Assembly: GCA_021228405.1 (NCBI GenBank)
Contig: JAJQRF010000008.1
Coordinates: forward strand, 62,001-126,000
DNA length: 64,000 bases
From: Pyrinomonadaceae bacterium
Lineage (GTDB): Bacteria; Acidobacteriota; Blastocatellia; Pyrinomonadales; Pyrinomonadaceae
Direction of reading: 5' to 3'
Below the pieces are notes generated by a model. That model ran no database searches and was not told where the DNA came from. It saw nothing but the letters and a program-made list of their open reading frames with translations. Position numbers and translations under genes: made by a program. This document shows, piece after piece, positions 1-64,000 of the stretch (within the stretch, counting starts at the first letter, position 1; each line of letters opens with the position of its first letter).

Positions 1-258
1 CGTGAAAGTAATTTTACAGATTATTTTCACGCCTTTGGTTTTTTCTGCCGGAACAAAAAATATAAGCAAAAATAAATCCTTGAAACGTCCTAATAGGATA
101 AACAAAACAGCGAATCAAAGGCGGAAATTTGATACCGAAAATAAAACAAATAAACAAAACCGATTCCGGCAAAATCAAAAGTTGCGGCTTCGTCGTTTTT
201 TTTCCGATTCCTGATTCGCATTTTTTCCAATTAGCATTTTAGAACCTGAGGAGAATTT
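1..258. other. Leading gap without a convincing gene
   Basis: This stretch is AT-rich. An open frame at 2-214 is lysine/asparagine-rich, has no ribosome-binding site in view and resembles no family I know, so I do not call it. The end carries the leader of the next gene, with a GAGGAG-like site near 248-254. Confidence 0.5.
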
Positions 259-780
259 ATGCCATACGCATTTAATACCAAACAAAAAGCGATCGATTTC
301 ATTACGCCTTTTAACAATGGGAATCCGACGTGGACGGCAAAACTGAATATCGGCAGAGCGGTCGGACATTCGCAAATTACTTTATATGCTAACGACACAT
401 TCGTCGGCGTTTTGCAGGGCGACATTTTAGGCTCTGCTTTATACAAAGAAAAAAACACCAACGGAGTCGAAGGTAATCCGATTTCATTGACGTGGCAGCA
501 GGTTTTGGATGGCGTGGATGAAGTTTACCTCCACGGCACGGCTTGGGGAACGTGGTATTGCCACGACATTACGGCGGCGGTTTTTCGGCGTTGGGGGCTA
601 AACGGCGAAGATGTTTACAGGTCGGTTTATCCGAGCACGCCCGGCGGTCGGGCAGGATTGGTAACTGCGCGAATCGTAACAATTATGAGCGGTACACCGA
701 TCGTGACGACGTGGTTTTTAATTCTGCACGAAGAGTGGAATCTGTTTCAAGATGCGTGGCGGGCGATTACCAGATGGTAA
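259..780 (+). CDS. Hypothetical protein, 173 aa
   Basis: I do not recognise this family. The start is supported by a GAGGAG-type site a few bases upstream. There is no signal peptide or membrane segment. The protein is rich in aromatic residues (Trp, Tyr, Phe), with a central Trp-Tyr-Cys-His stretch around residues 100-103 and a Trp-rich C-terminus, which suggests a compact globular cytoplasmic protein. It stands alone in front of a strong hairpin terminator and a separately promoted merR gene, so it is probably a single-gene unit. No function is proposed. Confidence 0.65.
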   Translation: MPYAFNTKQKAIDFITPFNNGNPTWTAKLNIGRAVGHSQITLYANDTFVGVLQGDILGSALYKEKNTNGVEGNPISLTWQQVLDGVDEVYLHGTAWGTWYCHDITAAVFRRWGLNGEDVYRSVYPSTPGGRAGLVTARIVTIMSGTPIVTTWFLILHEEWNLFQDAWRAITRW

Positions 781-820
781 TTTTCGGTTTCAAAAATTAA
801 ATAATTCATAAAATTCAGAT

Positions 821-866
821 AAAAAGAGAGAGTTTGCGCGGATTTGCCTTCAAACTCTCTTTTTTA
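821..866 (+). terminator. Rho-independent terminator
   Basis: AGAGAGTTTG (827-836) pairs with CAAACTCTCT (851-860), followed by a T run. It lies downstream of the 259-780 gene and separates it from the MerR operator. Confidence 0.75.
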
Positions 867-881
867 TTTGCTTCTTCGTGC

Positions 882-920
882 TTGACTTAGACCGCTCTAA
901 GTTTTGTAACCTTATACATA
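882..920 (+). promoter_or_regulatory. MerR-type promoter/operator
   Basis: The -35 box TTGACT (882-887) is followed by an inverted repeat, ACTTAGA (885-891) and TCTAAGT (896-902) around a 4-bp centre. Exactly 19 bp separate the -35 from a weak -10-like TAACCT (907-912). A long 19-bp spacer filled by a dyad is the hallmark of promoters that MerR-family activators untwist. The motif resembles that of NmlR/AdhR-type regulators, which control alcohol or aldehyde dehydrogenases, and such a gene lies just downstream. Confidence 0.65.
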
Positions 921-952
921 TCGGATTTTTCATTAAACGAGGAGTTATTTTT

Positions 953-1444
953 ATGGCATCGACGGCAGTCAGCGAACAACAGACGGAGCTTCAAGTTTCA
1001 AACGGCGGTTTGACCGTTCAGCAGGTTTCCGAATTGACGGGTTTGAGCGAACACACTTTGCGCTATTACGAAAAGATCAAGTTGCTTTCACCCGTTCAGC
1101 GCGACGTGAGCAGTAAACATCGGCGTTACACGAGCGAAGACCTTGCCAAGATCGAAACTCTGGCGTGTTTGCGCGCGGTCGGAATGCCGATCGAACAAAT
1201 GCGTTATTACTTTGAAATGGCGAAAAACGGCAAGGATGCCGCCGCCGAATTAAAAGCGATTCTCGAAACACAGCGCGCCGTTTTGCAGGAAAGAATCGCG
1301 CAAATGCAGAAAAATCTTGATTACGTCGATTATAAAATAACCTTCTGGAGCGAAGTCGAAGCCGGAAACGAAGAAAAAGCAATGGAAATTTCCCGCGATT
1401 TTCAACGGAAGATCAGAGGGAAAGCAGGTATTTGTAAAATATAA
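953..1444 (+). CDS. MerR family transcriptional regulator
   Basis: A 163-aa regulator with the classic order: an N-terminal winged helix-turn-helix (about residues 20-90, with the family signature around LSEHTLRYYEK), then a long helix (about 105-145) for antiparallel dimerisation. I start at ATG 953 because GAGGAG lies just upstream; the open frame could extend to 878 but that would read through the operator region. The C-terminal tail has one cysteine (near residue 161) and no metal-binding loop, which fits an NmlR/AdhR-like stress regulator better than a metal sensor. It is followed after 191 bp by a zinc alcohol dehydrogenase that it probably controls. Autoregulation is likely given the dyad in its own promoter. 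Confidence 0.85.
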   Translation: MASTAVSEQQTELQVSNGGLTVQQVSELTGLSEHTLRYYEKIKLLSPVQRDVSSKHRRYTSEDLAKIETLACLRAVGMPIEQMRYYFEMAKNGKDAAAELKAILETQRAVLQERIAQMQKNLDYVDYKITFWSEVEAGNEEKAMEISRDFQRKIRGKAGICKI

Positions 1445-1461
1445 AAATTAATGAAAGGAGA

Positions 1462-1606
1462 TTTGCCTACGAAATACACGAAAGAAACGAAAGGAAAAAA
1501 CAAAATAGAAACTGAAAAATAAAAGATTGAGAACAAAATTTGAGGATTAAAAGCATATAAAGAATTTTGATTTATTTTCGTATTTTTCGTGTATTTCGTG
1601 GGCAAA
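1462..1606. repeat. WP3 word-palindrome (CGAAATACACGAAA family)
   Basis: The left arm at 1462-1494 and right arm at 1574-1606 are imperfect inverted copies built of variants of the word TACGAAATACACGAAA. A second member of this family lies at 48649-48737. The element fills the merR-adh spacer, so it may act as a terminator or processing site between the two. Confidence 0.7.
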
Positions 1607-1635
1607 AACTCTTAAAAATTTATTGAGGAGAAATT

Positions 1636-2700
1636 ATGACTAAAAGTTTTGGATATGCCGCTCAGAGCAAGACGAGCGAATTGGAACCGTTTTCATTTGA
1701 ACGCCGCGAGGTCGGCGCGGACGATGTTTTGATCGATGTCGAATACTGCGGAATCTGCCATTCCGACATTCATCAGGTGCGCGACGAATGGGGCGGCTCG
1801 ATCTACCCGATGGTTCCCGGGCACGAGATCGTCGGGCGCGTCGCCGAGGTCGGCGCAAACGTCACGAAGGTAAAAGTCGGCGATTATGCGGGAGTCGGCT
1901 GTATGGTCGATTCGTGCGGCGAATGCACTTACTGCAAAAGCGACATCGAACAATTTTGCGAAAAAGGCGCGGCGTTGACCTACAACTCGACCTATATGGA
2001 CAGAGTGACACCGACCTACGGCGGATATTCGACGAACATTGTCGTGCCCGAATCTTTCACTTTGAAAATTAACGATTCGGAAAACTTAGCGGCGGTCGCG
2101 CCCCTGCTCTGCGCGGGCATCACGACCTATTCGCCGATCAGACGTTTCGGCGTGAAGGAAGGCAGTAAGGTCGGCATCGTCGGGCTTGGCGGTCTGGGGC
2201 ATATGGGTGTCAAATTCGCGGTCGCGATGGGCGCGGACGTAACGGTTTTCTCGACTTCGCCGTCAAAGGAAGAAGACGCGAAGAAGCTCGGCGCACATCA
2301 TTTCGTCGTCAGCAAAGACCCCGAACAGATGAAGGCGCAGGCTTCGCAGTTCGATTTCATCCTCGACACCGTGAGCGCGTCGCACGATCTGAATGCTTAC
2401 CTGCAATGCCTGAAATATAACGGCGCGATGGTGCTCGTCGGGATTCCCGAAAAACCCGCCGAAGTCCTTGCACCTTTGCTCGTGATGCAGCAACGCAATT
2501 TGACGGGTTCGGCAATCGGAGGCATCGCCGAAACCCAGGAAATGCTCGATTTCTGCGCCGAAAAAGGCATCGTTTCGGACATCGAACTGATCGGCGTTGA
2601 CTATCTCAAGGAAGCCTACGAACGCACCGTCAAAGCCGACGTGCGCTATCGTTTCGTGATCGACATCGCCACGCTCAAAGCAAAAGAAGCACAAAATTAA
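1636..2700 (+). CDS. NAD(P)-dependent zinc alcohol dehydrogenase (CAD/YahK type)
   Basis: A 354-aa medium-chain dehydrogenase of the cinnamyl-alcohol dehydrogenase class. It should interconvert aldehydes and primary alcohols with NADP(H). Catalytic zinc ligands are visible: Cys41 in CGICHSD, His63-Glu64 in PGHE and a third Cys near residue 157. The structural zinc loop has four Cys at about 93-108 (CGECTYCK and a following Cys). The Rossmann glycine motif GLGGLGHMGVK begins near residue 182. Length is normal for the family. ATG 1636 has a GAGGAG site 7 bp upstream. The adjacent MerR gene and its NmlR/AdhR-like operator suggest induction by electrophiles or aldehydes, making aldehyde detoxification a likely role. 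Confidence 0.92.
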   Translation: MTKSFGYAAQSKTSELEPFSFERREVGADDVLIDVEYCGICHSDIHQVRDEWGGSIYPMVPGHEIVGRVAEVGANVTKVKVGDYAGVGCMVDSCGECTYCKSDIEQFCEKGAALTYNSTYMDRVTPTYGGYSTNIVVPESFTLKINDSENLAAVAPLLCAGITTYSPIRRFGVKEGSKVGIVGLGGLGHMGVKFAVAMGADVTVFSTSPSKEEDAKKLGAHHFVVSKDPEQMKAQASQFDFILDTVSASHDLNAYLQCLKYNGAMVLVGIPEKPAEVLAPLLVMQQRNLTGSAIGGIAETQEMLDFCAEKGIVSDIELIGVDYLKEAYERTVKADVRYRFVIDIATLKAKEAQN

Positions 2701-2710
2701 GTAATGCTTA

Positions 2711-2837
2711 GAACGCGGGGCGGGCAGATTGTTACGGATATTTTAAGAGAGAATCCAAATTGGAAACACTGACTTTTTTCCTATTAAATCTCTTATAAAA
2801 TCCGCTTTAATCTGCCCGCCCCGCCCGCTCCGCGTTC
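2711..2837. repeat. WP5 word-palindrome
   Basis: GAACGCGGGGCGGGCAGATT at 2711-2730 is mirrored by the right arm ending in CGCGTTC at 2837. The inner segments (ACGGATATTTTA against TAAAATCCG) also pair. The same architecture with diverged sequence recurs at 23484-23575. Confidence 0.75.
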
Positions 2838-3139
2838 AAAATCCTTCACACTTTGCCTTAACACTCGCGCCGGTTGTTAAACATCTTGATTGACACCAAA
2901 CAAATATTATTTTATATTTTCAAAACCATAATATTTTAGAGGTTTTCGGACATCGGATTTACCGTAAAATCGATGGCGGGAAATAATTCCCGAAGTTTTC
3001 TCATTATTTCCCGTCCGCCGAACTCCCGTTTGAACGACCCGAGCGGTAAATTTTTCTTAAACTCCAGAAATAAGAATTCCCCGATTTCCCCAAACTTATC
3101 TTTTTTAACCAAAGAGAAAACTTCAAGGATAAAAAATAT
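2838..3139. other. Gap upstream of the 3140 gene
   Basis: No gene is seen here. It holds a short palindrome GGGAAATAATTCCC near 2978-2991. The leader of the next gene ends in an AAGGA ribosome-binding site about 9 bp before ATG 3140. Confidence 0.5.
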
Positions 3140-3871
3140 ATGGAAACCGGACATACAAAAAATGTCGCCAACTTTGAAACAGTAATCATCGTTCTGACCG
3201 CGCTCGGCAGTGTTTACAATCCCGTTCAGGCATTGATTTTGCTGACCGCTTTGCAAACCAAGCTGGCACAGGCAAAAGCCGCGCTTGCTTCGCTCGACAC
3301 GGCAAGAGCCGAAAAGACCGTCAAGATCGATGAGGTCGAAGCAGGCTTTGCAGGCTTGTATAAATACGTCGTCAACATCAAACGCACGGCGGAAGTCGCC
3401 GTCAACGACCCCGCTTTTACCGCCGATCTGCAAACCATCGTCAACAAATTCTCGTCCGCCGGACGCGACACGGACTTGGTTGACGACCCTGCCACGCCCG
3501 ACATCGACGAATCGCGCACGGGGCGTTCCACCTCCGAACGCAGCCGCGATAAACAGCTCGCCCACCTCGCCGCGATCATCGCCCTGCTCCACACCAAAGC
3601 CGACCTTTACCGCAGTAACGATGCCGCATATACCATCGCCGCCGTCGAAACCCGCCACGCCGAACTGTCGGCACTGAACAACGCCGCCCTCGCCGCCCTC
3701 GCCGCCGAAGCCAACGCCGAGGAAGCCCGCGACGAAATCCTCTACCACCCCGAAACAGGAATTCTGCGATTAGTTCAACTCATCAAAACCGAACTAGCCC
3801 GCAACCCCGGCAAAGACAGCGCGGCATACCGCCAAATAAACGCCCTCGAATTCCGCAAACCGCGACCGTAA
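3140..3871 (+). CDS. Helical hypothetical protein, 243 aa
   Basis: An almost wholly alpha-helical, alanine-rich protein with no signal peptide. The N-terminal stretch (KNVANFE, then VYNP and repeated Leu/Ala heptad-like segments) resembles hypothetical proteins common in Bacteroidetes and related phyla, where a similar 'NF...YNP' opening precedes long helices; I know this family only as unannotated. A charged, disordered-looking stretch lies at about 115-140, then more helices. ATG 3140 has a good ribosome-binding site. It ends 15 bp before a strong terminator, so it forms a single transcription unit. Function unknown; coiled-coil or structural roles are possible. Confidence 0.75.
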   Translation: METGHTKNVANFETVIIVLTALGSVYNPVQALILLTALQTKLAQAKAALASLDTARAEKTVKIDEVEAGFAGLYKYVVNIKRTAEVAVNDPAFTADLQTIVNKFSSAGRDTDLVDDPATPDIDESRTGRSTSERSRDKQLAHLAAIIALLHTKADLYRSNDAAYTIAAVETRHAELSALNNAALAALAAEANAEEARDEILYHPETGILRLVQLIKTELARNPGKDSAAYRQINALEFRKPRP

Positions 3872-3886
3872 ATAGCCGCCGCAACC

Positions 3887-3920
3887 GAAAGCCGAAAACC
3901 GCAACACGTTTTCGGCTTTC
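3887..3920 (+). terminator. Hairpin terminator after the 3140 gene
   Basis: GAAAGCCGAAAAC (3887-3899) pairs perfectly with GTTTTCGGCTTTC (3908-3920), a 13-bp stem with an 8-nt loop. The T tract after it is short. Confidence 0.65.
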
Positions 3921-3996
3921 TATAAACAACCGAATTTCCTTTTAATGGAAACTTAAATGATTTTGTTCTAAACTGTATTTCGCCGAAAAAACCGAA

Positions 3997-4440
3997 ATGT
4001 TAGAAACCGAAGGATTACTCAGCATCAAACAAGCGAGCGAATGGGCAACCGATCATATCGGTAAAACCGTCACGCCCTCGAGTATTACCTATCTCATAAA
4101 TTACGGGAGAATTTTAAAGGTCGGAGAAAACGGCTCGACCTTGATTCCCGTTCAGGAATTAATTGATTATTACGAAAATTATCAACGCGAAGCCGTTTAT
4201 AAAAAAAAGCTCGGCAAAGATTTGAACTGGGCTTTGTCATTCGACCAATACAAAGAATCCGAAACCACCAAACACGTCCATCGCCTTCACCCGTATAAAG
4301 GCAAATTCATTCCGCAACTGGTCGAATATTTTTTAGATTCGCACACGGACAAATTTAAAACCGAAACCTTTTTCAAAGCAGACGGCATCGTTCTCGACCC
4401 TTTTTGCGGAAGCGGCTCGACACTTGTGCGGGGCAATTAA
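3997..4440 (+). pseudogene. 5' fragment of a DNA methyltransferase gene (HTH-fused, beta-type)
   Basis: The 147-aa product keeps an N-terminal helix-turn-helix/DNA-binding part (about residues 1-55, LSIKQASEWA...) and the start of an amino-methyltransferase domain. The conserved HRLHPYKGKFIPQLVEYF segment and SAM motif I DPFCGSGSTL (about 134-143) are present, but the frame stops four residues later. The family is normally about 400 aa or more, so motif IV and the target-recognition region are missing. Base composition matches the flanking chromosome rather than the AT-rich genes that follow. The TdeIII-like endonuclease at 6933 would be a natural partner for such a methylase. I infer a methylase cut off by arrival of the BglI-like cassette. 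A single TAA separates it from the next small ORF in the same frame. Confidence 0.75.
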
Positions 4441-4443
4441 ATT

Positions 4444-4635
4444 ATGGAACAGATAAACACAGATGATTTAATCTATTGGATTGATAAAGATTTCGTCCAG
4501 GAAAAAGCGCAAGAAAGAATCGGCAGAAATTTGAACGACGAAGAAATTTCAAAACTGACTAAAATGGTTGAGTTTGGTTTGTGGGAAGCCGATAACACCT
4601 CCGTCAAAACTGCAATTGACGAAGTTAGCCAATAA
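4444..4635 (+). CDS. Small hypothetical protein, 63 aa
   Basis: An acidic 63-residue protein with no recognised domain, in the same frame as the truncated methylase and separated from it by TAA ATT. Its first codons are written over a 17-bp word (4449-4465) identical to part of the WP1 repeat at 26361, so the beginning of the ORF may be recent. The body (YWIDKDFVQEKAQERIGR, then DEEIS) looks like a genuine small helical protein, and it may be an unrelated gene carried with the incoming R-M cassette. Expression and function are unknown. Confidence 0.45.
   Translation: MEQINTDDLIYWIDKDFVQEKAQERIGRNLNDEEISKLTKMVEFGLWEADNTSVKTAIDEVSQ
4449..4465. repeat. WP1 repeat word at the methylase breakpoint
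   Basis: ACAGATAAACACAGATG is identical to bases inside the left arm of the WP1 element at 26361-26390. It lies 9 bp after the premature stop of the truncated methylase. Confidence 0.6.
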
Positions 4636-4694
4636 TCAAACTATAATTTTATCTCTACCCATAAGTTGCTCAAATCAGCAATCAAACAAGTTTT

Positions 4695-4720
4695 GCTATC
4701 TTTAGTCTGTAGAACTTTAG
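4695..4720 (+). promoter_or_regulatory. Candidate controller (C-box) region
   Basis: GCTATCTTTAG at 4695-4705 differs by one base from GCTATCTATAG in the palindrome upstream of the methyltransferase (6861-6871). CTTTAG is also directly repeated at 4700 and 4715. The position 25-50 bp before the controller gene is where autoregulatory C-boxes are found. This is inference only. Confidence 0.4.
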
Positions 4721-4744
4721 CGTTCATAATTTATATCTTATTAT

Positions 4745-4978
4745 GTGTTCAATAAACCCTTAGCAGAAAATATAGGCGCGTTAATTCGTGAACTTCGAGT
4801 AGCAGCGGGAAGGTCACAAGAAGCATTTGCAGATCAGTGTGGCATACATCGCACTTATATCGGTTCAATTGAAAGGGGCGAAAAAGCCATTACAATTGAA
4901 ACAGCTCAAAAAATAGTCGAATCACTTAATATTTCCCTGGCACAATTCTTCCAAAAACTTGAGGAGAAATCTAAATAA
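4745..4978 (+). CDS. XRE-type controller protein of the BglI-like R-M system
   Basis: A 77-aa single-domain helix-turn-helix protein (HTH about residues 12-66, with the recognition segment around CGIHRTYIGSIERGE). This is the size and type of the C proteins that time expression of type II endonucleases. I use GTG 4745; no upstream ATG is in frame. Its stop overlaps the endonuclease start (TAATG), which is the usual C-R arrangement and implies translational coupling. It should bind near 4695-4720 to activate and later repress its own operon, delaying endonuclease until host DNA is methylated. Codon use is AT-rich, like the rest of the cassette and unlike the flanking chromosome. Confidence 0.85.
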   Translation: MFNKPLAENIGALIRELRVAAGRSQEAFADQCGIHRTYIGSIERGEKAITIETAQKIVESLNISLAQFFQKLEEKSK

Positions 4979-5841
4979 TGCTCACCGAAGCCGAATATTT
5001 CTCCATTAGATCAAAACTAATCAGCAACGAATTAGCTCATATTGTCGCAGTTGAACGGCAATATATGGATTTTCTTGTTGATGTAACTCTTCGCGCCGCT
5101 GACAGTATTAATACTGATTTCTGCCAAGTAACGGAACTAATGCCGTTTTGGGTAAACTATCCACCTAGACAAAGAGGACGTGCGCCTTCGGGTGCTTCAA
5201 TTCCGTGGAGCGAAGTTGGTGAGAAAGCAATTAGCCAGAATTTAGTTCGCGCCCTTACTTTGGAAGATACGTCAATTACTTTTCCAGGATTACCATTAGG
5301 TGGTGATATTCGATTTGCAACTAATGATGCGTTAATTCATTTCGATGTGAAATTGACGGGACCCAATGATAGAGCAGATGAAATTGTAGCAAGCCCACAT
5401 CAAATTTCGGGCGACGGCGTGATATGGGAAAATAATGGAGTCGTAAACTCGCCCGCAAATGTGACTGGAGCAAGGGCAAGTATGATTTTCCAACCAGAAC
5501 TTCCGCCTTTTTATGTATTAAACAAGCGTCCTTTGGTTTGTCTTACCTATTTTCTTAAAGCCGTTTATGAAGTTAAAAGCATCGGAGATCAACCGTTAAA
5601 ATATCTTGAAGTAGCTTGTGTTCCTAATGGGTTGCTGATGTTTGATGAGCCGCAACTTGCCAGAACACCAGGATTGCTAATTCCCGGAAAAGATGAACAA
5701 ACCTATTTGAAAAAGCGAACCCGAGTTAGATTAGAGCCATTGGCAAATTTACACGATTGGCGTTGCATTCAAATTGTGAAAGTTGACGATAAATGGATAA
5801 CACAAGCTAGAAATCAAGGAGAACAGTTAAAACTTATCTAA
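4978..5841 (+). CDS. BglI-like type II restriction endonuclease
   Basis: This 287-aa protein matches BglI as I know it: FWVNYPPRQRG (57-67), IPWSEVGEKA (75-84), the catalytic core FDVKLTGPNDRA (122-133) and SPHQISGDG (139-147), and the late VPNGLLMF block. Asp110, Asp123 and Lys125 align with the BglI metal-binding residues, with a shorter loop between the first two. BglI cuts GCC(N5)GGC leaving 3' overhangs; the same or a related site is expected. It is co-transcribed with the C gene and converges on the methyltransferase with a 15-bp 3' overlap. Complete and apparently active; AT-rich, hence probably acquired. Confidence 0.9.
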   Translation: MLTEAEYFSIRSKLISNELAHIVAVERQYMDFLVDVTLRAADSINTDFCQVTELMPFWVNYPPRQRGRAPSGASIPWSEVGEKAISQNLVRALTLEDTSITFPGLPLGGDIRFATNDALIHFDVKLTGPNDRADEIVASPHQISGDGVIWENNGVVNSPANVTGARASMIFQPELPPFYVLNKRPLVCLTYFLKAVYEVKSIGDQPLKYLEVACVPNGLLMFDEPQLARTPGLLIPGKDEQTYLKKRTRVRLEPLANLHDWRCIQIVKVDDKWITQARNQGEQLKLI

Positions 5842-6840
5842 TAAAGTCAATTGATTTCCACTTGAAGCGTATTCTGATTTGTAAGTTTTCTGTCCGTTCG
5901 TAGCCTGCCATTTTTGTTTCTCTTTTTCGCACGACTCACGCGCTAAAGAAACATATCCCGATTGCTTTTCGATGCCAATATAATTTCTGCCTTCTCTGAT
6001 TGCGGCAACTGCCGTTGTGCCGCTTCCCATAAAACAATCTAAAACGGTATCGTCAGGAAAAGTTAATAACTTAATGACTCGTCGCGGCAACTCAAGCGGA
6101 AATTTTGCTTCATGGTCATTGTTGGCTCTAACGGAAGGAATTTGCCATACTGCCCGCGAACCCCAAGAAGCCCATTCCTCGGAGGTAAGTTTGCTTCTGT
6201 CTACAATTGTTGTCCCGGGTTTCCAAAAAAAATAAAGATATTCAAATTCATCAACAGCGCGATATGAAAGCGTTGCCCATTTAGAATTCTCCCAAGCCGG
6301 GTCTTTCATCCATATTCTGCGATCATACAGATATAAATTAGCCGCTGTCGCCGCATCTTGAATAATGTTTCCTACTAAATGAACTCGCGTTTGTGTATTA
6401 TATTTTCCGCCTCGTATATTATTTCCATTCAAGCGACGGTCAATAGTTTGCTCACTACAGCCGAGCAAAGCCGCAAGTTGATTTCTGTTGTAGTTTGGAT
6501 TTGCCGCCTTAGCTTCTAAAACTTCCTCGCGTGTGATGCTAACTTTATGACGACTCACATTCATTGCTTGAAAACGTGGTATTGATTCATCTGGAAAGCA
6601 TAGAATGTCTGCAATGTTTATAACGAGGAAACCGCCTGGTTTCAATATTGAGTAATGTAAGCCTATAACATCTTTCAAAAGACCAATCCATTCATCATAA
6701 GAAATTCCTTTTTCGTATTCTTTTCCGAGATGATAAGGCGGAGACCAAACACTACAGCTTATAGAGTCAGACTCTACTTGAGGCAAAAGCTCACGAGCAT
6801 CGCCTTGATAAATTTCGTTAATATTTAAACTCGAAGTCAT
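5827..6840 (-). CDS. N4-cytosine-type DNA methyltransferase of the BglI-like system
   Basis: A 337-aa beta-class amino-methyltransferase. Catalytic motif IV is SPPY (33-36), typical of N4-cytosine enzymes, and the SAM-binding motif DCFMGSGTT lies near 265-275, the circularly permuted order of this class. Between them, about residues 100-140 hold an inserted helix-turn-helix-like segment (YNRNQLAALLGCSEQTIDRR), which is seen in a subfamily of site-specific methylases. It should protect host DNA against the convergent endonuclease. It is transcribed from its own promoter (TTGCAC 6902-6897, 17 bp, TATGCT 6879-6874 on the minus strand), with a perfect 32-bp palindrome covering the -10 and the start region. 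Confidence 0.88.
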   Translation of the reverse strand: MTSSLNINEIYQGDARELLPQVESDSISCSVWSPPYHLGKEYEKGISYDEWIGLLKDVIGLHYSILKPGGFLVINIADILCFPDESIPRFQAMNVSRHKVSITREEVLEAKAANPNYNRNQLAALLGCSEQTIDRRLNGNNIRGGKYNTQTRVHLVGNIIQDAATAANLYLYDRRIWMKDPAWENSKWATLSYRAVDEFEYLYFFWKPGTTIVDRSKLTSEEWASWGSRAVWQIPSVRANNDHEAKFPLELPRRVIKLLTFPDDTVLDCFMGSGTTAVAAIREGRNYIGIEKQSGYVSLARESCEKEKQKWQATNGQKTYKSEYASSGNQLTLLDKF

Positions 6841-6852
6841 TTGATATTAGTT

Positions 6853-6884
6853 AAATGTATGCTATCTATAGATAGCATACATTT
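6853..6884. promoter_or_regulatory. Perfect 32-bp palindrome, likely operator
   Basis: A loopless palindrome: the half-site AAATGTATGCTATCTA is followed directly by its exact reverse complement. It lies 12 bp upstream of the methyltransferase ATG and covers that gene's predicted -10. It shares GCTATCTWTAG with the region upstream of the controller gene, so the C protein or the methylase's own HTH could bind here. Confidence 0.7.
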
Positions 6885-6932
6885 TTTGAGAAAAAGGTGC
6901 AAAAATTCATCTAAAGATTCTATATTTTGCTA

Positions 6933-7667
6933 ATGGCTTTGAGAAATGAGTTTCTCAAATACAATCCCGAACCTGCCGTGATGCCTTTTCATACGCGCCT
7001 TCTTGGGAAAGACCGTTTGGCGTTGTATGCGTTTATTCATTCGCTGAATACGAATTTCGGGACGAGCGTTTTTGAGCCGGTGGCGGTTGCGCTGGCGCGG
7101 TCGAATTTTGCGGACGCGAAGGCGCAGATCAAGGCGGGTGAGTATATCAGCGAAGAAGCGTTTCGGGTGATTCAGGAGATAATGACCGATTTGACCGCCG
7201 CGAACGGTTTGCCCGATAAGCCGACCGAGATCGAACGCATCAGAGTGGTTTGCCGGACGGGGAAAATGATAAAGGTCAAACCGACCAAGATCGATGTTTT
7301 CGTCGAAGCGAAAGACGGCGAGCTTTATCTTTTCGACATCAAGACCGCCAAACCGAACGCGGGCGGATTCAAGGAATTCAAACGAACGCTTTTAGAATGG
7401 GTTGCCGCCGTTTTAGCCGAAACGCCTCAGGTAAAAGTTAATTCGCTCATCACAATTCCCTACAATCCTTACGCGCCCGCACCTTACAACCGTTGGACAA
7501 TGCGCGGAATGTTGGATTTGCCGAACGAATTAAAGGTCGCTGAAGAATTTTGGGATTTTCTCGGCGGTGAAGGTGCTTATAATGATCTGCTCGACATTTT
7601 CGAGCGCGTCGGCATCGAACTGCGGTCGGAGATTGACGAATATTTTGCGAAATTCAATCTCGGATAA
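6933..7667 (+). CDS. TdeIII-family type II restriction endonuclease, possibly 5'-truncated
   Basis: This 244-aa protein carries the hallmarks of the TdeIII/MjaII endonuclease family, whose TdeIII member cleaves GGNCC: MPFHTRLLGKDRLALYAFIH near the N-terminus, LNTNFGTSVFEPVA, and the PD-(D/E)XK-type core KIDVFVEAKDGELYLFDIK then TAKPNAGGFKEFKRTLLEW. I start at ATG 6933 because a TAA at 6912 blocks extension in frame. There is no ribosome-binding site, and the family usually has about 15-20 more N-terminal residues. With its likely methylase cut at 4440, this gene looks like the other half of a disrupted system. G+C matches the chromosome. It may be inactive or leaderless. Confidence 0.8.
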   Translation: MALRNEFLKYNPEPAVMPFHTRLLGKDRLALYAFIHSLNTNFGTSVFEPVAVALARSNFADAKAQIKAGEYISEEAFRVIQEIMTDLTAANGLPDKPTEIERIRVVCRTGKMIKVKPTKIDVFVEAKDGELYLFDIKTAKPNAGGFKEFKRTLLEWVAAVLAETPQVKVNSLITIPYNPYAPAPYNRWTMRGMLDLPNELKVAEEFWDFLGGEGAYNDLLDIFERVGIELRSEIDEYFAKFNLG

Positions 7668-7829
7668 TCAATCGTGCCAAATCAATAATTTGAAACCGCG
7701 TTCGGAGTCCTACCTCGAGGCGGCTTTACTTTAGCGAAAAGACTTCTGAAAAAGGGGCTTTGACCTTTCAATTTGTTTTGTCTGCTTGTTTAATCGTAAC
7801 TTCGGCGGAAATCTTTCGAGCTTTTTTAT
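7668..7829. other. Gap before the 21-bp array
   Basis: No gene is seen. Near 7694-7720 there is a half-copy resembling the arm of the WP6 elements (GCGTTCGGAGTCCTACC, then GAGGCGGC). Confidence 0.4.
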
Positions 7830-8081
7830 GTTGAGCGGTTGACTTTGATACCGCCGTCGATGACAAGGGCGCGGTTTCCGTTGACAATCGCACCGCCGTG
7901 AATGACTGTGACACCGCACCGGTTGACTATAGCACCGCCGCAAATGACAATCGGACGCGCACCGTTGACATTGACACCGCCAAGAATGACTACGGCTCCG
8001 CACCGATTGACAATGACACCGCACAAATTGACCGGAGCACCGCACACATTGACAATGACACCGCACAAATTGACAACGATG
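7830..8081. repeat. Exact 21-bp tandem array A (12 units)
   Basis: TGAC recurs at 7840, 7861, 7882, 7903, 7924, 7945, 7966, 7987, 8008, 8029, 8050 and 8071, every 21 bp without a slip. Units diverge elsewhere but mostly follow CCGCAC-N-RTTGACAATGACA. Because 21 is a multiple of three and units lack stops, several frames stay open, giving heptapeptide-periodic translations on both strands. None has a convincing start, so I treat it as non-coding. Confidence 0.9.
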
Positions 8082-8185
8082 CCCGCAGATTTTATTTTTC
8101 GGGTGTTTTTGCCGTGTGCGGGCGGCGGGGCGAAACTTTTTGCGGGCGGGCGCGTAAGATTGGGAAATTTAGGAGAAAAAGAACT

Positions 8186-8614
8186 ATGAAAAAGTTTATA
8201 TTTTTGTTGATTTTTATTTGCGCCGTCGGTGCGGCGGGCGTTTTCGGGCAGAGCAAGGATGAAAAGGCGATCAGGGCGACTCTGCAAATGACCGCCGACG
8301 GGTGGAACAAGGGCGATCTCGGCGTTTATCTTTCGGCTTATACGAAGGAAGCGACCGAGATGCTCGCGACGGGTCCGGCGGGCGGGGTCGAGGCGATCGA
8401 AAAGACGATGCGCGAAGGTTTCTGGAAAACCGGCAAGCCTTTGCAGGTTCTCCGCTTTGAAAACGTCGTCGTGCGGATGCTCGGCAAGAAAAACGCGCTC
8501 GTGACGGGTCAATATATCTTGTCGGGCAACGGAATGCCCGACCGCACGGGCTGGTATACGACCGTCTGGACAAAAACCAAAGCCGGTTGGCGGATGATTC
8601 ACGACCATTCGTAG
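8186..8614 (+). CDS. Secreted SnoaL/DUF4440-like protein
   Basis: A 142-aa protein with a cleavable signal peptide (about residues 1-21, ending at VFGQ) and a nuclear-transport-factor-2-like fold: the KAIRATLQMTADGWNKGDL helix, VYLSAYTKEA, and a C-terminal TGWYTTVWTKTKAGWRMIHDHS strand typical of DUF4440/SnoaL-like proteins. ATG 8186 has AGGAG 10 bp upstream. An open frame continues upstream through the 21-bp array, but the ribosome-binding site and signal peptide fix the start here. These domains bind small molecules or act as isomerase-like enzymes; no substrate can be read. Periplasmic. Confidence 0.85.
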   Translation: MKKFIFLLIFICAVGAAGVFGQSKDEKAIRATLQMTADGWNKGDLGVYLSAYTKEATEMLATGPAGGVEAIEKTMREGFWKTGKPLQVLRFENVVVRMLGKKNALVTGQYILSGNGMPDRTGWYTTVWTKTKAGWRMIHDHS

Positions 8615-8640
8615 GCTGAATTTCAGATGTGCGAGAGGGA

Positions 8641-8718
8641 AAAAGTCTGAAGTCTGAAGTCTGGAGTCCTGAGTCAGGAATAAATCTTACGACTTACGAC
8701 TTCAGACTTACGACTTTT
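8641..8718. repeat. WP8 word-palindrome (AAGTCTGAAGTC)
   Basis: The left arm is built of repeated GTCTGAA words (8641-8673) and the right arm (8686-8718) is its imperfect reverse complement. It sits between the convergent SnoaL-like and secA genes, so it may act as a bidirectional terminator. A small GTAATTCGTAATT word cluster follows at 8814-8839. Confidence 0.7.
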
Positions 8719-8841
8719 ATTTTTTGTCTGAAAGCTGAACAAACTGAACTTTGTTTTACCATCGAAAAAGGCGAGAGTTTTTCAACTTTCGCCTTTAATC
8801 TTTTTACTTTCGTAATTGTTGATTCGTAATTCGTAATTGAA

Positions 8842-11649
8842 TTACAGCCCTGCGCCGTGGCATTTTTTGAACTTCTTGCCGCTGCCGCAATAGCACGGGT
8901 CGTTCGGTTTGACCTTCGGGGCTTCGCGTTTGAAGGGCGTGTGTTTCGCGGCTTCTTCGCCGGCGGCGGAAGCGGTTGCCATCGCGCCCGTAAACGCCAT
9001 CCCTGCCGCCTGTCGGCGGGCGCGTTGACGTTCGAGCCGTTCGAGGCGTTCGATCTCTTCCTGTTCGTCCTTGACGACGATTTCGAGATTGAAAAGCGCG
9101 CGCGTCGTCTGCGTGTCGATACGGTCGAGCATATCCTGAAACATATCGAACGACTGCTTTTTGTATTCGACGAGCGGGTCTTTCTGACCGTAACCGACAA
9201 GTCCGATGCCCTGTTTCAAATGATCGATCGAGAGCAGATGGTCTTTCCATTGCGTGTCGATGATGTTGAGCATAATGTAACGCTCATACGCCCGAAGCGA
9301 TTCTTCGCCCGCGAGTTTTTCCTTTTCCTCGTAGTTGGAAATCGCTTTCTGCCAAACCGCCGCTTCGACCTGAGCGGCGTTCATTATCTTAAAGTCAACG
9401 CCCGCGTCAACTGCCGGATCGACCGCGTAAATGCTCTGAATCTCAGCCGCATATGTATCGACTTCCCAATCCTTCGGCGCAATGTCCGCACTCAGAAAGC
9501 TGTGCGTCAGATCGCCCAAAAGGTCGCGCGCCACGCCTTTGTCGCCGAGAAGATATTCGCGGTGTTCGGGTTCAAACATCAATTGACGGCGCAGACCGTA
9601 AATGGTTTCGCGCTGTTTATTCATCACGTCGTCGTATTTGAGAACGTGTTTGCGCGTTTCAAAGTTACGCGCTTCGACCGCTTTCTGAGCGCGTTCGATC
9701 TGCTTGGAAACCGTGCGCGATTCGATCGCCACGCCCTTTTCCATTCCGAGCCATTCCATCATCGAACGAACCTTGTCGCCCGCGAAGATACGCATCAGAT
9801 CGTCTTCGAGCGAGAGCACGAAACGCGAGCTTCCGGGGTCGCCCTGACGACCGGCACGACCGCGCAGCTGATTATCGATACGGCGCGATTCGTGGCGTTC
9901 GGTTCCCAAGATATGCAAACCGCCCGCCGCGACGACTTCCTTGTGTTCTTCCGCGACGACGCGTTTCGCCTTTTCGAGTTGTTCCTCGAATTGTTCGGGC
10001 GTGGCTTCGTCGGGGTTGATCTCCATCCGTTTCAGGTAATCGTTGGCGAGAAATTCGGGATTACCGCCGAGCAGAATGTCCGTTCCGCGTCCCGCCATAT
10101 TGGTTGCGATCGTGACCGCGCCCTTGCGTCCGGCTTGCGCGACGATCTCAGCTTCGCGCTCGTGATATTTCGCGTTCAAAACGTTGTGCGGAATTCCCGC
10201 CTTCTTCAAGCGGTCGGCGATCAGTTCCGAATTTTCGACCGAAACCGTCCCGACCAGAACGGGCTGTCCCTTCGCGTGAAGTTCCTTAATTTCGCCGACG
10301 ACCGCATCCCATTTTTCTTCCAGAGTGCGGTAGATCATATCGGGATTATCCTTGCGGATCATCGCGCGGTTGGTCGGAATGATGATAACGTCGAGGCTGT
10401 AAGTCGTGCCGAATTCTTCCGCTTCGGTTTCCGCCGTTCCCGTCATACCGCCGAGTTTTTCATACATACGGAAGTAATTCTGCAAAGTGATCGTGGCGAG
10501 CGTCTGGTTTTCGCGTTCGATCTTTACGCCTTCCTTTGCTTCGACCGCCTGGTGCAAACCGTCCGACCAGCGGCGACCAGCCATCAAGCGTCCCGTAAAA
10601 TCGTCAACGATGATGACTTCGCCTTCCTGTACGACGTAATGATGATCGCGTTTGTAAAGCGTGTGTGCTTTAAGTGCTTGCTCAACGCAATGAAGGAGCT
10701 CCATATTCGCCGGATCGTAAAGATTGGAAACGCCGAGCAGTTTTTCCGCTTTTGAAACGCCCTGTTCGGTCAAAACCGCCGAATGATTCTTCTCATCGAG
10801 CAGATAATCGCCCGTCGTAACCTTTGTTTCTTCGTCCTTGTGACCTTTTTCGAGGTTCGGAATGATCTGATTGGCAATGTAATATTTATCCGTCGCTTCG
10901 TCGGACGCGCCCGAAATGATGAGCGGCGTTCGCGCTTCGTCGATGAGAATCGAGTCAACTTCGTCAACGATGGCGAAATAATGATCGCGCTGAACGAGAG
11001 ATTCAACGTCGAATTTCATATTGTCGCGCAGATAATCGAAACCGAATTCGTTGTTCGTCCCGTATGTGATGTCGCAGGCGTAAGCGTCCTTGCGCGCAAT
11101 GTCGTCCATATCGTTCTGAATACAGCCGACCGTCAATCCTAAAAACGTGTGAATTCTGCCCATCCATTCCGCATCGCGCGAAGCCAGATAATCGTTGACC
11201 GTGACGACGTGAACGCCGCGCCCGGTCAGCGCGTTCAGATACGAAGGCAAAGTCGCCACGAGCGTTTTACCTTCACCGGTTCTCATTTCCGCGATGCGTC
11301 CTTCGTGAAGCGCGATACCGCCGATCAATTGCACGTCGAAATGACGCATTCCCGTAACTCTTACGGACGCTTCGCGCATCACCGCAAAAGCTTCGGGAAG
11401 GACTTCCTTCAAGATTTCCTGCTCGCGTTTGCGCCGCGCTTCCTTATCGTCGATGCCCGCCACCGCATTTTGGATGCGGTCTTTAAATTGTTGTGTTTTC
11501 GCTTTTAATTCGTCGTCCGAAAGTCTTTTGACCGATGCTTCCAGATCGTTGATCTGCTGAACTGTCGGCTTGATACGCTTCAAAAAAACGTCGCTGTTCG
11601 AGCCGAGAACTTTTTTAAATAATTTATCTACAAAACTGTTGACTGCCAT
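8842..11649 (-). CDS. secA: Preprotein translocase ATPase SecA
   Basis: A 935-aa motor of the Sec translocon that drives unfolded preproteins through SecYEG. Walker A MRTGEGKT is at 122-129, the DEVD Walker B is followed by the [12 protein letters not shown] segment near 230-245, the second nucleotide-binding domain carries [11 protein letters not shown] and [14 protein letters not shown], and helical-scaffold and wing regions follow. The C-terminus ends with the zinc-binding SEC-C motif [14 protein letters not shown] (about 918-931), which contacts SecB and ribosomes. Length is normal. ATG 11649 has AGAGGAA 7 bp upstream. Monocistronic here. The many exported proteins in this window would be its clients. 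Confidence 0.98.
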
Positions 11650-11998
11650 AAAATTCCTCTACTGAAAATGCTAACGCAAAGCAAACTGCGATTAGCTCAT
11701 AAAATGTAAAATTGTTAAAGTATCGGCGAGTTTTTTATGGTTTTTATTGAAAATCTAATGTCATCGAAGATGACCGACAATATAGCATAGCGAGAATCGC
11801 TATGAAATCGAATCATTATTTTTTCGCTCGCTGAAAGTGAGCAACATTTAACTGCAATGTTCGACACTTTCAGCGTCGTTTTTTTGTTTTCGATCTTTCG
11901 TAGGGTTTCACCCTACGCTATATTGTTTGTCGCCGTTGGCGACTGAAAAGATTTTCAAATAACTTATCGGAAAGTTTTTTCCGCTTACCTCTCGCCGT
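11650..11998. other. Hairpin-rich gap between secA and the 12-kb operon
   Basis: No gene is seen. Three hairpins follow one another: GCTGAAAGTG with CACTTTCAGC (within 11829-11878, with an inner AACATT/AATGTT stem and a following T run on the plus strand), CGTAGGGT-TTC-ACCCTACG (11899-11917), and GTCGCC-GTT-GGCGAC (11929-11943). They lie downstream of the minus-strand operon. Confidence 0.6.
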
Positions 11999-12742
11999 CT
12001 ATTGTGCGTCTTTTTCGTTCAAAAGATCGTCAATCGAACCGCGCGGTAAGCGTGTGACAATGAAAACCTGGTTGTTTTCAGAGCGAATGGAAGTGTTTTG
12101 ATAAGAAGTTTCGATGATTGCATTTTCTTCGTCAACTTCGTAAATTCTAAGAGTTTGATTAAATTTTTCCGCCAGAAAATCGGCTTTCTGCGCGTTCTTT
12201 TTCGGAACGGAAATCTCTATCGATAGCTGTGAAGTGTCATAAACTTCATCAATTTCAAAGCGATGCGTCGAATAATTTTTATTGTTTAAGGTATTTTCGG
12301 TATGTAAAAAGTCCGAAAAACTTTCCCAATCATCAAAATTGTAAATTGCATAATCTAATGCTTTTTCAATCTTCGGATGTATAACCTTTGAGTTAAAGTA
12401 TCCGCTGACAACCGGATCGTAACCTTTATTACAAGTTAATGAAGAATTTCGTTTAAAGGCGAATCTTTCAGAATCGAGATCGAATTTTTCGTTTCGATTA
12501 TATTTCTGTAAATCTTCGATCAATTCTTTCAGATCGTGAAAATAATCATTTATCGCGCCCGAAAAATCCAGTTCTTCATCCGGCTTTTTATCTAAATCGT
12601 CTTCAACGACAATTTCGTTTTTAATATCAAACTGCCGCGTCATCGCCGCTTGTGCCAAAACCTGCGGCGTTGCGCCGACCAGCACAAGACCGAGATAAAC
12701 GGTCAGAAAGAAGATCGAATTGTAGTTTTTACGATTACTCAC
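11999..12742 (-). CDS. Exported hypothetical protein, 247 aa
   Basis: The last gene of a three-gene minus-strand operon; its start overlaps the stop of the preceding gene by 4 bp. It has an N-terminal hydrophobic signal segment (about 10-31, ending VLAQA) and an acidic, charged body with no domain I recognise. Two cysteines are absent or far apart, so no disulfide pattern stands out. Tight translational coupling to two proteins that share a duplicated domain suggests the three act together at the envelope. Function unknown. Confidence 0.75.
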   Translation of the reverse strand: MSNRKNYNSIFFLTVYLGLVLVGATPQVLAQAAMTRQFDIKNEIVVEDDLDKKPDEELDFSGAINDYFHDLKELIEDLQKYNRNEKFDLDSERFAFKRNSSLTCNKGYDPVVSGYFNSKVIHPKIEKALDYAIYNFDDWESFSDFLHTENTLNNKNYSTHRFEIDEVYDTSQLSIEISVPKKNAQKADFLAEKFNQTLRIYEVDEENAIIETSYQNTSIRSENNQVFIVTRLPRGSIDDLLNEKDAQ

Positions 12743-13356
12743 TTTTTAACTTTTTCAAGTTCCCTGTCAATAATACCGTGAAACTGTTCAAACGGCATAG
12801 AAAATCTTAACAAAAAATCTTTCCCGATGGTTTCGACTTTGCTGTTTTCAAGTATAGCCTTTGTATTTTCGTCTTTTACAGCAGATTTTCCTATTTGGAT
12901 ATTTAACTTAATTCCATCTCCGATCGATTTAGCACGTTTCGCAGTTTCAAACGTAGATTTGAAATCTGCTGAAAATTCCAGGTCGGTTTGAACTAAAGAA
13001 ATCTCGACTTCATCTACTTTTAATTGTTTCAAGTAATAAAAAACTCCCGAATCGCTTACGGCTTCGATTCCCAGTTTCGCAAGCTCGATTATCTTCGCAT
13101 CGCCTTCGCTTTTCGTGACTTTAGTCATTTTCGGGTCGAATTTTCCGTTTGCATCCAAAGTTCCCTGTAATGTTAAAGAAAACGGAGTTTTCAGATCAAC
13201 TTCTTTATTTTTAACTTTTTCTGAAAAAATTTGCCCAAAATCCTGCAAAGGTCTTTTGTTCAATTCAGCTTTACTACTTTGTGCGAAAACAGGAAAAGCG
13301 GCTAGCGTTAAAAGCAAGCCGCAGATCAGGGAAAACTTGTCGATTGATTTCTTCAT
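12739..13356 (-). CDS. Exported protein sharing the C-terminal domain of its upstream neighbour
   Basis: A 205-aa protein with a signal peptide (about 1-25, ending VFAQS). Residues 35-200 are homologous to the C-terminal domain of the 13353-14741 product: both have LQDFG, a D-L-K/N-x-PF strand, LQGT or MQGT, DGKFDP or NGKFDP, AIEAxxDSG, and a K-VE-x-x-GK-(D/N)-F end. So the domain exists once anchored and once free in the periplasm. It overlaps both neighbours by 4 bp (ATGA-type junctions), so all three are co-translated. Family unknown; the shared domain looks alpha/beta and about 165 residues long. Confidence 0.75.
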   Translation of the reverse strand: MKKSIDKFSLICGLLLTLAAFPVFAQSSKAELNKRPLQDFGQIFSEKVKNKEVDLKTPFSLTLQGTLDANGKFDPKMTKVTKSEGDAKIIELAKLGIEAVSDSGVFYYLKQLKVDEVEISLVQTDLEFSADFKSTFETAKRAKSIGDGIKLNIQIGKSAVKDENTKAILENSKVETIGKDFLLRFSMPFEQFHGIIDRELEKVKK

Positions 13357-14741
13357 TTTTTGACCGCGTTCAGATTAGCGTTTTTGCTGTCAACATTTCC
13401 GCTCGGTTGCGGTTGTTGCTGACGTTTCGCCTGCGCTTTTTCAAGTTGACGCTTAATCAATTCCTGTGCGACCGGCTTGTCGAGCTTGAAATTCAGAACG
13501 AAATTCTTGCCCTGGCTTTCAACCTTTGAAGCGTTCAACAAAGCCAGCGTATCTTCTTCTTTGACCGTCATTTTTCCGGTGGAAATAAAAAAGTTCAGAC
13601 CGCTCGAAATCTTCTTCGCCTGATTCTCGCTCTTCTGGTCGGAAGTGATTATTGCATAAATTTGCTTATCATCCTGAACCAACGTGAAACTGACCTTCTC
13701 AACTTCTAAATTTGATAAATAAGTCAAAATGCCGCTGTCGCCGATCGCTTCGATCGCATCTTTGGCGACATTTATCATTTCGGGATCGCCATCCTGTTTG
13801 GTATAGCCGGACTTTTTCGGATCAAATTTCCCGTCTTTCGTGATCGTTCCCTGCATCACAACCATAAAAGGCTTGTTCAGATCGACCGTTTTCGCCGCGA
13901 CTTTATCCAAAACGGTGTCGCCGAAATCCTGCAAAGGCTTTTTATTGATGATCTTTTCGGCAACCGGCATATTTGTCAGATCAGGCTGTTTTATTGTGGT
14001 TTGATCTTTTTCGTCCTTATTCTCAGCCGTTTGCTTGTCATCCGGAGTTTTATCTTTCGGCTTAACTTTCTCGGGCTTATCGTCAGCCACAAAGTCGCCT
14101 AAAGGACCTTTCGGCATTTTTCCGCCTTTGATTACCGGACCCTTAATCGGCGGCGGAAGCTTCGCAGGTTTATTCAACATATTGTTCCCGCCCGGAATCG
14201 GATTTCCGGCAATCGGATTAATGGGGATCGGGTTATTCGTAATTCCCGGAATCGGGGTCGAACCAGTCGGCGGCATTTCAAATCCCGAAGGGATAACGGA
14301 CGTGTCGACCACGTCAGGCATTACGCTTTCAGGATTTGCAAGCGCGAAATAGCCTTCGGGATATTTCAGCGGCGGAGCCTGATCGCTGACATCGACATAT
14401 GTAATATCGAAATCTTCAAGCTTTGTTTTCGCGTAATCGACACTCGCAAACTCTTTATCTTCTCCAAGCAAAACCTTACCGACATAAACCGCGTCGATCA
14501 CGTCGCAAACTCTGCCGACGAGCGGACTTTCACAGCCTTTCCGCGTCAAAAGATTAGTTTGTGCGAAAACTACCAGAGCGACCAGATTAAAGATCGCCGA
14601 AGCCGCCATAATCTTGTATAGGCGCGGCGAGAAATTCCAGTTTTTAATCTCGTATTGCTCGAATAATTCGGGTTCGGGTGAAACTTGTTGAAAATTATTC
14701 GGCTGTTCAACTTCCTGATTTTGTAATTCCTGTTCCAGCAT
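13353..14741 (-). CDS. Membrane-anchored protein with proline/glycine linker and duplicated periplasmic domain
   Basis: First gene of the operon, 462 aa. The N-terminal 35 or so residues are cytoplasmic and Gln/Pro-rich, followed by one transmembrane helix (about 42-62, around MAASAIFNLVALVVFAQ). A linker of about 130 residues rich in Pro, Gly, Asn and Ile (PIPGI, NPIPINPIAGNPIPGG) follows, then a Lys/Asp-rich stretch, and the C-terminal domain (about 270-440) shared with the next gene. The topology, with a single helix and an extended Pro-rich arm spanning the periplasm, recalls TonB-like energy transducers, but no TonB C-terminal domain is evident. Function unknown. Confidence 0.75.
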   Translation of the reverse strand: MLEQELQNQEVEQPNNFQQVSPEPELFEQYEIKNWNFSPRLYKIMAASAIFNLVALVVFAQTNLLTRKGCESPLVGRVCDVIDAVYVGKVLLGEDKEFASVDYAKTKLEDFDITYVDVSDQAPPLKYPEGYFALANPESVMPDVVDTSVIPSGFEMPPTGSTPIPGITNNPIPINPIAGNPIPGGNNMLNKPAKLPPPIKGPVIKGGKMPKGPLGDFVADDKPEKVKPKDKTPDDKQTAENKDEKDQTTIKQPDLTNMPVAEKIINKKPLQDFGDTVLDKVAAKTVDLNKPFMVVMQGTITKDGKFDPKKSGYTKQDGDPEMINVAKDAIEAIGDSGILTYLSNLEVEKVSFTLVQDDKQIYAIITSDQKSENQAKKISSGLNFFISTGKMTVKEEDTLALLNASKVESQGKNFVLNFKLDKPVAQELIKRQLEKAQAKRQQQPQPSGNVDSKNANLNAVKK

Positions 14742-14947
14742 AATGCTTCACTTAAAATTTCGATTCTTATAAAGATAAACTAAAAAAAAGTATAAATTCA
14801 GCTCTAAACGCTCGCCGTAAGTCTTAGACGCACACGCAAGTAAATTCGTTGCGAGCAATCTGATATTTTAACATCTTGTCTGCTAAAAGTTAATAGTTGG
14901 CTGAAAATGTTTTTGATTTTTTTTATCAACCATTTACAATAACCTTT

Positions 14948-15832
14948 ATGCCACGCAATCGTCGCGATAAAAAAGATAGACGCAATCAAAATTCGCGTTC
15001 AAAAAACCGCTCAATGGACGAACGTAGTTTTAAACGCCGACTTGCATCGGAAAGTTCCACTCATTTCGTCGAAAAACCGCAAACTCTGGAACAATTAAAA
15101 GCCGTCGAAAAACTGCTTTCCGGCATTGGAACGCCTGAAATCACGCCGTTTAAACCCGACGATTTCCAACTCGAAGCCCTCGCCGCCATCGAAACCGAAG
15201 ACGTTTTGGTAACTGCGCCGACCGGAAGCGGAAAAACCTGGATCGCCCGCGAAGAAATCCGCCGTTTGCTCGAACAAGGCAAACGCGCCTGGTATACAAC
15301 CCCCTTAAAGGCTCTGACCAATTCAAAATACACGGAATTTTCGCAGGAGTTCGGCGCGGAAAATGTCGGAATTTTAACGGGCGACCGTAAGGAAAACTGG
15401 GACGCGCCCTTGATCGTCGGAACGACAGAAATCTATAGGAATCAATTGTTTGACGCGCTCCGAAGCGGCGAACAGGTAAAAACGGATTTCGTGATCTTGG
15501 ACGAAGCTCATTACTTAGCCGACGACGAACGCGGACACGTCTGGGAAGAAGCGATAATTTTATCGCCGCCGCGCATTCGTCTGCTTTTATTGTCGGCGAC
15601 GATCGGAAATGCCGAAGAATTTGCGCGTTGGATCGAAGACGTGCGCGGAAGCAAAGTCAGAATCATTGACCGTGCCGGATCGCGCCCGGTCGAACTTCGC
15701 GCGGCTTATCTTTCGGAGAGTTTACAGCTTTATCCGCTTTTCGATTCAAACGGAAACTTTAACCGTAGCGTCGAACAATTCTCCCAGAGAAAACGCGACA
15801 ACTATCAAAACTATGACCGCCGAAGAAGATAG
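14948..15832 (+). pseudogene. Truncated Ski2/Mtr4-like DEAD/DEAH-box helicase (N-terminal part)
   Basis: The 294-aa product opens with a basic tail (RNRRDKKDRRNQ), then a helicase domain 1 with Q-motif-like FQLEALAAI, Walker A APTGSGKT (about 97-104), TPLKALTNSK, DEAH (about 190), and motif III LLSATIG. It stops soon after FNRSVEQF in an Arg-rich linker. Relatives in this superfamily run to roughly 800 aa with RecA domain 2 and DSHCT-like parts, all absent here. No continuation is visible in the next 125 bp. I start at ATG 14948 rather than an upstream ATG at 14897. The break coincides with a WP10 repeat beginning at 15839, so loss by repeat-mediated deletion is plausible. Without domain 2 it cannot be a working helicase. 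Confidence 0.75.
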
Positions 15833-15838
15833 AAGAGT

Positions 15839-15970
15839 AGAGAGTTGCCAGTGGTGAGTTACAACAAACTTAATCCATAAAACCTTTGTCGAAATTCGTG
15901 TTTATTAATGTAAATTCGCGGCTGGTTTTACTTAAATTATTCTCCACCTGCAACTCACTACCCGCCACCC
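15839..15970. repeat. WP10 word-palindrome (GTGGTGAGTTGC)
   Basis: The left arm GTTGCCAGTGGTGAGTTAC (15843-15861) is imperfectly mirrored by GCAACTCACTACCCGCCACC (15950-15969). The right arm overlaps the last codons of the acyl-CoA ligase gene. Confidence 0.55.
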
Positions 15971-17511
15971 TTCCTCAACTCCCGTTTCAAAATCTTCCCG
16001 GTTGCGGTCATCGGCAAAGAATCTCTAAATTCGACAAAACGCGGATATTTATAGCTTGCCATATTCGCTTTGCAATATTCGATCAATTCATTTTCGGTCA
16101 AATCTTTGCCGTCTTTTTTAACGATCACGGCTTTCACTTCTTCGCCGTGTTCTTCGCTCGGAACACCGATCACGGCACAGAGAGAAACGGCTTCGTGCGT
16201 CATAATAAATTCTTCGACCTCGCGCGGATAAACATTAAAACCGCCGCGCAGGATCATATCTTTGACACGGTCGGAAATGTAAATATAACCTTCTTCGTCG
16301 CGCCGTCCGACATCGCCTGAATGAAGCCAGCCGTTGCGAATCGTCGCTTGCGTCGCTTCGTGGCGTTTATAATAACCTTTCATTACGCAATGCCCGCGAA
16401 TGCAGATTTCGCCGATCTCGTTCGGCGCAACTTCTTTGCCGTTTTCGTCAACAATTTTTACTTCAACGCCCCAAACCGGAAAACCGATCGAGCCGGGTTT
16501 CGCTTCGCCGTATCGATTGAAAACCGCGACGGGCGAAGTTTCCGAAAGCCCGTAACCTTCGGTGATTTTCGTTTTGAATTTTTCTTCAAACCCCTTCAAG
16601 ACCTCGACCGGCATCGACGCACCGCCCGATTTGCAAAGGCGCAGGTTGCGCGAGATTTTTTCGAGATCGAATCTTTGCGTGCCTTCGTGATGAAGCAGAG
16701 CCCAATACATCGTCGGCACGCCCGCAAAGATCGTGACATCGTATTTATCCATCAGCGCAAGCGCGTCTTCCGCCGAAAAACGCGGCAAAAGAACGAGCGT
16801 TGCGCGATTGTAAAAACCTGCATTCAACTGCACGACCTGACCGAACGAATGAAAAAGCGGAAGCGTCAAAAGATGCACGTCGGCATCTTTTTTCGGATAC
16901 ATCGTGTCGGAAAGACGCGCATTCATCAAGACGTTCAAATGCGTCAATTCCGCACCTTTCGGCTGTCCGGTCGTGCCCGAAGTGTAAAGAATCACGGCTG
17001 TATCATTTTCGTTTGTCGTCACGGATTCAAATTCGGTCGGTTCGGTTTCGATGAATTTTTGGAAGGTTTCCACGTTTGCGTAAGAAGATTCGGTTTTGCC
17101 GTCGTGCGTGACGAGAATGAATTTTTCGCAGTTTTCAGCCGCTTCAAACCCTTTCAAACCTTCAACGCCCATCGGCAATTCCGCCGTTCCTTCAAAGCAA
17201 AAATAAACGCGCGCGTCCGAATCCGAAAGATGATATTCGATCTCACGCCCTTTCAGCAAAACATTTAACGGCACGACCGTCGCGCCGGCTTTCAAAATTC
17301 CGTAATAAATTATCGGGAAAAACGGTAGATTCGGGCACGAAAGCGCGACTTTATCGCCTTTTTCGATGCCGTAATTTTTCAACGCATTCGCTACCTGATT
17401 CGCTTTTGCGTTAATTTCGGCGTAGGTCAATTTTGTTTCACCGCAGATAACGGCGAGTCTGTCAGGCACATTTCGTGCGCTGTCTTCAAGCAAAACGGCA
17501 AGATTCAACAT
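15958..17511 (-). CDS. AMP-forming acyl-CoA synthetase (fatty-acid CoA ligase type)
   Basis: A 517-aa ANL-superfamily enzyme that activates a carboxylic acid as acyl-AMP and then acyl-CoA. The P-loop-like motif YTSGTTGQPKGAELTH (about 180-195), the GYGLSETSPV motif (about 314-323), the hinge SDRVKDMILRGGFNVYPREVE (in two parts around 410-430) and the C-terminal catalytic Lys in TATGKILKR are all visible. These are the marks of medium/long-chain fatty acid CoA ligases. It is the last gene of a minus-strand run with an acyl-CoA dehydrogenase, consistent with feeding beta-oxidation. A WP7 repeat separates them. Exact chain-length preference cannot be read. Confidence 0.9.
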   Translation of the reverse strand: MLNLAVLLEDSARNVPDRLAVICGETKLTYAEINAKANQVANALKNYGIEKGDKVALSCPNLPFFPIIYYGILKAGATVVPLNVLLKGREIEYHLSDSDARVYFCFEGTAELPMGVEGLKGFEAAENCEKFILVTHDGKTESSYANVETFQKFIETEPTEFESVTTNENDTAVILYTSGTTGQPKGAELTHLNVLMNARLSDTMYPKKDADVHLLTLPLFHSFGQVVQLNAGFYNRATLVLLPRFSAEDALALMDKYDVTIFAGVPTMYWALLHHEGTQRFDLEKISRNLRLCKSGGASMPVEVLKGFEEKFKTKITEGYGLSETSPVAVFNRYGEAKPGSIGFPVWGVEVKIVDENGKEVAPNEIGEICIRGHCVMKGYYKRHEATQATIRNGWLHSGDVGRRDEEGYIYISDRVKDMILRGGFNVYPREVEEFIMTHEAVSLCAVIGVPSEEHGEEVKAVIVKKDGKDLTENELIEYCKANMASYKYPRFVEFRDSLPMTATGKILKRELRKGGG

Positions 17512-17520
17512 AATTTTTAA

Positions 17521-17597
17521 GTGGAAAATGTAAAACGGTAAGTGGAAAATTAATTTTCTAATTCAGATTTTTCATTTTCCGTTTTCAGTTTTCCGCC
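17521..17597. repeat. WP7 word-palindrome (GTGGAAAATG)
   Basis: GTGGAAAATGTAAAACGG (17521-17538) and the mirrored TTTTCATTTTCCGTTTTCAG (17569-17588) frame the spacer. The right arm overlaps the 3' end of the acyl-CoA dehydrogenase gene, so its last residues are repeat-encoded. A relative lies at 37484-37558. Confidence 0.65.
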
Positions 17598-19228
17598 GGG
17601 TTCGCGCGTTCGATTATTTTGTCAGTTTCGGCTCCGAACGGCAAAGTTCCGAAGCTAAGATTTTTTTCAGACAGACGCGCAAGGCAAAAAGATTCGGCGA
17701 CAAAATCAGGGACGGTTTTGAGCAAAGCCGCTGACTGCAAAGCAAGCGCAAGCTTTTCCACAACGATTCGGGCGCGAAATTCCAGATTTTCGAGATTTGT
17801 AAATTCGTCCTTCAATTTCAATAAAAACTTGTCGAAAAATTCGTTCAAACCTTTCGCTGATTGAAGTTCTTCAAAAACCGCTTCGATGGATTCCGGTTCC
17901 TTCTGCATCGACCGTAAAACGTCCAGACATTGCACGTTTCCCGAACCTTCCCAGATCGAATTTACCGGAATATCGCGGTAAAGACGCGGCAGAACCGAAT
18001 CTTCGACATAACCGTTTCCGCCCAAGACTTCGATCGCTTCGCCGACCGCAAAAACGGCTCTTTTACAATTCCAAAACTTCCCGATTGCCGTTGCCGCGCG
18101 CGTAAAAAGTTTCGCCGTTTCGTCCGTTTCGGATTCATCAAAACCACGCGCCAGACGAAACGAAAGCGCGGTCGCCGCTTCCGATTCCAAAGCAAGATCG
18201 GCAAGCAGGTTTTTCATCAAAGGCTGTTCGATCAAGAATTTACCGAAAGCCTTGCGATATTTGCAATGATGAAGGCTTTCGGCAACCGCACGGCGCAGAG
18301 TCGCGCTTGAGCCGACCGCACAATCGAGCCGCGTGTGGCGCACCATTTCCATAATATTCGCCACCCCGCGACCTTCTTCGCCGATGATCTTTGCGTATGC
18401 GCCGTGAAATTCGACTTCCGACGAAGCGTTCGATTTATTGCCGAGTTTGTCCTTCAAACGCTGAAAATACAGCGAATTTTTTTGTCCGTCAGGCTTAAAT
18501 CGAGGTAACAAAAAACACGAAAGACCTTTTTCCGTTTGCGCCAAAACGAGAAAAGCGTCGGACATCGGCGCAGAGCAAAACCATTTTCTGCCTGTGATCT
18601 GATACTCGCCTTTGTCGTTCGATTTTTCCGCGAAAGTGAGGCTGGCGCGAACGTCGCTTCCGCCTTGCGGTTCGGTCATCGCCATTCCAAAAGTCGCGCC
18701 GCGTTTTTCCGAAACGGGCAAAAATCGCGGATCGTATTCATTTGAAAGAACTTTTGGAATCCATTCGCCAGCGATTTCAGGATTTATTTTCAAACCCGGA
18801 ACGACCGCAAACGTCATCGTCAGCGGACAACTCGTGCCTTCGTCAACTTGCTGTTTGATAAAAGCCAACGCCGAACGCGCCGTATACCTTCCCGGATTTT
18901 CTTTCGTCCAAGCCAAGTTGTGAGTTTCATTTTCAATTGAAACGCGCATTAGTTCGTGATAGGCGGGATGAAACTCGACCGTATCGAGCCGATTTCCGAA
19001 ACGATCGTGAGTTTTCAAGACAGGTAAATTTTTATTGGCGAGATTTCCGAGTTCGAGCGTTTCGGCACGTCCTAAAATTTCACCGAATCTCGCCGCGTTT
19101 TCGTTATTCCACGCGCCGCCGTTTGCTTCGACAGCGGTTTTTAAAGATTCGTCAGACGCAAAAAGATTGTAGTTTTCCAGAACCGGCGACTGATTCAACG
19201 ATGTTCCGAAATCGAAAGTCTTGCTCAT
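17585..19228 (-). CDS. Acyl-CoA dehydrogenase, AidB-like
   Basis: A 547-aa flavoprotein, longer than the usual 380-aa dehydrogenases. It shows the AidB-type layout: an extra N-terminal domain (to about 170), then MTEPQGGSDVRA (about 188-199), the central beta-domain with GRKWFCSAPMSDAF, and the C-terminal helical domain with EVLGGNGYVED and the SIWEGSGNVQCLDVLR signature. AidB relatives are FAD proteins linked to alkylation response in E. coli, while others are isovaleryl- or long-chain dehydrogenases. The neighbours (acyl-CoA ligase) favour a catabolic role. It is co-oriented with the 19236 gene, 7 bp upstream. Confidence 0.88.
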   Translation of the reverse strand: MSKTFDFGTSLNQSPVLENYNLFASDESLKTAVEANGGAWNNENAARFGEILGRAETLELGNLANKNLPVLKTHDRFGNRLDTVEFHPAYHELMRVSIENETHNLAWTKENPGRYTARSALAFIKQQVDEGTSCPLTMTFAVVPGLKINPEIAGEWIPKVLSNEYDPRFLPVSEKRGATFGMAMTEPQGGSDVRASLTFAEKSNDKGEYQITGRKWFCSAPMSDAFLVLAQTEKGLSCFLLPRFKPDGQKNSLYFQRLKDKLGNKSNASSEVEFHGAYAKIIGEEGRGVANIMEMVRHTRLDCAVGSSATLRRAVAESLHHCKYRKAFGKFLIEQPLMKNLLADLALESEAATALSFRLARGFDESETDETAKLFTRAATAIGKFWNCKRAVFAVGEAIEVLGGNGYVEDSVLPRLYRDIPVNSIWEGSGNVQCLDVLRSMQKEPESIEAVFEELQSAKGLNEFFDKFLLKLKDEFTNLENLEFRARIVVEKLALALQSAALLKTVPDFVAESFCLARLSEKNLSFGTLPFGAETDKIIERANPAEN

Positions 19229-19235
19229 TACGTTT

Positions 19236-19622
19236 TCAGATCAAACCTTTTTCGGAAAGTTTTCGCGTCATTTCCATTCCGAGAGTCTGCAAAGCGTTGG
19301 CGGGACGAACCATAACTTCAAAATCGATGATCTTGCCGTCATCGCCGAGCGCAATTATATCGACTCCGCGCAACGTAAAATCGCCGATCTGTGCTTCAAA
19401 TTCGAGCATAAAATTTTTGTTTTCGGCAATTTCACGGACGTATCGAAAGTTTTGAAATGTTTGCGAAGCGGCGACGAGAATGGCTTTCGTCATCGTTTTT
19501 CCTTCTTTCGGCTTCCAGACAAAAGGCGAGTGAAATTTTACTTCTTCGGCTAGAATCCCGTCGAGAATATTTTCGTTCAAAGTTTCGATAAATTCGTGCC
19601 AACGCTTGATGGTTTCGTTCAT
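19236..19622 (-). CDS. SnoaL-like (NTF2-fold) protein
   Basis: 128 aa, cytoplasmic, matching the nuclear-transport-factor-2/SnoaL fold: an N-terminal helix IKRWHEFIETLN, then EEVKFHSPFVWKP, KAILVAASQTFQNF, and a strand-rich half with ALGDDGKIIDFEVMVRP. Proteins like this often accompany polyketide, steroid or lipid metabolism genes as isomerases or small-ligand binders. It is the first gene of the run leading to the AidB-like dehydrogenase (7 bp apart), so translational coupling is likely. Substrate unknown. Confidence 0.8.
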   Translation of the reverse strand: MNETIKRWHEFIETLNENILDGILAEEVKFHSPFVWKPKEGKTMTKAILVAASQTFQNFRYVREIAENKNFMLEFEAQIGDFTLRGVDIIALGDDGKIIDFEVMVRPANALQTLGMEMTRKLSEKGLI

Positions 19623-19651
19623 AGACGAAATTTTAGCGCAGTTTCGGAAAT

Positions 19652-19684
19652 AAAAAAAAGGCTGCCGAAAACGTTCGACAGCCG
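19652..19684 (-). terminator. Rho-independent terminator
   Basis: On the minus strand, GGCTGTCGAACGTTTTCGGC followed by AGCC and eight T residues forms a strong hairpin. It ends the transcript of the 19708-20751 gene before the next minus-strand operon. Confidence 0.75.
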
Positions 19685-19707
19685 CAAGAGGAGAAATGCC
19701 AAAATCG

Positions 19708-20751
19708 TTAATTGATCGTTCCGATCACGATATTCAAATCGTTCTGCGGAACGGAAAGATCGAGCGTGACTTCGTTATTCGTGCGTTTGAAAACTGCATT
19801 TTCGATCATTCGCGCATAAACTTCCTTGTCTGCGCCGCGTGCACTGCCTAAAAATGCCTTGCCGATCATTTGCAAACCTTCGAGCGTTTCAAGCAAATCC
19901 TGCGCTTGTTTCGTTTCGGTCGTTTTCGCCATCAACTGCACTTTCGTATTTTCGCCGTCAACGTCCATCGAGCCATACATATAACGGATCGAATCGATGC
20001 TTTTTCCGAGTTCGTCATTGTCGAGCGGCAAAAGCGCGCTCATTCCGTTCGGAGTTTTTCCGGCAAAACTCATCACGCTCGTGGGATTGCGATTTATTAA
20101 ATTTGCGACTTCCGCGCCGACCGTAGTTTTTGCTTCCAGAGTTTGACGGATTCGCGCCGACGTTCCGAAGGCGAGCGTTTTCGCATCGAGCGAAGTAACG
20201 GCGACTTCATTGCTCAAACCTGCGACGAGTTTATCGATCATTCCCGAAACTTTTGAATTTTGGGTTTTGGGTTTGTTCTTGTCAACGGCTTCTTTCGCGG
20301 AAAAGATGTAAACCGTTTTCCCTGCAATAGTTTCCGTTTTGTATTTCCCGTTCGAGGCAATTTTGACAACGCTTAAAAGCGATGCCGCATTGTATTGACC
20401 GCGCACGATGGCAACGGGTTCGTAATTGTCCTGCGTCGTAGATTTTACGACAAATCCGGCGGCAAGCTGATCGAACTGACGAATGTCGATCCCGGTACTT
20501 TCCTTAACCTTGAGAATCGCTTCGGTCAGATCGCCGAGCAATTCTTTTTTGCCTGATAAAATCTGCGGCAAAGCATTGTTCAAAAGCCGTTTCAAATCGA
20601 CCGTTACAACGCCGTCCGAAGCCGGCAACATTGCAACGAGCGCGTTCGTTTGTTTCTTTGTTTTCTTCGATTTCGTATCGGCAAAAGCCGTTCCGACCAG
20701 GTTCAAAGCAAGCAGACAAACTGCGAATAAAGCGAAAAATTTATGTTTCAT
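19708..20751 (-). CDS. Exported hypothetical protein, 347 aa
   Basis: A signal peptide (about 1-25, ending TAFAD) precedes an alpha/beta protein with repeated Ala/Lys-rich segments. Motifs such as VAMLPASDGVVTVDLKRLL, FVVKST and AIVRGQYN recall exported proteins of acidobacteria that assess 'hypothetical' status everywhere I know them; no enzyme motif is seen. It is transcribed alone, closed by the 19652 terminator. It might be a periplasmic binding or quality-control protein, but there is no evidence for a specific role. Confidence 0.75.
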   Translation of the reverse strand: MKHKFFALFAVCLLALNLVGTAFADTKSKKTKKQTNALVAMLPASDGVVTVDLKRLLNNALPQILSGKKELLGDLTEAILKVKESTGIDIRQFDQLAAGFVVKSTTQDNYEPVAIVRGQYNAASLLSVVKIASNGKYKTETIAGKTVYIFSAKEAVDKNKPKTQNSKVSGMIDKLVAGLSNEVAVTSLDAKTLAFGTSARIRQTLEAKTTVGAEVANLINRNPTSVMSFAGKTPNGMSALLPLDNDELGKSIDSIRYMYGSMDVDGENTKVQLMAKTTETKQAQDLLETLEGLQMIGKAFLGSARGADKEVYARMIENAVFKRTNNEVTLDLSVPQNDLNIVIGTIN

Positions 20752-20924
20752 TCAGAAAACCTCAAAGGGAATTTTACAGCAAATTGCTCTACGTTTACAG
20801 ATGCCGAAATGTTTGCAATTAGTTCGCTGTCGTTTTTTCTTTTAATATAGTTTGTTAAGAGGCTCTGACGACCTTTAGCATTTGCTGACGTGCGGGCTAC
20901 CGACGTGCTAATCTTACTTTTATT

Positions 20925-21545
20925 ATGTCGAACAGTTTTGAAAATTTGATCGAAAACTTCGGCGTTCCGAAAATCATTATGCCGAACACGCCGCGAACTT
21001 TGAAGTTTGGCGGCGGATATTTGTTAGTCGGCACAAATCCCGAAATCGCGACGGCTCCTTCAGACAAATTCTATCATCGCCGCTTTCGTTTCGGCGATTC
21101 ACCATATCTTGCCGTCAGATCGCGCATCGAAACGGATTTGAGCCGTGAAAACGAACTGCTCGAACATTTGCGCGCTCAAAATTTAGAACCGGTTGAGTTC
21201 ATTTATACTTACAATGAAGTCTGGTCGAGCGATCCGTCTAAAATTTATATCAGCCCGAAAGTTGCCGTTGCAACCTCTGCCGACGTATCGCCTGTCAGCG
21301 AAGACGATCTGGTTCGTGCGATTTCCGAAAAAAGATTTATCCGGGCAGGCAGTTGGAGCTCGATGGGCGACGTTTATTTGAACGTTTCGCTTTGCGATAC
21401 AATGCCGACGGACGATTGCATTTATTTTCTTTTCGATAAACCGAACATTTCCGAAGCAATGCTCGTCGGAATCGGCGAATATTTCGATCGCGGCGACGAC
21501 ATTTTAAACTTTTGCGGGCGCGAATATTTTACGCGGTATTTTTGA
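20925..21545 (+). CDS. Hypothetical cytoplasmic protein, 206 aa
   Basis: No signal peptide, transmembrane helix or known motif. Notable blocks are FGGGYLLVGTNPEIATAP near the N-terminus and FYHRRFRFGDSPYLAVRSR. Composition is that of a globular alpha/beta protein. Its 3' end overlaps that of the convergent glycosylase gene by 17 bp, so both reading frames share the junction. Start ATG 20925 has no strong ribosome-binding site. Not recognised. Confidence 0.7.
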   Translation: MSNSFENLIENFGVPKIIMPNTPRTLKFGGGYLLVGTNPEIATAPSDKFYHRRFRFGDSPYLAVRSRIETDLSRENELLEHLRAQNLEPVEFIYTYNEVWSSDPSKIYISPKVAVATSADVSPVSEDDLVRAISEKRFIRAGSWSSMGDVYLNVSLCDTMPTDDCIYFLFDKPNISEAMLVGIGEYFDRGDDILNFCGREYFTRYF

Positions 21546-22161
21546 CCGAAAGATAAAAATGCCACAAGAGCCGCGCTGCCACGGCACGAAACGGTTTCCA
21601 TTTTTCGGCGATAATTTGAAATTCGTCCGAATTCGGCGCGTGTTCGAGATTTTTTATTTTTTTATATGCAAGGTGTAGAGCAAGATCGCCTTTCGGCATC
21701 ACGTCAGGGCGAAGCAAAGCCATTAAAAGAAAAATATCTGCCGTCCAATCTCCGATTCCTTTAATCTTTTTAAGCTCGTGTTTTGCCTCAGCATCAGGTA
21801 GATTTTTCAGATTTTCCAAATCCAGACTTCCTGCCAACACCGCCTTTGCCAATTCACGCGCGTAAACCGTTTTCTGGCGCGAAAAGTAGCACGATTTTAA
21901 CTCTTCATCCGACAAACCCAAGACTTTTTCGGGCGTGATCTCGACGAGTTTTTCCTTCAATTTGTTAAATGCCGAAAGTGCCGAAGCAAGCGAAACCTGT
22001 TGTTCCAAAATGATATGAATCAATGTCGAGAATGTCACTTCACGCGCCCACAACGGCGGCGTTCCGTATATTTCATAGATCGAAGCTAAATCGCTATCCG
22101 ATCCGGCAATTTGCAGACAAATTTCATTGAGATTTTCCTCACTGAGCGTTCGATGTTCCAT
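21529..22161 (-). CDS. DNA-3-methyladenine glycosylase II (AlkA/HhH-GPD type)
   Basis: A 210-aa base-excision glycosylase. The helix-hairpin-helix KIKGIGDWTADIFLLMAL (about 140-157) and the following catalytic Asp in PKGDLAL are clear, as is the IIHIILEQQVSLASA helix typical of the HhH-GPD fold. It should remove alkylated purines such as 3-methyladenine by a monofunctional mechanism. At about 210 aa it lacks the N-terminal domain of E. coli AlkA and resembles shorter archaeal and bacterial forms. It converges on the 20925 gene. It may pair functionally with the AidB-like protein, but they are not co-transcribed. Confidence 0.88.
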   Translation of the reverse strand: MEHRTLSEENLNEICLQIAGSDSDLASIYEIYGTPPLWAREVTFSTLIHIILEQQVSLASALSAFNKLKEKLVEITPEKVLGLSDEELKSCYFSRQKTVYARELAKAVLAGSLDLENLKNLPDAEAKHELKKIKGIGDWTADIFLLMALLRPDVMPKGDLALHLAYKKIKNLEHAPNSDEFQIIAEKWKPFRAVAARLLWHFYLSVKNTA

Positions 22162-22325
22162 TTTTGAATTTTAACTTTTTTTCGATCCGGCGGACGAATT
22201 ACGCAATGAATATTTCTTATCTTTCAGGTAATAAAGATTTAATAATTCTCGACTTGATAACCGCTTTACTGTGAAAAAACTAATTGTTATTCTTAATAAC
22301 GATTGATTATTACACTATAACTAAT

Positions 22326-23468
22326 ATGAATTTTGAACTTAGCGAAGAACAACAACAGATCAAATACAGCATCCGTGAATTTGCGGAGAGTGAACTAAAA
22401 CCGCACGTGATGGAATGGGACGAAACACAGCATTTCCCGGTAGAGCTTCGTCCGCAATTTGCCGAACTCGGATTGATGGGCATAATTTTCCCCGAACAAT
22501 ACGGCGGCGCGGGAATGGGTTATGTCGAATATGCCACGATCATCGAAGAAATTGCGCGGGTTGACGGTTCGGTCGGACTTTCGATAGCCGCGCATAATTC
22601 ACTTTGCTCGAATCACATTTATATGTTCGGTTCGGAAGAGCAAAAGCAAAAATATCTCGTCCCGCTCGCGCAGGGCGAATCTTTCGGCGCGTGGGGCTTG
22701 ACCGAATCGCAAGCGGGTTCGGACGCTTCGGGAACGCGCACGACGGCGATTCGCTCGAACGGCGGTTGGAAAGTGAACGGCTCGAAAAATTTCATTACAC
22801 ACGCGATCTCGTGCAATACGCTCGTCGCGGTTGCCGTGACCGACAAGGAAAAAGGAAATCGCGGTATTTCGACCTTTATTTTCGACAAAACGATGGAAGG
22901 TTTTCGCCCCGACAAAAAGGAAAACAAGCTCGGAATGCGTGCTTCGGAAACGGCTTCGGTCGTTTTTGAGGATTGCTACGTGCCGCAGGAAAATATGCTC
23001 GGCAATGAAGGCGAAGGATTTCTGCAAGCGATGCAGATTCTGGACGGCGGACGCATTTCGATCGCGGCTTTGTCGGTCGGCATCGCGCAAGGCGCGTATG
23101 AAGCGGCAGTAAGATATGCGAAAGAACGTCAGCAATTCGGCAAACCGATCGCTGAATTTCAGGCGATTCAATTTAAATTAGCAGATATGGCAACGCAGAT
23201 CGAATGCGCCAGACTTTTGACCTTACAAGCGGCGGCAATGAAGGACGCGGGGCAAAAAGTGACGCAAAAATCAGCGATGGCAAAACTTTACGCGTCGGAA
23301 GTTGCGGTGCGGGTTTCCGAAGAATCGATCCAGATTCACGGCGGTTACGGTTACACAAAGGACTATCCGGCGGAAAAATATTGGCGCGATGCCAAACTTT
23401 GCACCATCGGCGAAGGGACGAGCGAAATTCAGCGATCGGTCATTGCCAAAAATCTTTTGAAAGGTTAA
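22326..23468 (+). CDS. Short/medium-chain acyl-CoA dehydrogenase
   Basis: A 380-aa FAD enzyme of classic length that introduces the alpha,beta double bond of acyl-CoA and passes electrons to ETF. Motifs: [14 protein letters not shown] (FAD/substrate binding, about 127-140), [49 protein letters not shown] (read in two parts), and the catalytic Glu in [10 protein letters not shown] near the C-terminus. I start at ATG 22326 ([10 protein letters not shown]), the normal beginning for the family, although the frame is open to 22284. Butyryl- or isovaleryl-CoA-like specificity is likely. Followed by a WP5 repeat. Confidence 0.93.
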
Positions 23469-23483
23469 TTTTTGGTAATTCTT

Positions 23484-23575
23484 GAACGCGAATCGGGTAG
23501 GTTTGGCAGACTTTTACGGATAAAATATTAGAAATAAATCCGTTTCAATTCGCCTGATCCGCCCGATTCGCGTTC
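23484..23575. repeat. WP5 word-palindrome, second copy
   Basis: Left arm 23484-23530 starts GAACGCGAATCGGGTAGG; right arm 23532-23575 ends CGCCCGATTCGCGTTC. Internal ACGGATAAAA/AAATCCG words pair as in the 2711 copy. It separates the dehydrogenase from the TPR/CRTAC1 cluster. Confidence 0.75.
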
Positions 23576-23637
23576 ATTTCTTCTTCATTTCTCAAATCCG
23601 ATTGCATTAAAAAACCACAAAAGTTAAAATTCTGCCA

Positions 23638-24615
23638 ATGCCCGATTTTTTCGCCAAAAAGTTTATAATTTTAATTTTTCCGTGTCTTTTTCTGATCGTT
23701 TCGTGTCAAAAACAGACGGAAAAGGACATTGAATCATTTAAAAAGGATGCACAGGCGGTGGCGGAATTTAACCGTATCAATCAAGTCATCGGGCGCGGAC
23801 AGTATCTTTCGCAAACAGACATCGATTCGCTCAATAAAATACGCGAAAAATATCCGCAAAATCCGAATGTTCGATTGCTGATGCAGTCGGCTCTGATAAA
23901 ACGCGAAGATTGGCAAGCCGCGGTCGATTTTATTAATCAAATTCCCGAAAACGAACGCACCGAAGACGAAAAAAAGAATCTTGCCAAAATTCTCGTCAAG
24001 CTCGGTCGTTATGAAGAAACGTTGCAAACGGTTACGCCTTTGCTTGAAAAAACTCCTGAAAACATTGAACTTATTTCCATTTCGAGCAATGCACTGATGA
24101 ATCTCGGACGCTACGAAGAAGCCGGAAATCAGCTCGACAAAGTCTGGAATGAGATTCTAAATCAGAATAAAGCGGACGAAGTGACGATGCGCGGGATGAT
24201 CTGGTTTTATCAGAAAAATTACGATAAAGCTGTCGAAACGCTCAACAAAGCGGTCGGAATCAATCCTGAAAGTGTCGCCGCTTACAATTCGCTTGCAAGA
24301 GTTTATGCGGCACAGGGAAACGCGGAAAAAGCGGAGGAATTTAGCAAAAAAGTGCAGTCGGTTTTCGACAAAATGACCGCTGACTCGCAAAAGAAAGCCA
24401 AATTTGTCGCCGACGCTAAAAATCTTGAAGAAGCATTTAAAGGCAAACGTTACGAAGAAGCCGTAACTCTGGCAAAAACGATGCTTCCCGATGCCGAAGC
24501 GGAAGATAAATTTGTGCTTTATCAATTTTTAGCCAATTCGTATCAGGCTCTCGGAAAGATGAAGGAAGCACAGGACGCGCTCGCCGAAGCTGAAAAATTA
24601 AAGAATCAAAAGTAG
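23638..24615 (+). CDS. TPR lipoprotein
   Basis: 325 aa with a lipoprotein signal (lipobox LIVSC, Cys23) and then consecutive tetratricopeptide-like helices: NPNVRLLMQSALIKREDWQAA, LGRYEETLQTV, LGRYEEAGNQLDKVW, YDKAVETLNKAVGINPESVAAYNSLARVYAAQGNAEKA (each read as separate pieces). It should face the periplasm as a protein-protein scaffold. It opens a six-gene same-strand cluster; 10 bp separate it from the CRTAC1 lipoprotein gene, implying an operon. Start ATG 23638 lacks an obvious ribosome-binding site. Confidence 0.85.
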   Translation: MPDFFAKKFIILIFPCLFLIVSCQKQTEKDIESFKKDAQAVAEFNRINQVIGRGQYLSQTDIDSLNKIREKYPQNPNVRLLMQSALIKREDWQAAVDFINQIPENERTEDEKKNLAKILVKLGRYEETLQTVTPLLEKTPENIELISISSNALMNLGRYEEAGNQLDKVWNEILNQNKADEVTMRGMIWFYQKNYDKAVETLNKAVGINPESVAAYNSLARVYAAQGNAEKAEEFSKKVQSVFDKMTADSQKKAKFVADAKNLEEAFKGKRYEEAVTLAKTMLPDAEAEDKFVLYQFLANSYQALGKMKEAQDALAEAEKLKNQK

Positions 24616-24625
24616 AATCTTATTA

Positions 24626-26350
24626 ATGAAATCCGAATATTTCTTATTTTTTTTGTTGTTCGCCGTCGTAATTTCAAACGGCTGTAAATCCGGAACGAAC
24701 GGAAATCAGGCAACCGCCAAAAAAGCCGAAACGAACATTCGTTTTTCGGATTTCACAAACAAAAGCGGCGTGAATTTCAGACATATTCCGACCTATACGC
24801 CCGATAAATTTATGCCGCAGGTTTTGGGAAGCGGCGTTGCGACCGCTGATTTCAACCGCGACGGCGCGCCGGATATTTTGCTCGTAAATTCGGGCGCGAT
24901 CGATGCCAAAGAACGCAGTGAAGAAGCCAAAACGCGGCTTTATATCAATGACGGAAAAGGAATTTTTGCGGATAAAACGAATGATTGGAATCTGACTTCC
25001 GTTGGCTACGGATTCGGCGTAGCGGTCGGCGATTTCGACAACGACGGCTGGACGGACGTTTTTTTGACGAATTACGAAGGAAACAATCGACTTCTGCGAA
25101 ATGCGAACGGAAAATTTGAAGATGTCACGGAAAGATCGGGCATCAGATCAGATAATTCGTGGACGACGAGCGCAGGTTTCGGCGACTTCGACGGCGACGG
25201 CGATCTGGATTTATTTGTTGTCAGATATGTGGTTTACAACCGTGAAACGGCGCAAAAATCTTATCATAATAATTTAATGACCTATTCCGCGCCGTATCTT
25301 TATCAGGGTATTTCCGACCAGCTTTGGCGCAATGACGGCAACGGGAAATTTACCGATGTCAGCAAAGAATCAGGAATTGCTTCGGCTTCGCTGAAAGGTT
25401 TGGCTCTGGCGATCGGCGATGTCGATCTCGACGGCGACACGGATGTTTATGTTGCCAACGACACGAATCCGAATCAGCTTTGGATCAACGACGGCAAAGG
25501 AAATTTCAAGGATATGGCAAAACTCGCGGGTTGCGCCTACAGTGAAGGCGGGCGCGAAGAAGGCTCGATGGGCGCGGATTTTACCGATTTTGACAATAAT
25601 AATCTGATTGATATTGCCGTTCCGAATTTTCAGGAAGAATCGACCGCGCTTTACTCGCAGGAATCGCCGATGCTTTTCCGCGAAGTTTCGGACGCGGTCG
25701 GAATCGGGCAAGCGGCGCGCGCGCGTTTGAAATTCGGACTCGACTTTTTCGATGCCGACAATGATTCGGATGAAGATTTGATCGTCGTCAACGGACATAT
25801 CGAAGACAACATCGAACAAAATTCCGATTCGGTCACGTTTGCACAGCAAAACACGCTTTACGAAAATCTCGGAAACGGAAAATTTACCGATATTTCCGAC
25901 GTTTCGGGCGAAGCATTAAAGGACAAACAAGTTTCGCGCGGCGTTGCGGTCGCGGATTTTAACAGCGACGGACTGCTCGATTTCGTCGTTTCAAACAACG
26001 GTGGAACGGCGCAGATCGTTCTCAATGAAACCGAAAAGAAAGGAAATTGTGCCGGGCTGTGGCTCGAAGGCGAAAAGACGAACCGTAACGCGATCGGCGT
26101 TCGTGTCGTCGCCAAAGTCGGCGACAAAAAGATCGAACGCCAAATTATGGGTGCACAGAGTTATTTATCGGTCAGCGATTTTCGGATAAATTTGGGTTTG
26201 GGCGAAGCGCAAAAGATCGATGAATTAACGATTTACTGGCTCGGCGCAGAACCGCAAACGATCAAAGATTTGCAGAGCGGAAAATTTTATTACATCAAAC
26301 AAGGCAAAGAACCGCAGATTTTCGTCGCAGGCGAAAAACAGATTCCGTAA
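24626..26350 (+). CDS. CRTAC1-type lipoprotein (FG-GAP/VCBS repeats plus ASPIC/UnbV)
   Basis: 574 aa, lipobox ISNGC (Cys20). At least five calcium-binding FG-GAP/VCBS repeats, each with a D-x-D/N-x-DG-x-x-D loop (GDFDNDGWTDVFL, GDFDGDGDLDLFV, GDVDLDGDTDVYV, DFNSDGLLDFVV), build a beta-propeller. The C-terminal part carries the ASPIC/UnbV module: RNAIGVRV, then QIMGAQSYLSVSD and LGLGEAQKIDELTIYWLG. Such proteins sit on the outer surface or in the periplasm and bind ligands or partners; biochemical roles are mostly unknown. The tight link to TPR proteins and an RnfD-like membrane protein is the main clue here. Confidence 0.9.
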   Translation: MKSEYFLFFLLFAVVISNGCKSGTNGNQATAKKAETNIRFSDFTNKSGVNFRHIPTYTPDKFMPQVLGSGVATADFNRDGAPDILLVNSGAIDAKERSEEAKTRLYINDGKGIFADKTNDWNLTSVGYGFGVAVGDFDNDGWTDVFLTNYEGNNRLLRNANGKFEDVTERSGIRSDNSWTTSAGFGDFDGDGDLDLFVVRYVVYNRETAQKSYHNNLMTYSAPYLYQGISDQLWRNDGNGKFTDVSKESGIASASLKGLALAIGDVDLDGDTDVYVANDTNPNQLWINDGKGNFKDMAKLAGCAYSEGGREEGSMGADFTDFDNNNLIDIAVPNFQEESTALYSQESPMLFREVSDAVGIGQAARARLKFGLDFFDADNDSDEDLIVVNGHIEDNIEQNSDSVTFAQQNTLYENLGNGKFTDISDVSGEALKDKQVSRGVAVADFNSDGLLDFVVSNNGGTAQIVLNETEKKGNCAGLWLEGEKTNRNAIGVRVVAKVGDKKIERQIMGAQSYLSVSDFRINLGLGEAQKIDELTIYWLGAEPQTIKDLQSGKFYYIKQGKEPQIFVAGEKQIP

Positions 26351-26360
26351 GAATAATTGT

Positions 26361-26460
26361 CCACAGATAAACACAGATGGACACAGATATTTTTTTATAA
26401 CTTTCCAGTTCTTTTTAAAAAAATCTATCTTTATCTGTGTTTATCTGTGTGCATCTGTGG
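26361..26460. repeat. WP1 word-palindrome (ATCTGTG)
   Basis: Left arm CCACAGATAAACACAGATGG... (26361-26390) and right arm 26431-26460 are reverse complements apart from a few bases. Each arm is three near-tandem 10-bp words of the type ATCTGTGTNN. It lies between two co-directional genes, 10 bp before the nitrilase start. Confidence 0.8.
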
Positions 26461-26470
26461 ATAAAAACTA

Positions 26471-27481
26471 ATGGAACATATTCGATATTCAGCCGCCGCT
26501 TGCCAGACGGATTTTGCAAATCCGGTTCGGCGCAGCGAAATGAAACGCAATACCGAGCGAATCTTACAAATTATTGATTCGGCGGTTGTCGGTGCGATCC
26601 CATTTTTGCCCGTCAAATTGGTAACGTTTCCCGAATTCGCACATTCCGCGCCCGTTTTTGCCGGGCTTGCCGAACTGCGTGAGAAAATTGCCGTTGAAAT
26701 TCCGAACGAACATACCGAAAAATTAACCGCGAAGGCGAAAGAACACGAAATTTTTATTCAGAGCGGTTCGATGCTCGAAATCGACAAAAAATATCCGAAT
26801 CACGTTTTCAACACGACTTGTCTGATCGGCGGCGACGGCATTTTATACAAATACCGCAAAGTAAATCCGTGGATTCCGTATGAAGTTCATTCGTCGCCGC
26901 ACGACATCGAAGGCTACGAGGAAGAACTTTTTCCCGTCGCAAAAACCGAGATCGGCAACATCGGAACGGCGATCTGCTACGATTGGATTTTTCCAGAACC
27001 GACGCGCCAATTGGCGATAAACGGCGCGGAAATTCTCGTCCGCGTTTCGGCGTATATGGACCCGTGGAACGCGACCGACCCGATGGATTGGTGGACGACC
27101 GTGAATCGTTGCCGTGCGCTCGAAAATACGTGTTACGTCGTCGCGTCGAATCAAGCCGCGAGTTTGAAACATTATCCGCCGTATTCGTGGTCGGGCAGTT
27201 CGATGATCGTCGATTTCGACGGCAGAATTTTGGCGAAAGCGAGCGAAGGACACGGCGAAAAAATCGTCGTTGCGCCGATCGATATTTCCGCGCTCCGGCA
27301 CGAAAGAAAGACGCGCAAAGGTCATCAGTTGTTAGCGCATTTGCGAACCGAAGCATATCCGATGTATCAAAAACACATTTATCCGCCGAAAAACGAAGAT
27401 CGCGGGGAGCTTTCGTATGAATTGAATAACGAATTGATCGAGAAATCGAAAGAACAATTATCCACGGATGAACACGGATAA
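26471..27481 (+). CDS. Nitrilase-superfamily carbon-nitrogen hydrolase
   Basis: A 336-aa hydrolase with the full catalytic triad: Glu55 in FPEFAHS, Lys130 in YKYRKVN, Cys169 in AICYDW. Members cleave nitriles or amides (amidases, carbamoylases, beta-ureidopropionase types). The WNATDPMDWWTT and RCRALENTCYVVASNQA blocks suggest an amidase-like branch. Length is slightly above the 280-310 norm: the last residues after QLSTDEHG are encoded by the left arm of a WP1 repeat, so the C-terminus appears extended by repeat insertion. It sits inside the CRTAC1 cluster, but its link to those proteins is unclear. Confidence 0.87.
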   Translation: MEHIRYSAAACQTDFANPVRRSEMKRNTERILQIIDSAVVGAIPFLPVKLVTFPEFAHSAPVFAGLAELREKIAVEIPNEHTEKLTAKAKEHEIFIQSGSMLEIDKKYPNHVFNTTCLIGGDGILYKYRKVNPWIPYEVHSSPHDIEGYEEELFPVAKTEIGNIGTAICYDWIFPEPTRQLAINGAEILVRVSAYMDPWNATDPMDWWTTVNRCRALENTCYVVASNQAASLKHYPPYSWSGSSMIVDFDGRILAKASEGHGEKIVVAPIDISALRHERKTRKGHQLLAHLRTEAYPMYQKHIYPPKNEDRGELSYELNNELIEKSKEQLSTDEHG

Positions 27482-27564
27482 ACTCAGATTTTATTGATAA
27501 AACCTCTCGTTTCATAATCAAATCCCTGTTCTTATCTGAGTCCATCTGTGTTAATCTGTGGTTA
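27458..27564. repeat. WP1 word-palindrome, second copy
   Basis: Left arm TTATCCACGGATGAACACGG... (27458-27490) and right arm 27532-27564 mirror each other. The left arm supplies the nitrilase C-terminal codons and its stop; the right arm ends 17 bp before the next start codon. Confidence 0.8.
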
Positions 27565-27580
27565 ATTCTCAAACTTATAA

Positions 27581-30500
27581 ATGAATAAAATTGTCGGTTT
27601 CATTTTAGTTCTAACAATTTTTGTGCTTTCGTCCTGTAAATCGAATTTGCCCGAAAAATCTTCGGCAAACTACGGCGAAGCGGTCAAATCTTTTTATGTC
27701 GGACTTGTCGCAATGCAGGCGGCGAACGATGAAAGGGCGAAAACCGAACTCGAAAAAGTCGTCAAACTTGCCGAGGGCGAACCTGCGGCTTGGGCAAATC
27801 TCGGCGTTTTGCAGATGCGTCAGAAGGATTTTGAAAACGCGTTCAAATCGCTCGAAAAAGCCCGCAATCTCGCGCCTGAAAATGCACAAATTTATTCCAA
27901 TCTCGCCGTTTTGGAAATTCAACGCGGAAATTTCGGGAAAGTAAAGGAAAATCTGCAAAAAGCCATCGAAACGAATCCGAACGATTCAAAGGCAGTTTTC
28001 GCACTCGCCGCTGAAAACGAGCGCGACGGAAACGATGCGGAAGCACTTGCGCTTTACGAGAAGATTTTGCAGTCGAAACCTGAAAATCTGCCCGTCATTT
28101 TGGAAATCATCCGTTTGTCAGCCAAACGAAACGAAACCGAAAAACTAAAAACGAATTTCGCTAAAATAAAACCGCGTGAAGACGTTTGGGGCGATGAGAT
28201 CAAGGAACAATTCGCTTCCCTGCAAGCTTCCGTCAACAGCGGAAACGCCCGCGAAGTGGCGCAGAAGATCGCTTTTTTCCGCAATGTTTTATTGCGTCTG
28301 CCCGAATTTCGCGGCGCACTTGCAGACGTGAAATTCAGCGATACAACCATCGGCGAACCGTTTCTGAAACCGTTGAAACTTCCCGTTCCAGATTTTTCGC
28401 CCGCCGCGCCTGATGAAAGTCTGACCTTTAAAACTGAAAACGTTTCAACCGAAAAAGCAATTTTCGGTAAAGCCGTTTTTCTCGACGGTGATTCCGCGCC
28501 GATCAATGCTTTTGCGTCCGAAAAGGAAATAAAACTGGGCGAAAAATCTTTGCCGGTTTCTAACGCAAAAGATTTGCAGACGCTCGACATTGATTACAAT
28601 TTCAAGAATGATTTCGTTGCTTCAAGCGAAAAAGGTTTGCAGTTTTTCAAGGACGATCTTTCCGAAATCACTGCAAACACGAAACTTTCAAATGACATTT
28701 TGCATAAGAAAATCTCTAAAATCTTCACGTTCGACATTGAAATCGACGGCGATCTCGATTTAGTTTTAGCGGTTGAAAATTCCGCGCCGATAGTTTTGCA
28801 GAACAATGCCGACGGGACATTCAAGGAAATCAAAGTTTTCGGTGAACTCAACAATTTACGCGATTTCGTTTCCGCCGATTTTGACGAAGACGGCGACATC
28901 GACGCGGCGATTTTGAACGGAAATTCAAAACTGAACATCTTTTCAAACGAACGCGGCGGACAATTTAAGCTTAGAAACGCGCCCGTTTCAAGTGCGGCTT
29001 CGGCGATCTATTCGGCTGATTCAAACGGCGATGGAAAGCTCGATCTGAACATTTTGCAAGCTGACGGGAATTTGATTCGCGCAACTGACAAAAATGACGG
29101 TAAAGATTGGGAAACGGTTGAAATATTAAAGAGCGAAACAATTGAAAATCCGACTCTGATAATTCAGGATTTCGACAACAACGGCGCAAGCGATGTTTTG
29201 ATCTCAAACCGTGTTTGGCTTGGCGGAAAGGACGGAAAGTTTAACGCTTTGTCGACTCAATTAAACGGGAAAGTTTCGTCTGCGGCAGATTTTAATTCAG
29301 ACGGGAAACTCGATCTTTCGGGAATCGATGCGGACGGGAAAGCGGCAACTTTTCTTAATCAATCTGCAAAAAATTACGCCTGGCAGATAATCAGACCGCG
29401 TTCGGCAAAAGCGGAAGGCGATCAGCGCGTGAATTCGTTCGGTATCGGCGGCGAAATGGAAATTCGGGCGGGACTACTCGCGCAAAAACGTGTGATTTCC
29501 GCGCCGCAAGTTCATTTTGGTTTGGGCGAACAGACGGCGACCGATCTGCTTCGGATCGTTTGGGGAAACGGATTTATCCAAGCCGAATTCGATCTGCAAA
29601 AAGACCAGCAAATCCTTGTGAAGCAAAGACTAACGGGTTCGTGTCCGCATCTTTTCGCGTGGAACGGAACCGAATTTAAGCTCGTTAAGGATTCTGCACC
29701 GCTCGCGACTTCGCTCGGTTTGCGCGTTTCGGACGAGGAAATTCTGTCCGTCACGCAAACGGAAGAATGGTATAAGATTTCGGGCGAAAAGCTTGCACCG
29801 CGCGACGGATTTTACGAACTTCGCATCACGGACGAACTTTGGGAAAGTTACTATGTCGACCATTATTCACTCGTAGCGATAGATCACCCGCTCGGCACGG
29901 AAATTTTTGCAAACGAACTTTATCCTGTGCCCGTTCCACTGAAACTGCACCTGACCTCAAACCTGAAACCGTTTGCAAGCGCGACGGACGAAAGCGGAAA
30001 CGATGTTTCAAATTTGGTCGAAAATCTGGACGAAATTCATCTCGACACGTTTGCCGACGGGCGTTTTCAAGGTGTGGCGAAGGAACATTTTGTCGAACTT
30101 GTTTTGCCTGAAAATGTTTCCAATGAAAGCCAATTAAACATCGTCGCTGACGGTTGGCTGCATCCGACCGACACTTCTTTGAACGTCGCGATCAGCCAGA
30201 GCGGATTTGAAAAACCGAAAAGTTTGAGCCTCGATGTTTCGGACGAAAGCGGAAACTGGAAAACGGTCAAAGACGATTTCGGTGTTCCGGCGGGAAAACT
30301 GAAAACCATCGTCGTCGAACTGCCGAACGGCACGAAACGCGCGCGTTTGCGGACGAATATGGAGATTTTTTGGGATAGATTGGCGTGGGCTGAGAGCGTT
30401 TCGGAAAGCGAAAATGTCGTGCAGAAGATCGAACTTTCAAACGCTGATCTTGCGTTCAGAGGGTTTTCCGAAATTAATAAAAAAGACGAATCTTCGCCCG

Positions 30501-30913
30501 AAATTCCCGATTACAACCGCATTGCGACGACCATCGAGCGATGGCGAAGCATCGAAGGTTATTACACGCGCTACGGCGAAATTCTGGAACTTTTGACGAA
30601 AACCGACGACCGTTATGCGATTGTCGCTTCGGGCGACGAGATACGTCTGAAATTTCCTGCGCTTGCGCCTGTCAAACAAGGTTTTGTGCGCGATTTTGTG
30701 ATCGTCGGCAACGGCTGGATCAAAGAAGGCGATTACAACAACCTGTTTTCAAAAACGATTCTGCCGCTTCCGACGCACGCGACGAACGATTATTCGCGCA
30801 AACCGACGATTTTGGAAGATGATCCGGTTTATCAAAAAAATAAAATGGACTGGCTGAATTTTCACACGCGCTACGTTGCGCCCGATTCGTTCAGAAATGC
30901 AATGAGAAGATAA
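27581..30913 (+). CDS. Large lipoprotein with TPR, FG-GAP/VCBS and ASPIC/UnbV domains
   Basis: 1110 aa. Lipobox LSSC (Cys19) is followed by TPR units (about 30-200: ANLGVLQMRQKDFENAFKSLEKA, YSNLAVLEIQRGNFGKVKENL in parts), a propeller region with D-x-D-x-DG-x-x-D loops (FDIEIDGDLDLVL, DFDEDGDIDAAIL, SNGDGKLDLN; about 370-590), the ASPIC/UnbV module (FGIGGEMEIRAGLL and HFGLGEQTATDLLRIVWGN, about 613-665), and a large C-terminal beta-rich region (about 690-1100) opening with a CPHLFAWNG motif. It combines in one chain the two protein types encoded next to it (TPR lipoprotein and CRTAC1). Probably a periplasmic or surface assembly platform. Function unknown. Confidence 0.85.
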   Translation: MNKIVGFILVLTIFVLSSCKSNLPEKSSANYGEAVKSFYVGLVAMQAANDERAKTELEKVVKLAEGEPAAWANLGVLQMRQKDFENAFKSLEKARNLAPENAQIYSNLAVLEIQRGNFGKVKENLQKAIETNPNDSKAVFALAAENERDGNDAEALALYEKILQSKPENLPVILEIIRLSAKRNETEKLKTNFAKIKPREDVWGDEIKEQFASLQASVNSGNAREVAQKIAFFRNVLLRLPEFRGALADVKFSDTTIGEPFLKPLKLPVPDFSPAAPDESLTFKTENVSTEKAIFGKAVFLDGDSAPINAFASEKEIKLGEKSLPVSNAKDLQTLDIDYNFKNDFVASSEKGLQFFKDDLSEITANTKLSNDILHKKISKIFTFDIEIDGDLDLVLAVENSAPIVLQNNADGTFKEIKVFGELNNLRDFVSADFDEDGDIDAAILNGNSKLNIFSNERGGQFKLRNAPVSSAASAIYSADSNGDGKLDLNILQADGNLIRATDKNDGKDWETVEILKSETIENPTLIIQDFDNNGASDVLISNRVWLGGKDGKFNALSTQLNGKVSSAADFNSDGKLDLSGIDADGKAATFLNQSAKNYAWQIIRPRSAKAEGDQRVNSFGIGGEMEIRAGLLAQKRVISAPQVHFGLGEQTATDLLRIVWGNGFIQAEFDLQKDQQILVKQRLTGSCPHLFAWNGTEFKLVKDSAPLATSLGLRVSDEEILSVTQTEEWYKISGEKLAPRDGFYELRITDELWESYYVDHYSLVAIDHPLGTEIFANELYPVPVPLKLHLTSNLKPFASATDESGNDVSNLVENLDEIHLDTFADGRFQGVAKEHFVELVLPENVSNESQLNIVADGWLHPTDTSLNVAISQSGFEKPKSLSLDVSDESGNWKTVKDDFGVPAGKLKTIVVELPNGTKRARLRTNMEIFWDRLAWAESVSESENVVQKIELSNADLAFRGFSEINKKDESSPEIPDYNRIATTIERWRSIEGYYTRYGEILELLTKTDDRYAIVASGDEIRLKFPALAPVKQGFVRDFVIVGNGWIKEGDYNNLFSKTILPLPTHATNDYSRKPTILEDDPVYQKNKMDWLNFHTRYVAPDSFRNAMRR

Positions 30914-31034
30914 TAGCCGCGAAAAGGCATAAAAGGCGCAAAAAGAAGATTTTTAGGCAAACTTCTTTTTTTGGATGTGCTGAATTATTCTATTCTTTTC
31001 CTTTTTTACGTTTTTTGTGCCTTTTCGCGGCTAT
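30913..31034. repeat. WP2 word-palindrome (GCCGCGAAAAGGC)
   Basis: ATAGCCGCGAAAAGGC (from 30913) is mirrored by GCCTTTTCGCGGCTAT (ending 31034); inner words AAAAGGCGCAAAAAG and TTTTTTGTG also pair. The element abuts the stop codon upstream and ends 8 bp before the next start. Confidence 0.8.
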
Positions 31035-31042
31035 CAAATTAA

Positions 31043-32821
31043 ATGAAAAGTTTTAAGCAGTTTACGTTAATCATTCTTTTTATCGGGCTTTTGTCTATCC
31101 CGTTTTTCGTTAAAAAATATTACGTGACCGAAAAAAAGATTTCGATAGATAAGGAATCGGCGATGAAGCGTTACGGTTTTTATTTTGAAGAAGTGGCGGA
31201 GAAATCGGGTGTGAATTTCAGTCATTCCGCGCCGAAATTGGATACAAAAGTCGAAAATATTATGCCGATCATCGCTTCGATGGGTGCGGGCGTGGCGGTC
31301 GCGGATTTTGACAAGGACGGCTGGAACGATTTTTATCTGACGAACAGCAGCGAAAATTCTTTCAATTCGCTTTACCGAAACAACCAGGACGGTTCGTTTA
31401 CCGACGTGGCGAAAGAGGCGGGCGTTGCCGATCTGAATAATGTCGAAACCGGCGTTTCGATGGGCGCGGTCTGGGGCGATTTCGACAATGACGGGTTTGA
31501 AGATTTGCTCGTTTACAAATGGGGCAAAACCGAGCTTTTCAAAAATAACTCAGGCAAAAATTTTACAAAGATCGAAAATACGAATTTCCCGGAATGGGCA
31601 AATATCAATTCGGCGATCTGGTTCGATTACGACCGCGACGGGCTCTTGGACGTTGTTCTCGGCGGATATTTTCGGGAAGATTTGAATCTGTGGAATTTGA
31701 AGGATTCGCGGATTATGCCCGAGAGTTTTGAATATGCGAAAAACGGCGGGCGCAAATACGTTTTTAAAAATCTGGGTAGCGGAAAATTTGAAGAAGTTTC
31801 CGAAAAACTCGGCATCAAATCGAATCGCTGGTCGCTTGCGCTCGGCTCGACCGATCTGAACGACGACGGCTTTCCCGATCTTTTTATCGCCAACGATTAC
31901 GGCGTTTCCGAATTGTTTTTTAATGACCGGGGCACAAGATTTATCGATGTCGGCGAAAACAGTGGTGTCGGGTTTGCCCCAAAAAGCGGGATGAACGCGA
32001 GTTTCGGCGACGTTCTGAATCAAGGCAAACAGGCGATCTACGTTTCCAATATTTCCGAAGAAAGTGTTTTGTTGCAGGGCAACAATCTCTGGATGCCGAA
32101 GCCGAACACGAACGGAATGAATTTGAAATTTGAAAATCAGGCGAATAATTTCGGGGTTGAGTTTGCGGGTTGGAGTTGGGGAACACAATTCGGCGATCTG
32201 AACAACGACGGAAATCTCGATCTTTTCGTGACGAACGGCTACATTTCCGCCGAAAAAGCGACGAGTTACTGGTATGACTATTCAAAAATAACGGTCGGAA
32301 ACAACGCTATCATCGGCGACGCGGCAAACTGGGGCAAGATCGAGAAAAAAAGTCTGGCGGGTTATCAGCAGAAAAAAGTCTGGCTCAACGACGGCGCGGG
32401 AAAATTTAACGATGTCGCGCTTTCGGTCGGCGTTTCGGAAACCTTCGACGGTCGCGCCGTGGCGTTTGCCGACCTGTGGAATCGCGGGGTTCTGGATGTC
32501 ATCGTCGCGCATCAGAACGCGCCCGTCCTGATCTATAAAAACACCGTTTCGCCTGAAAATAATTGGATTTCATTTGAACTTGAAGGCGAAAAATCGAATA
32601 AAAGCGCGATCGGTTCGAGTATTAAAGTTTTCTGGAACGGTCAGGTTCAAAAACAGACGCTCGACGGCGGAATCGGTTTTTGTTCGCAAAATCAAAGACG
32701 GCTTCATTTCGGTCTGGGAAAAAATGCCGCGCCCGAAAGAGTTGAAATTCGTTGGAGTTCGGGTAAAATACAAATTATAGATGCTCCCGCAGTAAATAAA
32801 GTCCACAAAATAAAGGAATAA
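31043..32821 (+). CDS. CRTAC1-type exported protein
   Basis: 592 aa with an N-terminal hydrophobic anchor or signal (about 6-25) without a lipobox Cys, so it is probably membrane-tethered or cleaved. FG-GAP/VCBS repeats with acidic loops (VADFDKDGWNDFYL, GDFDNDGFEDLLVY, FDYDRDGLLDVVL, GDLNNDGNLDLFV) are followed by the ASPIC/UnbV module (NKSAIGSSIKVFW, QTLDGGIGFCSQNQRRLHFGLG in parts). It is a paralogue of the 24626 product. Only 6 bp separate its stop from the RnfD-like gene, so the two are surely co-transcribed and probably work together across the membrane. Confidence 0.9.
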   Translation: MKSFKQFTLIILFIGLLSIPFFVKKYYVTEKKISIDKESAMKRYGFYFEEVAEKSGVNFSHSAPKLDTKVENIMPIIASMGAGVAVADFDKDGWNDFYLTNSSENSFNSLYRNNQDGSFTDVAKEAGVADLNNVETGVSMGAVWGDFDNDGFEDLLVYKWGKTELFKNNSGKNFTKIENTNFPEWANINSAIWFDYDRDGLLDVVLGGYFREDLNLWNLKDSRIMPESFEYAKNGGRKYVFKNLGSGKFEEVSEKLGIKSNRWSLALGSTDLNDDGFPDLFIANDYGVSELFFNDRGTRFIDVGENSGVGFAPKSGMNASFGDVLNQGKQAIYVSNISEESVLLQGNNLWMPKPNTNGMNLKFENQANNFGVEFAGWSWGTQFGDLNNDGNLDLFVTNGYISAEKATSYWYDYSKITVGNNAIIGDAANWGKIEKKSLAGYQQKKVWLNDGAGKFNDVALSVGVSETFDGRAVAFADLWNRGVLDVIVAHQNAPVLIYKNTVSPENNWISFELEGEKSNKSAIGSSIKVFWNGQVQKQTLDGGIGFCSQNQRRLHFGLGKNAAPERVEIRWSSGKIQIIDAPAVNKVHKIKE

Positions 32822-32827
32822 CAATCT

Positions 32828-33694
32828 TTGGAATCTATGCGCGCAAATGTAATTGAATTGTCGCCGATACAGCCGAAATTTCAAGTCGAAAAAATATTCG
32901 GGATCGATTCGCGCTATATAATGCCGATTTTGATTACCGTCATCCTGCTGGTCGGGCAGATTTCGTTCGGAATTCTGGAAAGTTATCCGCAGACGATCAC
33001 GGCAATTCTGATTTCGGTAATTTTTGAAATCGTTCTTTCCTATTACACCCGCGGAACTTTTCCGCATCTTGCCAGCGCGTATATTTCGGGAATCAGCGTC
33101 GGAATTTTAACCCGTTCGCCCGAGTTTTGGACTTTTGCCCTCTGCGCGGCGATTGCGACAACCTCGAAATACGTGGTTCGCGTGAAAGGTCGGCACATCT
33201 GGAATCCGTCGAATTTTGCGATCTCGATAATGCTTCTGATCGCGCCTTTCGCATATTCGACCTTGAGCATTCAATGGGGAAATAATCTTTACGCGATGCT
33301 CGTCATCTGGACGCTCGGTTCGATCATTATCTACCGCCTCGGACGCTTTCACATCACATTTACATACGTTTTAGCATTTGTTTTTTTCGCCTTTATCCGC
33401 AGTTTTATAAACGATCAGCCTTTTCTTGCCGAAATCGCGCCGCTCACCGGACCGATGTATCAACTCTTTATATTTTTTATGATTACCGATCCGGCAACGA
33501 CGGTTCGTTCATCGAAAAAAGTGCAAATGTTCATCGCTTTTATGATCGCATTTGCGGAAATGCTCCTGCGTCTGAGCGAAAATATTCACGCACCATATTT
33601 CGCGCTTTTTATCGTCGGACCGATTACAAATCTGATCGACATCTGGTGGAATTCCCGAAAAGCAAAAGCGAAGCCGGCAACCGCAACAAACTAA
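32828..33694 (+). CDS. RnfD/NqrB-like integral membrane protein (stand-alone)
   Basis: 288 aa with about eight or nine transmembrane helices. Family blocks: GRHIWNPSNFAISIML (about 119-134), which matches the NPxxF loop of RnfD/NqrB, and FFMITDPATTVRSSKK (about 216-231), which matches the TDP-T/S loop. The SGAT-type motif where FMN is covalently attached in RnfD/NqrB is not seen, so a flavin-linked electron-transfer role is doubtful. No other Rnf subunit is nearby. TTG 32828 is preferred: AAGGA lies 9 bp upstream, whereas ATG 32837 would be 18 bp away. It closes the CRTAC1 cluster and is followed by a bidirectional terminator. Confidence 0.8.
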   Translation: MESMRANVIELSPIQPKFQVEKIFGIDSRYIMPILITVILLVGQISFGILESYPQTITAILISVIFEIVLSYYTRGTFPHLASAYISGISVGILTRSPEFWTFALCAAIATTSKYVVRVKGRHIWNPSNFAISIMLLIAPFAYSTLSIQWGNNLYAMLVIWTLGSIIIYRLGRFHITFTYVLAFVFFAFIRSFINDQPFLAEIAPLTGPMYQLFIFFMITDPATTVRSSKKVQMFIAFMIAFAEMLLRLSENIHAPYFALFIVGPITNLIDIWWNSRKAKAKPATATN

Positions 33695-33722
33695 AAAAAG
33701 GCAGTTTAAAACTGCCTTTTTT
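33693..33722. terminator. Bidirectional terminator
   Basis: AAAAAAAGGCAGTTT and AAACTGCCTTTTTT form a hairpin flanked by A and T runs, serving both the RnfD-like gene and the convergent 33749 gene. Confidence 0.85.
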
Positions 33723-33748
33723 GTTTCATCGCCGATTCCCTCTTTTTA

Positions 33749-34369
33749 TTATTCGATTTTGTAATCTACTTTAGAAGCCCTGTTGTCCGCATCCATCACA
33801 ACGTCGAAAGTTATCTTTTTCCAGACCAGATCGCCGACTCTGACTTCGCCCAAACCTTTCACGCTCTTCTGGTTTTCGTTGAGTTTTGTCGATTCAAACC
33901 CGTCGATAGCGATCGTGATCTGACTGGTTTTGTAATCCTTGCTGATCTGCTTCATTATTTCCTTCATCAAAACGTCTTCACTCGCTGAAGGAGCGTAATT
34001 GCTTTCGACAAAAACATATTTTACGTCTTCAAGCAAATTATTCGATTTGTTAAGTATCGCCTCGAATTGAAGCGGAAGCTGTGTATTTTCGGTCGGTAGA
34101 ATGCAAACTGCCTCACCTTTGACGACGATCTCGCGATTCGTAACCTGTGATTCTTCGACCGTTTTAAGTTTTACAGACAAATTATTCTCGGCAAGCTCGG
34201 ATTTCAGTTTCTGTGACAGATTTTGCGCGATCACGGAATAATTTTTGGCGGAAGTTTTCGGATAAGCAGTGTCTTTCTTACTGTTTCCATTCGCCACTGA
34301 AAAAGTTGTCAAAGATAAAATAACTGCTAAAACCGATGTTAAATTTAATGTTGTTCTAAAGTTTTTCAT
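33749..34369 (-). CDS. Exported hypothetical protein, 206 aa
   Basis: A signal peptide (about 1-28, cut near FSVANG) precedes a Lys/Glu-rich body with NREIVVKGEAVCI and LGEVRVGDLVWKKITFDV strands. No known domain. Two ATGs 6 bp apart are possible (34375 and 34369); GAGGAG at 34382-34377 is only 1 bp from the first but 7 bp from the second, which decides the start. Monocistronic, ending at the shared terminator. Function unknown. Confidence 0.75.
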   Translation of the reverse strand: MKNFRTTLNLTSVLAVILSLTTFSVANGNSKKDTAYPKTSAKNYSVIAQNLSQKLKSELAENNLSVKLKTVEESQVTNREIVVKGEAVCILPTENTQLPLQFEAILNKSNNLLEDVKYVFVESNYAPSASEDVLMKEIMKQISKDYKTSQITIAIDGFESTKLNENQKSVKGLGEVRVGDLVWKKITFDVVMDADNRASKVDYKIE

Positions 34370-34663
34370 ACACATGCTCCTCGCGAAAACTTTAGTGCAA
34401 TGATTATGCCAATTCTTGATTTTGCTTTGTAAACTGTTTTATTTCCAGGGCTTAAAGTTATATTTCATAAATAAAAAAACCGAGGTGTTTGTATCAAAAT
34501 TAATTTTGTATCGATTGATTACAGCGGAAATTGCAATTTTCCTGAAATCTTTCGGTTGTTTTGGCAATTTGTGCGAAAAATGAGAAAATTATTTTTTCGC
34601 AAACTGCTTTACAAAAATGCTTTTTCAGCCTTTGACAGCTTGCGTCCGAAATCAAATCTTAAA

Positions 34664-35587
34664 ATGATCGAAATCGAAAAACTCTTTGCAGGCGACACGC
34701 GGACGGTTGCGCGCGCCATCACGAAAGTCGAAAACGGTGCCAACGAATCAAGCGAATTGATGAAAGCCGTTTTTTCGCGAACCGGAAATGCGCTCGTCAT
34801 CGGGATCACAGGCGCACCGGGCGCGGGAAAGTCTTCGTTGGTCGATAAGCTCGCGCTTTATTACAAAAACAAAGGCGAACGCATCGGCATCATTGCGGTC
34901 GATCCGTCAAGCCCGTTTTCGGGCGGCGCGATTCTCGGCGACCGCATCCGAATGTCGACGCTCGGTTTGGACAAAAATATTTTCATTCGTTCGATGGCGA
35001 CACGCGGAAACCTCGGCGGACTTTCGCGCACGACCGTCGATGCAGTGGCAATTTTAGACGCGGCGGGTTTTGATAAGATCATCGTCGAAACGGTCGGTGT
35101 CGGACAGGACGAGGTCGAGATCGTCAAAACGGCGGATGTTTCGGTCGTCGTGCTCGTTCCCGGAATGGGCGACGACATTCAGGCGATCAAAGCCGGAATT
35201 ATGGAGATCGGCGACGTTTTCGTGATAAATAAAGCCGACCGCGAAGGCGTTTTGCGAACCGAAAAAGAACTCGAAGCTCTCTTGAGTTTAGCGCACCGTC
35301 CCGACTTCTGGAATCCGCCGATCATAAAAACCGTGGCGACCGAAAGTAAAGGCATCGAAGACCTCTCAAAAGCCATCGAAAGCTATTACGAATTTCAAAA
35401 AACGGGCGAAAATCTGGAAAGAAGAGTCGCCATTGCTAAATGGCGTTTGCTCGGTCTGTTGCAGGAAAAGCTTTTGGCGGATGTTTTAAGCAAAAACGGT
35501 TCGAGCGAAAAACTGGAAAAACTCGCGCAGGAAGTTGCCGAAAAGAAAACGAATCCGTATTCGGCAGTCGAAGAGATTCTAAGCTAA
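34664..35587 (+). CDS. meaB: Methylmalonyl-CoA mutase-associated GTPase MeaB
   Basis: A 307-aa G3E-type P-loop GTPase that gates cofactor loading and protects adenosylcobalamin-dependent methylmalonyl-CoA mutase. Walker A GITGAPGAGKSSL (about 47-59), switch region VDPSSPFSGGAILGDRIRM, the metal-binding ETVGVGQDEVEI block, and the base-specificity motif NKAD are all present, as is the C-terminal dimerisation arm. ATG 34664 (MIEIEKLFAGD) is the usual family start; the frame extends to 34556 but that adds a non-conserved tail. It is 3 bp from the epimerase gene, and the mutase catalytic subunit lies 22 kb downstream. Confidence 0.93.
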   Translation: MIEIEKLFAGDTRTVARAITKVENGANESSELMKAVFSRTGNALVIGITGAPGAGKSSLVDKLALYYKNKGERIGIIAVDPSSPFSGGAILGDRIRMSTLGLDKNIFIRSMATRGNLGGLSRTTVDAVAILDAAGFDKIIVETVGVGQDEVEIVKTADVSVVVLVPGMGDDIQAIKAGIMEIGDVFVINKADREGVLRTEKELEALLSLAHRPDFWNPPIIKTVATESKGIEDLSKAIESYYEFQKTGENLERRVAIAKWRLLGLLQEKLLADVLSKNGSSEKLEKLAQEVAEKKTNPYSAVEEILS

Positions 35588-35590
35588 ATT

Positions 35591-35992
35591 ATGAAAATCA
35601 ATCATTTAGGCATTGCAACGAAAGGAATAGCGGAAGCGTTGAAATTTTGGGAAGACGCGCTCGGACTTGAGAATGTTCACACGGAAGTCGTCGAAGAGCA
35701 AAAGGTTCGGGTGGCGATGCTGCCGCTCGGCGAATCGCGGGTCGAACTTCTTGAGCCGACTTCGGAAGATTCGCCGATCTCGAAGTTTTTGGAAAAACGC
35801 GGCGGCGGAATTCACCATATTGCCGTCGAAGTCGAAAACATCGAAGAATCATTGGCGAAACTAAAAGCACAGGGAATGCGTTTAATAGACGAAACCCCGA
35901 AAATCGGTGCCGAAGGTTGTCTGGTTGCCTTTGTTCATCCGGGCACGACCGGCGGAGTTTTGCTGGAATTGGTGCAAACGGTCGAAAAGTAG
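35591..35992 (+). CDS. mce: Methylmalonyl-CoA epimerase
   Basis: A 133-aa vicinal-oxygen-chelate enzyme that interconverts (2S)- and (2R)-methylmalonyl-CoA, feeding the mutase. The paired beta-alpha-beta-beta-beta modules are visible: INHLGIATKG with metal ligand His5, then GGGIHHIAVEVEN with the second His, and the C-terminal GGVLLELVQ Glu ligand. Length is typical. Directly downstream of meaB with 3 bp between, so they form a two-gene operon for propionyl-CoA metabolism. Confidence 0.92.
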   Translation: MKINHLGIATKGIAEALKFWEDALGLENVHTEVVEEQKVRVAMLPLGESRVELLEPTSEDSPISKFLEKRGGGIHHIAVEVENIEESLAKLKAQGMRLIDETPKIGAEGCLVAFVHPGTTGGVLLELVQTVEK

Positions 35993-36078
35993 CGTTTTCG
36001 GTTTGCAAATATTTCAAAATAATTCAAGAATCAGAAGTTTAATCATTACGAACCCAACGAAAAGCGAGGATTTAAAAA

Positions 36079-37476
36079 TTGAGTAGTATAGCGAAGATAT
36101 TTATTTTATTTATTGTCTTAATCGGCATTGGCGCGGGACTTGTTGTTTGGAAAAACAAGTTCGGCGGCAATCACGGCGGGCAGTCTCTGAACCGCATTAC
36201 CAAAGAAGAGATGGAATTGCTCTTGAAAGATGCAAATCCGATGATGCTCAAGCGTTTGAAAGACGATCCTGAAATGAAAAAACAGCAGATCGATAATTTG
36301 AAAGAATTATTGGCGTTGGCAAGCCAGGCGCAGAAAGAAGGATTGGCAAATGATGCCGAAACCCGCAAAGAGCTTGAAAACATCAAATCTGAGTTGATCG
36401 CGGTCAATTACGATAAAGAGATCAATAAAGATAAAGGTCCGATGCCGCCGTTCGGATTCATCACCGAAGATCAGGTTAAGGCTTTCTGGGAAGGCGGCGC
36501 GCACGATGCCGATTTCCAGCAGTTCATTGATACAAAGATCAATCTTTTGAAGGCTAACAATCCTGAAATGAAAGATCGTGAAATTTCTGAAGAGGAAATG
36601 ACACAGGCAAAGGATTTCTACGCGAAAATTCAGATTTACAAAAATGAATACGAAGGAAAAGCGGCGAAAGGCGAAGTGCCGAAGGAGTTGCAGGACAAAA
36701 TAAATTTGCAGGTCAAACTTCAGCAAGCTTCGTTCTTAGCGCGTCTTTACTCGAAAAAACTCGCTGAATCAACCAAAGTTACTGATGAGGATGTCGCAAA
36801 ATATATTGCCGAACACCCGGGACTCGATCCGGCGGCAAAGAAAACCAAAGCCGAAGAAATCCTGAATCGCGCCAAAGGCGGCGAAGATTTTGCGAAATTG
36901 GCGAATGAGTTCAGCCAGGACCCGGGCAACAAAGACCCGAAAAGCGGCGAACTGCAAGGCGGAATCTACAAAGACGTTCCGAAAGGCAGAATGATGCCCG
37001 AATTTGAAGCCGCGGCACTCGCGCTCGAACCGGGCAAAGTTGCCGATAATCTGGTCGAAACGCCTTACGGCTATCACATCATCAAGTTGGAAAAGAAAAC
37101 CGATGTTAAAGATCAGAGCGGTCAGCCGAGCCAGACTTACGACGTTCGCCACATTCTGATCTCGACCGGCGTAAAAGACCCCGAAAATCCGATGGGACGT
37201 GAAATGCCCGTCAAGGATTACGTTCGCACGAAACTTGAAAGCGAAAAAGAGAAAAAGGTAATGGAAGACATTCTGGCGAAAAACAACGTCGAAGTTGCCG
37301 AAGATTTCGTGATTCCTGAAGTTTCCGAAGAACAACTCCAGAAAATGATGCAGAAACAGATGCCGCCGGGAATGTCGCCGGAAGGTGGTCCGCAAGGTCC
37401 GCCGCCGCCGCCGCCCGGAAAAGGTGATCCGAAAAAACCGGCTCCGCCGAAAGCCGCCCCGCCGAAAGGCAATTAG
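36079..37476 (+). CDS. Membrane-anchored peptidyl-prolyl isomerase (PpiC/SurA-like)
   Basis: 465 aa. One N-terminal transmembrane helix (about 5-25), a helical chaperone-like region to about 225, then a parvulin domain (about 235-345) with AEEILNRAKGGEDFAKLANE, the QDPGNKD-GGIYKDVPKGRMMPEFE core and TPYGYHIIKLEKK. A further RHILIST half-motif follows, hinting at a second degenerate parvulin start. The C-terminus is a Pro/Gly-rich tail. It should assist folding of exported proteins in the periplasm. TTG 36079 is chosen because GCGAGGA lies 8 bp upstream and no ATG is nearby. Confidence 0.88.
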   Translation: MSSIAKIFILFIVLIGIGAGLVVWKNKFGGNHGGQSLNRITKEEMELLLKDANPMMLKRLKDDPEMKKQQIDNLKELLALASQAQKEGLANDAETRKELENIKSELIAVNYDKEINKDKGPMPPFGFITEDQVKAFWEGGAHDADFQQFIDTKINLLKANNPEMKDREISEEEMTQAKDFYAKIQIYKNEYEGKAAKGEVPKELQDKINLQVKLQQASFLARLYSKKLAESTKVTDEDVAKYIAEHPGLDPAAKKTKAEEILNRAKGGEDFAKLANEFSQDPGNKDPKSGELQGGIYKDVPKGRMMPEFEAAALALEPGKVADNLVETPYGYHIIKLEKKTDVKDQSGQPSQTYDVRHILISTGVKDPENPMGREMPVKDYVRTKLESEKEKKVMEDILAKNNVEVAEDFVIPEVSEEQLQKMMQKQMPPGMSPEGGPQGPPPPPPGKGDPKKPAPPKAAPPKGN

Positions 37477-37483
37477 TTTTTGA

Positions 37484-37558
37484 CGGATAACTGAAAACAG
37501 AAACGGAAAGTGGAAAATGGAAAATAATAAAATCCGTTTTCCGCTTTTTCGTTTCAGA
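37484..37558. repeat. WP7 word-palindrome, second copy
   Basis: Repeated GGAAAGTGGAAAATGGAAAA words (from 37505) pair with ATCCGTTTTCCGCTTTTTCG (37532-37551). The first words, ACGGATAACTGAAAACAG, also resemble WP4. It ends shortly before the MBL gene start. Confidence 0.65.
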
Positions 37559-37576
37559 CCTTAATCTTCAGTATTA

Positions 37577-38440
37577 ATGATTTTAGGCGATTACAGGATC
37601 GAAATAATTCCCGACAGCGAATTCCGGCTGGACGGAGGCGCGATGTTCGGAGTCGTGCCGCGCGTCGTTTGGGAAAGAGTTTCGCCGCCCGACGAGTTTA
37701 ATCGAATCCGCTTGCAGATGAATTGCGTTTTCATCGAAACGCCGACCGAAAAAATCCTGCTCGAAACGGGCATCGGCGAAAAATGGACGGAAAAACAATT
37801 GAATATGTATGGCATTTTCCGCACGAAACCGTTTACCGAAACGCTTTTTGAAAAAACGAACTGCCGTCCCGAAGACATCACTCTCGTCATCAACACGCAT
37901 CTTCATTTCGATCACGCCGGCGGAAACACTTTGATTGCGGATTTGGAAAGCCGAAGACCGAAGATCGATGACCGAAGACCGGTCGCCCAATTTCCCAAAG
38001 CCCGGTATTTCGTTTCTAAATCCGAATTTGAATATGCCGGAAATCCTTCGGAGCGTGACCGCGCGAGTTATCTTTCGGAAAATTGGCAGCCGTTGATCGA
38101 TGCGGAGCAATTGGAATTGAAAGCGGACTTTTACGAAGCCGTCGAAGGATTAACATTGCAAACGATTCGCGGACATTCCGAAACGATGCAGACGTGGAAA
38201 TTAGAGCGCGGCGGCGAAATTCTTTACGGTTTTGCCGATCTGATTCCGACAACCGCACATTTAGCCTTGCCCTGGATTATGGGTTACGATCTTTTCCCGA
38301 CCGAAACGTTAAAGTTCAAAAAAGAAATTCTCCCGCAAGCCGTCGAAGAAAACTGGATGTGTCTTTTCTACCACGATTTTCACACGCAGCTTTGCCGTTT
38401 GCGCGAAATTGACGGAAAAATAAAGCCTTTCACGGACTAA
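37577..38440 (+). CDS. MBL-fold metallo-hydrolase
   Basis: A 287-aa metallo-beta-lactamase-fold hydrolase with the zinc signature THLHFDHAGG (about 110-119), a second His at RGHSE (about 197), an Asp in GFADLIPT and a late His ligand near FYHDF. The set suggests a lactonase- or glyoxalase-like dinuclear site; substrate unknown. Oddity: residues about 125-135 (SRRPKIDDRRP) are encoded by three copies of the word CGAAGACC or a variant (37949-37981), the same word that fills the pntAB spacer, so a short in-frame repeat has entered a surface loop just after the metal motif. Otherwise complete. Confidence 0.88.
   Translation: MILGDYRIEIIPDSEFRLDGGAMFGVVPRVVWERVSPPDEFNRIRLQMNCVFIETPTEKILLETGIGEKWTEKQLNMYGIFRTKPFTETLFEKTNCRPEDITLVINTHLHFDHAGGNTLIADLESRRPKIDDRRPVAQFPKARYFVSKSEFEYAGNPSERDRASYLSENWQPLIDAEQLELKADFYEAVEGLTLQTIRGHSETMQTWKLERGGEILYGFADLIPTTAHLALPWIMGYDLFPTETLKFKKEILPQAVEENWMCLFYHDFHTQLCRLREIDGKIKPFTD
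37949..37981. repeat. WP9 words inside a coding region
   Basis: CCGAAGACCG, then AAGATCGATG, then ACCGAAGACC: tandem variants of the word used in the pntA-pntB spacer (42104-42181), here in frame within the MBL hydrolase gene. Confidence 0.6.
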
Positions 38441-38579
38441 ATTTTCGATAAATTCAAATCCATATTCCGATTTTTCGCGTTTTTGATTTATACTTTTTGC
38501 TTTGACCAAAATCGAATGAATCGATGACGTTATCTTATAAAAATTATTCGGAAATCAGGAGTTTTCGATACAAATCAAT

Positions 38580-39053
38580 ATGAAAAAACTTTTATTTTTG
38601 CTTTTATTGTTAAGCGTAACTGCTTTGTTCGGTAATGCGCAAACTAATGAAAATCGCGACGAAAAGCAACTTTTTATTGAAGCTGTCAGATTTTTGGAAG
38701 AAAATCCGCTTGGTGAAAAATCCGTTGAAACCCGCAAATGGGCTTTGAAATATTCGCAGGGTGTGGATGCTCCGACGTGCGACCAGCTTCTTTTCCTGTT
38801 TTTTCCAAAAGAAGTCAGAGGCGAAGTAATGTCTCAATATATGATGAAGGTCGCCGCTTTTGAACTTGAGCAGACAGGAAAGAAATATAACGTGAACGAT
38901 GCGCACGTTGCCGGATTGGAAAGTGCGTTAAAGGTTTACGAAAAAATCATCGAAAAAGAACCGGGCGCAAAATATAAGAAACTGGATTCTTTAGTCCAAC
39001 TCAAAAATAAAAATCAATTGGGAAATTTTGTAAAAAATTCAAATTGCAAATAA
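38580..39053 (+). CDS. Exported hypothetical protein, 157 aa
   Basis: A signal peptide (about 1-20, ending GNAQ) and a helical, charged body with KALKVYEKIIEKEPGAKYKKL near the C-terminus, reminiscent of one TPR-like helix pair. Two cysteines (one near 65, one at the C-terminus) could form a disulfide. AT-rich upstream region. No family recognised. Probably periplasmic. Confidence 0.75.
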   Translation: MKKLLFLLLLLSVTALFGNAQTNENRDEKQLFIEAVRFLEENPLGEKSVETRKWALKYSQGVDAPTCDQLLFLFFPKEVRGEVMSQYMMKVAAFELEQTGKKYNVNDAHVAGLESALKVYEKIIEKEPGAKYKKLDSLVQLKNKNQLGNFVKNSNCK

Positions 39054-39124
39054 AAATATCAAATAAACGATGCTGTTCAGTAGGATAAATCGGCAGGTTG
39101 AAAGGTGAGATTATTGTTCGCGTA

Positions 39125-39478
39125 ATGAAATACGTTCCTTTTACCAAATTTACCAAAGCAGAAATGGAGAATGCTCTCATTGAGGATGACGTTGAAAAAT
39201 TGATTTACGTTCCGTTGTTTGCATCGTTATATTACGAGGACAGAGATTTCGCGGAGGAAATTTGCATTAAGCTTGCCGGACATATTAATAATAGTGTTCG
39301 TGCAGCGGCAATTGAAGGTTTTGAACACATTGCTCGTATTGATGGAAACTTAAATGAGGAAATTATTAAACCAATTATTCAAAAAGCATTGACAGATGAA
39401 AATGAAGTTGTTCATGACCGAGCGGATTGGACAAAAGAAGCGACGAAACAATTTCTAAAGTGGAAATATAAAAAATAA
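39125..39478 (+). CDS. HEAT-like helical protein
   Basis: 117 aa of paired helices resembling HEAT repeats: [20 protein letters not shown] and [20 protein letters not shown] with the alternating hydrophobic pattern. No signal peptide. ATG 39125 is a conservative start; TTG 39098 in the same frame is possible, and neither has a clear ribosome-binding site. Its stop lies 2 bp before the MTA phosphorylase ATG. HEAT-like singletons are often partner-binding or immunity-type proteins; no function is claimed. Confidence 0.65.
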
Positions 39479-39480
39479 TA

Positions 39481-40359
39481 ATGGAACAAGTAAAAATTGG
39501 AATTATCGGCGGCTCCGGATTATACCAGATGCCGGAATTGACGGATGTGACCGAAGTCGAAGTTGAAACGCCTTTCGGCAAGCCTTCGGACGCTTTTATT
39601 ATCGGAACTTTGGAAGGCGAACGCGTCGCGTTCCTGCCGCGTCACGGGCGCGGACATAAGTTAACGCCGACGGAGCTTCCCTTTCGGGCGAACATTTACG
39701 CGATGAAATTGCTCGGCGTGGACTATATTTTGTCGGTTTCGGCGGTCGGAAGTTTAAGAGAAGATTACGCGCCGACGGATTTTTGTATTCCCGATCAGTT
39801 TTTCGACCGCACCCGCGCACGCGGCGAAGAATCGACCTTTTTCGGCAAAGGCATCGTCGGACACGTTACTTTTGCGCACCCGGTTTGCTCTGAGCTCGGC
39901 GATATTTTGGAGGAATCCTGCAAAACGGTCGAAGGTTTGAAAGTCCATCGCGGCGGAACGTATATCTGTATGGAAGGTCCGGCGTTTTCGACGAAAGCCG
40001 AATCTCTGGTTTACCGTCAATGGGGAATGGACATTATCGGGATGACGAATTTGCAGGAAGCGAAACTGGCGCGTGAAGCCGAAATCGCCTATGCAACGCT
40101 CGCGCTCGTGACCGATTACGATTGCTGGCACGAAGAACACGACGCGGTTTCAGCTGAAATGGTCGTCGGGTATTTGATGAAAAATGTCCGCAATGCACAA
40201 CTCGTTTTGAAGGAAGCCGTCAAACGCGTCGCGTCAAAAACTACGCCGAACCCGTTTGAAGGCGCGACGAAAAGCGCGATCTTTACCGCGCCCGAGCATT
40301 GGAATCCCGAAACGGCGAAAAAACTGGAAGCGATCATCGGCAAATACACCGCAAAATAA
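39481..40359 (+). CDS. mtnP: S-methyl-5'-thioadenosine phosphorylase
   Basis: A 292-aa PNP-family phosphorylase that splits methylthioadenosine into adenine and methylthioribose-1-phosphate in the methionine salvage pathway. Phosphate-binding GGSGLY (about 9-14) and LPRHGRGH, the [15 protein letters not shown] block and [16 protein letters not shown] are diagnostic. The TDYDCWHEE segment near 210-218 has the Asp that favours 6-aminopurines (MTA) over inosine/guanosine. Length is normal. ATG 39481 follows the HEAT-like gene by 2 bp. A terminator follows at 40375. Confidence 0.93.
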
Positions 40360-40374
40360 TTACTTTTATTAATC

Positions 40375-40399
40375 AGAGGTTAGTTTGAAACTAACCTCT
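40375..40399 (+). terminator. Rho-independent terminator
   Basis: AGAGGTTAGTTT and AAACTAACCTCT form a 12-bp stem almost without a loop, followed by a T-rich stretch, just after mtnP. Confidence 0.8.
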
Positions 40400-40485
40400 T
40401 TCCTTTTTGACCGAAAAGTTAAATAAAAGTATGATGCTTCATAGAATTACTGCCTAATCAGAGCAATCTATCCAATTCAAAATTT

Positions 40486-42102
40486 ATGACTACAACAGTT
40501 GATACTTCTGCCGAAACTCAGACCGCAGAAAAAACTCCTAAGAAAATCGGCGTGCCTAAGGAAATCTACGAGGGCGAATGCCGCGTTGCCGCGACACCTG
40601 AAACCGCGCAAAAACTTCAAAAACTCGGCTTTCAGGTTTTGATCGAAGCGGGTGCGGGCGAAAAGGCAAATTGTCCCGACAGCGAATATGAAAAGGCGGA
40701 CTGTCAGATAATTTCTGACACGGAAACGCTCTGGAAAACCGCAGACATCATTTTGAAAGTCCGTCAGCCGCTTGAAAACAAAACGCTCGGCAAACACGAA
40801 ACCGATCTTTTAAGCGCAGGACAAACGCTCATCAGTTTCATCTATCCCGCTCAAAACAAGGATTTACTCGAAAAATTAGCCGCCCGGAAAGCGACCGTTC
40901 TGGCGATGGATGCGATTCCGCGCATTTCCAGGGCGCAGAAAATGGACGCGCTGAGTTCGATGGCAAATATTGCGGGTTATCGTGCAATTATCGAAGCGGC
41001 AAACAATTTCGGGCGTTTCTTTACGGGACAGATCACGGCGGCAGGAAAAGTTCCGCCCGCGAAGATTTTAATTATAGGCGCGGGTGTCGCCGGACTTGCG
41101 GCGATCGGCGCAGGGCGCAGTTTGGGCGCGATCGTGCGCGCCTTCGATACGCGTCCGGTCGTCAAAGAACAAGTCGAATCGATGGGCGCGGATTTTCTCG
41201 AACTCGAATTTGAAGAAGACGGAACGGGCGAAGGCGGCTATGCGAAAGTGATGTCGAAAGAGTTCATCGAAGCCGAAATGTCACTTTTTGCCGAACAAGC
41301 GAAAGACGTTGACATCATCGTCACGACCGCGCTGATTCCGGGTAAAAAAGCTCCGACGCTGATTACGACCGAGATGGTCGAAAGTATGAAGGAAGGCTCG
41401 GTCATCGTCGATCTTGCCGCCGAACAAGGCGGAAACTGCGAAGTCACGCGCCCGAACGAAGTTTATCGCTACAAAGGCGTGACGATCGTCGGTTTGACCG
41501 ATCTGCCGTCGCGGATGGCGAACCAATCGAGCCAGCTTTACGGCACGAATCTCTGGCATTTGCTCAATGATATGGGCGGTTCGGACGGCTATAAGATCGA
41601 CTGGGAAGACGAAGTGGTGCGCGGTGCGTTAGTCGCGCAAAACGGCGAGGTCACGTGGGAACCGCCGAAACCTGCGCCCGTGCCGTCGATTCATTCGACC
41701 TCAACGCCCGGACTCGCTGTTCAGCAAGCGGCGCAAGCCAAAGCCGCGTCGGGATTTAAGAATCTCGGCAGTTTGATAATGATTATTGTCGGCGTGATCG
41801 CTCTGACGGGAATCGGCGTTGCCGCTCCGCAGAATTTCATTTCGCATTTTACGGTTTTCGTGCTTGCGTGTTTCGTCGGCTGGCAGGTCATTTGGAACGT
41901 CACCCCCGCGCTTCATACGCCTTTAATGTCGGTGACGAACGCGATCAGCGGAATCATCATCGTCGGCGGAATGCTCCAACTGACGAACGGCGCGCCGCAG
42001 ATCACGCAAATTCTCGGCGCGGTCGCCATTTTTGTCGGCACGATCAATATCGCGGGCGGATTTCTCGTCACCCAGAGAATGCTCAAGATGTTTCAAAAAT
42101 AA
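40486..42102 (+). CDS. pntA: NAD(P) transhydrogenase subunit alpha
   Basis: A 538-aa proton-translocating transhydrogenase subunit. Domain I (about 18-390) binds NAD(H): [21 protein letters not shown], then [29 protein letters not shown] (in parts), and the mobile-loop region [14 protein letters not shown]. The C-terminal 110 residues hold about four transmembrane helices ([65 protein letters not shown]). This is the fused alpha type rather than the split PntAA/PntAB. It makes NADPH at the expense of proton-motive force together with the next gene. Confidence 0.95.
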
Positions 42103-42103
42103 T

Positions 42104-42181
42104 GGATTTTGATCTTTGGATTTTGGTCTTTGAATAAAAACAAAAATCGAAGACCTAAGCCCAAAGACCGAAGACCAATTT
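42104..42181. repeat. WP9 word-palindrome (GGTCTTTG / CGAAGACC)
   Basis: TTGATCTTTGGATTTTGGTC (left arm, 42110-42129) is mirrored by GACCGAAGACCAATTT (ending 42183), with related words between. It fills the pntA-pntB spacer; a mis-extended PntB start at 42109 would translate through it. Confidence 0.65.
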
Positions 42182-42189
42182 ACAAAATA

Positions 42190-43596
42190 ATGTTAGAAAA
42201 TCAAAATCTCTTAACAGTTGCCTATATCGTTGCAAGTGCGTTTTTCATCTTGAGTTTGAGCGGATTATCCAATCCCGAAACTTCACGGCGCGGCAATCTT
42301 TTCGGAATTATCGGAATGTCGATCGCGTTTGTGGCGACGGCGGTTTTCAAAGTCGATTCTTACGGAATTCTGATCGCCGTGATCGTTCCCGCCGTGATTA
42401 TCGGCGCGGTTTTGGCGGCGCGGGTGGCGATGACCTCGATGCCCGAACTCGTTGCCATCCTGCACAGTTTCGTCGGACTCGCGGCGGTGCTGGTCGGTAT
42501 CGGAAGTTATCTGAAACACGAAAAGTTTCCGTCCGTTGCGGAACGAAACATTCACGAGATCGAAATTTTTATCGGCGTTTTTATCGGTGCGCTGACATTT
42601 ACGGGTTCGATCATCGCATTCGGAAAACTCCGCGCGATCATCAGTAGTAAACCGTTGATGCTTCCTGCCAGACATTTTCTGAATCTGATTATGATTCTCG
42701 TCTGCGTTTATCTCGGTTATTTATTTATCAATAATCCGAACGGAATGACTCCGCTGTTAATAATGACCGGAATCGCGTCGGTTTTAGGAATTCATCTGGT
42801 TGCGGCGATCGGCGGCGGCGATATGCCGGTAGTCGTTTCGATGCTCAACAGTTATTCGGGTTGGGCGGCGGCGGCGGCGGGATTTATGCTCTCGAACGAT
42901 TTATTAATTGTCACGGGCGCGCTGGTCGGCTCGTCCGGCGCGATTCTTTCAGCGATTATGTGCAAAGCGATGAACCGTTCTTTTATCAGCGTCATCGCGG
43001 GCGGATTCGGTTCGACGGGCGGAAGTTCGCCCTCATCGACGGAACAGCCCGAGGGCGAAGTCACGCCGATCTCGGTCGAGGAAACCGTTCATCTGCTGAC
43101 CGAATCGCGGAGCGTCATCATCGTGCCGGGTTACGGAATGGCAGTCGCACAGGCACAGCACGCAGTTGCCGAAATCACGAAATTGTTGCGAAAACGCGGC
43201 ATCGAAGTCCGTTTCGGGATTCATCCCGTCGCGGGACGACTTCCGGGACATATGAACGTTTTGCTCGCCGAAGCGAAAGTTCCCTACGACATCGTTTTGG
43301 AAATGGACGAGATCAACGAAGATTTTCCCGAAACGGATGTGGCTTTGATTATCGGCGCGAACGATACGGTTAATCCCGCCGCGTTGGACGACCCGAACAG
43401 CCCGATCGCGGGAATGCCCGTTCTCGAAGTCTGGAAAGCGACGTTCTCAATCGTGATGAAACGCGGAATGGCGAGCGGTTACGCGGGCGTTGAAAATCCG
43501 CTGTTTTTCAGGGAAAACAATCGAATGCTGTTCGGCGATGCAAAGAAAAACGTTGACGCGATTCTCGTCGCACTTTCCGAAAAAAACGGTAAATAG
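42190..43596 (+). CDS. pntB: NAD(P) transhydrogenase subunit beta
   Basis: A 468-aa subunit with about eight or nine N-terminal transmembrane helices (proton channel, domain II) and the NADP(H)-binding domain III at about 285-465 ([55 protein letters not shown]). The ATG at 42190 (MLENQNLL) matches family starts. An in-frame extension to 42109 exists but encodes WP9 repeat DNA. Complete and paired with pntA. Confidence 0.94.
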
Positions 43597-43627
43597 TTGG
43601 TAACTGATAAATGATAATTGATAACTG
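43597..43627. repeat. WP4 half-element
   Basis: TTGGTAACTGATAAATGATA... carries three variant GATAACTGATA words without a matching right arm. It follows the pntB stop codon. Confidence 0.5.
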
Positions 43628-43694
43628 TTTTAAGTGTTCGACAAACTTTTAGAAATTTCAAGGCATCAAACGGCGCAGGAGTTTAATTCTTAAA

Positions 43695-44159
43695 ATGAAG
43701 AAAGCAATTTTATTATTCGTTTTTTTTATCACGATCTTGGCGTTTTCGGCGAACGTGAACGCACAGCGAAATATCGAACAAAAAGTTGACCGCGACCCGA
43801 TTCTCGAAGCCGACGCGAAACATAATCTGGAAGTCGTTCAGCAATATTTCAAATTGAAAAAGGCTTACAAAGCCGTGCTCGACCGCTTCGAGGAAACTTT
43901 TGCCGCCTATCCCGATTTCTCGAAAATGGACGAATTTCTTTATTACGCCGGAATGAGCAGTTATTATCTTTCGGAAAATAAAGGCAAACAAAAGATCGAC
44001 CTGAAAAACGAAAAGGACAAGGAAAAATTCGCGCCCGAAAAATTGCGCGAAAATGCCGTTGCGTATCTTTCGATGATCGTTGAAAAATATCCGCAGAGCG
44101 CGTATAAAGACGACGCGCAGAAAACACTGAAACTACTGCAAGATGTCGGTAAGAAATAG
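43695..44159 (+). CDS. Exported BamD-like TPR protein
   Basis: 154 aa with a signal peptide (about 1-23, ending VNAQ) and helical repeats resembling the outer-membrane lipoprotein BamD/YfiO group: RFEETFAAYPDFSKMDEFLYYAGMSSYYL (two parts) and ENAVAYLSMIVEKYPQSAYKDDAQKTL. BamD has five TPRs and about 240 aa, so this is shorter and lacks a lipobox Cys. It is a soluble periplasmic TPR protein rather than a proven BamD. Monocistronic, followed by a WP6 repeat. Confidence 0.75.
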   Translation: MKKAILLFVFFITILAFSANVNAQRNIEQKVDRDPILEADAKHNLEVVQQYFKLKKAYKAVLDRFEETFAAYPDFSKMDEFLYYAGMSSYYLSENKGKQKIDLKNEKDKEKFAPEKLRENAVAYLSMIVEKYPQSAYKDDAQKTLKLLQDVGKK

Positions 44160-44167
44160 ATTTCATC

Positions 44168-44236
44168 GTTTAGAGTCCCGCCTTTAGGCGGCGATTGTTT
44201 AGTTTTTAGCCTGCTGAAGCAGGGACTCTGAACTTA
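44168..44236. repeat. WP6 word-palindrome (AGAGTCCCGCCTTTAGGCGG)
   Basis: Outer arms TTTAGAGTCCC and GGGACTCTGAA enclose two smaller hairpins, GCCTTTAGGC and GCCTGCTGAAGCAGG. Copies with the same plan lie at 47475 and 48740. This one ends 5 bp before the VOC gene. Confidence 0.8.
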
Positions 44237-44241
44237 AAACA

Positions 44242-44619
44242 ATGAACCTCAATCAAGTCACAATCTACACTGACAAACCGCTCGAAACGGTCGAATTTTA
44301 TCAAAAACTCGGGCTTGAACTGATCGTCGATTCACGTCCACGTTACGCGCGTTTGCTCTGTCCGAACGGCGATTCGACGCTTTCCGTTCACACGTCGGAC
44401 GAACAGATTTCCGTTTCAAATATCGTGCTTTATTTTGAATGCGAAGATTTGGACGCGAAATTTTCCGAACTCAAAAACAAAGGTTTGAATTTTGAACAAG
44501 ACCCGACCGACCAAACGTGGCTCTGGCGCGAAGCCTATCTTTCCGACCCGAACGGCAACCGCATCTGTCTTTTCCACGGCGGCGAAAATCGCAAAAATCC
44601 GCCTTGGCGTGTAAAATAA
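44242..44619 (+). CDS. VOC/glyoxalase-like protein
   Basis: 125 aa with two beta-alpha-beta-beta-beta modules: VTIYTDKPLETVEFYQKLGLE at the start and the late AYLSDPNGNRICLFHGG strand. The vicinal-oxygen-chelate fold covers glyoxalase I, fosfomycin-resistance proteins and extradiol dioxygenases. The usual first metal His is replaced by Tyr/Thr positions in VTIYTD, so a metal-free or divergent member is possible. Substrate unknown. Confidence 0.83.
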   Translation: MNLNQVTIYTDKPLETVEFYQKLGLELIVDSRPRYARLLCPNGDSTLSVHTSDEQISVSNIVLYFECEDLDAKFSELKNKGLNFEQDPTDQTWLWREAYLSDPNGNRICLFHGGENRKNPPWRVK

Positions 44620-44743
44620 ATCAAACAAAATACGGTCAATTATTGAACCTTCATTTAAGCATTAAGATATTTTTATGCTAATCTTTCCTTTTGTGTTTGC
44701 TTATCAAAAATTCACTTTTTAATCAGAGGAAATTTATAAAAAT

Positions 44744-45679
44744 ATGTCTTTAACAGTTGTTGGTTCGGTTGCGTTTGATGCGTTGGAAACGCCGTTTGGC
44801 AAGCGCGACAAAATTCTTGGCGGTGCGGGAACGCATTTTTCGCTTTCGGCTAGTTTTTTCACGAATGTGCGCGCGGTCGGCGTGGTCGGCGGCGATTTCG
44901 GCGATGAAGAATGGGCGGTTTTCAAACGTCATAACATCAATACGGACGACATCGAAATCGTTCCCGAGGGGAAAACCTTCTTCTGGTCGGGTCGTTACGA
45001 TTACGATATGAACACGGCGCACACGCTCGACACGCAGTTGAACGTCTTTGAAACGTTTCAGCCGAAGTTGTCGGAAGAATCTAAAAGCGCGCGCCTCGTT
45101 TTTCTCGCAAACATTCTGCCGATGTTGCAAAAGGAAGTCCGCGAACAATGCGAAAAAGCCGAATTTGTCGCGATGGACACGATGAATTTCTGGATTTCGT
45201 CAATGAAAGACGCGCTGATCGAAACCATCAAAGTCGTCGATTGCATCATCATCAACGATGCCGAAGCGCGTCAGTTGACGGACGAACCGAACATTCACAA
45301 AGCCGCGAAAGCGATTCTCGATTTCGGTCTGAAAGCCGTCGTCATCAAACGCGGCGAATACGGCGCGACATTGTTTACAAAAGATTCGTATTTCGTTTGT
45401 CCGGCGTATCCGCTCGAATCGGTCTTCGATCCGACCGGCGCGGGCGACACTTTTGCGGGCGGATTTATGGGTTATCTCGCTTCGCAAAAGGAAATCACGG
45501 AAGAAACGATGCGCCGCGCGATGATCTACGGTTCGGTGATGGCTTCGTTCAACGTCGAAAAGTTCGGCACGGAAAGAGTTGACGCGCTCGAATATTCGGA
45601 AATCAACGAACGCTTCAAAAACTTCAAAAAAATGACGCATTTCGACGACATCCCGTTTGAACGCGCCGTGAACGCTTAG
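44744..45679 (+). CDS. PfkB-family carbohydrate/nucleoside kinase
   Basis: A 311-aa ribokinase-fold kinase. N-terminal LTVVGSVAFDALETPFG and GGAGTHFSLSAS form the substrate pocket; the anion-hole/catalytic-base motif DPTGAGDTFAGGFMGYL (about 227-243) is intact with its catalytic Asp. The family phosphorylates sugars or nucleosides (fructose-6-P, ribose, adenosine). Adenosine kinase is possible given nearby MTA salvage, but nothing in the sequence decides. The stop codon is followed closely by a WP4 repeat. Confidence 0.88.
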   Translation: MSLTVVGSVAFDALETPFGKRDKILGGAGTHFSLSASFFTNVRAVGVVGGDFGDEEWAVFKRHNINTDDIEIVPEGKTFFWSGRYDYDMNTAHTLDTQLNVFETFQPKLSEESKSARLVFLANILPMLQKEVREQCEKAEFVAMDTMNFWISSMKDALIETIKVVDCIIINDAEARQLTDEPNIHKAAKAILDFGLKAVVIKRGEYGATLFTKDSYFVCPAYPLESVFDPTGAGDTFAGGFMGYLASQKEITEETMRRAMIYGSVMASFNVEKFGTERVDALEYSEINERFKNFKKMTHFDDIPFERAVNA

Positions 45680-45683
45680 ATTA

Positions 45684-45763
45684 ACGGATAGTTGATAACG
45701 GATAACTGATAGTGAAAAGCAATTTTCTTCCGTTATCAACTATCCGTTATCAACTATCCGCTA
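45684..45763. repeat. WP4 word-palindrome (GATAACGGATAACTG)
   Basis: ACGGATAGTTGATAACGG (from 45684) is mirrored by GTTATCAACTATCCG twice over (45731-45762). Both arms are strings of the words GATAACGGATA and GATAGTT. Confidence 0.8.
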
Positions 45764-45847
45764 TTTCCGGTTTACAGTTCGCGGATTTTCTGCATAATTA
45801 TTACTTTATCCCCTGCAAGAAATCTTTTTATTCTTTTTCAAAAATAA

Positions 45848-46603
45848 ATGACCGGAAAACTTGAGCGAGCAAACGTTAATTTTGTGCGTCCGACACCGAA
45901 TTATCTACTTCTTTTCTGCGGCGGATTGGTTTTATTTTGTCTGCTTGTCGGTTTGATAATGTCCGTGATGGCGCAGAATCTGGGATTGGCAGTCGTCTTT
46001 CTGATCTCGTCCGTGTGTCTTTCGGCTTTCGCGTTTCTTAATCTGCGCGAAGTCAAAAAGATCGCCGTCAGCGAAAACGTCAAAAAGCTCGATTGGGACA
46101 TTTCCCTGCCTGAAAATCAGCGGCAGAAATTGACCGTCGAAGTTTTGGAACTGGCGCGTCTGCTCGACATCACCGACGAGCAAATGTCCGATATGCTTTC
46201 GGCTTACATCGTTGCCGAAGATTTGGCTCTGCGGCAGATTCAGCAGGAAGCGAAAATGCCCGTGATGCGTCACGTCAGCATTGCCGACACGCCGTTCGAC
46301 GCGGTTCTGGTGAAAAAAGATTTGATTACCTGCATCGAAGTTTCTTTTCTGGTAACGCCCGAGATCAATCAGCAAAAGATCGAATGGATGTTGAGAAAGA
46401 TCAATACGGTCAAGGAAAATTTCAAATCGATGAAGCTCGACCCGAAAATCCGTCTGCTTCTCGTGCTGGTAACTCAGCTCGACCAGGAAGACGAAGCGAA
46501 ACTGCGTTCGACGCTCGTGAGTAAGTTCAATTCGACGACGGTCGATGTCGATATTCGTTTACTCGATTTTGAAGGTTTGCAAAAGATTTACGCGATGGAC
46601 TGA
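45848..46603 (+). CDS. Two-helix membrane protein with a cytoplasmic domain, 251 aa
   Basis: Two transmembrane helices near the N-terminus (about 18-40 and 43-63: YLLLFCGGLVLFCLLVGLIM, LAVVFLISSVCLSAFAFLNL), then about 185 residues on the cytoplasmic side with helical and strand segments (DITDEQMSDMLSAYIVAEDLA, FDAVLVKKDLITCIEVSFLV). No enzyme motif. The acidic, beta-rich end recalls restriction-endonuclease-like folds in its layout (VLVKKDLITCIEVSF), but a PD-(D/E)XK set is not convincing. Unknown. Confidence 0.7.
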   Translation: MTGKLERANVNFVRPTPNYLLLFCGGLVLFCLLVGLIMSVMAQNLGLAVVFLISSVCLSAFAFLNLREVKKIAVSENVKKLDWDISLPENQRQKLTVEVLELARLLDITDEQMSDMLSAYIVAEDLALRQIQQEAKMPVMRHVSIADTPFDAVLVKKDLITCIEVSFLVTPEINQQKIEWMLRKINTVKENFKSMKLDPKIRLLLVLVTQLDQEDEAKLRSTLVSKFNSTTVDVDIRLLDFEGLQKIYAMD

Positions 46604-46606
46604 ATC

Positions 46607-46675
46607 AGTTAACAGTTATCGGTTATCATTCATTGGATAATTGACAAATGATGAATGATGAATGATAAATGAAAA
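46607..46675. repeat. WP4-like word-palindrome
   Basis: AGTTATCGGTTATCATTCATT on the left and AAATGATGAATGATGAATGA (46647-46666) on the right, partially complementary. The words here are GGTTATCATT/AATGATGA, a drifted WP4 form. It ends at the fabI start. Confidence 0.5.
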
Positions 46676-46678
46676 GTT

Positions 46679-47455
46679 ATGTTGGAAAATAAAGTTGGAA
46701 TCATTTTCGGCGTGGCGAACAAACGCTCGATTGCGTGGGCTTGCGCCGAATCGTGCCTCGAACAGGGCGCAAAGCTTGCGTTTACCTATCAGGGCGAAAG
46801 ATTGAAGGACAACGTCGAAAAGCTGACGAAGGATTTACCCGATACGCTCGTCGTGCCGTGCGATGTCACGAATCAGGAAGAAGTCGACGCGGCGTTTAAG
46901 GCGGTCGGCGAAAAATACGGCAAGATCGATTTTATCGTTCATTCGATCGCGTTTGCGCCGCGTGAAGCGTTGGAAGGCGAATTTTTGACGACTTCGCGCG
47001 AAGCGTTTTTGACGGCGATGGAGATCAGCGCGTTTTCGCTTCCACAATTATCGCTTGCCGCTCTGCCGTATATGAAGGAAGGCGGAAGCATCGTTTGTAT
47101 GAGCTATTACGGCGCGGAGAAGGTCGTTTCAAACTACAACGTGATGGGCGTTGCAAAAGCCGCGCTCGAAGCCTCGACCAGATATTTGGCGGAAGATTTG
47201 GGCAAGCATAACATTCGCGTCAACGCGATCAGTGCGGGACCGATCAACACTTTATCGGCGCGCGGCGTGAAAAATATGGGAACGATGTTCAAACACATCG
47301 AGGCAAACGCGCCCCTGCGCCGCAATGTCGAAGCTGAAGAAGTCGGCAAGACCGCACTTTTCCTCGTCAGCAATCTCGCTTCGGGCATCACGGGCGAAAC
47401 GATCTACGTTGACTGCGGTTTCAACATCATCGGCATTCAAAAACCGGCTGAATAA
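46679..47455 (+). CDS. fabI: Enoyl-[acyl-carrier-protein] reductase FabI
   Basis: A 258-aa short-chain dehydrogenase-type reductase that performs the last step of each fatty-acid elongation cycle with NADH. The FabI pattern is complete: GVANKRSIAWACAES (cofactor), the SYYGAEKVVSNYNVMGVAK catalytic stretch with Tyr153 and Lys160 (Y-x6-K) and an additional Tyr143, and ISAGPINTLSARGV (the substrate-binding loop that also binds triclosan). Length normal. Probably essential unless another enoyl reductase exists. Confidence 0.95.
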   Translation: MLENKVGIIFGVANKRSIAWACAESCLEQGAKLAFTYQGERLKDNVEKLTKDLPDTLVVPCDVTNQEEVDAAFKAVGEKYGKIDFIVHSIAFAPREALEGEFLTTSREAFLTAMEISAFSLPQLSLAALPYMKEGGSIVCMSYYGAEKVVSNYNVMGVAKAALEASTRYLAEDLGKHNIRVNAISAGPINTLSARGVKNMGTMFKHIEANAPLRRNVEAEEVGKTALFLVSNLASGITGETIYVDCGFNIIGIQKPAE

Positions 47456-47474
47456 TTTACAATTTACATTTGAA

Positions 47475-47550
47475 ACGCGTTCAGAGTCCCGCCTTTAGGC
47501 GGCTGATGCTTGGGCAAAAAGCCTGCTGAAGCAGGGACTCTGAACGCGTT
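47475..47550. repeat. WP6 word-palindrome, second copy
   Basis: Outer arms ACGCGTTCAGAGTCCC and GGGACTCTGAACGCGT are perfect reverse complements; inner stems are GCCTTTAGGC and GCCTGCTGAAGCAGG. This is the best-preserved member of the family and could form a three-way cruciform. Confidence 0.85.
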
Positions 47551-47572
47551 TTCAATTTTTCAATTTAAAACA

Positions 47573-48406
47573 ATGGCAGACACAAAAAAGACGAAAAAAC
47601 CCGCGAAAACTACCGTGAAACCGAAAAAAGTTCTCCCGAAGGTCGAAACGATCGAGCCTGAAACGGTCGGCGAAGCGAAACAACTCGAAGAACAACCTTA
47701 CTGGCAATTGACCGACGACGAAGTTCTGCTTCGTTCGCCCGAACCCGACGACGATTATAAAACCTCCGATTCGTGGCGCGTTTTCCGCATTATGAGCGAA
47801 TTCGTGACGGGTTTCGACAATATGGCGACGATCACACGCGGCGTTTCGGTGTTCGGTTCGGCGCGAACGGACGAAAACAACGAATATTATCAGGCGGCGG
47901 TCGAAACGGGAAAATTGCTGGCGGAAGCGGGTTTCGAGGTCATCACGGGCGGCGGTCCGGGCATTATGGAAGCGGCAAATCGCGGCGCGCATCAGGCGGG
48001 CAAGGTTTCGGTCGGCTGTAACATCGAACTGCCTTTCGAGCAGAAACCGAATCCGTATCTGACCAAATCCTTAACATTCAAATATTTCTTCGTCCGCAAG
48101 ACGGTTTTCATCAAATACAGCAACGCCTACATCATTTTTCCCGGCGGTTTCGGAACGCTCGACGAGCTTTTTGAAGCCTTGACGCTCATCCAGACGCGCA
48201 AAATCCGCAACTTTCCCGTCGTGATGTTCGGTTCGCAATACTGGCGCGGGCTTCTCCAATGGATCACTTCGACGATGCTTCACGAAAAGAACATCAACGA
48301 GGAAGATTTAGGCTTGATCCATCTCACCGATTCGCCGAAGGACGCGGTCGATTTCATCATCCGCACCTGTCACGCGAGCGAAAACGGCAACGGCAACGGC
48401 AAGTAA
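47573..48406 (+). CDS. LOG-family protein (cytokinin riboside 5'-monophosphate phosphoribohydrolase type)
   Basis: 277 aa. After a Lys/Pro-rich, likely disordered tail (about 1-45), the LOG fold carries VFGSARTDENNEYYQ, TGGGPGIMEAANRGA (about 125-139) and the catalytic PGGFGTLDELFEALT (about 193-207). LOG enzymes cleave ribose-5-phosphate from nucleoside monophosphates, and many bacterial ones are general nucleotide 5'-monophosphate nucleosidases. I start at ATG 47573; the frame is open to 47510 but that would translate a WP6 repeat. Gly/Asn-rich C-terminal end. Confidence 0.88.
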   Translation: MADTKKTKKPAKTTVKPKKVLPKVETIEPETVGEAKQLEEQPYWQLTDDEVLLRSPEPDDDYKTSDSWRVFRIMSEFVTGFDNMATITRGVSVFGSARTDENNEYYQAAVETGKLLAEAGFEVITGGGPGIMEAANRGAHQAGKVSVGCNIELPFEQKPNPYLTKSLTFKYFFVRKTVFIKYSNAYIIFPGGFGTLDELFEALTLIQTRKIRNFPVVMFGSQYWRGLLQWITSTMLHEKNINEEDLGLIHLTDSPKDAVDFIIRTCHASENGNGNGK

Positions 48407-48648
48407 CAAGGGCGGAGCAATTTTCGGAAGTAAGCAGACGACCCAAAAAATTTGCAGTTAAAAACAAATTCATCATTCGTAATTCATAATCGATCCGGAT
48501 GAAACCAGCCGTTTATTTACTCCGGGTTAATTATGAATTACTGCGTTTATCGCCGGACTGAAAACAAATTATCCATCACTTATTCAGGAAGGTTTTTCGC
48601 GCAAATCCAGAAGCGAACTTAACGTGAATTCGGGATTAGGAAAATTTA
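48407..48648. other. Gap after the LOG gene
   Basis: No gene. It contains ATTCGTAATTCATAATCG words (48476-48492) and a partially complementary AATTATGAATTACTGCG (48528-48544), another small word-palindrome. Confidence 0.5.
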
Positions 48649-48737
48649 CCCGCGAAACACGCGAAAGAGCGCGAAAAAAGAAATAAGAAACCCGCATTTT
48701 ACAATATTGGATCAACGATCTTCGCGTGTTTCGCGAT
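48649..48737. repeat. WP3 word-palindrome, second copy
   Basis: CCCGCGAAACACGCGAAAG (from 48649) is mirrored by CTTCGCGTGTTTCGCG (48720-48735). Same word plan as the 1462 copy, with a G+C-richer spelling. Confidence 0.75.
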
Positions 48738-48739
48738 TG

Positions 48740-48815
48740 GAGCGCGCTTAGAGTCCCTTCTTTAGAAGGCTTTTCGTTCAGGAAACGCCGCCTGAAGGCG
48801 GGACTCTGAACGCTT
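48740..48815. repeat. WP6 word-palindrome, third copy
   Basis: GCGCTTAGAGTCCC and GGGACTCTGAACGC flank inner hairpins CTTCTTTAGAAG and CCGCCTGAAGGCGG. The inner stems differ from the other copies but their pairing is preserved, i.e. compensatory change. Confidence 0.8.
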
Positions 48816-48876
48816 AAAAATTATTTATGAGATGGGTTCTAAAACTTCCTTGTCCCGAACTGACGTTAAATTTAAG

Positions 48877-49098
48877 GTTTTGGCGGCTTCTGCAAAATTC
48901 CTGCAGAGCCTGCAAGATTCCTGTAGAGCCTGCAAGATTTCTGTAGAGTCTGATTAGATTCCTGCAGCTTCCACAGGAATTTTGCAGACTCCGATCAAAT
49001 TCCTGTAGGCTCTGCAAAATTCCTGCAGCCTCTGCAAGATTCCTGTGGAAGCTGCAAGATTCCTGCAGAGCCTGCAAGATTCCTGTAGAGTCTGCAAA
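48877..49098. repeat. Tandem array B, 20-bp period (about 11 units)
   Basis: Units such as TTCCTGCAGAGCCTGCAAGA start at 48897, 48917, 48937, 48958, 48979, 48999, 49019, 49039, 49059 and 49079: seven steps of 20 bp and two of 21. Units contain CTGCAG/CTGCAA half-palindromes. A minus-strand open frame (48814-49077) crosses it, but the 20-bp period shifts frame each unit, so a repetitive protein is unlikely. Confidence 0.85.
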
Positions 49099-49164
49099 AA
49101 TACAATTTCGTTCGGATTTTGGCTTAAGAAGTCTGAAAACAGCCCGGATTGAGGGTTTTGCCGT

Positions 49165-49473
49165 TTAATCGAGGTAACTTTTCATCCATTTCAGATAATC
49201 GCCGGAAACTTTTTCGCTTGCAACGGCGACGATTTCGGGGTTTTCATATGAATGATTCGCTTTGATGAAGGCTTCGAGCGCGTCGTAATTTGCTTCGAGC
49301 GTTTTTACCAAAAGCAGATGTTCGGAATCGGCGTGCACGGCGTTTTCCCAAAAATAGAACGATTTCATCTGCGGCAAAATCTGCACGCAAGCCGCGAGTT
49401 TTGCCTCGACGATCTTCATCGCAAGCGTTTCCGCTTCTTCAACGTTCGGCGCGGTCGTGAATATTATCAACAT
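49165..49473 (-). CDS. cutA: Divalent-cation tolerance protein CutA
   Basis: 102 aa, trimeric ferredoxin-like fold. The family blocks IIFTTAPNVEEAETLAMKIVEAKLAACVQILP (as IIFTTAPN and AKLAACVQI), FYFWENAVHADSEHLLLVKT and HSYENPEIVAV are clear. The Cys in AACVQ and His-Ser-Tyr in NHSYENPEI are the usual conserved positions. CutA was linked to copper tolerance, but its true role is debated. It closes the long minus-strand run, downstream of a WP2 repeat. Confidence 0.93.
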   Translation of the reverse strand: MLIIFTTAPNVEEAETLAMKIVEAKLAACVQILPQMKSFYFWENAVHADSEHLLLVKTLEANYDALEAFIKANHSYENPEIVAVASEKVSGDYLKWMKSYLD

Positions 49474-49480
49474 AAAGTTT

Positions 49481-49546
49481 TAGCCGCAAAAAGCCGCAAA
49501 AAAACAAAAAGAAAATATTTGAGTTTTTTGCGCCTTTTTGCGGCTA
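49481..49546. repeat. WP2 word-palindrome, second copy
   Basis: TAGCCGCAAAAAGCCGCAAA (from 49481) is mirrored by TTGCGCCTTTTTGCGGCTA (ending 49546). It separates cutA and the M48 protease gene. Confidence 0.8.
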
Positions 49547-49553
49547 TGAAAAA

Positions 49554-50534
49554 TTACTTTCTCATCAGGTCGTTATACTGTCCGCTATCGACGAATTTCA
49601 GAATTTCCGAAACGCGCCAGATCGGGAACGGGTGCGTCAGCCCTGCGTTGAGCAGATCAGCCCAGAAACGGTCGAGCTTGTTTTCGTCGTAATTCTTCTG
49701 AAAATCGCGCGCCTGGTTCAGAAACTCGTCGTAATCGATCTTTGACGCGTAAGTTCCGCCGGCGAGTTTCATCATCGTTCTGCCGATGATGTGCGGGTCT
49801 TGCGTGACGAGCAGAGCGGCGCGGTCGCACGAAAGCTCGGCACGGCGCGCCCACGCGAGCAGTGCGCTCGAAATTCCCGCCGAAACCAGGAATTTGATAA
49901 TGTCCGAACCCGGCACGATCGCCGCGACCGAGGCGTTCATCAGAGCCTCGATCAGACGCGCCGCCGTCAGATAAAGAACGTGTTCGGCGTGAATATGCCC
50001 GACTTCGTGCGCGATCACGGCAAGCAGTTCTTCTTCGTTCAGCTTTTCGACCAATCCCGTCCAGAGCACGATCACGGCTTTATCGACTCCGCCCGTAAAC
50101 GCATTGACGACCGGATTTTGCTGTAAAAAGAAATCCGGCATATCAACGCCGAGCGTCGTGCAGGCGACCTGCAATTTCGCGTAAAGATCGGGACATTGTT
50201 TCGGCGTGATCTGCACCGCACTCGCCATAAACGAAACGCGCATCGCCGATTCGCCCGTCACTTTTAATAATTGTTTGAGCGCGGTATCGATGCCCGGAAT
50301 CGCCTTCAGCGCGGCGAGTGCCTTCGAGTCCGCCGGATGAACGTAATCGTGTTTGCTGAGATCGGCAAACTTTTTGTGCGGTTCGTTGGAAAGCGGCAGT
50401 TTACAGCGACCGCATTTCGCCGCATTGTTTTTGTAATCTTCCTTGACGGAGTTTTTCTGTCCGCAATAACGACAGCGCACGCTGTATTTTTCCATAATCG
50501 CCGCTGATTGATTGTCCGATTCTTTTTTTGCCAT
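49554..50534 (-). CDS. M48-family metallopeptidase with N-terminal zinc ribbon
   Basis: 326 aa. The N-terminus has a CxxC-x(n)-CxxC zinc ribbon (CRYCGQKN and CGRCKLPL, about 21-42). The protease domain follows with the HEVGHIHAEHV motif (HExxH zinc site, about 175-185), a third Glu ligand downstream near SCDRAALLVTQDP, and hydrophobic helices (about 195-235) typical of HtpX-like/M48 proteins. Such enzymes act in envelope protein quality control or CAAX-type processing. The zinc-ribbon fusion suggests DNA, RNA or protein recognition on the cytoplasmic side. Complete. Confidence 0.87.
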   Translation of the reverse strand: MAKKESDNQSAAIMEKYSVRCRYCGQKNSVKEDYKNNAAKCGRCKLPLSNEPHKKFADLSKHDYVHPADSKALAALKAIPGIDTALKQLLKVTGESAMRVSFMASAVQITPKQCPDLYAKLQVACTTLGVDMPDFFLQQNPVVNAFTGGVDKAVIVLWTGLVEKLNEEELLAVIAHEVGHIHAEHVLYLTAARLIEALMNASVAAIVPGSDIIKFLVSAGISSALLAWARRAELSCDRAALLVTQDPHIIGRTMMKLAGGTYASKIDYDEFLNQARDFQKNYDENKLDRFWADLLNAGLTHPFPIWRVSEILKFVDSGQYNDLMRK

Positions 50535-50607
50535 AGATAAATTTTAGTTTTTCGATTCCGATTATTCAAATTTCCGATGAGTTTAACGGTCGGAAGCTGC
50601 CGATTGT

Positions 50608-51819
50608 TTAATTTAATTTCAGTTTGACGACCGTTTCGACGTGGTGCGTTTGCGGGAAAAGGTCAACGCCCGTGACGGTTTCGATCGTGTAACCGCCGTC
50701 GATGAGCATCCGCAGATCGCGGGCGAGAACGGACGGTTCGCACGAAACGTATGAAATAAGCTTCGGCTTTATCTTCAAAAGATGCTCGATAGTTTCCTTT
50801 TCCGCGCCCGTTCGCGGCGGGTCGAGCAGGACGAAATCGACGTTTTCCATTCTTTCGGGATTTTCGTTGAGCCAGTCGCCGACCGCTTCGGCAAAGACTT
50901 CGGCGTTTTCGATTCGTGCGTTTTCGATATTTTTCTGCGCGTATTCGATTGCTTTGCGATTTCCTTCGACACCCGTGACCGATTCAAATTTTCGGGCGAG
51001 CGGAAGCGTGAAAAGCCCGACCCCGCAATAAAGATCGAGCGCACGTTTGCCTGAAATATCGCCGACGGCTTTTTCGATGAGCGTGTTGATTAAAAATGAA
51101 TTGCCCTGAAAGAAACAGCTTGCCGAGTAAAGATACTGTTCGCCGAAAGCGGAAAAGACGATCTCTTCGGTCGGTTCGACAAGCTCGTCGGAATAAACGG
51201 AAACCTTGCCGTCCGAATTTGCGGCTTCGATTTCGACGCGGTTTGCCCAGAAACTTTCCCACTCGACGGTTTCGCGCAGTTCGGTGAGAGTTTTTTGCAG
51301 ATCGGGCGTGAGAATCGGGCATTCCTCGACATCGATTATTTCGTGCGAATTGCGTTTGAAATAGCCGATGCGTTTATTGCGCGTGTCGAGATGCCACGCC
51401 GCGCGCGCACGATAACCGAAAGGCTTCGGGCTTCCGATCATTTCGATCTCTTTTTCATAATTGATCTTGCCGATGCGCGAAAGACAATCTTTGATGATGG
51501 CTTTTTTGGCGGAAAGCTGTGCCTGATAATTCATCTGCTGAAAATCGCACCCGCCGCATCTGCCGAAATATTCGCAGGGAGGTTCGACGCGCTCGGGCGA
51601 CGGTTTCATCACTTCGACGACCTCGGCAAAGGCGATCTTTCCCTTTTTCTGATTAATCTTGACCCTGACGACATCGCCCGCCGCCGTTAAGGGCACGAAA
51701 AACGTCATCTTTTCCGCAAAACCGATGCCCAAACCTTTCGGCACGATTCTTTCGATCTTCAATTCGTATGTTTCTTCTTTTTTCAATGGTTTATTTAAGT
51801 GCAAAATTGCCGTTGGCAA
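50608..51819 (-). CDS. rlmD: 23S rRNA (uracil-5-)-methyltransferase, RlmD-like
   Basis: A 403-aa RNA methyltransferase that makes m5U in 23S rRNA (U1939 in E. coli). An N-terminal TRAM domain (about 15-70) is followed by the iron-sulfur cysteines CEYFGRCGGCDFQQM (about 82-96), the SAM motif LDLYCGVGLFTLPLA (about 262-276), the DPPRTGAEKE block, and the catalytic Cys in SYVSCEPSVLARDL. The start overlaps the previous gene's end by 29 bp; a TTG at 51786 would avoid this overlap but has no ribosome-binding site. Both are possible. Confidence 0.9.
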   Translation of the reverse strand: MPTAILHLNKPLKKEETYELKIERIVPKGLGIGFAEKMTFFVPLTAAGDVVRVKINQKKGKIAFAEVVEVMKPSPERVEPPCEYFGRCGGCDFQQMNYQAQLSAKKAIIKDCLSRIGKINYEKEIEMIGSPKPFGYRARAAWHLDTRNKRIGYFKRNSHEIIDVEECPILTPDLQKTLTELRETVEWESFWANRVEIEAANSDGKVSVYSDELVEPTEEIVFSAFGEQYLYSASCFFQGNSFLINTLIEKAVGDISGKRALDLYCGVGLFTLPLARKFESVTGVEGNRKAIEYAQKNIENARIENAEVFAEAVGDWLNENPERMENVDFVLLDPPRTGAEKETIEHLLKIKPKLISYVSCEPSVLARDLRMLIDGGYTIETVTGVDLFPQTHHVETVVKLKLN

Positions 51820-52474
51820 GCATCGTCCGCATCGTTTCGAGGTCTGCCGCGTCGTTATATGTAAAAACGAAAAATACCGCGTAGTTTTTCTTGACGGTCA
51901 CATACATTCTTTGCGTGGCTTCCTTCCGGTTGATCTCGATGAATCCGAACTGTCTTGTGCCGAGCTTTTCGGCTTGAATTTCGGAGTATTTCATCTCCGG
52001 CGGAAGCTGAACCTGTTTCAAGGTCGTGACTAACAATTGAAGGTAATCGACGGCATCCTTAACGGTCGGAACGGGACGCAAATCTTCAAACGATAAGACA
52101 AAACTCGCGTTGTCATTGCTCAGGAATTGATTTTTGAAGGCGGTCACGGCAACCGTCACGCGGCTGCTCGCCCGATTCAGAGCCTTTTGTCCGGCGTTGG
52201 TTTTGGCTTTCACGGATTTCGCGCCTTCGTCCTTGATTATCTTGTTGACTATTTCTTCCTGCACCTGCCAGTTTTCAGGCACAGGAAACGTGATGCCGAA
52301 ATATTTGTTCGTGTATTGCCCGTCTTCGATGGTTCCCTTGTCCAATTCGAGAGCGGCGGTTTGTTTAGCGGGCGGCGCGGCTTTCGGGGCGGTTTTGGCG
52401 CGTGGTTTCGTTTGGGCGGAAACGGTCAAGGAAAGAGCGATGGCGGCGGTCAGTAAAAAGATTAATTTCTTCAT
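51791..52474 (-). CDS. Exported PsbP/DcrB-like protein
   Basis: 227 aa. A signal peptide (about 1-20, ending VSAQT) and an Ala/Pro/Lys linker precede a domain with YTNKYFGITFPVPENWQVQEEI, FEDLRPVPTVKDAVDYLQLL and the late YAVFFVFTYNDAADLETMRTML, the pattern of the PsbP/DcrB/Mog1 fold found in many periplasmic proteins. No enzyme function is expected; such proteins bind partners or envelope components. Its end overlaps the rlmD start. Confidence 0.78.
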   Translation of the reverse strand: MKKLIFLLTAAIALSLTVSAQTKPRAKTAPKAAPPAKQTAALELDKGTIEDGQYTNKYFGITFPVPENWQVQEEIVNKIIKDEGAKSVKAKTNAGQKALNRASSRVTVAVTAFKNQFLSNDNASFVLSFEDLRPVPTVKDAVDYLQLLVTTLKQVQLPPEMKYSEIQAEKLGTRQFGFIEINRKEATQRMYVTVKKNYAVFFVFTYNDAADLETMRTMLANGNFALK

Positions 52475-52479
52475 ATTTT

Positions 52480-53157
52480 CTAAAGATAAAATAAACTCAA
52501 ACTCGGAATTTCCGCTTCTTCCCTGAGTTTTTTGATGAGCATCAGTTCAAACGTGTGCTGATATACTTCCGTTTTCATTTTAGCTTTATAACTGCTCAGA
52601 TGTTCGGCGGTTTCGGTTTTCAATTTGTTTAGATGCGCGGGATCGGCATTTGTCACCAATGCCTCGTCGAGAAAATTTTCGATCTCGGTCAGGTTTTTCT
52701 CGATGCCTTCGGTGTGGCTCGTGAGCGTTCCCTTCAGATCATTCAATCTTGAAACGGCACGTTCGACGGCTTCGTGCAGATGCTCGATTTTCACATCTCT
52801 CAAACGTTCGATCACGCCGTCGATGTGCGCGCCGATATGGTCGTTCGAGAGCGTATCTTCAACCGTTTCCTCACTTGCGCCGTGCGCTTTGCCCGTCTGC
52901 GTTTCGAGCCACTCGGCAAACTGCGCTTCGACTTCTTCCTTGCAGTAAGCGATGCTTTTGATGCTCCGCTTGCGGTTGGGCTGTGCGTCGACCGTGTCGA
53001 AAACCTTTTCGATCGCGCGCAGAACGATACTGAGCGGCACTTCGCGTTCCTGCCACGATTCGATCAACGCCCAATCGAGCGGCGAAAGCAGCAGACTTTT
53101 CCCGCGCCGTTTGATAAAGGTTTCTTCTATTTCGGTAAAATAATTGTAGTAATTCAA
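52480..53157 (-). CDS. Coiled-coil hypothetical protein, start obscured by a repeat
   Basis: About 225 aa, helical, with a coiled-coil stretch at about 125-205 (HLHEAVERAVSRLNDLKG, EGIEKNLTEIENFLDEAL). No known domain. The frame is open to ATG 53214, but residues 1-19 of that longer version are encoded by a WP4 repeat (53161-53230), so I prefer TTG 53157 just inside; no good ribosome-binding site supports either. The original 5' end may have been replaced by the repeat. It is 5 bp from the PsbP-like gene. Confidence 0.65.
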   Translation of the reverse strand: MNYYNYFTEIEETFIKRRGKSLLLSPLDWALIESWQEREVPLSIVLRAIEKVFDTVDAQPNRKRSIKSIAYCKEEVEAQFAEWLETQTGKAHGASEETVEDTLSNDHIGAHIDGVIERLRDVKIEHLHEAVERAVSRLNDLKGTLTSHTEGIEKNLTEIENFLDEALVTNADPAHLNKLKTETAEHLSSYKAKMKTEVYQHTFELMLIKKLREEAEIPSLSLFYL

Positions 53158-53160
53158 AAC

Positions 53161-53230
53161 AGTGGATAGTGGATAGTGGATAGTGGATAGTAAAAAACAG
53201 TTATCAACTATCAACTATCCACTATCCACT
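53161..53230. repeat. WP4 word-palindrome at the 5' end of a gene
   Basis: Four tandem copies of the 7-bp word AGTGGAT (53161-53188) are mirrored by TATCCACTATCCACT and relatives (53199-53230). It overlaps the possible start of the 52480 gene and ends next to the stop of the 53229 gene. Confidence 0.8.
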
Positions 53231-53492
53231 AAAACCTGATTTTCATTTTTTGCAGAGTCCGCAAGTCTTCTTCGGTCAATTCCAGTTGTTCTTCGGGCAG
53301 AGCGATGTTTTCGTCCGTTCTTTCGCCGATTTCCTGCAAACCGATTTCGAGCTTGAGTGTGAGAATCGGTTCAAACCCGATGTCGTGCAGATTTTCGACC
53401 GCGAGCTTAACACCGTGCGAACGTTCGACCGCCGCGTTTATCGCCTCGCCGAGAAATTTCACCGCCTCTTTAGTTTTGTCGTCCAGTTCCAT
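53229..53492 (-). CDS. Small acidic hypothetical protein, 87 aa
   Basis: No signal peptide. Composition is Glu/Leu-rich with the motif FLGEAINAAVERSHGVKLAVE, which looks like one helical hairpin, and a C-terminal EEQLELTEEDLRTLQKMKI helix. I start at ATG 53492; the frame opens at 53528 but that would begin in the terminator region. It heads the minus-strand run. Not recognised. Confidence 0.65.
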   Translation of the reverse strand: MELDDKTKEAVKFLGEAINAAVERSHGVKLAVENLHDIGFEPILTLKLEIGLQEIGERTDENIALPEEQLELTEEDLRTLQKMKIRF

Positions 53493-53533
53493 TTTCTTAA
53501 ATTGAAATGCTACGCGAGCCGAACGCAATAGTC

Positions 53534-53565
53534 AAAAAAAGACAGGCGATTATGCCTGTCTTTTC
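53534..53565. terminator. Bidirectional terminator
   Basis: AAAAGACAGGC (53537-53547) and GCCTGTCTTTT (53554-53564) form an 11-bp hairpin with A and T tracts. It ends the 53589-54614 transcript and insulates the downstream run. Confidence 0.85.
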
Positions 53566-53588
53566 CGTTAAGCCTTCGCGGCGGCATT

Positions 53589-54614
53589 CTAAAATTTAGC
53601 CGACGGCGTGTAATTGTATTCGGCGGAACCGCCGAGACCTCGCGCATACCAGTTATTTTCATACTTATAGCGTCCATAAAGACCGCCGTAACTGCATTCC
53701 GGGTTTGACGGGTGCAGACCGCTGAAAATGTTTCCTAATTCATAATCGATGTCAAGCTCGACGACGTGCGGATCGAAAACGCCGTAAACGCCCGGGCGCG
53801 AGAGCGTGACGGCTTCGTAATCCCACGCAAATTCGTGCATTTGTCCTTTCGGGTAATTGGTGTTCGTTTCCTTGCTCTGTGTAAACGGGCTGTGCGGTCC
53901 GGCAAAATCCGTCGAAGTCTGCCACAGCGAGAAGGGCAGTATCGGAAACGGATACGAGGCATTTCTGATCGCATACATCAGAGCGTCATCTGCCTGAAAA
54001 AAGATGCGGTTGTATTCGCCGCCGCCGCAGTTCGACCCGTTACTGCCGTTGATCGCATAGATTTTATTGACGTGATTCAGAGCCATATCGTGATTCGTTC
54101 TCGGAAAAACCGTCGGATTATCGCCGCATTTTCCCATCTCCGCGCAACTTTGCCCCGAGACGAGAATACAGGCAGGTCCGTAGTAATTGATCGGGTGCAC
54201 ATAACATCCGTCATTACAACTGGGATTTTCGGCATTTAGTGCCGGACATCCGAATGCCTGATCGTCTTCATCGCCGTAGTATGTGTAATCGTGCAAAATC
54301 GTCGAATCGGGTGTCATAAAAGTGCGTCTTCCGAGCAGATCGGTGATCGTCAGAAAAACTCCTTTTTGCGACGGCGACATATAACTCCAGGCATGTGCGC
54401 CGTTTGCATATCCGTGTGTCAGCGCATAGTTGTGCATCAAACGGTCGCGGTTGGTTTTCAGGGAAGCAAATGCTTCGGCATAGGTTATCTCCGGCTGTCC
54501 GTAACTGGCGGAAACCGAAAAAATAAATAAAAAGCTCAACAAAGAAACAAATTTCCTCGCGTTTTTTCTGAAAAAACAGAAATAACCGCTAACCGAACAG
54601 GTTAAAGTTGACAT
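53589..54614 (-). CDS. Exported hypothetical protein, 341 aa
   Basis: A hydrophobic signal (about 22-40, ending SYGQ) follows an unusually long N-terminal leader, so the true start may be internal; the N-terminal Cys and Phe residues do not look like a lipobox. The body is Cys-, Tyr- and Asn-rich with several Cys pairs (CPALNAENPSCNDGCYVHP, CILVSGQSC), consistent with a disulfide-stabilised periplasmic or surface protein. The EFAWDYEAVTLSRPGVYGVFDPHVVELDIDYE region (read as two motifs) may be one domain. Function unknown. Confidence 0.7.
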   Translation of the reverse strand: MSTLTCSVSGYFCFFRKNARKFVSLLSFLFIFSVSASYGQPEITYAEAFASLKTNRDRLMHNYALTHGYANGAHAWSYMSPSQKGVFLTITDLLGRRTFMTPDSTILHDYTYYGDEDDQAFGCPALNAENPSCNDGCYVHPINYYGPACILVSGQSCAEMGKCGDNPTVFPRTNHDMALNHVNKIYAINGSNGSNCGGGEYNRIFFQADDALMYAIRNASYPFPILPFSLWQTSTDFAGPHSPFTQSKETNTNYPKGQMHEFAWDYEAVTLSRPGVYGVFDPHVVELDIDYELGNIFSGLHPSNPECSYGGLYGRYKYENNWYARGLGGSAEYNYTPSAKF

Positions 54615-54734
54615 TATTTTAGACCTCTTTTTTAGTTAAATTGGGTTGGAACTTAAGCGTTGACAAGTTTAGATTAAAGCTTCTGATTTTGCAATATTTG
54701 CGCGGCTTAATTTGTCTTCGGTTCGATAAAATTA

Positions 54735-54798
54735 AATAAGAAAAGACCGGATGCGCCTGTTTTTCGGACAAGCCGAAATCATCCGGTCTTTTCTTATT
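54735..54798. terminator. Strong hairpin terminator
   Basis: AATAAGAAAAGACCGGATG (54735-54753) and CATCCGGTCTTTTCTTATT (54780-54798) form a perfect 19-bp stem, with A/T tracts serving both strands. It ends the 54835-55437 gene. Confidence 0.85.
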
Positions 54799-54834
54799 GC
54801 TCGGAAACCTGCCGATTACGGCAACAGCAGTTTG

Positions 54835-55437
54835 CTACTGTGTCGGCGGTTTCGGCTCACGCTTCGGCGCGGCTTCGAGATGCGAGGCAATTTCCCACGC
54901 GCCCAATTTACGCGGGTTCTCGGCATATTTATTGCGCACGATGGCGTTTAATTTGCGCGAAAACTTACCCGCCTCGCGAAATTCGGCTTCGAGTCCGCCC
55001 GTTGCGCCGCCCTTTTGTTCGTGTGCAATGTCGGCTTCGCGGACGGCGGCTTCAAACTCGGCGATCAGCGCGAGCAGGTCGGCGCGAAACGTTTCAGACA
55101 GGTCGAAGTCCTGAAACTGAGCGTCGAACGGTGCCGATTCGTCGTAGAAATTACGCGCCGTTGCCAGCCAGATCGCATCCGAACGGCGGCGCGGCATTCG
55201 GAAAAGGTCTTCGATGCCGTCAATGTCCTCGGCAAGCGCATTGGCGGCACGATTAATTTTTTGCAGAATGATGATGATTAAAGCCAGCGTTTCGTCCTTG
55301 ATGCCGAGCTGCTGACGCGCCCCTTCCGATGCTTGGTCGGCGGCAAGCTGATTGATACGCGTCAAAACCTCAGCCAACCGTCGGGCGGTTTTATCGCCCG
55401 GCGACTCTCTCGGAAAATCTTCCGCATTGTCCGTCAT
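54835..55437 (-). CDS. Hypothetical helical protein, 200 aa
   Basis: Cytoplasmic, Ala/Glu-rich helices with a central ETLALIIIILQKINRAANALAE segment that could be a membrane-active helix or a buried core. Two DE-rich acidic patches and a Pro-rich tail (PKREPKPPTQ). No motif recognised. Transcribed alone between a strong terminator and the 21-bp array. Confidence 0.65.
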   Translation of the reverse strand: MTDNAEDFPRESPGDKTARRLAEVLTRINQLAADQASEGARQQLGIKDETLALIIIILQKINRAANALAEDIDGIEDLFRMPRRRSDAIWLATARNFYDESAPFDAQFQDFDLSETFRADLLALIAEFEAAVREADIAHEQKGGATGGLEAEFREAGKFSRKLNAIVRNKYAENPRKLGAWEIASHLEAAPKREPKPPTQ

Positions 55438-55567
55438 AAATGCAAATTCAGCCTGATATTTTTTAATTTTCTGATTTGTAAACCCGTCATAGACAGATAC
55501 CTCCGATGAAAAATTGGATTTGGATTGTTTGGTTCAACCTTGCGGTCGGGAATCTGCACCTGACGGT
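55438..55567. other. Gap before array C
   Basis: No gene is seen apart from short frames that run into the 21-bp array. Confidence 0.45.
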
Positions 55568-55886
55568 TGTGTTTCTGCGGGAGACAACTGTTTTTGCGGG
55601 TCTGTCAGTTGTTTTTTTTCATCTCTCAGTTGTTTTTCTGCATCTGTCAACTGTTTTTCCGTATCTGTCAGTTGTTTTTCCGCATCTCTCAACTGTTTTT
55701 CTGCGCCTGTAGTTTGTTTTTTCGCATCTGTCAGATGTTTTTCTTCATCTGTTGATTGTTTTTTCGTATCTGACGGTTGTTTTCCCGCGTCTGATGATTG
55801 TTTTTCTCATCTGCCGCTTGTTTCTCCCCGCCTGTCAGCATTTTTTCAACGCCCGACAAATCCGATTCAACAAACATTAGGAGCAT
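55534..55886 (-). pseudogene. Possible broken coiled-coil ORF written by the 21-bp array (speculative)
   Basis: On the minus strand the array spells a heptad protein, with repeats of EKQLTDA/TEKQLTD running to a TGA at 55534. An in-frame ATG at 55886 (with the MLLMFVESDL opening) is separated from this frame by one missing base: the unit at 55800-55819 has 20 bp instead of 21. If the array is a gene, it is a coiled-coil protein carrying a single-base deletion; if not, heptad periodicity is a by-product of the 21-bp unit. There is no ribosome-binding site. Low confidence. Confidence 0.3.
55568..55840. repeat. Exact 21-bp tandem array C (about 13 units)
   Basis: The TG before the T run recurs at 55568, 55589, 55610, 55631, 55652, 55673, 55694, 55715, 55736, 55757, 55778 and 55799: eleven steps of exactly 21 bp, then one of 20. 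Units look like TGTTTTTCCGCATCTCTCAA, diverging. Sequence is unrelated to array A, although the period is the same. Confidence 0.9.
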
Positions 55887-56059
55887 TGATGCAAATTTCA
55901 CCCCAAAATATAAAATATTTATCTAAAAAAAGTCAAGATTTTTCTTTGATTTATTATTTTATGCCGATAAAAATTCTTTCAGCCTATTTGCGAGCGTTTC
56001 CAAATCTTTAATTTCACATTCCCAAACCTTCAAAATGCGCCAGCCTTTAACGAAGTTTT
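55841..56059. other. Gap after array C
   Basis: AT-rich, no convincing gene. Confidence 0.4.
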
Positions 56060-56166
56060 GCGTCGCATCAGCGACGGATGAATATTAACGGTAATTATTC
56101 AATCGTCGCTGATGCGACGCGATGTGTTAATCATCAACGTCCGTGGTTTGAAAACCACGGCTAAAT
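56060..56166. repeat. WP11 perfect 17-bp inverted repeat plus a hairpin
   Basis: GCGTCGCATCAGCGACG (56060-56076) and CGTCGCTGATGCGACGC (56104-56120) are exact reverse complements with a 27-bp loop. Right after, CCGTGGTTT-GA-AAACCACGG (56141-56160) forms a second hairpin. Confidence 0.8.
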
Positions 56167-56292
56167 TCATTTGTCGCTAACACGACTTAAAATCTCAAAG
56201 GCTAATCTGATTCCGCCGATGACTGCAAAAAGGTCTATGAATTTCATCGTTGTTTTAATTTAGTTGATTTACATTTTTCATTCAAGAATGGA

Positions 56293-56315
56293 TATGTTTT
56301 CAGCCGTAAATTGTG
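56293..56315. repeat. Copy of the mcm upstream sequence, part A
   Basis: The 23 bases at 56293-56315 are identical to 57943-57965, just upstream of the mcm start (both read TATGTTTTCAGCCGTAAATT, then GTG). It lies 930 bp before the matching part B at 57245. Confidence 0.8.
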
Positions 56316-56350
56316 TAATTCTGAAATTATTTAAGTCCGTCGCAATCAGA

Positions 56351-57000
56351 TAAACACGCGAAGCGTGTGAGAGCGTAAAGCCCTGTGCGTGAGCGCAGGG
56401 GAAAAACGACGCGAATGACAAAGCCCGTGAAACGGGCGATAGATTTTCAAATCTGCAAATATTTTTCGTCGAATTCGATCTGATTGATCTGTAATAATTT
56501 GATGAATTCATCACGAAAACCGAATTTGGCGTGATGCTTTTCCTGATCGGCGATATAACGGCGGACGTTTTCGATTTGCGATGCGCTGACGGTGAATGCG
56601 CCGTAGCCGTTTTGCCATGAAAACTCCTTCAAAGCGGGGAAAACTTTGTGCATCCAGCCTGACGAATTCGCTTTCAGGTCGCGCAGAATATCGGATAAAG
56701 ATTCGTCGGGACGGAGCTTGGCAAGAATGTGAATGTGGTCGTCCATTCCGCCGATCTCGATTGCGATGCCGCCTTTGTTGCGGAGAATTCCGCCGATGTA
56801 TTCGTAAAGACGCGGTTTTGTTGCGGCATTTATCAAGGGCTGACGGTTTTTGGTCGAAAAAACGAGGTGATAAATCAGATTGGTAAATGATTGCGCCATT
56901 GTTTTTCTGTCGCCCGTTTCACGGGCTTGTCTGATTGTTGATCGGCATTCCCCGCGCTGACGCACGGGGCTTTATGCTGTCACACGCTTCGCGTGTTGAT
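56351..57000. mobile_element. RAYT element: transposase flanked by ~93-bp inverted REP arrays
   Basis: The left flank 56351-56443 and right flank 56908-57000 are imperfect inverted repeats about 93 bp long. From the gene outward each carries the same three hairpins in mirrored order: GCCCGT-GAA-ACGGGC type, a CCCYG...CRGGG stem, and CACGC-GAA-GCGTG. This is the arrangement of REP-associated tyrosine transposases, in which the Y1 enzyme recognises REP hairpins. Extra CACACGC-TTC-GCGTGTG copies lie at 57057-57073. Confidence 0.8.
56447..56899 (-). CDS. REP-associated tyrosine transposase (RAYT, IS200/IS605-like Y1)
   Basis: 150 aa, close to the IS200 transposase length. The HUH metal motif is MDDHIHILAKL (about 72-82), and the catalytic Tyr lies in VRRYIADQEKHH (about 117-128). 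The N-terminal LIYHLVFSTKNR is typical of Y1_Tnp. I start at ATG 56899 (MAQSFTN); the frame extends to 56965 but that would cover a REP hairpin. It probably still acts on REP sequences; in other bacteria RAYTs are domesticated and spread REPs. Flanked by long inverted REP arrays. Confidence 0.9.
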   Translation of the reverse strand: MAQSFTNLIYHLVFSTKNRQPLINAATKPRLYEYIGGILRNKGGIAIEIGGMDDHIHILAKLRPDESLSDILRDLKANSSGWMHKVFPALKEFSWQNGYGAFTVSASQIENVRRYIADQEKHHAKFGFRDEFIKLLQINQIEFDEKYLQI

Positions 57001-57242
57001 TTCAAACGCTAACTGTCAAAATTTATTCGTGCCGAAGCACGAGGCTTTATGCTGTCACACGCTTCGCGTGTTTAGTTGAACAACCTAAAGTTTGTTCAAT
57101 TCTTCCCTGCATTGCCATATGTTATGAACAAACTGAAGTTTGTTCGACATCTTTCAAATTATATCCGAATTAAATTGTCAGGCAATGAAAATGCGTTGCG
57201 CGTAAATTCTAATAAATTGCGCGTATGAATTCGGTTTTGAAT
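57001..57242. other. Hairpin-rich gap between the RAYT element and the mcm copy
   Basis: It holds a second CACACGC-TTC-GCGTGTG hairpin (57057-57073), TTGAACAA...TTTGTTCAA (57077-57100) and the near-perfect GAACAAACTGAAGTTTGTTC (57126-57145). No gene. Confidence 0.55.
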
Positions 57243-57325
57243 TATGCTGATCTGTTGGCGTTATGGCAGAAAGACGTGAGAAGTTTGAAACTTCTTCGGG
57301 TGATTTTTTCTTTTGTGCAAAATGA
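57243..57325 (+). pseudogene. Displaced copy of the methylmalonyl-CoA mutase 5' end
   Basis: Bases 57245-57300 match 57964-58019 (upstream leader, ATG and the first 13 codons) at about 89 percent by eye. The peptide begins MAERREKFETSSG against [13 protein letters not shown], and nearly all differences are silent third-position changes, so this was once a coding mcm start. It then runs into unrelated sequence and stops. Together with the 23-bp part A at 56293 it looks like an mcm beginning that the RAYT segment split. Confidence 0.75.
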
Positions 57326-57348
57326 TTTTAAGGTAAGATTAGATTTCA

Positions 57349-57633
57349 ATGTTTGAATGGGATATTGAAAAGGCGGAAGCTAATCTAAAGAAACACGGCA
57401 TCAGTTTTTATGAAGCCGAAACAGCCTTTGAAGATTTTTACGCAATAGAAGAATTTGACGACGAACATTCAAACGCCGACGAATCGAGATTTAAGATGCT
57501 GGCAATGTCAGCCGAAAAGATTTTAGTCGTGGTTTATACAATGCGCGGTGAAAATTACCGGATAATTTCCGCGAGAGAAGCCGAAAAATATGAGCGAGAA
57601 CTCTACGAAAAACAACGAAGCGAACAATCTTGA
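57349..57633 (+). CDS. brnT: BrnT-family toxin of a type II toxin-antitoxin pair
   Basis: 94 aa, RelE-fold ribonuclease family. Diagnostic text: FEWDIEKAEANLKKHGISFYEAETAFED at the start, DEHSNADESRFKMLAMSAEKILVVVYT (with the conserved R-x-G/S context) and ENYRIISAREAEKYERELYE at the end. BrnT cleaves RNA and halts translation. Its 3' end overlaps the antitoxin gene by 44 bp; toxin-first order is normal for brnTA. It lies 23 bp after the mcm 5' copy, so the pair was inserted between two copies of the mcm beginning. Confidence 0.9.
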   Translation: MFEWDIEKAEANLKKHGISFYEAETAFEDFYAIEEFDDEHSNADESRFKMLAMSAEKILVVVYTMRGENYRIISAREAEKYERELYEKQRSEQS

Positions 57634-57907
57634 AAAAGAATGGCATCTGGACGTGAGCGAAGCGGAATATGAAGCCTCGAAAGCGAAAGGTTTGGACGAA
57701 GAAAGTTTGTTCAAACCCGGCAGACATACGTTTCGCCGACGCGATCCTGATAAAATCATCAAACGCGATAACAAAACCGTCGTTCTGCATCTGGATGAAG
57801 AAACTTTTGAGTTTTACCAAAAACGTGCGGAAGAAAAACACACCGATTCCGTCGAAGAACAAATCAAACTCGAACTCCGCAACCTCGCCGAAAAAGAAGC
57901 GGCTTAA
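57590..57907 (+). CDS. brnA: BrnA-like antitoxin
   Basis: 105 aa. An acidic, Asn-rich N-terminus contacts BrnT, and the C-terminal half is a ribbon-helix-helix-like DNA-binding part (KTVVLHLDEETFEFYQKRAEEK, then EEQIKLELRNLAEKEA) that would autorepress the operon, as in the Brucella brnTA pair. The start overlaps brnT by 44 bp. It ends 35 bp before the mcm leader copy. Confidence 0.82.
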   Translation: MSENSTKNNEANNLEKEWHLDVSEAEYEASKAKGLDEESLFKPGRHTFRRRDPDKIIKRDNKTVVLHLDEETFEFYQKRAEEKHTDSVEEQIKLELRNLAEKEAA

Positions 57908-57981
57908 ACTTTTCAAATTATCAAATCTAAATTCTCACAGCTTATGTTTTCAGCCGTAAATTGTGCTAATCTGTTGGCGTT

Positions 57982-59574
57982 ATGGCAGAAAGACGCGACA
58001 AATTCGAGACTTCTTCGGGCATTGAATTGCCCAATGATTTTAATCCGAACAATTCAAAAATAGATTACGAAAACGGCATCGGCGAGGCGGGAAAGTTTCC
58101 GTTTACGCGCGGCGTGCGTCCGAATATGTATCGCGGACGGTTTTGGACGATGCGCCAGTATGCGGGGTTTGCGACCGCCGAAGATTCAAACAGACGATAT
58201 AAATATTTGCTGTCGCAAGGCACGACGGGTTTATCGGTCGCGTTCGATCTGCCGACGCAGATCGGGCTCGATTCGGACGACGCGTTGGCAATGGGCGAGG
58301 TCGGCAAGGTCGGCGTGGCGATCGATTCGCTCGACGATATGCTCACATTGCTCGACGGAATCCCGCTCGATACGGTTTCGACTTCGATGACGATCAACGC
58401 GACGGCTTCGACGCTTTTGTGTCTTTATTTAGCCGTGGCGAAAAAGCAAAACGTCAGTTTCGACAAAGTAAACGGCACGATTCAAAACGACATTTTGAAG
58501 GAATACATCGCGCGCGGAACTTATATCTATCCGCCGAAACCGTCGCTGAGATTGATTACGGATATTTTTTCGTATTGCGCCGACGAGGTGCCGAACTGGA
58601 ACACGATCTCGATTTCGGGTTATCACATCCGCGAAGCGGGTTCGACCGCCGCGCAGGAAATCGCTTTTACGCTGGCGGACGGCATCGCGTATGTCGAAGC
58701 GGCAATTTCGGTCGGTTTGGCGGTTGACGATTTTGCGCCGCGTTTATCGTTTTTCTTTAATTCACATCTGAATTTATTGGAAGAAGTGGCGAAGTTCCGC
58801 GCGGCGCGCAGGCTCTGGGCAAAGATTATGCGCGACCGTTTCGGCGCGAAAAATCCGAAATCGATGATGCTCCGTTTTCACACGCAGACGGCGGGTTCGA
58901 CGCTCACGGCGCAACAGCCCGAAGTAAATATCGTGCGGACGACGATTCAGGCACTTGCGGCGGTGATGGGCGGAACGCAATCTCTGCATACGAATTCGAT
59001 GGACGAAGCGTTAAGTTTGCCGACCGAAACGGCGGCGCGAATCGCGCTCAGAACGCAACAGGTCATCGCGCACGAATCGGGCGTGGCGGATATTGTGGAT
59101 GCGCTCGCGGGAAGCTACGCGATCGAGGAATTGACGAATCAATTGGAACAAAAAGCGGTCGATTATATCGAAAAGATCGACGGACAAGGCGGAATGCTGA
59201 AAGCCATCGAAAACGGTTATCCGCAACGCGAAATTCAGGAAGCCGCTTACGAATATCAAAAAGCAGTCGAACATCAGGACGCGATCGTGGTCGGCGTGAA
59301 CAAGTTTCAGATCGAAGAAGACGAAACGATCCCGATTCTCAAAGTCGATGAAACGATCGAACGCAATCAGGTCGAACGTCTGCGTGCGATGCGTGCACGG
59401 CGCGATCAAAAGAAAGCCGATGAATGTCTTGCAAAACTCGAAGAAGCCGCGAAAGGCACGGAAAATATGCTCCCGCGAATTCTCGACGCGGTCGAAAACC
59501 ACGTCACCGTCGGCGAAATCTCCAACAAACTAAGAACCGTCTGGGGCGAATACCGCGAAGCCGTTACTGTATAA
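57982..59574 (+). CDS. Methylmalonyl-CoA mutase, catalytic (large-N) subunit
   Basis: A 530-aa TIM-barrel subunit that rearranges methylmalonyl-CoA to succinyl-CoA with adenosylcobalamin. Text matches the family: [26 protein letters not shown] (in parts), [56 protein letters not shown], and [21 protein letters not shown]. It ends without a B12-binding domain (no DxHxxG), so the small cobalamin-binding subunit must be encoded elsewhere, as in archaea and some bacteria. It works with meaB and the epimerase at 34.7-36 kb. A second copy of its first codons lies 0.7 kb upstream. Confidence 0.94.
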
Positions 59575-59623
59575 AAATTGAGTTTGGTTACTTTTTGCAA
59601 TATGATTGATTTAGGAAAATGTT

Positions 59624-60724
59624 ATGAGTGTAAATACAGTTACAGAAATTAATAATACTCATATTCCGTTTGGACAAGTTGAAAACCAATTATTTTCGGC
59701 AGGAACTTTTCGGAAACAATTTGTCAATGAAATTTTCAAAACCGAGGCTTCTTGTTGCAACATCTCTTTCTCAGATTTTGACAATATTTTCAAATTTACG
59801 ATAGTTAATATAACTTGGGATAGGTTTTCAAATGAAATTCTTTTTAAGCTCGATTACCTAGATATTTTCTCTATCCAACTCAAACTAAATGGATATTGGG
59901 AATTAAAAGAAAAAGAAGAATTATTTCAACTTAATGATGTAGATTGGAATTTTGAAGAACAAAATAATAATCCAACATCTGCATATTTTCTCAATACCTT
60001 TCAATCAATGCTTTGTTTATCAGATAAAGTAAAAGTGGATTTTCCGGCTATTGATTATTATTTTAATATTTCAGTTCCGTTACCTCTTAACAGTATTAGT
60101 GATATATTGCAGAACCGACAAATAGCTTACAGGTTAATGGTGATTGAAAAAGCAATGCAAGTTTCTTTGCCGTTTCCCAAAAGTCTTACAGGGGAAGAAG
60201 TAGGCAACATTGCTTATTGCTTCCATGCTATTTTTGACCGCGAATTCGACTGGCTAGCAAAGCCTCAACTCGTTCCGTGGGTATCAAACGAAGAATATCT
60301 TTCTCTGTTGCCTGCAACATCTGAGCCTACAACAATCACTTTTGAATCTGAATTTGTTGTCAAATCTATATTTGGAATCGAAATAAAATTAGGATTTATG
60401 ATGGCTAGGATTGAAAAATGTGTTATTGATAATTACGCAGAAGCTAAAGAGAACCTACTTAAACTTGATGGAAGCATTGTTGAAATAAAGCAACGATCTG
60501 TTGACGGTCTGATTAAGATAATCGCGATCGATGTTCCAGAACTACCACCAAATCCTTGGAGTAAAAAACTTCAAAAGTTGATTGATTTAGATAAAGTACT
60601 TGATTCAAAGTATTTTAATAAATATCTCAATTCATTTGCCAATGCTTTTGAAGGTTTAACCGATGAGCAAAGTCAAGCAATAACAGAACGTCCGACGCTT
60701 GAAGATAAAGCCTTTAATTTTTGA
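59624..60724 (+). CDS. Unknown protein paired with a PIN nuclease, 366 aa
   Basis: AT-rich (notably richer in AAT/ATT codons than the surrounding genes), no signal peptide. The sequence is rich in Phe, Asn, Ile and Leu without recognisable motifs; blocks such as FNISVPLPLNSISDIL and VVKSIFGIEIKLGFMMARIE look like beta and helical elements. A 9-bp gap separates it from the PIN gene, so they are co-transcribed. Antitoxins of PIN toxins are normally small DNA-binding proteins, so at 366 aa this would be atypical. It may be a partner, sensor or target-recognition subunit. Confidence 0.75.
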   Translation: MSVNTVTEINNTHIPFGQVENQLFSAGTFRKQFVNEIFKTEASCCNISFSDFDNIFKFTIVNITWDRFSNEILFKLDYLDIFSIQLKLNGYWELKEKEELFQLNDVDWNFEEQNNNPTSAYFLNTFQSMLCLSDKVKVDFPAIDYYFNISVPLPLNSISDILQNRQIAYRLMVIEKAMQVSLPFPKSLTGEEVGNIAYCFHAIFDREFDWLAKPQLVPWVSNEEYLSLLPATSEPTTITFESEFVVKSIFGIEIKLGFMMARIEKCVIDNYAEAKENLLKLDGSIVEIKQRSVDGLIKIIAIDVPELPPNPWSKKLQKLIDLDKVLDSKYFNKYLNSFANAFEGLTDEQSQAITERPTLEDKAFNF

Positions 60725-60733
60725 CAAATTATT

Positions 60734-61213
60734 ATGCCAATAGTTGAATCTCCGCCAGATTTACCGCTTGCCATTGATAATAATGTTTTTACGCATTTAA
60801 GGAACAAGCAACCTTACCTGTTAGAGTATGTCAAAAAACATTTTGTGAATACAAGAAGGCTTCCCGTTATTCCATCACTAATTCTCTTTGAGTCTAATTT
60901 CGGTATTCAAAAAGCATTAGTTACAAATAAAATTTCTGCTGAACAAGCCGCCTTCCAAATTCAAGAAATCAACAAATTAGCATCAATTCACACAGTTATC
61001 GACTTTAATCAAAAAGCAGCTGAAATTGCCGCTTATATTTTTGCGAGATTATCAAAATCCGATAAAAATCAACATTGGAGAGATTTGTTCATTGCGGCTA
61101 CCGCAATTGCTAACAATTACGGTTTAGCAACACAAAATAAAAGAGATATGGAACTAATTGCCAGCCATTTACCAACAGCATTAGATTTACGAATTGCCAT
61201 TTGGAAACCGTAA
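60734..61213 (+). CDS. PIN-domain nuclease (VapC-like)
   Basis: 159 aa. The PIN active-site acids are in place: the first Asp in LAIDNNVFTHL (about 16), a Glu in LILFESNFG (about 51), and Asp residues in HWRDLFIAATAIANNYGLATQNKRDME (about 116 and 138, read in parts). The LFIAATAI-N-x-GL-x-T-x-N segment is the classic PIN pattern. VapC-type PIN proteins are RNases (often tRNA or rRNA cutters) held by an antitoxin. The only candidate partner is the 366-aa upstream protein. The AT-rich pair sits between mcm and a DUF2254 gene, likely acquired. Confidence 0.82.
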   Translation: MPIVESPPDLPLAIDNNVFTHLRNKQPYLLEYVKKHFVNTRRLPVIPSLILFESNFGIQKALVTNKISAEQAAFQIQEINKLASIHTVIDFNQKAAEIAAYIFARLSKSDKNQHWRDLFIAATAIANNYGLATQNKRDMELIASHLPTALDLRIAIWKP

Positions 61214-61220
61214 AATATAG

Positions 61221-62564
61221 ATGACGAAAAATCTAAATTATTGGAAACGTTTGACGGCGACGCTTTGGTTTTTGCCCGCTTTGCTGGCTTTTTGCGGTGT
61301 GCTCTTGGGTTTGGTGTTGGTGGCGGTTGACCGCAATATCGGCTTGAAATTCGGGAATCTGCCGTTTTTTTTCGGGGTCGAACCTTCCGGCGCAAGCAAT
61401 GTGCTGGCGATCATCGCGGGTTCGACGATCACGGTCGCGGGGACTGTTTATTCGATCACTATCGTTGCGCTGACGCTGGCTTCGACCCAATTTTCGCCGC
61501 GCATTTTGCGCAATTTTATGCGCGACACGGGCAATCAGTTCGTTTTGGGCGTGCTCGTCGGCATTTTCGCTTACTGCATCGTCGTTTTGCGAACGATCAG
61601 GTCGGGCGGTGATGAAACGACCGATTTCGTCCCGTCGATCGCGGTCGTTTTCGGCGTTTTGCTCGGTCTTTCCGGGGTCGGCGCGTTAATTTATTTCATT
61701 CATCACGTCGCCACTTCGATACAGGCAACCAGCATTATTTCAACGATCGCCGCCGAAACCGTGTCGGAGATCGAAGAAAATTATGAGTTTGAATACGACC
61801 GCATTCAGTTCGACAAAGAGATTCTGAGCGCGATGCCGCTCAAAAAATGGATAAAGATTCCATCCGACGAAACGGGTTATATTCAGAATGCCGACACGGA
61901 CGCGCTTTTCGAGATCGCGAAACGGCTCGATCTGGTCGTGCAGATGCGCCGCCGCGTCGGTGAATTTACGATCAAAGGCTTGCCGCTTTTGCAGATCGCG
62001 TCGAAGCGGGAAAACTTTGCGCCCGACGAAAATCTCATCAGGGAATTTAATGCGGCTTACGACATCGGCAATTTTCGGACGGTCGAAGGCGATGTCGCTT
62101 TCGGTTTGCGGCAGATCGTCGATATTGCGTTGAAAGCTCTTTCGCCCGCGATCAACGACACGACGACTTCGCTTTCCTGCATCGATTATCTGACCGCGAT
62201 TCTGGTTTGCCTCGCCAAACGCCCGTCCTGCCCGCCGCTCTTTTTCTGCGAAGGCGAATTGCGTCTGGTCATCAATCAACAGCGTTTCGAGGATTATTTC
62301 GATCTCGCCTACAATCAAATCCGCCAAAACGGGAGCGGAAACGTTGCCGTCATTCTGCGCCTTCTAAATTCGATGGAAGTTTTGGGCAAGGCAAATCAAT
62401 CATTTAACATCCCCGAAGAACGCGCCGAACGCCACGAACTTCTCGAAACGCAAACGCGTCTTTTGATCGGTCTGGCGGAAAGAACCATCGGTGCAGATGC
62501 CGATCTGAAAACAATTCAGCGACACTACAACCACGTCAAAGAAACACTCGAAGGCTTGAGATAA
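61221..62564 (+). CDS. DUF2254 membrane protein
   Basis: 447 aa. Four transmembrane helices in the N-terminal half (ATLWFLPALLAFCGVLLGLVLVA, VLAIIAGSTITVAGTVYSITIVALTLAS, FVLGVLVGIFAYCIVVL, IAVVFGVLLGLSGVGALIYFIHH, in pieces) and a soluble C-terminal half with ALSPAINDTTTSLSCIDYL. The ASTQFSPRILRNFMRD loop is the family signature. Function unknown; widespread and often near redox or stress genes. Starts 7 bp after the PIN gene but its G+C is host-like, so it probably predates that insertion. It is followed by a WP4 repeat. Confidence 0.85.
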   Translation: MTKNLNYWKRLTATLWFLPALLAFCGVLLGLVLVAVDRNIGLKFGNLPFFFGVEPSGASNVLAIIAGSTITVAGTVYSITIVALTLASTQFSPRILRNFMRDTGNQFVLGVLVGIFAYCIVVLRTIRSGGDETTDFVPSIAVVFGVLLGLSGVGALIYFIHHVATSIQATSIISTIAAETVSEIEENYEFEYDRIQFDKEILSAMPLKKWIKIPSDETGYIQNADTDALFEIAKRLDLVVQMRRRVGEFTIKGLPLLQIASKRENFAPDENLIREFNAAYDIGNFRTVEGDVAFGLRQIVDIALKALSPAINDTTTSLSCIDYLTAILVCLAKRPSCPPLFFCEGELRLVINQQRFEDYFDLAYNQIRQNGSGNVAVILRLLNSMEVLGKANQSFNIPEERAERHELLETQTRLLIGLAERTIGADADLKTIQRHYNHVKETLEGLR

Positions 62565-62640
62565 CGGATAACTGATAAGTGATAACGGATAACTGTTTTT
62601 CATCATCCACTATCAGTTGTCCGTTATCGATTATCAATCG
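62560..62640. repeat. WP4 word-palindrome, fourth copy
   Basis: GATAACGGATAACTGATAAG (from 62560) with further GATAACGGATAACTG words on the left, and CTATCAGTTGTCCGTTATCG (62610-62629) on the right. The left arm begins inside the last codons of the DUF2254 gene, and the right arm reaches the stop of the convergent CoA-transferase. Confidence 0.8.
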
Positions 62641-63908
62641 AGTGTTTTGAATCTTTCAAAAGCTTGTTTTTGCAGTTCTTCGCGGTGATTCGGATGCGCG
62701 ATGCGGATCAATTCTTTGGCGCGTTGGCGCAGGGTTTTACCGTAGAGATTGGCGACACCGTGTTCAGTCACGACATAGTGCACATTCGCTCTGGTCGTCA
62801 CCACGCCGCCGCCTTCCTTTAAGAAATGAACGATCTTCGATTCGCCTTTCGCCGTCGTCGAAGGCAATGCAATGATCGGTTTTCCGCCTTCGCTCAAAGA
62901 CGCGCCGCGGATAAAATCCATCTGTCCGCCAACGCCCGAATACATCCGCGCCCCGATCGAATCGGCACAAACCTGTCCCGTCAGATCGACTTCGATCGCG
63001 CTGTTGATCGCCGTCACTTTCGGATTGCGGCGGATGACGTGCGGATCGTTGACGTAAGCAACGTCGAGCATCGCAATTTCGGGATTGTCGTCGATAAAAT
63101 CGTAAAGTTTGCGCGTTCCCATCACGAAACTTGCAACCACTTTTTTCGGGTGAACGCGTTTCTTTTTGCCGTTTACGATGCCTTTTTCGAGCAAAGGAAT
63201 CAAACCGTCGGAAAACATCTCGGTGTGAACGCCCAAATCCCTATGATTCGTGAGGGCTTTCAAAACCGCGTTCGGAATCGCGCCGATGCCCATTTGCAGA
63301 GTTGCGCCGTCTTCGATAAGTTCCGCGCAATGTTCGCCGATGGCGAGTTCTTCGGGTGTCGGCTCCATTTCGGGAAGTTCGGGAATTTCATCAGTCACCT
63401 CGACACCGTAATCGATCTCGTCGATATGCAAAACGCCGTCGCCGTGTGTGCGCGGCATATTCGGATTGATCTGTGCGATCACCGTTTCCGCCATCTGCAC
63501 GCCCGCCACGCTCACATCGACCGACGTTCCGAGCGAGCAATAACCGTGTTTGTCGGGCGGCGAAACGTGGATCAGCGCGACCTCGATCGGGATGATCTCG
63601 CGGCGCATCAAAAGCGGCACTTCACTCAGAAAACACGGGATAAAATCCGCTTCGCCCGACGCGACGGCTTTGCGGACGTTCGCACCGATGAAAAAGGCGT
63701 TCGTATGAAATGTGTTTCTATGTTCGGGCTTGATATATTCGGCTTCGCCTTCGGTATGCAGATGATAGATTTCGATGTTTCGCAGTTCGTTCGCGCGGGC
63801 GGTCATCGCTTTGATAAGCGTCTGCGGCGCGGCGGCAACGCTTTGAATAAACACGTGATCGCCCGTATTGATAAATTTTACGGCTTCTTCGGCACTGACT
63901 AATTTCAT
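62634..63908 (-). CDS. Acetyl-CoA hydrolase/transferase family CoA-transferase
   Basis: A 424-aa type I-like CoA-transferase of the acetyl-CoA hydrolase/4-hydroxybutyrate and succinyl-CoA:acetate transferase group. MGIGAIPNAVLKALTNH (about 207-223), the catalytic Glu in HTEMFSDGLI (about 229-238), and the late GVGGQMDFIRGASLSEGGKPIIALPST (in parts, about 328-352) are diagnostic. Likely substrates are acetyl-, propionyl-, succinyl- or 4-hydroxybutyryl-CoA; the neighbourhood of methylmalonyl-CoA mutase favours propionyl/succinyl chemistry. Convergent with the DUF2254 gene. Confidence 0.9.
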   Translation of the reverse strand: MKLVSAEEAVKFINTGDHVFIQSVAAAPQTLIKAMTARANELRNIEIYHLHTEGEAEYIKPEHRNTFHTNAFFIGANVRKAVASGEADFIPCFLSEVPLLMRREIIPIEVALIHVSPPDKHGYCSLGTSVDVSVAGVQMAETVIAQINPNMPRTHGDGVLHIDEIDYGVEVTDEIPELPEMEPTPEELAIGEHCAELIEDGATLQMGIGAIPNAVLKALTNHRDLGVHTEMFSDGLIPLLEKGIVNGKKKRVHPKKVVASFVMGTRKLYDFIDDNPEIAMLDVAYVNDPHVIRRNPKVTAINSAIEVDLTGQVCADSIGARMYSGVGGQMDFIRGASLSEGGKPIIALPSTTAKGESKIVHFLKEGGGVVTTRANVHYVVTEHGVANLYGKTLRQRAKELIRIAHPNHREELQKQAFERFKTLD

Positions 63909-63940
63909 ATTTTTGCGTTTTAAAGTTAAAATGATTTCCT

Positions 63941-64000
63941 ATGGCTGAAACAGTATCTCAAGCTCAGGAAAACGATTCTTTAGAAGTTCAATTAAATCAC
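63941..64000 (+). CDS. 5' end of a CDS running off the window
   Basis: ATG 63941 opens a frame to the end of the window (20 codons, MAETVSQAQ then SLEVQLNH), divergent from the CoA-transferase. An earlier ATG at 63931 is closed by TGA at once. The product cannot be named from 20 residues; an acyl-CoA carboxylase subunit is a guess from context only. Confidence 0.4.
   Translation, partial: MAETVSQAQENDSLEVQLNH

Follow-up and report, generated by a model that had tools for sequence, protein, structure and literature searches.

A BglI-type restriction–modification unit between the remnants of a TdeIII-type methylase–endonuclease operon

The window analyzed here is a 64-kb stretch of a 5.7-Mb bacterial genome (G000; 20 contigs, 96.5% complete). 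Between positions 3997 and 7667 it carries, in this order, the first part of a methylase gene (M1), a small open reading frame (ORF63), a controller gene (C), a BglI-type endonuclease gene, a second methylase gene (M2) and a TdeIII-family endonuclease gene (R). All are on the plus strand except M2. C, the BglI-type gene and M2 together span 4745–6840, between the M1 fragment and R. The original prediction, made from the letters alone, had gene order, strands and coordinates right. Its central claim, that a complete BglI-type restriction–modification (R-M) unit sits inside a broken TdeIII-type operon, was borne out by Pfam and by comparison with relatives.

The M1 fragment (3997–4440, plus strand; 147 aa; N6_N4_Mtase, Pfam E 1.9e-7) aligns to residues 1–147 of a methylase of ∼528 aa, which in relatives stands upstream of a TdeIII homologue. 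This agrees with its earlier reading as the first part of a methylase; the HTH domain then thought to be fused to it was not reported by Pfam. The fragment keeps motif I (DPFCGSGST) and lacks the rest of the enzyme, the catalytic SPPY included. Seen by eye, homology reaches codon ∼148, where the family codon GAA is TAA. No copy of the missing ∼380 C-terminal residues was found elsewhere in the host genome, in which matches to this part were weak, short stretches of other methylases. For the fragment itself, one partial match was seen in plasmids. We also analyzed the best 80 of 93 R loci in the genome collection. At 62 of these 80 a full-length M1 match stood upstream of R on the same strand, and unsplit M1–R operons, which the original prediction had proposed looking for in related genomes, were present in many phyla. 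Among the other 18 loci, 13 start too near R, or inside M1, to hold a full M1. The remaining five have room for M1, and in them it is split by a frameshift (L052), represented by a C-terminal (L062) or N-terminal (L079) piece, marked by internal losses (L064) or absent within 5 kb (L068).

At the other end of the locus, R (6927–7667, plus strand) matches RE_TdeIII (PF09520) over positions 15–242 of 242 (E 6.6e-88). As a TdeIII-type Type II system, then, the window has the endonuclease domain; its cognate methylase is incomplete (147 of ∼528 aa), and so is the native N-terminus of the endonuclease. The native start and 13–16 codons are missing, depending on which candidate start is used (TTG at 6927 or ATG at 6936), and the ORF is otherwise intact. 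Homology begins at 6927–6936, and in nearly all intact relatives compared the start codon lies 13–14 codons before the position that corresponds to 6927. The loss predicted earlier, 15–20 residues, was close to this, and the predicted lack of a ribosome-binding site also held, none being seen for R by eye. In an AlphaFold model of a relative (L018; mean pLDDT 86), the part missing from R is residues 1–14 or 1–16, most of the first helix (5–25). Judged against 69 relatives, R has the conserved residue (≥95%) in 101 of 104 columns. D123, D137 and K139 are kept as well and, judging from the PD-(D/E)XK pattern, are probably catalytic. So undecayed a frame (101/104 columns) would be compatible, too, with an enzyme that the cell still uses. 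By sequence, no convincing solved relative of R was found (one match at E 0.4); the best PDB fold match of an R relative was EcoO109I (E 6.5e-5), whose specificity we take to be RGGNCCY, with the core GGNCC.

Between these remnants, C (4745–4978, plus strand; 77 aa; HTH_3, Pfam E 4e-17) stands directly before the BglI-type endonuclease gene (4978–5841, plus strand; 287 aa). The encoded protein covers positions 5–285 of the 286 of Endonuc_BglI (PF14562; Pfam E 4e-71) and matches BglI itself (1DMU) with E 2.2e-38 over residues 30–255. Its FDVK aligns with VDIK of 1DMU, a D-x-K motif whose residues we take to be the catalytic ones of BglI. M2 (5827–6840, minus strand; N4/N6 DNA methylase, PF01555, Pfam E 2.5e-40) lies tail to tail with the BglI gene, with SPPY and motif I visible, and is the putative protecting methylase of the unit. 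The same convergent BglI/M2 pair is present in another genome of the phylum (G447), with a BglI 51% identical, and at a further locus (L126) a 56% identical C lies beside a BglI fragment. BglI matches were found in 4 of 396 phylum genomes, the window's own, with one match, included. No other genome was seen with a BglI unit inside M1/R. Searches for a mobile carrier of BglI gave only two distant matches in plasmids and none in viral contigs.

The pattern TGCTATCTNTAG, a putative C-protein operator, occurs three times in the 64 kb (0.02 expected), in every case before C or M2. One copy, TGCTATCTTTAG, is at 4694–4705 (plus strand), upstream of C. Upstream of M2, near the right edge of the cassette, a perfect 32-bp palindrome (6853–6884, no strand; repeat search and pattern count) holds two overlapping putative operators on opposite strands. 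L126 has a one-mismatch copy upstream of its C, with 1.1 chance matches expected in 12 kb. The unit thus has the layout of a C-controlled R-M system, with C directly before the endonuclease gene and a repeated putative operator before both C and the methylase. Scans for sigma-70 promoters and terminators gave matches about equal to or fewer than in shuffles.

The GC and codon check that had been proposed for the locus separated inner from outer genes: GC3 is 0.27–0.33 in C, BglI and M2, 0.50 in the M1 fragment, 0.59 in R and 0.63–0.68 in the host genes secA and adh. The split in GC and codon use was as the original prediction stated, except that the GC of the M1 fragment (0.43) is intermediate and not host-like. 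In codon use, C, BglI and M2 stand apart from M1, ORF63 and R. At the cassette ends, a repeat search revealed no repeat pair marking a target duplication.

ORF63 (4444–4635, plus strand; 63 aa), which the original prediction did not mention, resembles a family of ∼65-aa ORFs that we found at 13 distinct M1/R loci. At seven loci the ORF lies between M1 and R, at five downstream of R (immediately adjacent or up to 2.7 kb off) and at one just upstream of M1. ORF63 was the next best match to the family profile (HMM E 0.0082 among 8058 ORFs; next non-member 2.7), which makes its membership marginal. Its codon use is nearer to that of M1/R than to that of C/BglI/M2, and no match to it was found in plasmids. 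ORF63 is probably a divergent member of the family that belonged to the old operon and not to the BglI cassette. With ORF63 so assigned, the cassette proper is probably C–BglI–M2, from after 4635 to about 6884.

In the TdeIII-type operon family, the M1–R junction is a recurrent cargo slot. At the 62 operons with M1 (drawn from the best 80 of 93 R loci), the gap between M1 and the expected R start was ≤30 nt in 37, 31–400 nt in 7 and >400 nt in 18. Among the slot contents inspected were AIPR proteins (in the class genome G057, one that is AbiU-like), an AriA-like AAA_15 ATPase, a PDC-M38A-like protein with an Mrr nuclease, second TdeIII proteins, P-loop ATPases and unknowns.

Within the window's class, M1 matches at E below 1e-50 were found in 12 of 162 genomes, the window's own included. 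Seven cover most or all of M1 (one is cut by a contig end), and five cover the N-terminal part only: those of the window, G054, G089, G065 and G090. In the last four the slot holds a ∼310-aa nuclease-like protein. M1 is cut at codon 148–150 in G054 and G089, about the same codon as in the window, and elsewhere in G065 (∼165) and G090 (∼124). R is broken near codon 0, with its start lost, in G054 and G089 (the G089 remnant is a weak match by eye), and the G054 copy seems to have undergone another deletion, running between two similar stretches that code for Y-N-P. At all five loci R is 5′-truncated, largely deleted or not found, which fits a joint loss of the M1 and R activities. In the M1 tree, the window and G054 are sisters (support 99/93), and their fragments differ with a dN/dS of 0.11 at a dS of 0.89. 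Past the break the two showed no significant likeness (174 of 2000 shuffles reach the score), so that codon position and tree are what point to a break common to both. Intact copies are mixed with truncated ones in this tree, mostly at weak forks; the truncation label needs four changes, and a single origin is possible. Because about the same M1 break is found with other cargo in relatives, it need not be the doing of the BglI unit, and these comparisons suggest that it is older than, or independent of, that unit.

Site counts in the host genome bear on whether the BglI-type enzyme cuts GCCNNNNNGGC. We sampled 464 kb of G000, or 8% of the genome, by joining the window with 20 stretches of 20 kb each. 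In this sample GCCN5GGC occurred 3 times versus 79 expected, a depletion of ∼25-fold (0.04), with about 96% of sites missing. It was the lowest of the 64 N5 palindromes, and the neighboring spacings were undepleted (GCCN4GGC 115/79, GCCN6GGC 120/79). For comparison, we counted GCCN5GGC in samples of 80 to 400 kb from class genomes that lack a full BglI match. Observed/expected values were 53/78 for G054, 12/16 for G057, 6/5 for G031, 45/29 for G090, 14/27 for G156, 44/27 for G091, 54/70 for G148 and 42/52 for G155. No other sampled genome matched the depletion of G000, which is specific to this genome and to the N5 spacing. G447, with its own BglI/M2 pair, was not depleted (133/68 in 76 kb). 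Hence, with two pair-bearing genomes examined for sites, one depleted (G000) and one not, a BglI pair does not automatically bring depletion: either the G447 system came recently, or it differs in specificity, or the depletion in G000 has another cause. In our view the G000 signal speaks for an active enzyme of BglI specificity that has long been resident. Since such a purge suggests long residence, the AT-rich codons of the cassette do not date it, and the view of an AT-rich, hence recent, arrival is not supported.

About 127 GGNCC sites remain in the 464 kb of G000 (127/922), and for this reason an active, unprotected R of the presumed GGNCC specificity is not credible. If R were active, unprotected and of the family's presumed specificity, then without M1 it would kill the cell. 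The lethality puzzle raised in the original prediction is therefore real, yet mild, given an R that lacks its native start and most of its first helix and for which no ribosome-binding site was seen by eye. With the start and most of helix 1 missing, R is most likely silent or dead. Another host methylase may shield its sites; the genome has eleven other loci for N4/N6 methylases and about four for m5C methylases, some of them broken.

We favor, with a probability of roughly 0.7, a reading in which a relic TdeIII-type operon has its slot filled by a complete, C-controlled BglI-type unit. The old operon would have been a TdeIII-type R-M system of the order M1–small ORF–R. M1 probably lost its function through a 3′ deletion, which the sister copy in G054 shows too, after which the slot would have held or exchanged cargo; the junction with R would have taken away the R start and first 13–16 codons. 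With methylase and endonuclease lost together, no unprotected enzyme would have threatened the cell. The BglI unit would be the working part of the locus: C would bind the TGCTATCTNTAG sites upstream of its own gene and of M2, BglI would cut GCCNNNNNGGC, M2 would protect, and the host would have had time, with the unit in residence, to shed about 96% of the sites expected. The original prediction instead had the BglI cassette replace both the 3′ part of M1 and the 5′ end of R, here taken as a single recent event. Both breaks do flank the cassette, the codon use of the inner genes is foreign and the lost M1 part was not found elsewhere in the genome. Yet about the same M1 break occurs with other cargo in G054 and G089, a probable small ORF of the old operon lies between M1 and the cassette, and the 25-fold site purge suggests long residence; we consider a single replacement unlikely. 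An assembly chimera is very improbable. It could account for a BglI unit inside M1/R being seen in no other genome and for the rarity of BglI matches (4/396), but the locus is far from the ends of a long contig in an assembly of 20, the M1 and R pieces are in native order and strand, the M1 break recurs at about the same codon in two other genomes and the BglI signature is spread over the sampled genome.

Other readings concern the remnants themselves. That R is still active and useful, its sites protected by another genomic methylase or by M2, seems doubtful: the native start is absent, the L018 model places most of the first helix in the missing part, and in five of five class loci with a cut M1, R is 5′-truncated, largely deleted or not found. 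What speaks for activity is the undecayed ORF with D123, D137 and K139, the further methylase loci of the host (eleven N4/N6 and about four m5C, some broken) and the scarcity of GGNCC (127/922). Somewhat tentatively, the M1 fragment could be a retained functional protein, such as a SAM- or DNA-binding regulator of the slot, and not debris. The dN/dS of 0.11 at a dS of 0.89 (window versus G054), the lack of internal stops in both fragments and the similar break are consistent with this, whereas the catalytic half is absent, the window copy deviates at 5 conserved columns within its first 145 residues, with motif I among the places affected, and the constraint may predate truncation if the breaks were independent. 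It is likewise conceivable, though we would not lean on it, that the 5′ piece of M1 and the 3′ piece of R serve as the two bookends of a defense-exchange locus in the window, G054 and G089. There about the same M1 break is kept, with protein-level constraint (window–G054), around differing cargo: the BglI unit in the window and the ∼310-aa nuclease-like protein in G054 and G089. That protein is also found behind the other M1 breaks, in G065 and G090. If the bookend reading is true, what began as an R-M operon would now be a place where other restriction systems dock, and perhaps a regulator of them.

The locus shares with the BglI R-M system the PF14562 endonuclease and the GCCNNNNNGGC signature in the host genome, but the window enzyme is just moderately similar to 1DMU (E 2.2e-38) and sits inside a relic operon. 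Embedding as such is already known (PMC12255303, PMC2614495, PMC3120642). In the first of these reports, which cites work by Payne from 2024, DarTG2 lies between hsdS and hsdR as a case of defense genes embedded in R-M loci (‘guilt by embedding’), at a site called a potential recombination hotspot (PMC12255303). The window is similar in having a defense module between R-M genes; unlike that case, it has a Type II host operon, which is broken, and its slot is the M–R junction. The mcrBC report likewise has restriction genes inserted into an R-M complex, but there the complexes are Type I and the nuclease methyl-specific, whereas the window holds a complete Type II unit (PMC2614495). In Helicobacter pylori, an R-M or modification gene is the target of island insertion; prophage-like and other islands are inserted there, and another R-M unit here (PMC3120642). 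In word searches of the open-access literature, none of the papers listed described a cargo slot at the M–R junction of Type II systems or an R-M unit inside the relic of another with a genome-wide site signature, and none contained the word TdeIII.

If the favored reading is right, the locus would be a natural case in which one Type II R-M system displaces another with no unprotected endonuclease left behind. The M–R junction of one R-M family is a place where antiviral genes have docked repeatedly. Loss of the exact site with neighboring spacings untouched would let enzyme specificity and residence time be read computationally, an approach that could be tried on other uncharacterized restriction enzymes. 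A caution also follows, namely that AT-rich R-M genes need not be recent arrivals.

The specificity of R has modest backing from site counts: GGNCC depletion was 0.41 over the 80 R loci (best 80 of 93, many phyla) and 0.63 in 187 kb of control loci, which come from the window's class alone. GGACC/GGTCC in G057, which has an intact M1–R, were no rarer than in G091, which is without R. Cutting at GGCC was considered for R because this site is missing from the samples of G000, G057 and G031, almost missing from that of G054 and scarce in G156, though not scarce in either G090 or G091. The idea was dropped, as GGNCC agrees with the fold match to EcoO109I and several M1–R loci of other phyla, such as L025 (83/62.9), are not poor in GGCC.

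Short palindromes are strongly depleted in the genome that carries the window (G000), and this depletion is an extreme record of restriction. In the 464 kb sampled, GGCC was observed 0 times versus 1152 expected, and the four-base palindromes CATG and GTAC had observed/expected ratios (O/E) of 0.06 and 0.08, respectively. For 20 of the 64 six-base palindromes, O/E fell below 0.1; counts were 4 for TTCGAA (765 expected), 0 for GACGTC (144 expected) and 1 for GGCGCC (144 expected). GGCC was also scarce in other genomes of the class, with 2 copies versus 1110 expected in the G054 sample and a count of 0 in each of the 80-kb samples from G057 and G031.

Disruption of R, the TdeIII-family endonuclease normally encoded downstream of methylase M1, was seen elsewhere. 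A frameshift or internal deletion breaks R in L119, L120 and L124, and full-length M1 adjoins the broken gene in L119 and L124. In other phyla, the 5' end of R is replaced at L055 (1117-1923), where R is read in-frame from a start resembling a small ORF, and missing at L068 (4995-5696), where R starts near codon 14 and M1 is absent within 5 kb. Visual inspection of the window showed, at 7840-8080 between R and secA, a short run in which GACACCGC-type units follow one another in an imperfect, tandem-like array.

Relatives of the ~310-aa nuclease-like protein found behind truncated M1 lie near methylase fragments without in-frame DPPY/SPPY at 10 of 20 loci (L118, L122, L123, L161, L193, L194, L195, L196, L218 and L226), as judged by pattern and by eye. 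At one of these ten, a methylase that looks intact lies at a distance of 1.3 kb; none was found in the other nine within the locus stretch examined. This protein may be a modification-dependent nuclease and take the place of methylases. On a Zixibacteriota contig (L079, 3949-5033), an N-terminal piece of M1 is followed by a small ORF and then by an EVE-domain protein that has a similar nuclease-like end.

Downstream of M1 in L003, L021, L074 and L112 are two diverged TdeIII-family proteins in tandem, a possible two-subunit endonuclease.

Follow-up and report, generated by a model that had tools for sequence, protein, structure and literature searches.

A conserved P4–P5–P6 envelope module includes a CRTAC1 propeller gene beside an RnfD-like membrane protein gene, a pair related to enediyne UnbV–UnbU

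Riboflavin ligands have been assigned in RnfD and NqrB of the Rnf and Na+-NQR complexes (PMC11889175, PMC10643135), and the N123A and D249A mutations of A. woodii RnfD abolish activity (PMC11889175). NqrB/RnfD-like electron-transfer subunits that lack the flavinylated threonine and have a noncovalent flavin site have already been described (PMC11334425), and one-way electron transfer has been proposed for Nqr/Rnf-like two-subunit systems (PMC8238504, PMC11334425). E4 and E5 (UnbV and UnbU) are present in every enediyne cassette, E3/E4/E5/E/E10 (PMC5181780). The literature that we searched yielded no function for E4 or E5, no paper combining CRTAC1 with RnfD, none on DUF2330, and none combining any two of UnbV, UnbU, and enediyne.

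The window analyzed here is a stretch of 64,000 nucleotides from a Pyrinomonadaceae bacterium, in which an earlier note had described a cluster of TPR, CRTAC1, nitrilase, and RnfD-like genes as a possible trans-envelope system. The six ORFs that it placed between 23638 and 33694 were all found there (Table 1). Three of them, encoding a TPR/propeller lipoprotein (P4), a CRTAC1 propeller (P5), and a flavin-pump-like membrane protein (P6), constitute a conserved unit in this soil-type bacterium. In every one of the 77 homologous loci whose sequence extends far enough upstream, P5 immediately precedes P6; the two genes share an ATGA-type 4-bp overlap in 52 of 76 loci, and a P4 orthologue directly precedes P5 in most of the 65 loci with sufficient DNA. 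These adjacency counts are based on stop positions and homology; a simple ORF finder set some starts at GC-rich loci too far upstream. Conservation of the CRTAC1–RnfD neighborhood, which had been put forward as a check, holds in at least six phyla (Acidobacteriota, Planctomycetota, Armatimonadota, Balneolota/Bacteroidota, Gemmatimonadota, and Latescibacterota). Among the 396 genomes of the phylum sample, each of the 19 bearing P6 also has a P4 orthologue (nominal hypergeometric p = 1e-29, computed ignoring relatedness). Both the P5–P6 adjacency and the P4/P6 co-occurrence exceed chance. The earlier note argued for interaction from the presence of fused and separate versions of the partners; the adjacency and overlap of the genes are the better evidence. 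It is extremely improbable that the three genes adjoin one another as inherited local synteny without functional meaning: the neighbors c0–c5–c2 are indeed partly common by descent within Acidobacteriales, but the pair and the triad recur amid differing flanking genes in six or more phyla. For P5–P6 and P4, meaningless synteny was ruled out by this recurrence, the gene overlap, and the 19/19 co-occurrence.

Table 1. Positions, in the window, of the genes, repeats, and P6 motifs discussed in the text
Feature	Coordinates	Strand	Description
P1	23638..24615	+	Accessory TPR lipoprotein (Pfam TPR)
P2	24626..26350	+	Accessory CRTAC1 lipoprotein; Pfam FG-GAP and UnbV_ASPIC (6e-12)
Dispersed hairpin repeat, left of nitrilase	26357..26464		ATCTGTGTNNATCTGTG half-sites
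P3, nitrilase family	26471..27481	+	Pfam CN_hydrolase; between P2 and P4, outside the module
Dispersed hairpin repeat, right of nitrilase	27458..27567		Overlaps nitrilase 3′ end
P4	27581..30913	+	Core; 1110-aa lipoprotein; Pfam TPR, FG-GAP, and weak ASPIC (1.4e-4)
P4 C-terminal region	29621..30910	+	430 aa; without Pfam family
P5	31043..32821	+	Core; CRTAC1/UnbV-like; Pfam FG-GAP and ASPIC (1e-17)
P6	32837..33694	+	Core; membrane protein with modeled RnfD/NqrB fold; ATG start, TTG start at 32828 also possible
P6 motif H120-x-x-N123-P124-x-N126	33194..33214	+	N123 corresponds to riboflavin ligand N123 of A. woodii RnfD and N203 of V. cholerae NqrB
P6 motif T217-D218-P219	33485..33493	+	D218 corresponds to riboflavin ligand D249 of A. 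woodii RnfD and D346 of NqrB

The remaining genes of the cluster do not belong to the conserved unit. P1 occurs beside the module only in the nearest relatives (L035, L036, and L056), and P2 lies upstream of P4 in close relatives, other loci often carrying a more distant CRTAC1 gene downstream of P6; P1 and P2 are lineage-specific add-ons. The nitrilase P3 was rejected as a module partner. The module loci, roughly 100 in number, contain no P3 homologue, and only 15 to 37 bp separate P2 from P4 in L034–L036. The dispersed hairpin repeats that bracket the gene, together with its absence from all relatives, mark it as a local insertion. Since P1 and P2 are add-ons and the nitrilase is a nonmember, the conserved system is P4–P5–P6. 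Thus, what stands of the cluster proposed earlier is an envelope module composed of a lipoprotein, an anchored propeller, and a membrane protein, without the nitrilase and with P1 and P2 as lineage-specific additions.

The earlier description of exported TPR, FG-GAP, and ASPIC proteins, comprising lipoproteins, a fusion, and one anchored protein, was borne out by Pfam matches and by signal and transmembrane (TM) features. Lipobox-type signals are found on P1, P2, and P4, that of P2 being atypical (SNGC), and P5 is anchored by a single N-terminal TM segment. The combination of FG-GAP repeats and a C-terminal ASPIC domain that defines CRTAC1/UnbV_ASPIC proteins is present in P2 and P5 and weakly in P4. 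In P4, TPRs at residues ∼36 to 200 are followed by the FG-GAP propeller, the weak ASPIC match (residues 640 to 678), and a conserved C-terminal region (residues 681 to 1110). The fusion itself had been recognized correctly, but not this highly conserved C-terminal portion, which has 48 invariant columns among 44 sequences and for which a sequence comparison with the PDB gave no convincing relative. An AF2 model of the region (pLDDT 87.6) is beta-rich and contains a putative CBM32/35-like jelly-roll at region residues ∼113 to 261 (Z about 9); this fold is common to many lectin modules, so no function was read from it. In P5, 137 positions are at least 95% conserved among 66 sequences, a comparison in which no conserved Cys or heme motif was evident. 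No recognizable redox center was found in P5 or P4.

P6 is a polytopic protein of 285 residues without an extra domain. Its start is probably the ATG, which lies 15 bp from P5, and the 6-bp gap reported earlier applies with the TTG start. P6 has no match in Pfam, the NQR2_RnfD_RnfE model included; that model does recognize the DUF2330-linked relatives and the UnbU of the same genome (28.7 bits). In fold comparisons, P6 gave a VIA Z of 21.8 to RnfD (8rbq_D), the next fold (Rh/Amt/UT) reaching 11 to 13; as modeled, P6 has the RnfD/NqrB fold. The threonine that carries covalent FMN and its loop are missing, and none of 46 sequences (P6 and 45 homologues) contains an [ST]GAT-type flavinylation motif. 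Profile searches of this genome with Rnf-Nqr (PF02508) and ApbE (PF02424) gave no match, and the same searches were positive in 4 and 7 control genomes; by the PF02508 test, no partner of the RnfA/B/C/E/G or NqrA/C–F type was found. The earlier note was therefore right that P6 lacks both a flavin-attachment motif and an Rnf partner. Its deduction that P6 is a transporter or anchor and not an electron carrier is weakened, as both mutation-tested riboflavin ligands are invariant (PMC11889175) and nonflavinylated electron-transfer subunits are known (PMC11334425). Specifically, N123 and D218 are conserved in all sampled P6, UnbU, DUF2330-linked, and redoxin-linked homologues and in RsxD, and with K111 and H120 they form a set of invariant polar residues inside the membrane domain of P6. 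At the position of Asn200, a third ligand in NqrB, proteins of the P6 type invariably have His, indicating that the flavin pocket differs from that of NqrB.

Redox genes adjoin P6 homologues elsewhere. At 12 loci, from Acidobacteriota, Planctomycetota, and Rhodothermia, a NapH/MauN-like polyferredoxin gene (c4), located upstream of P4, forms one tightly spaced, overlapping run with genes for YtkA-like proteins and a P6-type gene, and at a single Metabacillus locus there is a 4-bp overlap between the P6 homologue and a redoxin gene. The operon of the present genome contains no electron donor gene. As a transporter or channel, the preference of the earlier note, P6 would move some small molecule or a natural product through the inner membrane, P5 and P4 serving as periplasmic gate and receptor. 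We consider this unlikely: the resemblance to Amt/Rh/UT channels, the loss of the FMN loop, and the association with an NMT1-type ABC importer and with biosynthetic clusters would fit metabolite traffic, but the similarity to RnfD/NqrB is far stronger, the riboflavin ligands are retained, A. woodii RnfD itself was judged nonconducting for Na+ (PMC11889175), and the polyferredoxin and redoxin neighbors would be left unexplained. Less probable still is a cofactor-free anchor or assembly platform for propeller lipoproteins. Although the varied partners of P6 homologues (CRTAC1, DUF2330, and redoxin) would suit a general docking base, as would the very strong conservation of P5, each of P1, P2, P4, and P5 has its own anchor, and the invariant polar residues within the membrane suggest a ligand rather than mere anchoring. 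An electron conduit is favored over both by the kept riboflavin ligands, the operon polyferredoxin in some relatives, and the redoxin gene beside another homologue. We give an about even chance to P4–P5–P6 being an envelope module round a UnbV–UnbU-type pair in which P6 is the transmembrane electron conduit. In such a module, P5 would be a Ca-binding propeller anchored beside P6, standing in for the FMN domain and the RnfG-type partner that are lacking, and P4 might bring substrate to the redox site via its TPR, propeller, and carbohydrate-binding-like domains. Counting against the conduit are the His in place of Asn200, the lack of a donor gene in the operon here and of a c4 homologue in this genome, the absence of a recognizable redox center from P5 and P4, the confinement of the redoxin link to one locus, and the fact that channels (Amt, UT) use the same fold.

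This genome has its own enediyne-type cassette elsewhere (C18), with UnbV–UnbU. Sequence comparison with this cassette and with C-1027 E4/E5, common motifs, and two common neighbors indicate that P5–P6 and UnbV–UnbU are divergent relatives, a kinship that the earlier note had missed. In each pair, an exported CRTAC1/ASPIC protein adjoins a stand-alone RnfD-like membrane protein; the neighbors are a His-rich membrane protein, c12 (about 50 to 59%), and, in this genome, an NMT1-type ABC transporter (SBP 77% identical). The gene next to c12 in Streptomyces was rejected as a YtkA homologue (no Pfam match, poor alignment), and the NMT1 transporter is unsupported as an enediyne-cassette gene, as its distribution in the phylum follows that of P6 (6/6 at ≥69% identity, 11/19 at 1e-40) and not that of DUF1702. 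The pairs nevertheless differ. P5 and P6 are only about 26 to 31% identical to UnbV and UnbU, P6 and UnbU form separate clades (support 100/98 and 100/100, respectively), and the module has no adjoining PKSE or DUF1702 and includes the P4 lipoprotein, which is absent from enediyne cassettes. Long branches connect the stand-alone groups in the tree, and branching order was therefore not used.

UnbV–UnbU is found with PKSE (C-1027 and the C18 cassette) and, in Serratia, with an ACP/KS/DUF1702 cluster. Hence, instead of being a housekeeping redox system, the module could serve a natural-product pathway by exporting or maturing a secondary metabolite, in the manner of the enediyne cassettes; such a role would be compatible with an electron conduit. 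Halogenase-like, radical SAM, and Asn-synthase-like genes are recurrent neighbors of P4–P5–P6. However, most module loci, this one included, have no PKS or other synthase near, and the phylum breadth and strong conservation resemble a primary function; we hold the pathway role to be possible but doubtful. As the unit is kept across phyla and related to two genes of every enediyne cluster, P4–P5–P6 and its enediyne relatives probably carry out a common redox step in the cell envelope. E4–E5 would be a specialized cousin, its redox step being on a polyene or enediyne intermediate. Quite tentatively, P4–P5–P6 and E4–E5 may be the widespread form and a derived form, respectively, of one class of extracytoplasmic redox complexes that extends across phyla and in which an RnfD with riboflavin as its only flavin is partnered by a CRTAC1 propeller in place of the FMN domain; the derived form would carry out a redox step on the enediyne core. 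P4–P5–P6 is worth testing because it may explain E4/E5. It is much more widespread than they are, and its presence in hosts that can be cultured and make no cytotoxic product (Stieleria, Roseiconus, Granulicella, and Fodinibius) makes the question testable. If true, the proposal would provide a biochemical setting for bacterial CRTAC1/ASPIC proteins and mean that RnfD-type electron transfer is confined neither to Rnf/Nqr nor to flavinylated systems.

Compared with known systems, P6 shares with RnfD/NqrB of Rnf and Na+-NQR the modeled fold, the Asn and Asp riboflavin ligands, and the conserved Lys111, and differs in the lost FMN site, the His in place of Asn200, and the lack of Rnf/Nqr partners. 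NapH/MauN-type polyferredoxin systems are represented at the 12 loci by c4, which matches that family, whereas this genome has no c4 homologue. The Nqr/Rnf-like two-subunit systems (PMC8238504, PMC11334425) likewise combine a membrane domain lacking the flavinylated Thr with an extracytosolic subunit. However, they own a cytosolic NAD-binding domain and an ApbE-flavinylated FMN-bind partner, neither of which P6 has; here the partner is CRTAC1, in a genome without an ApbE match. Finally, the DUF2330-linked RnfD-like proteins resemble P6 in their stand-alone RnfD-like domain (PF03116), their H-x-x-NP and (T/S)DP motifs, and their exported partner, which in their case is DUF2330 and in some instances shares one open frame with the RnfD-like domain; they form a separate clade (99/99).

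The CRTAC1 and RnfD-like genes P5 and P6 belong together far beyond this 5.7-Mb genome. Among 396 genomes of the phylum, 19 encode a close P6 homolog (at least 49% identity). In all 19, a P5 homolog lies immediately upstream of P6, and P4 precedes P5 in contigs long enough, except in two loci with short flanks (L037 and L051). Profile searching with the C-terminal region of P4 picked out 22 genomes at E < 1e-185, among them every one of the 19 with P6; the nominal hypergeometric p value of 1e-29 ignores kinship and is indicative only, because the genomes are related. A P6 scan of the genomes of ~85,000 species gave at least 80 loci, and the best 80, which favor close homologs, are 49 to 71% identical to P6. 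The nearest named relatives among the matches listed are MAGs labeled Aridibacter (71%) and Pyrinomonadaceae (65%), which points to a host most likely from this acidobacterial group. By record title, the 80 loci fall in Acidobacteriota (39), Balneolota (11), Armatimonadota (9), Bacteroidota (8), Planctomycetota (4), Gemmatimonadota (2), Latescibacterota, and Rhodothermia, besides a few misnamed or unplaced MAGs. P5 is directly upstream of P6 in 77/77 of these loci whose upstream DNA spans 600 bases or more, Acidobacteriota and Planctomycetota included, which bears out the neighborhood conservation that an earlier note had proposed to check, and an ATGA-type 4-bp overlap joins the genes in 52/76. 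Among those of the 80 loci with enough DNA, most have P4 immediately ahead of P5; it lies a few kilobases downstream in two and is missing at those of Bacteroidota proper and several Armatimonadota. This adjacency and co-occurrence indicate that the system comprises three genes, P4-P5-P6, with P5-P6 as the inner core.

All six ORFs in the cluster of the earlier note are real and were confirmed with Pfam. One of them, the nitrilase P3, is an insertion. No P3 homolog was found in any P6-module locus examined (phylum sample and best 80), the P2-P4 spacing is 1,230 bp in the window versus 15 to 37 bp in the nearest relatives, and P3 is bracketed by dispersed-repeat hairpins, ruling it out as a module member. 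The repeat, ATCTGTGTNNATCTGTG, has 10 matches in the window versus 0.06 expected, and about 103 half-sites genome-wide versus 0 for the reversed control. P1 is common to the closest relatives only, and P2 is frequent at module loci with a variable flank; of the proposed cluster, P4, P5, and P6 remain. Elsewhere in the genome are several more CRTAC1 genes (C4, C6, and C7) with no RnfD-like match there; C7 and C4 contain adjacent CRTAC1 pairs, and C4 a second P4-like gene.

Locations of features (L numbers are loci of other genomes, except L033, the C18 locus of this genome; other positions are in the window)
Feature	Location	Strand	Description
P1	23638-24615	+	TPR lipoprotein
P2	24626-26350	+	CRTAC1 lipoprotein
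P3	26471-27481	+	CN_hydrolase (nitrilase)
P4	27581-30913	+	TPR, FG-GAP, weak ASPIC, 430-aa C-terminal region
P5	31043-32821	+	Anchored CRTAC1
P6	32837-33694	+	RnfD-like; residues numbered from ATG 32837
ATCTGTGTNNATCTGTG hairpins	26357-26464, 27458-27567, near 4448		First two flank P3
GCCTTTTCGCGGCTA hairpins	30913-31034, 49481-49546		Separate family; one copy between P4 and P5
C18 cassette	L033 3955-16877	-	Enediyne-type (PKSE-like, UnbU, UnbV, DUF1702) plus NMT1-type ABC transporter
c12	L064, L074, L075, L077, L085; Streptomyces L052 3613-4176, L145 8968-9525		Small membrane protein
Metabacillus plasmid pB218	L053 5405-6792		RnfD-like gene with AhpC/TSA-type redoxin gene
DUF2330-linked group	L023, L025, L027, L031, L032		Stand-alone RnfD-like, same phylum
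Trio beside module	L063, L080, L088, L095, L110-L112, L129, L130		Halogenase-like FAD, radical SAM, Asn-synthase-like proteins

A tblastn search of plasmids with P6 matched a Streptomyces "enediyne biosynthesis protein UnbU," and C18 is a second CRTAC1-RnfD pair of this genome, with ~50% identity to Streptomyces UnbU proteins. The C18 cassette has a DUF1702 match of 1e-105 and an iterative-type PKS whose domains are KS, AT, KR, and DH, with a weak match to phosphopantetheinyl transferase; the organism may be a cryptic enediyne producer. The gene order of Streptomyces globisporus C-1027 (DUF1702, CRTAC1, RnfD-like, PKS) agrees with the E3/E4/E5/E cassette described as common to all enediynes (PMC5181780). 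On a plasmid from Serratia, DUF1702-UnbV-UnbU is accompanied by free-standing ACP/KS genes. In our tree, P6, UnbU, and the DUF2330-linked group form three separate, well-supported clades, so P5-P6 is kin to the enediyne pair UnbV-UnbU without belonging to it. RnfD-like and DUF2330 regions share one open frame in several genomes (Pfam-confirmed for L027).

Two further genes are common to the enediyne and P4-P5-P6 settings. The NMT1-type ABC transporter adjoining C18 has its nearest relatives (SBP 71 to 77%) beside P4-P5-P6 in other genomes and, across the phylum, tracks P6, not DUF1702. The second, c12, lies ~5 to 10 kb from UnbU in Streptomyces records comparable by coordinates and in the P4-P5-P6 gene run in Acidobacteriota and Planctomycetota, with 53 to 55% identity in alignment; it was found in 2/13 genomes checked, adjoining P6 in one and enediyne-type DUF1702/UnbU in the other. 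The c12 protein is His-rich, has no Pfam match, and shows invariant HWxEH, HHxEH, and ELH motifs; it looks like a metal-binding membrane protein.

The gene context supports a redox role, since NapH/MauN-like polyferredoxin and YtkA-like genes overlap or touch ahead of P4 in 12 loci and, at one locus (Metabacillus), the RnfD-like gene overlaps a redoxin gene by 4 bp. This adds redoxin to the partners of RnfD-like proteins that stand alone. Near the module in Acidobacteriota and Bacteroidota, genes for halogenase-like, radical SAM, and Asn-synthase-like proteins turn up repeatedly, which suggests that a metabolite may be the substrate; the trio is possibly an undescribed biosynthetic set. In P5, 137 positions are conserved in 95% or more of the sequences, but no Cys or heme motif is, so binding or docking is a likelier role for P5 than carrying electrons.

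The AF2 model of P6 (pLDDT 84) matches RnfD/NqrB with Z 20 to 22, followed by Rh/Amt/UT channels (Z 11 to 13). In Acetobacterium woodii RnfD, N123 and D249 hold the riboflavin, and the N123A and D249A mutants lose both growth and activity (PMC11889175); the riboflavin ligands of Vibrio cholerae NqrB include N200, N203, T162, and D346 (PMC10643135). Profile and HMMER alignments map the RnfD ligands to N123 and D218 of P6, which, with K111, are invariant in 46 P6, 4 UnbU, and 9 DUF2330-linked proteins, one redoxin-linked protein, and RsxD. The lack of a flavin-attachment motif, from which P6 had been read as a transporter or anchor rather than an electron carrier, is borne out: P6 lacks the loop that bears the flavinylated Thr, and no ApbE match turned up in the genome. 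Nevertheless, the retained ligands and redox-gene context speak against that reading. Taking the sequence-based results together (co-occurrence, fold, and ligand retention), P6 is likely a transmembrane conduit that would carry electrons through one flavin, with the CRTAC1 propeller docking on its periplasmic face and P4 presenting substrate. P6 shares with RnfD/NqrB the fold and the Asn/Asp ligands, but where NqrB has Asn200, every stand-alone form has an invariant His (H120). There is precedent in an RnfD-type electron-transfer subunit that lacks the flavinylated Thr, as P6 does, but has a noncovalent flavin site (PMC11334425).

What the first reader, a model, noticed from the sequence alone, without database searches (positions are those of the whole stretch)
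59624..61213. Unknown 366-aa protein plus PIN nuclease: candidate new toxin-antitoxin or defence pair
An AT-rich two-gene unit (9-bp gap) inserted between host-like genes. The nuclease has intact PIN acids, but its only possible antitoxin is a 366-aa protein without DNA-binding motifs, far larger than VapB-type partners. That size suits a sensor or target-recognition subunit, so the pair may be an unrecognised defence or abortive-infection module.
Basis: partly seen in the sequence, partly recalled or inferred. Interest (0 to 1): 0.7.

Follow-up and report, generated by a model that had tools for sequence, protein, structure and literature searches.

The report
Large antitoxin-like partner for RNA-cutting nuclease
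Two neighbouring bacterial genes form a mobile toxin-antitoxin-like pair whose unusually large partner protein belongs to an undescribed family that, in related bacteria, is coupled to several unrelated cutting enzymes (RNA nucleases, an HNH nuclease and two kinds of protease), suggesting a common controller with swappable weapons.

Summary
A 366-aa gene (59624-60724) and a VapC-like PIN gene (60734-61213), 33% GC, sit between methylmalonyl-CoA mutase and DUF2254 genes; relatives show the empty site. The pair is conserved: 12 of 162 same-class genomes (Acidobacteriota) carry the large gene, and the matching PIN clade occurs in the same genomes except one, where a MITE-like insert broke the PIN. 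At shared sites flanking genes are 77-93% identical but the pair only 34-45%, so it turns over or diverges fast. The large protein fills the antitoxin slot: next-nearest PIN genes mostly have 80-140-aa partners. It matches no Pfam, PADLOC, NCBIfam or PDB family. Its core is shared with 390-590-aa proteins upstream of other hydrolases (HNH nuclease, C39 peptidase, retropepsin-like protease, two other PIN types), with partner-specific C-termini. Best reading: a multidomain type II-like antitoxin with a large regulatory, probably sensing, module; analogous to, but not a member of, Panacea antitoxins. Toxicity, neutralisation and phage defence are untested; no defence-island association was seen. 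Sub-threshold similarity to abortive-infection protein AbiGii is only a lead.

The parts
59624..60724 (+). 366-aa large antitoxin-like protein (called A here)
   Evidence: ORF; 12/162 class genomes have a homologue; fold model pLDDT 78.7, pTM 0.77
59657..59959 (+). N-terminal beta-rich domain of A (aa 12-112), the least conserved part (mean column conservation 0.35); candidate sensing domain
   Evidence: Secondary structure of model, conservation by domain; function inferred
60020..60550 (+). A-core (aa 133-309): helix pair plus second beta domain shared with proteins linked to HNH, C39, retropepsin-like and other PIN partners
   Evidence: hhalign E=1e-13 and 5e-22 with 8 rows; profile built without PIN-type members finds this gene at E=6e-7
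60647..60721 (+). C-terminal helix and disordered tail of A (aa 342-366; conserved R356); candidate toxin-blocking part
   Evidence: pLDDT <50 for aa 353-366; conservation 0.55; R356 nearly invariant; blocking role inferred by analogy with VapB tails
60734..61213 (+). VapC-like PIN ribonuclease, 159 aa; D15 (60776-60778), E53 (60890-60892), D117 (61082-61084), D138 (61145-61147)
   Evidence: Pfam PF01850; VapC/FitB profile and fold hits; catalytic residues
59575..59623 (+). Left junction: leader with promoter-like TTGAGT-17-TATGAT at 59578-59606 and an AGGA ribosome-binding-like site; empty-site relative G353 has 1 bp between mutase stop and DUF2254 start
   Evidence: promoter matches are not above chance in this region
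61214..61220 (+). Right junction before the DUF2254 start codon

Best explanation
The pair is a mobile type II-like toxin-antitoxin module. Shown: a VapC-like PIN nuclease with intact catalytic acids is encoded directly downstream of a large protein A of about 310-385 aa, in the place where relatives have a small antitoxin-like gene. Inferred: the PIN protein cleaves RNA and stops growth; A binds and inhibits it, most likely through its conserved C-terminal helices and flexible tail; the large upstream part (variable N-terminal beta domain plus A-core) replaces the usual DNA-binding domain and acts as a regulatory or sensing module that releases the toxin on a signal. Related proteins carry the same core upstream of C-termini matched to other hydrolases (HNH, C39 peptidase, retropepsin-like protease, other PINs), so the core is a common controller with exchangeable effectors.
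For: A and its PIN clade occur in the same genomes: 12 with A, 11 with the PIN, the only discordant one having a PIN broken by an insert with a 22-nt inverted repeat. Gaps are -4 to +29 bp in 9 loci. A and PIN distances co-vary, r=0.64, Mantel p=0.001. The PIN clade is discrete, 112-255 bits against at most 53 bits for the next PINs, whose upstream neighbours are mostly 80-140-aa antitoxin-like genes. Empty sites and lower GC than flanks in 9 of 9 loci. Partner swap: C39 in L027 and L088-L091, HNH in L026, another VapC-type PIN in L092, retropepsin-like in L109, a third PIN-like gene in L123. L026's C-terminus matches a small stand-alone antitoxin-like protein next to a homologous HNH gene on a cyanobacterial plasmid, so there the core is fused upstream of a partner-specific domain.
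Against: No toxicity, binding or neutralisation data. The fused A-PIN model gave no confident interface (pTM 0.57, tail pLDDT <50), though the alignment had only 7 rows. Sensing is not shown by any computation. The sharing of the core with L092 and L109 rests on a chain of profiles; direct scores of the PIN-type profile for them are weak.
Confidence: 0.66

Rival explanations
1. Abortive-infection defence: A is a phage sensor that normally holds the PIN effector and releases or activates it on infection.
For: A modular core with exchangeable nucleases and proteases is typical of conflict systems; rapid divergence or turnover at fixed sites (A 34-37%, PIN 42-45% against 77-93% for flanks); the four best hits of Pfam AbiGii_2 in 162 genomes are all A-core proteins in one register, E 5e-5 to 0.03.
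Against: All AbiGii_2 hits are below the curated cut-off and PIN-type members, including the window protein, give none; no defence-island association; no phage data.
Confidence: 0.3
2. Plain addiction/stability module: A is only a bulky antitoxin and the extra domains give stability or dimerisation, with no sensing.
For: VapC-like toxin, operon order, patchy distribution, empty sites; stand-alone small antitoxin-like genes exist for the HNH and C39 partners, so the core is dispensable.
Against: Retention of about 300 extra residues across highly diverged members with conserved helices suggests a selected function.
Confidence: 0.3
3. The PIN protein is a non-toxic, regulated RNA-processing enzyme and A is a positive cofactor or RNA-recognition subunit.
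For: The size of A suits target recognition; in the window the pair sits on the same strand between mutase and DUF2254 genes.
Against: Patchy presence, loss by insertion in G401 and G339, low GC and empty sites argue against a housekeeping role; in G401 A stays open after the PIN gene is broken, as expected for an antitoxin, but this is one case.
Confidence: 0.12
4. Chance adjacency of two unrelated genes.
For: None.
Against: Conserved adjacency in 9 loci in different surroundings and correlated divergence.
Confidence: 0.01

Closest known systems
VapBC type II toxin-antitoxin (VapC/FitB PIN ribonucleases)
   Same: PIN toxin with the catalytic acids, toxin gene second, short gap or overlap, patchy and mobile; PIN fold matches VapC structures
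   Different: Partner is 309-384 aa with no recognised DNA-binding domain, not a small VapB
Panacea (PanA, DUF4065) hyperpromiscuous antitoxins, PMC8832971 and PMC10440598
   Same: One domain family coupled to several unrelated toxins; in multidomain PanA antitoxins neutralisation is done by other domains and Panacea is hypothesised to be a sensor
   Different: No Panacea domain found; seen here only in one Acidobacteriota class; partners include proteases
AbiG (AbiGi/AbiGii) abortive infection, Pfam AbiGii_2 PF16873
   Same: Sub-threshold similarity of AbiGii_2 positions 210-380 to A-core proteins; two-gene operon
   Different: Scores below cut-off, none for the PIN-type members; lactococcal AbiGi and AbiGii were not toxic in E. 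coli (PMC3985639)
Small antitoxin-like protein plus HNH endonuclease pairs of cyanobacterial plasmids
   Same: The L026 C-terminus and its HNH partner are homologous to these; a like pair lies elsewhere in the window's own genome (L107)
   Different: They lack the large core

Membership tests
VapBC (type II TA) | PIN-domain toxin with conserved acidic active site | tested here: met
VapBC (type II TA) | Antitoxin gene directly upstream, short gap or overlap | tested here: met
   9 loci, gaps -4 to +29 bp
VapBC (type II TA) | Small VapB antitoxin with a DNA-binding domain (RHH, AbrB, HTH) | tested here: not met
   309-384 aa; no Pfam or NCBIfam hit for the window protein; no meaningful Pfam hit in 12 members
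VapBC (type II TA) | Toxicity of toxin, neutralisation by antitoxin, promoter autoregulation | not testable with these tools
   Needs bench work
Panacea/PanAT | Panacea (DUF4065) domain in the antitoxin | tested here: not met
   No Pfam match to DUF4065 in the 12 PIN-type members or the distant members scanned
Panacea/PanAT | Same antitoxin family paired with unrelated toxins | tested here: met
   PIN, HNH, C39 and retropepsin-like partners; that they are toxins is not tested
AbiG / AbiGii_2 | PF16873 match over the curated cut-off (25 bits) | tested here: not met
   Best 22.7 bits, for a C39-linked relative; none for the window protein
AbiG / AbiGii_2 | Remote homology of A-core to the second half of AbiGii | tested here: inconclusive
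   The four best hits of PF16873 among 162 genomes are all A-core proteins, register 210-380
Known anti-phage defence systems (PADLOC) | Match to a PADLOC model | tested here: not met
   No match for the pair; one marginal match (E 0.03) among 12 A members
Defence-island gene | Neighbourhood enriched in defence genes | tested here: not met
   79 neighbours: mainly housekeeping; eight PADLOC models hit once each, mostly helicase-type and Tn7-like
Known protein fold for A | Significant match to a solved structure | tested here: inconclusive
   No Foldseek hit with E<=1e-3; best VIA Z 5.7; weak helix-grip-like rows for aa 8-150

The most novel reading that the evidence does not exclude
A-core is an undescribed, hyperpromiscuous sensor-antitoxin scaffold, remotely related to AbiGii, that controls interchangeable nuclease and protease effectors, and whose fast-evolving N-terminal domain recognises phage or stress signals, making these pairs a modular abortive-infection system.
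Probability: 0.28. Interest if true: 0.82.

Novelty: new variant of a known kind. Interest (0 to 1): 0.62.

Why it matters
Partner swapping by antitoxins is known mainly from Panacea and a few hub domains. A second, unrelated large core coupled both to nucleases and to two classes of protease would be an independent case, would put proteases among likely toxins, and would give a tractable system to ask what multidomain antitoxins sense. It also gives testable function hypotheses for a set of uncharacterised Acidobacteriota proteins.

Tried and rejected
Tried without result: Pfam, PADLOC, NCBIfam and PHROGs for A; PDB by sequence; plasmids and phages by tblastn; IMG/VR scans; first genome-contig scan with the window protein alone. 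Structure: Foldseek against PDB and viral models and VIA-align gave nothing convincing for A; many helix-grip rows (Bet v 1, CoxG, START-like) at Z 3.5-4.6 over aa 8-150 were judged only a common arrangement. A read-through A-PIN model to look for an interface folded both parts but gave no confident docking. Considered and rejected: SecB-like chaperone (only a resemblance of strand order, no hit); Panacea membership (no DUF4065). Strict vertical inheritance at shared sites could not be shown: window and G435 are nearest but not clearly sisters, and at the guaB site L007 and L011 are not nearest to each other. A weak slr1658-superfamily hit of L109 (E 0.0035) was not used. Literature: no paper found that describes this core or C39/retropepsin toxin-antitoxin pairs; the library holds open-licence papers only.

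Full report
1. What is in the sequence. The two genes are as described: A, 59624-60724 (366 aa), and PIN, 60734-61213 (159 aa), same strand, 9-bp gap. The pair has 33.1% GC against 48.6% around it. Upstream is a methylmalonyl-CoA mutase gene (57982-59574), downstream a DUF2254 membrane-protein gene (61221-62564). The genome is an Acidobacteriota relative: the matching public records are Chloracidobacterium and other Acidobacteria bins.

2. The PIN gene. It passes the Pfam PIN cut-off; its best NCBIfam rows are VapC models, below their cut-offs; a 9-row profile hits solved FitB and VapC chains at E down to 8e-7; and its predicted fold matches VapC structures (TM-score by target up to 0.82). D15, E53 and D117 are invariant and D138 is kept in 8 of 9 relatives. 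The genome holds 15 PIN matches in all.

3. The 366-aa protein. It has no Pfam, NCBIfam or PADLOC match and no PDB sequence match. AlphaFold2 on four sequences gives a fairly confident model (pLDDT 78.7, pTM 0.77): a beta-rich N-terminal domain (aa 12-150, with helices at 26-36 and 117-132), a helix pair (155-204), a second beta domain (207-301), C-terminal helices (314-354) and a disordered tail. No convincing structural relative was found, which does not show the fold to be new.

4. The pair is conserved. A profile search of 162 genomes of the same class finds A in 12; the PIN profile finds its clade in 11, the same set minus G401. Gene order is A then PIN; gaps are -4 to +29 bp in the nine loci measured. 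G507 has the two genes at the ends of two contigs. In G339 both genes are truncated and lie on different contigs, as if an insertion had split the pair. In G401 the PIN start is still readable (MAIGNVIADTTLII) but is then broken by a short element with a 22-nt perfect inverted repeat, while A keeps an open frame. Bins G438 and G441 share identical contigs, so independent occurrences number one fewer than genomes. A and PIN sequence identities correlate (r=0.64, Mantel p=0.001, nine pairs).

5. The pair moves and changes fast. In G353 the mutase stop and the DUF2254 start are 1 bp apart, and in G436 (same genus as G435) the site also lacks the pair; G435 has a pair at this exact site. Between this genome and G435 the mutase is 89%, DUF2254 77%, PIN 45% and A 37% identical; at a second shared site beside guaB, guaB is 93% identical but PIN 42% and A 34%. 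So either unlike pairs entered the same sites or the pair diverges very fast; the trees cannot decide. The pair has lower GC than its flanks in 9 of 9 loci.

6. A fills the antitoxin slot. The next-nearest PIN genes in these genomes score at most 53 bits (against 112-255 within the clade), and those inspected mostly have an 80-140-aa antitoxin-like gene directly upstream. The C-terminal helices and tail of A are among its most conserved parts and the N-terminal domain the least (0.55 against 0.35), as expected if the C-terminus holds the toxin and the N-terminus varies; this is inference.

7. Partner swapping. Two distant relatives of A surfaced in G051 and G259, followed not by PIN but by an HNH nuclease gene (L026) and a C39 peptidase gene (L027). 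A profile of these two found further members: C39 peptidase partners in L088-L091, a different VapC-type PIN in L092, and a retropepsin-like protease (DTGAS motif; Pfam aspartyl-protease hits below cut-off) in L109. A search with AbiGii_2 added L123, followed by a third PIN-like gene, judged by eye. Homology between the two sets is solid: hhalign E=1e-13 for two rows and 5e-22 for eight, and a profile made without any PIN-type A of this clade finds the window gene at E=6e-7 and G132's at 5e-8 in whole genomes. The window region shared is aa 133-309.

8. The C-terminus goes with the partner. C39-linked members carry an extra domain (W-x-V-P-I-x-L) that also exists as stand-alone proteins of about 100 aa directly upstream of C39 genes. 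L026 ends with a helical segment found in small antitoxin-like proteins next to homologous HNH genes on a cyanobacterial plasmid and in the window's own genome. L109 carries a DUF5678 domain. So the core is fused upstream of partner-specific domains that elsewhere stand without it. This is the strongest clue to mechanism: in Panacea antitoxins, multidomain members neutralise through other domains and Panacea is proposed to sense (PMC10440598).

9. Link to phage defence. The Pfam model AbiGii_2 gives sub-threshold hits whose four best places in 162 genomes are all A-core proteins in one register, two of them also seen in direct scans. That is unlikely to be chance but weak, and the PIN-type members of this clade do not share it. 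Neighbourhoods are not defence islands, and no copies were found on phages, plasmids or viral contigs. Lactococcal AbiGi and AbiGii were not toxic in E. coli (PMC3985639).

10. Verdict. The pair is real, conserved and mobile, and is best read as a type II-like toxin-antitoxin module with an unusually large, multidomain antitoxin from an undescribed, partner-swapping family. Shown: linkage, order, near-exclusivity, homology of the core, partner diversity, empty sites. Inferred: toxicity, neutralisation by the C-terminus, sensing by the large part. Open: defence. The family was seen only in one class, but whole-genome searches could not be run outside the phylum.

Noticed in passing
window 57349-57907 (+): BrnT ribonuclease toxin (Pfam E=1e-25) with an overlapping second gene, probably BrnA, just upstream of the mutase gene; G435 also has a 94-aa ORF there (L049:8243-8527), so a second TA locus may be fixed in this neighbourhood.
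   Followed up: partly
L112, L101, L103, L114, L104, L106: Recurring pairs of an about 100-aa protein (PIWL-type domain, weak PepSY resemblance in L109) and a small C39 peptidase, overlapping genes: a candidate protease toxin-antitoxin type with no family name.
   Followed up: partly
L107 (own genome, contig C12, about 153846-154079): The window's genome also has a 120-aa antitoxin-like gene overlapping an HNH endonuclease gene, homologous to cyanobacterial plasmid pairs.
   Followed up: partly
L109:822-1235:- and L109:1240-2754:-: A-core protein with a DUF5678 domain next to a retropepsin-like protease gene (DTGAS).
   Followed up: partly
window 55589-55838: Degenerate 21/63-bp tandem repeats (TRF score up to 229) upstream of the locus.
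   Followed up: no
window 56447-56965 (-): IS200-like Y1 transposase gene.
   Followed up: no
L007/L008 and L016/L017 (G438, G441): Identical contigs occur in two bins assigned to different genera, which suggests cross-binning in the source metagenome.
   Followed up: no
L047:4279-5301:+: A 341-aa ORF without Pfam or PADLOC hit directly downstream of the G447 pair.
   Followed up: no
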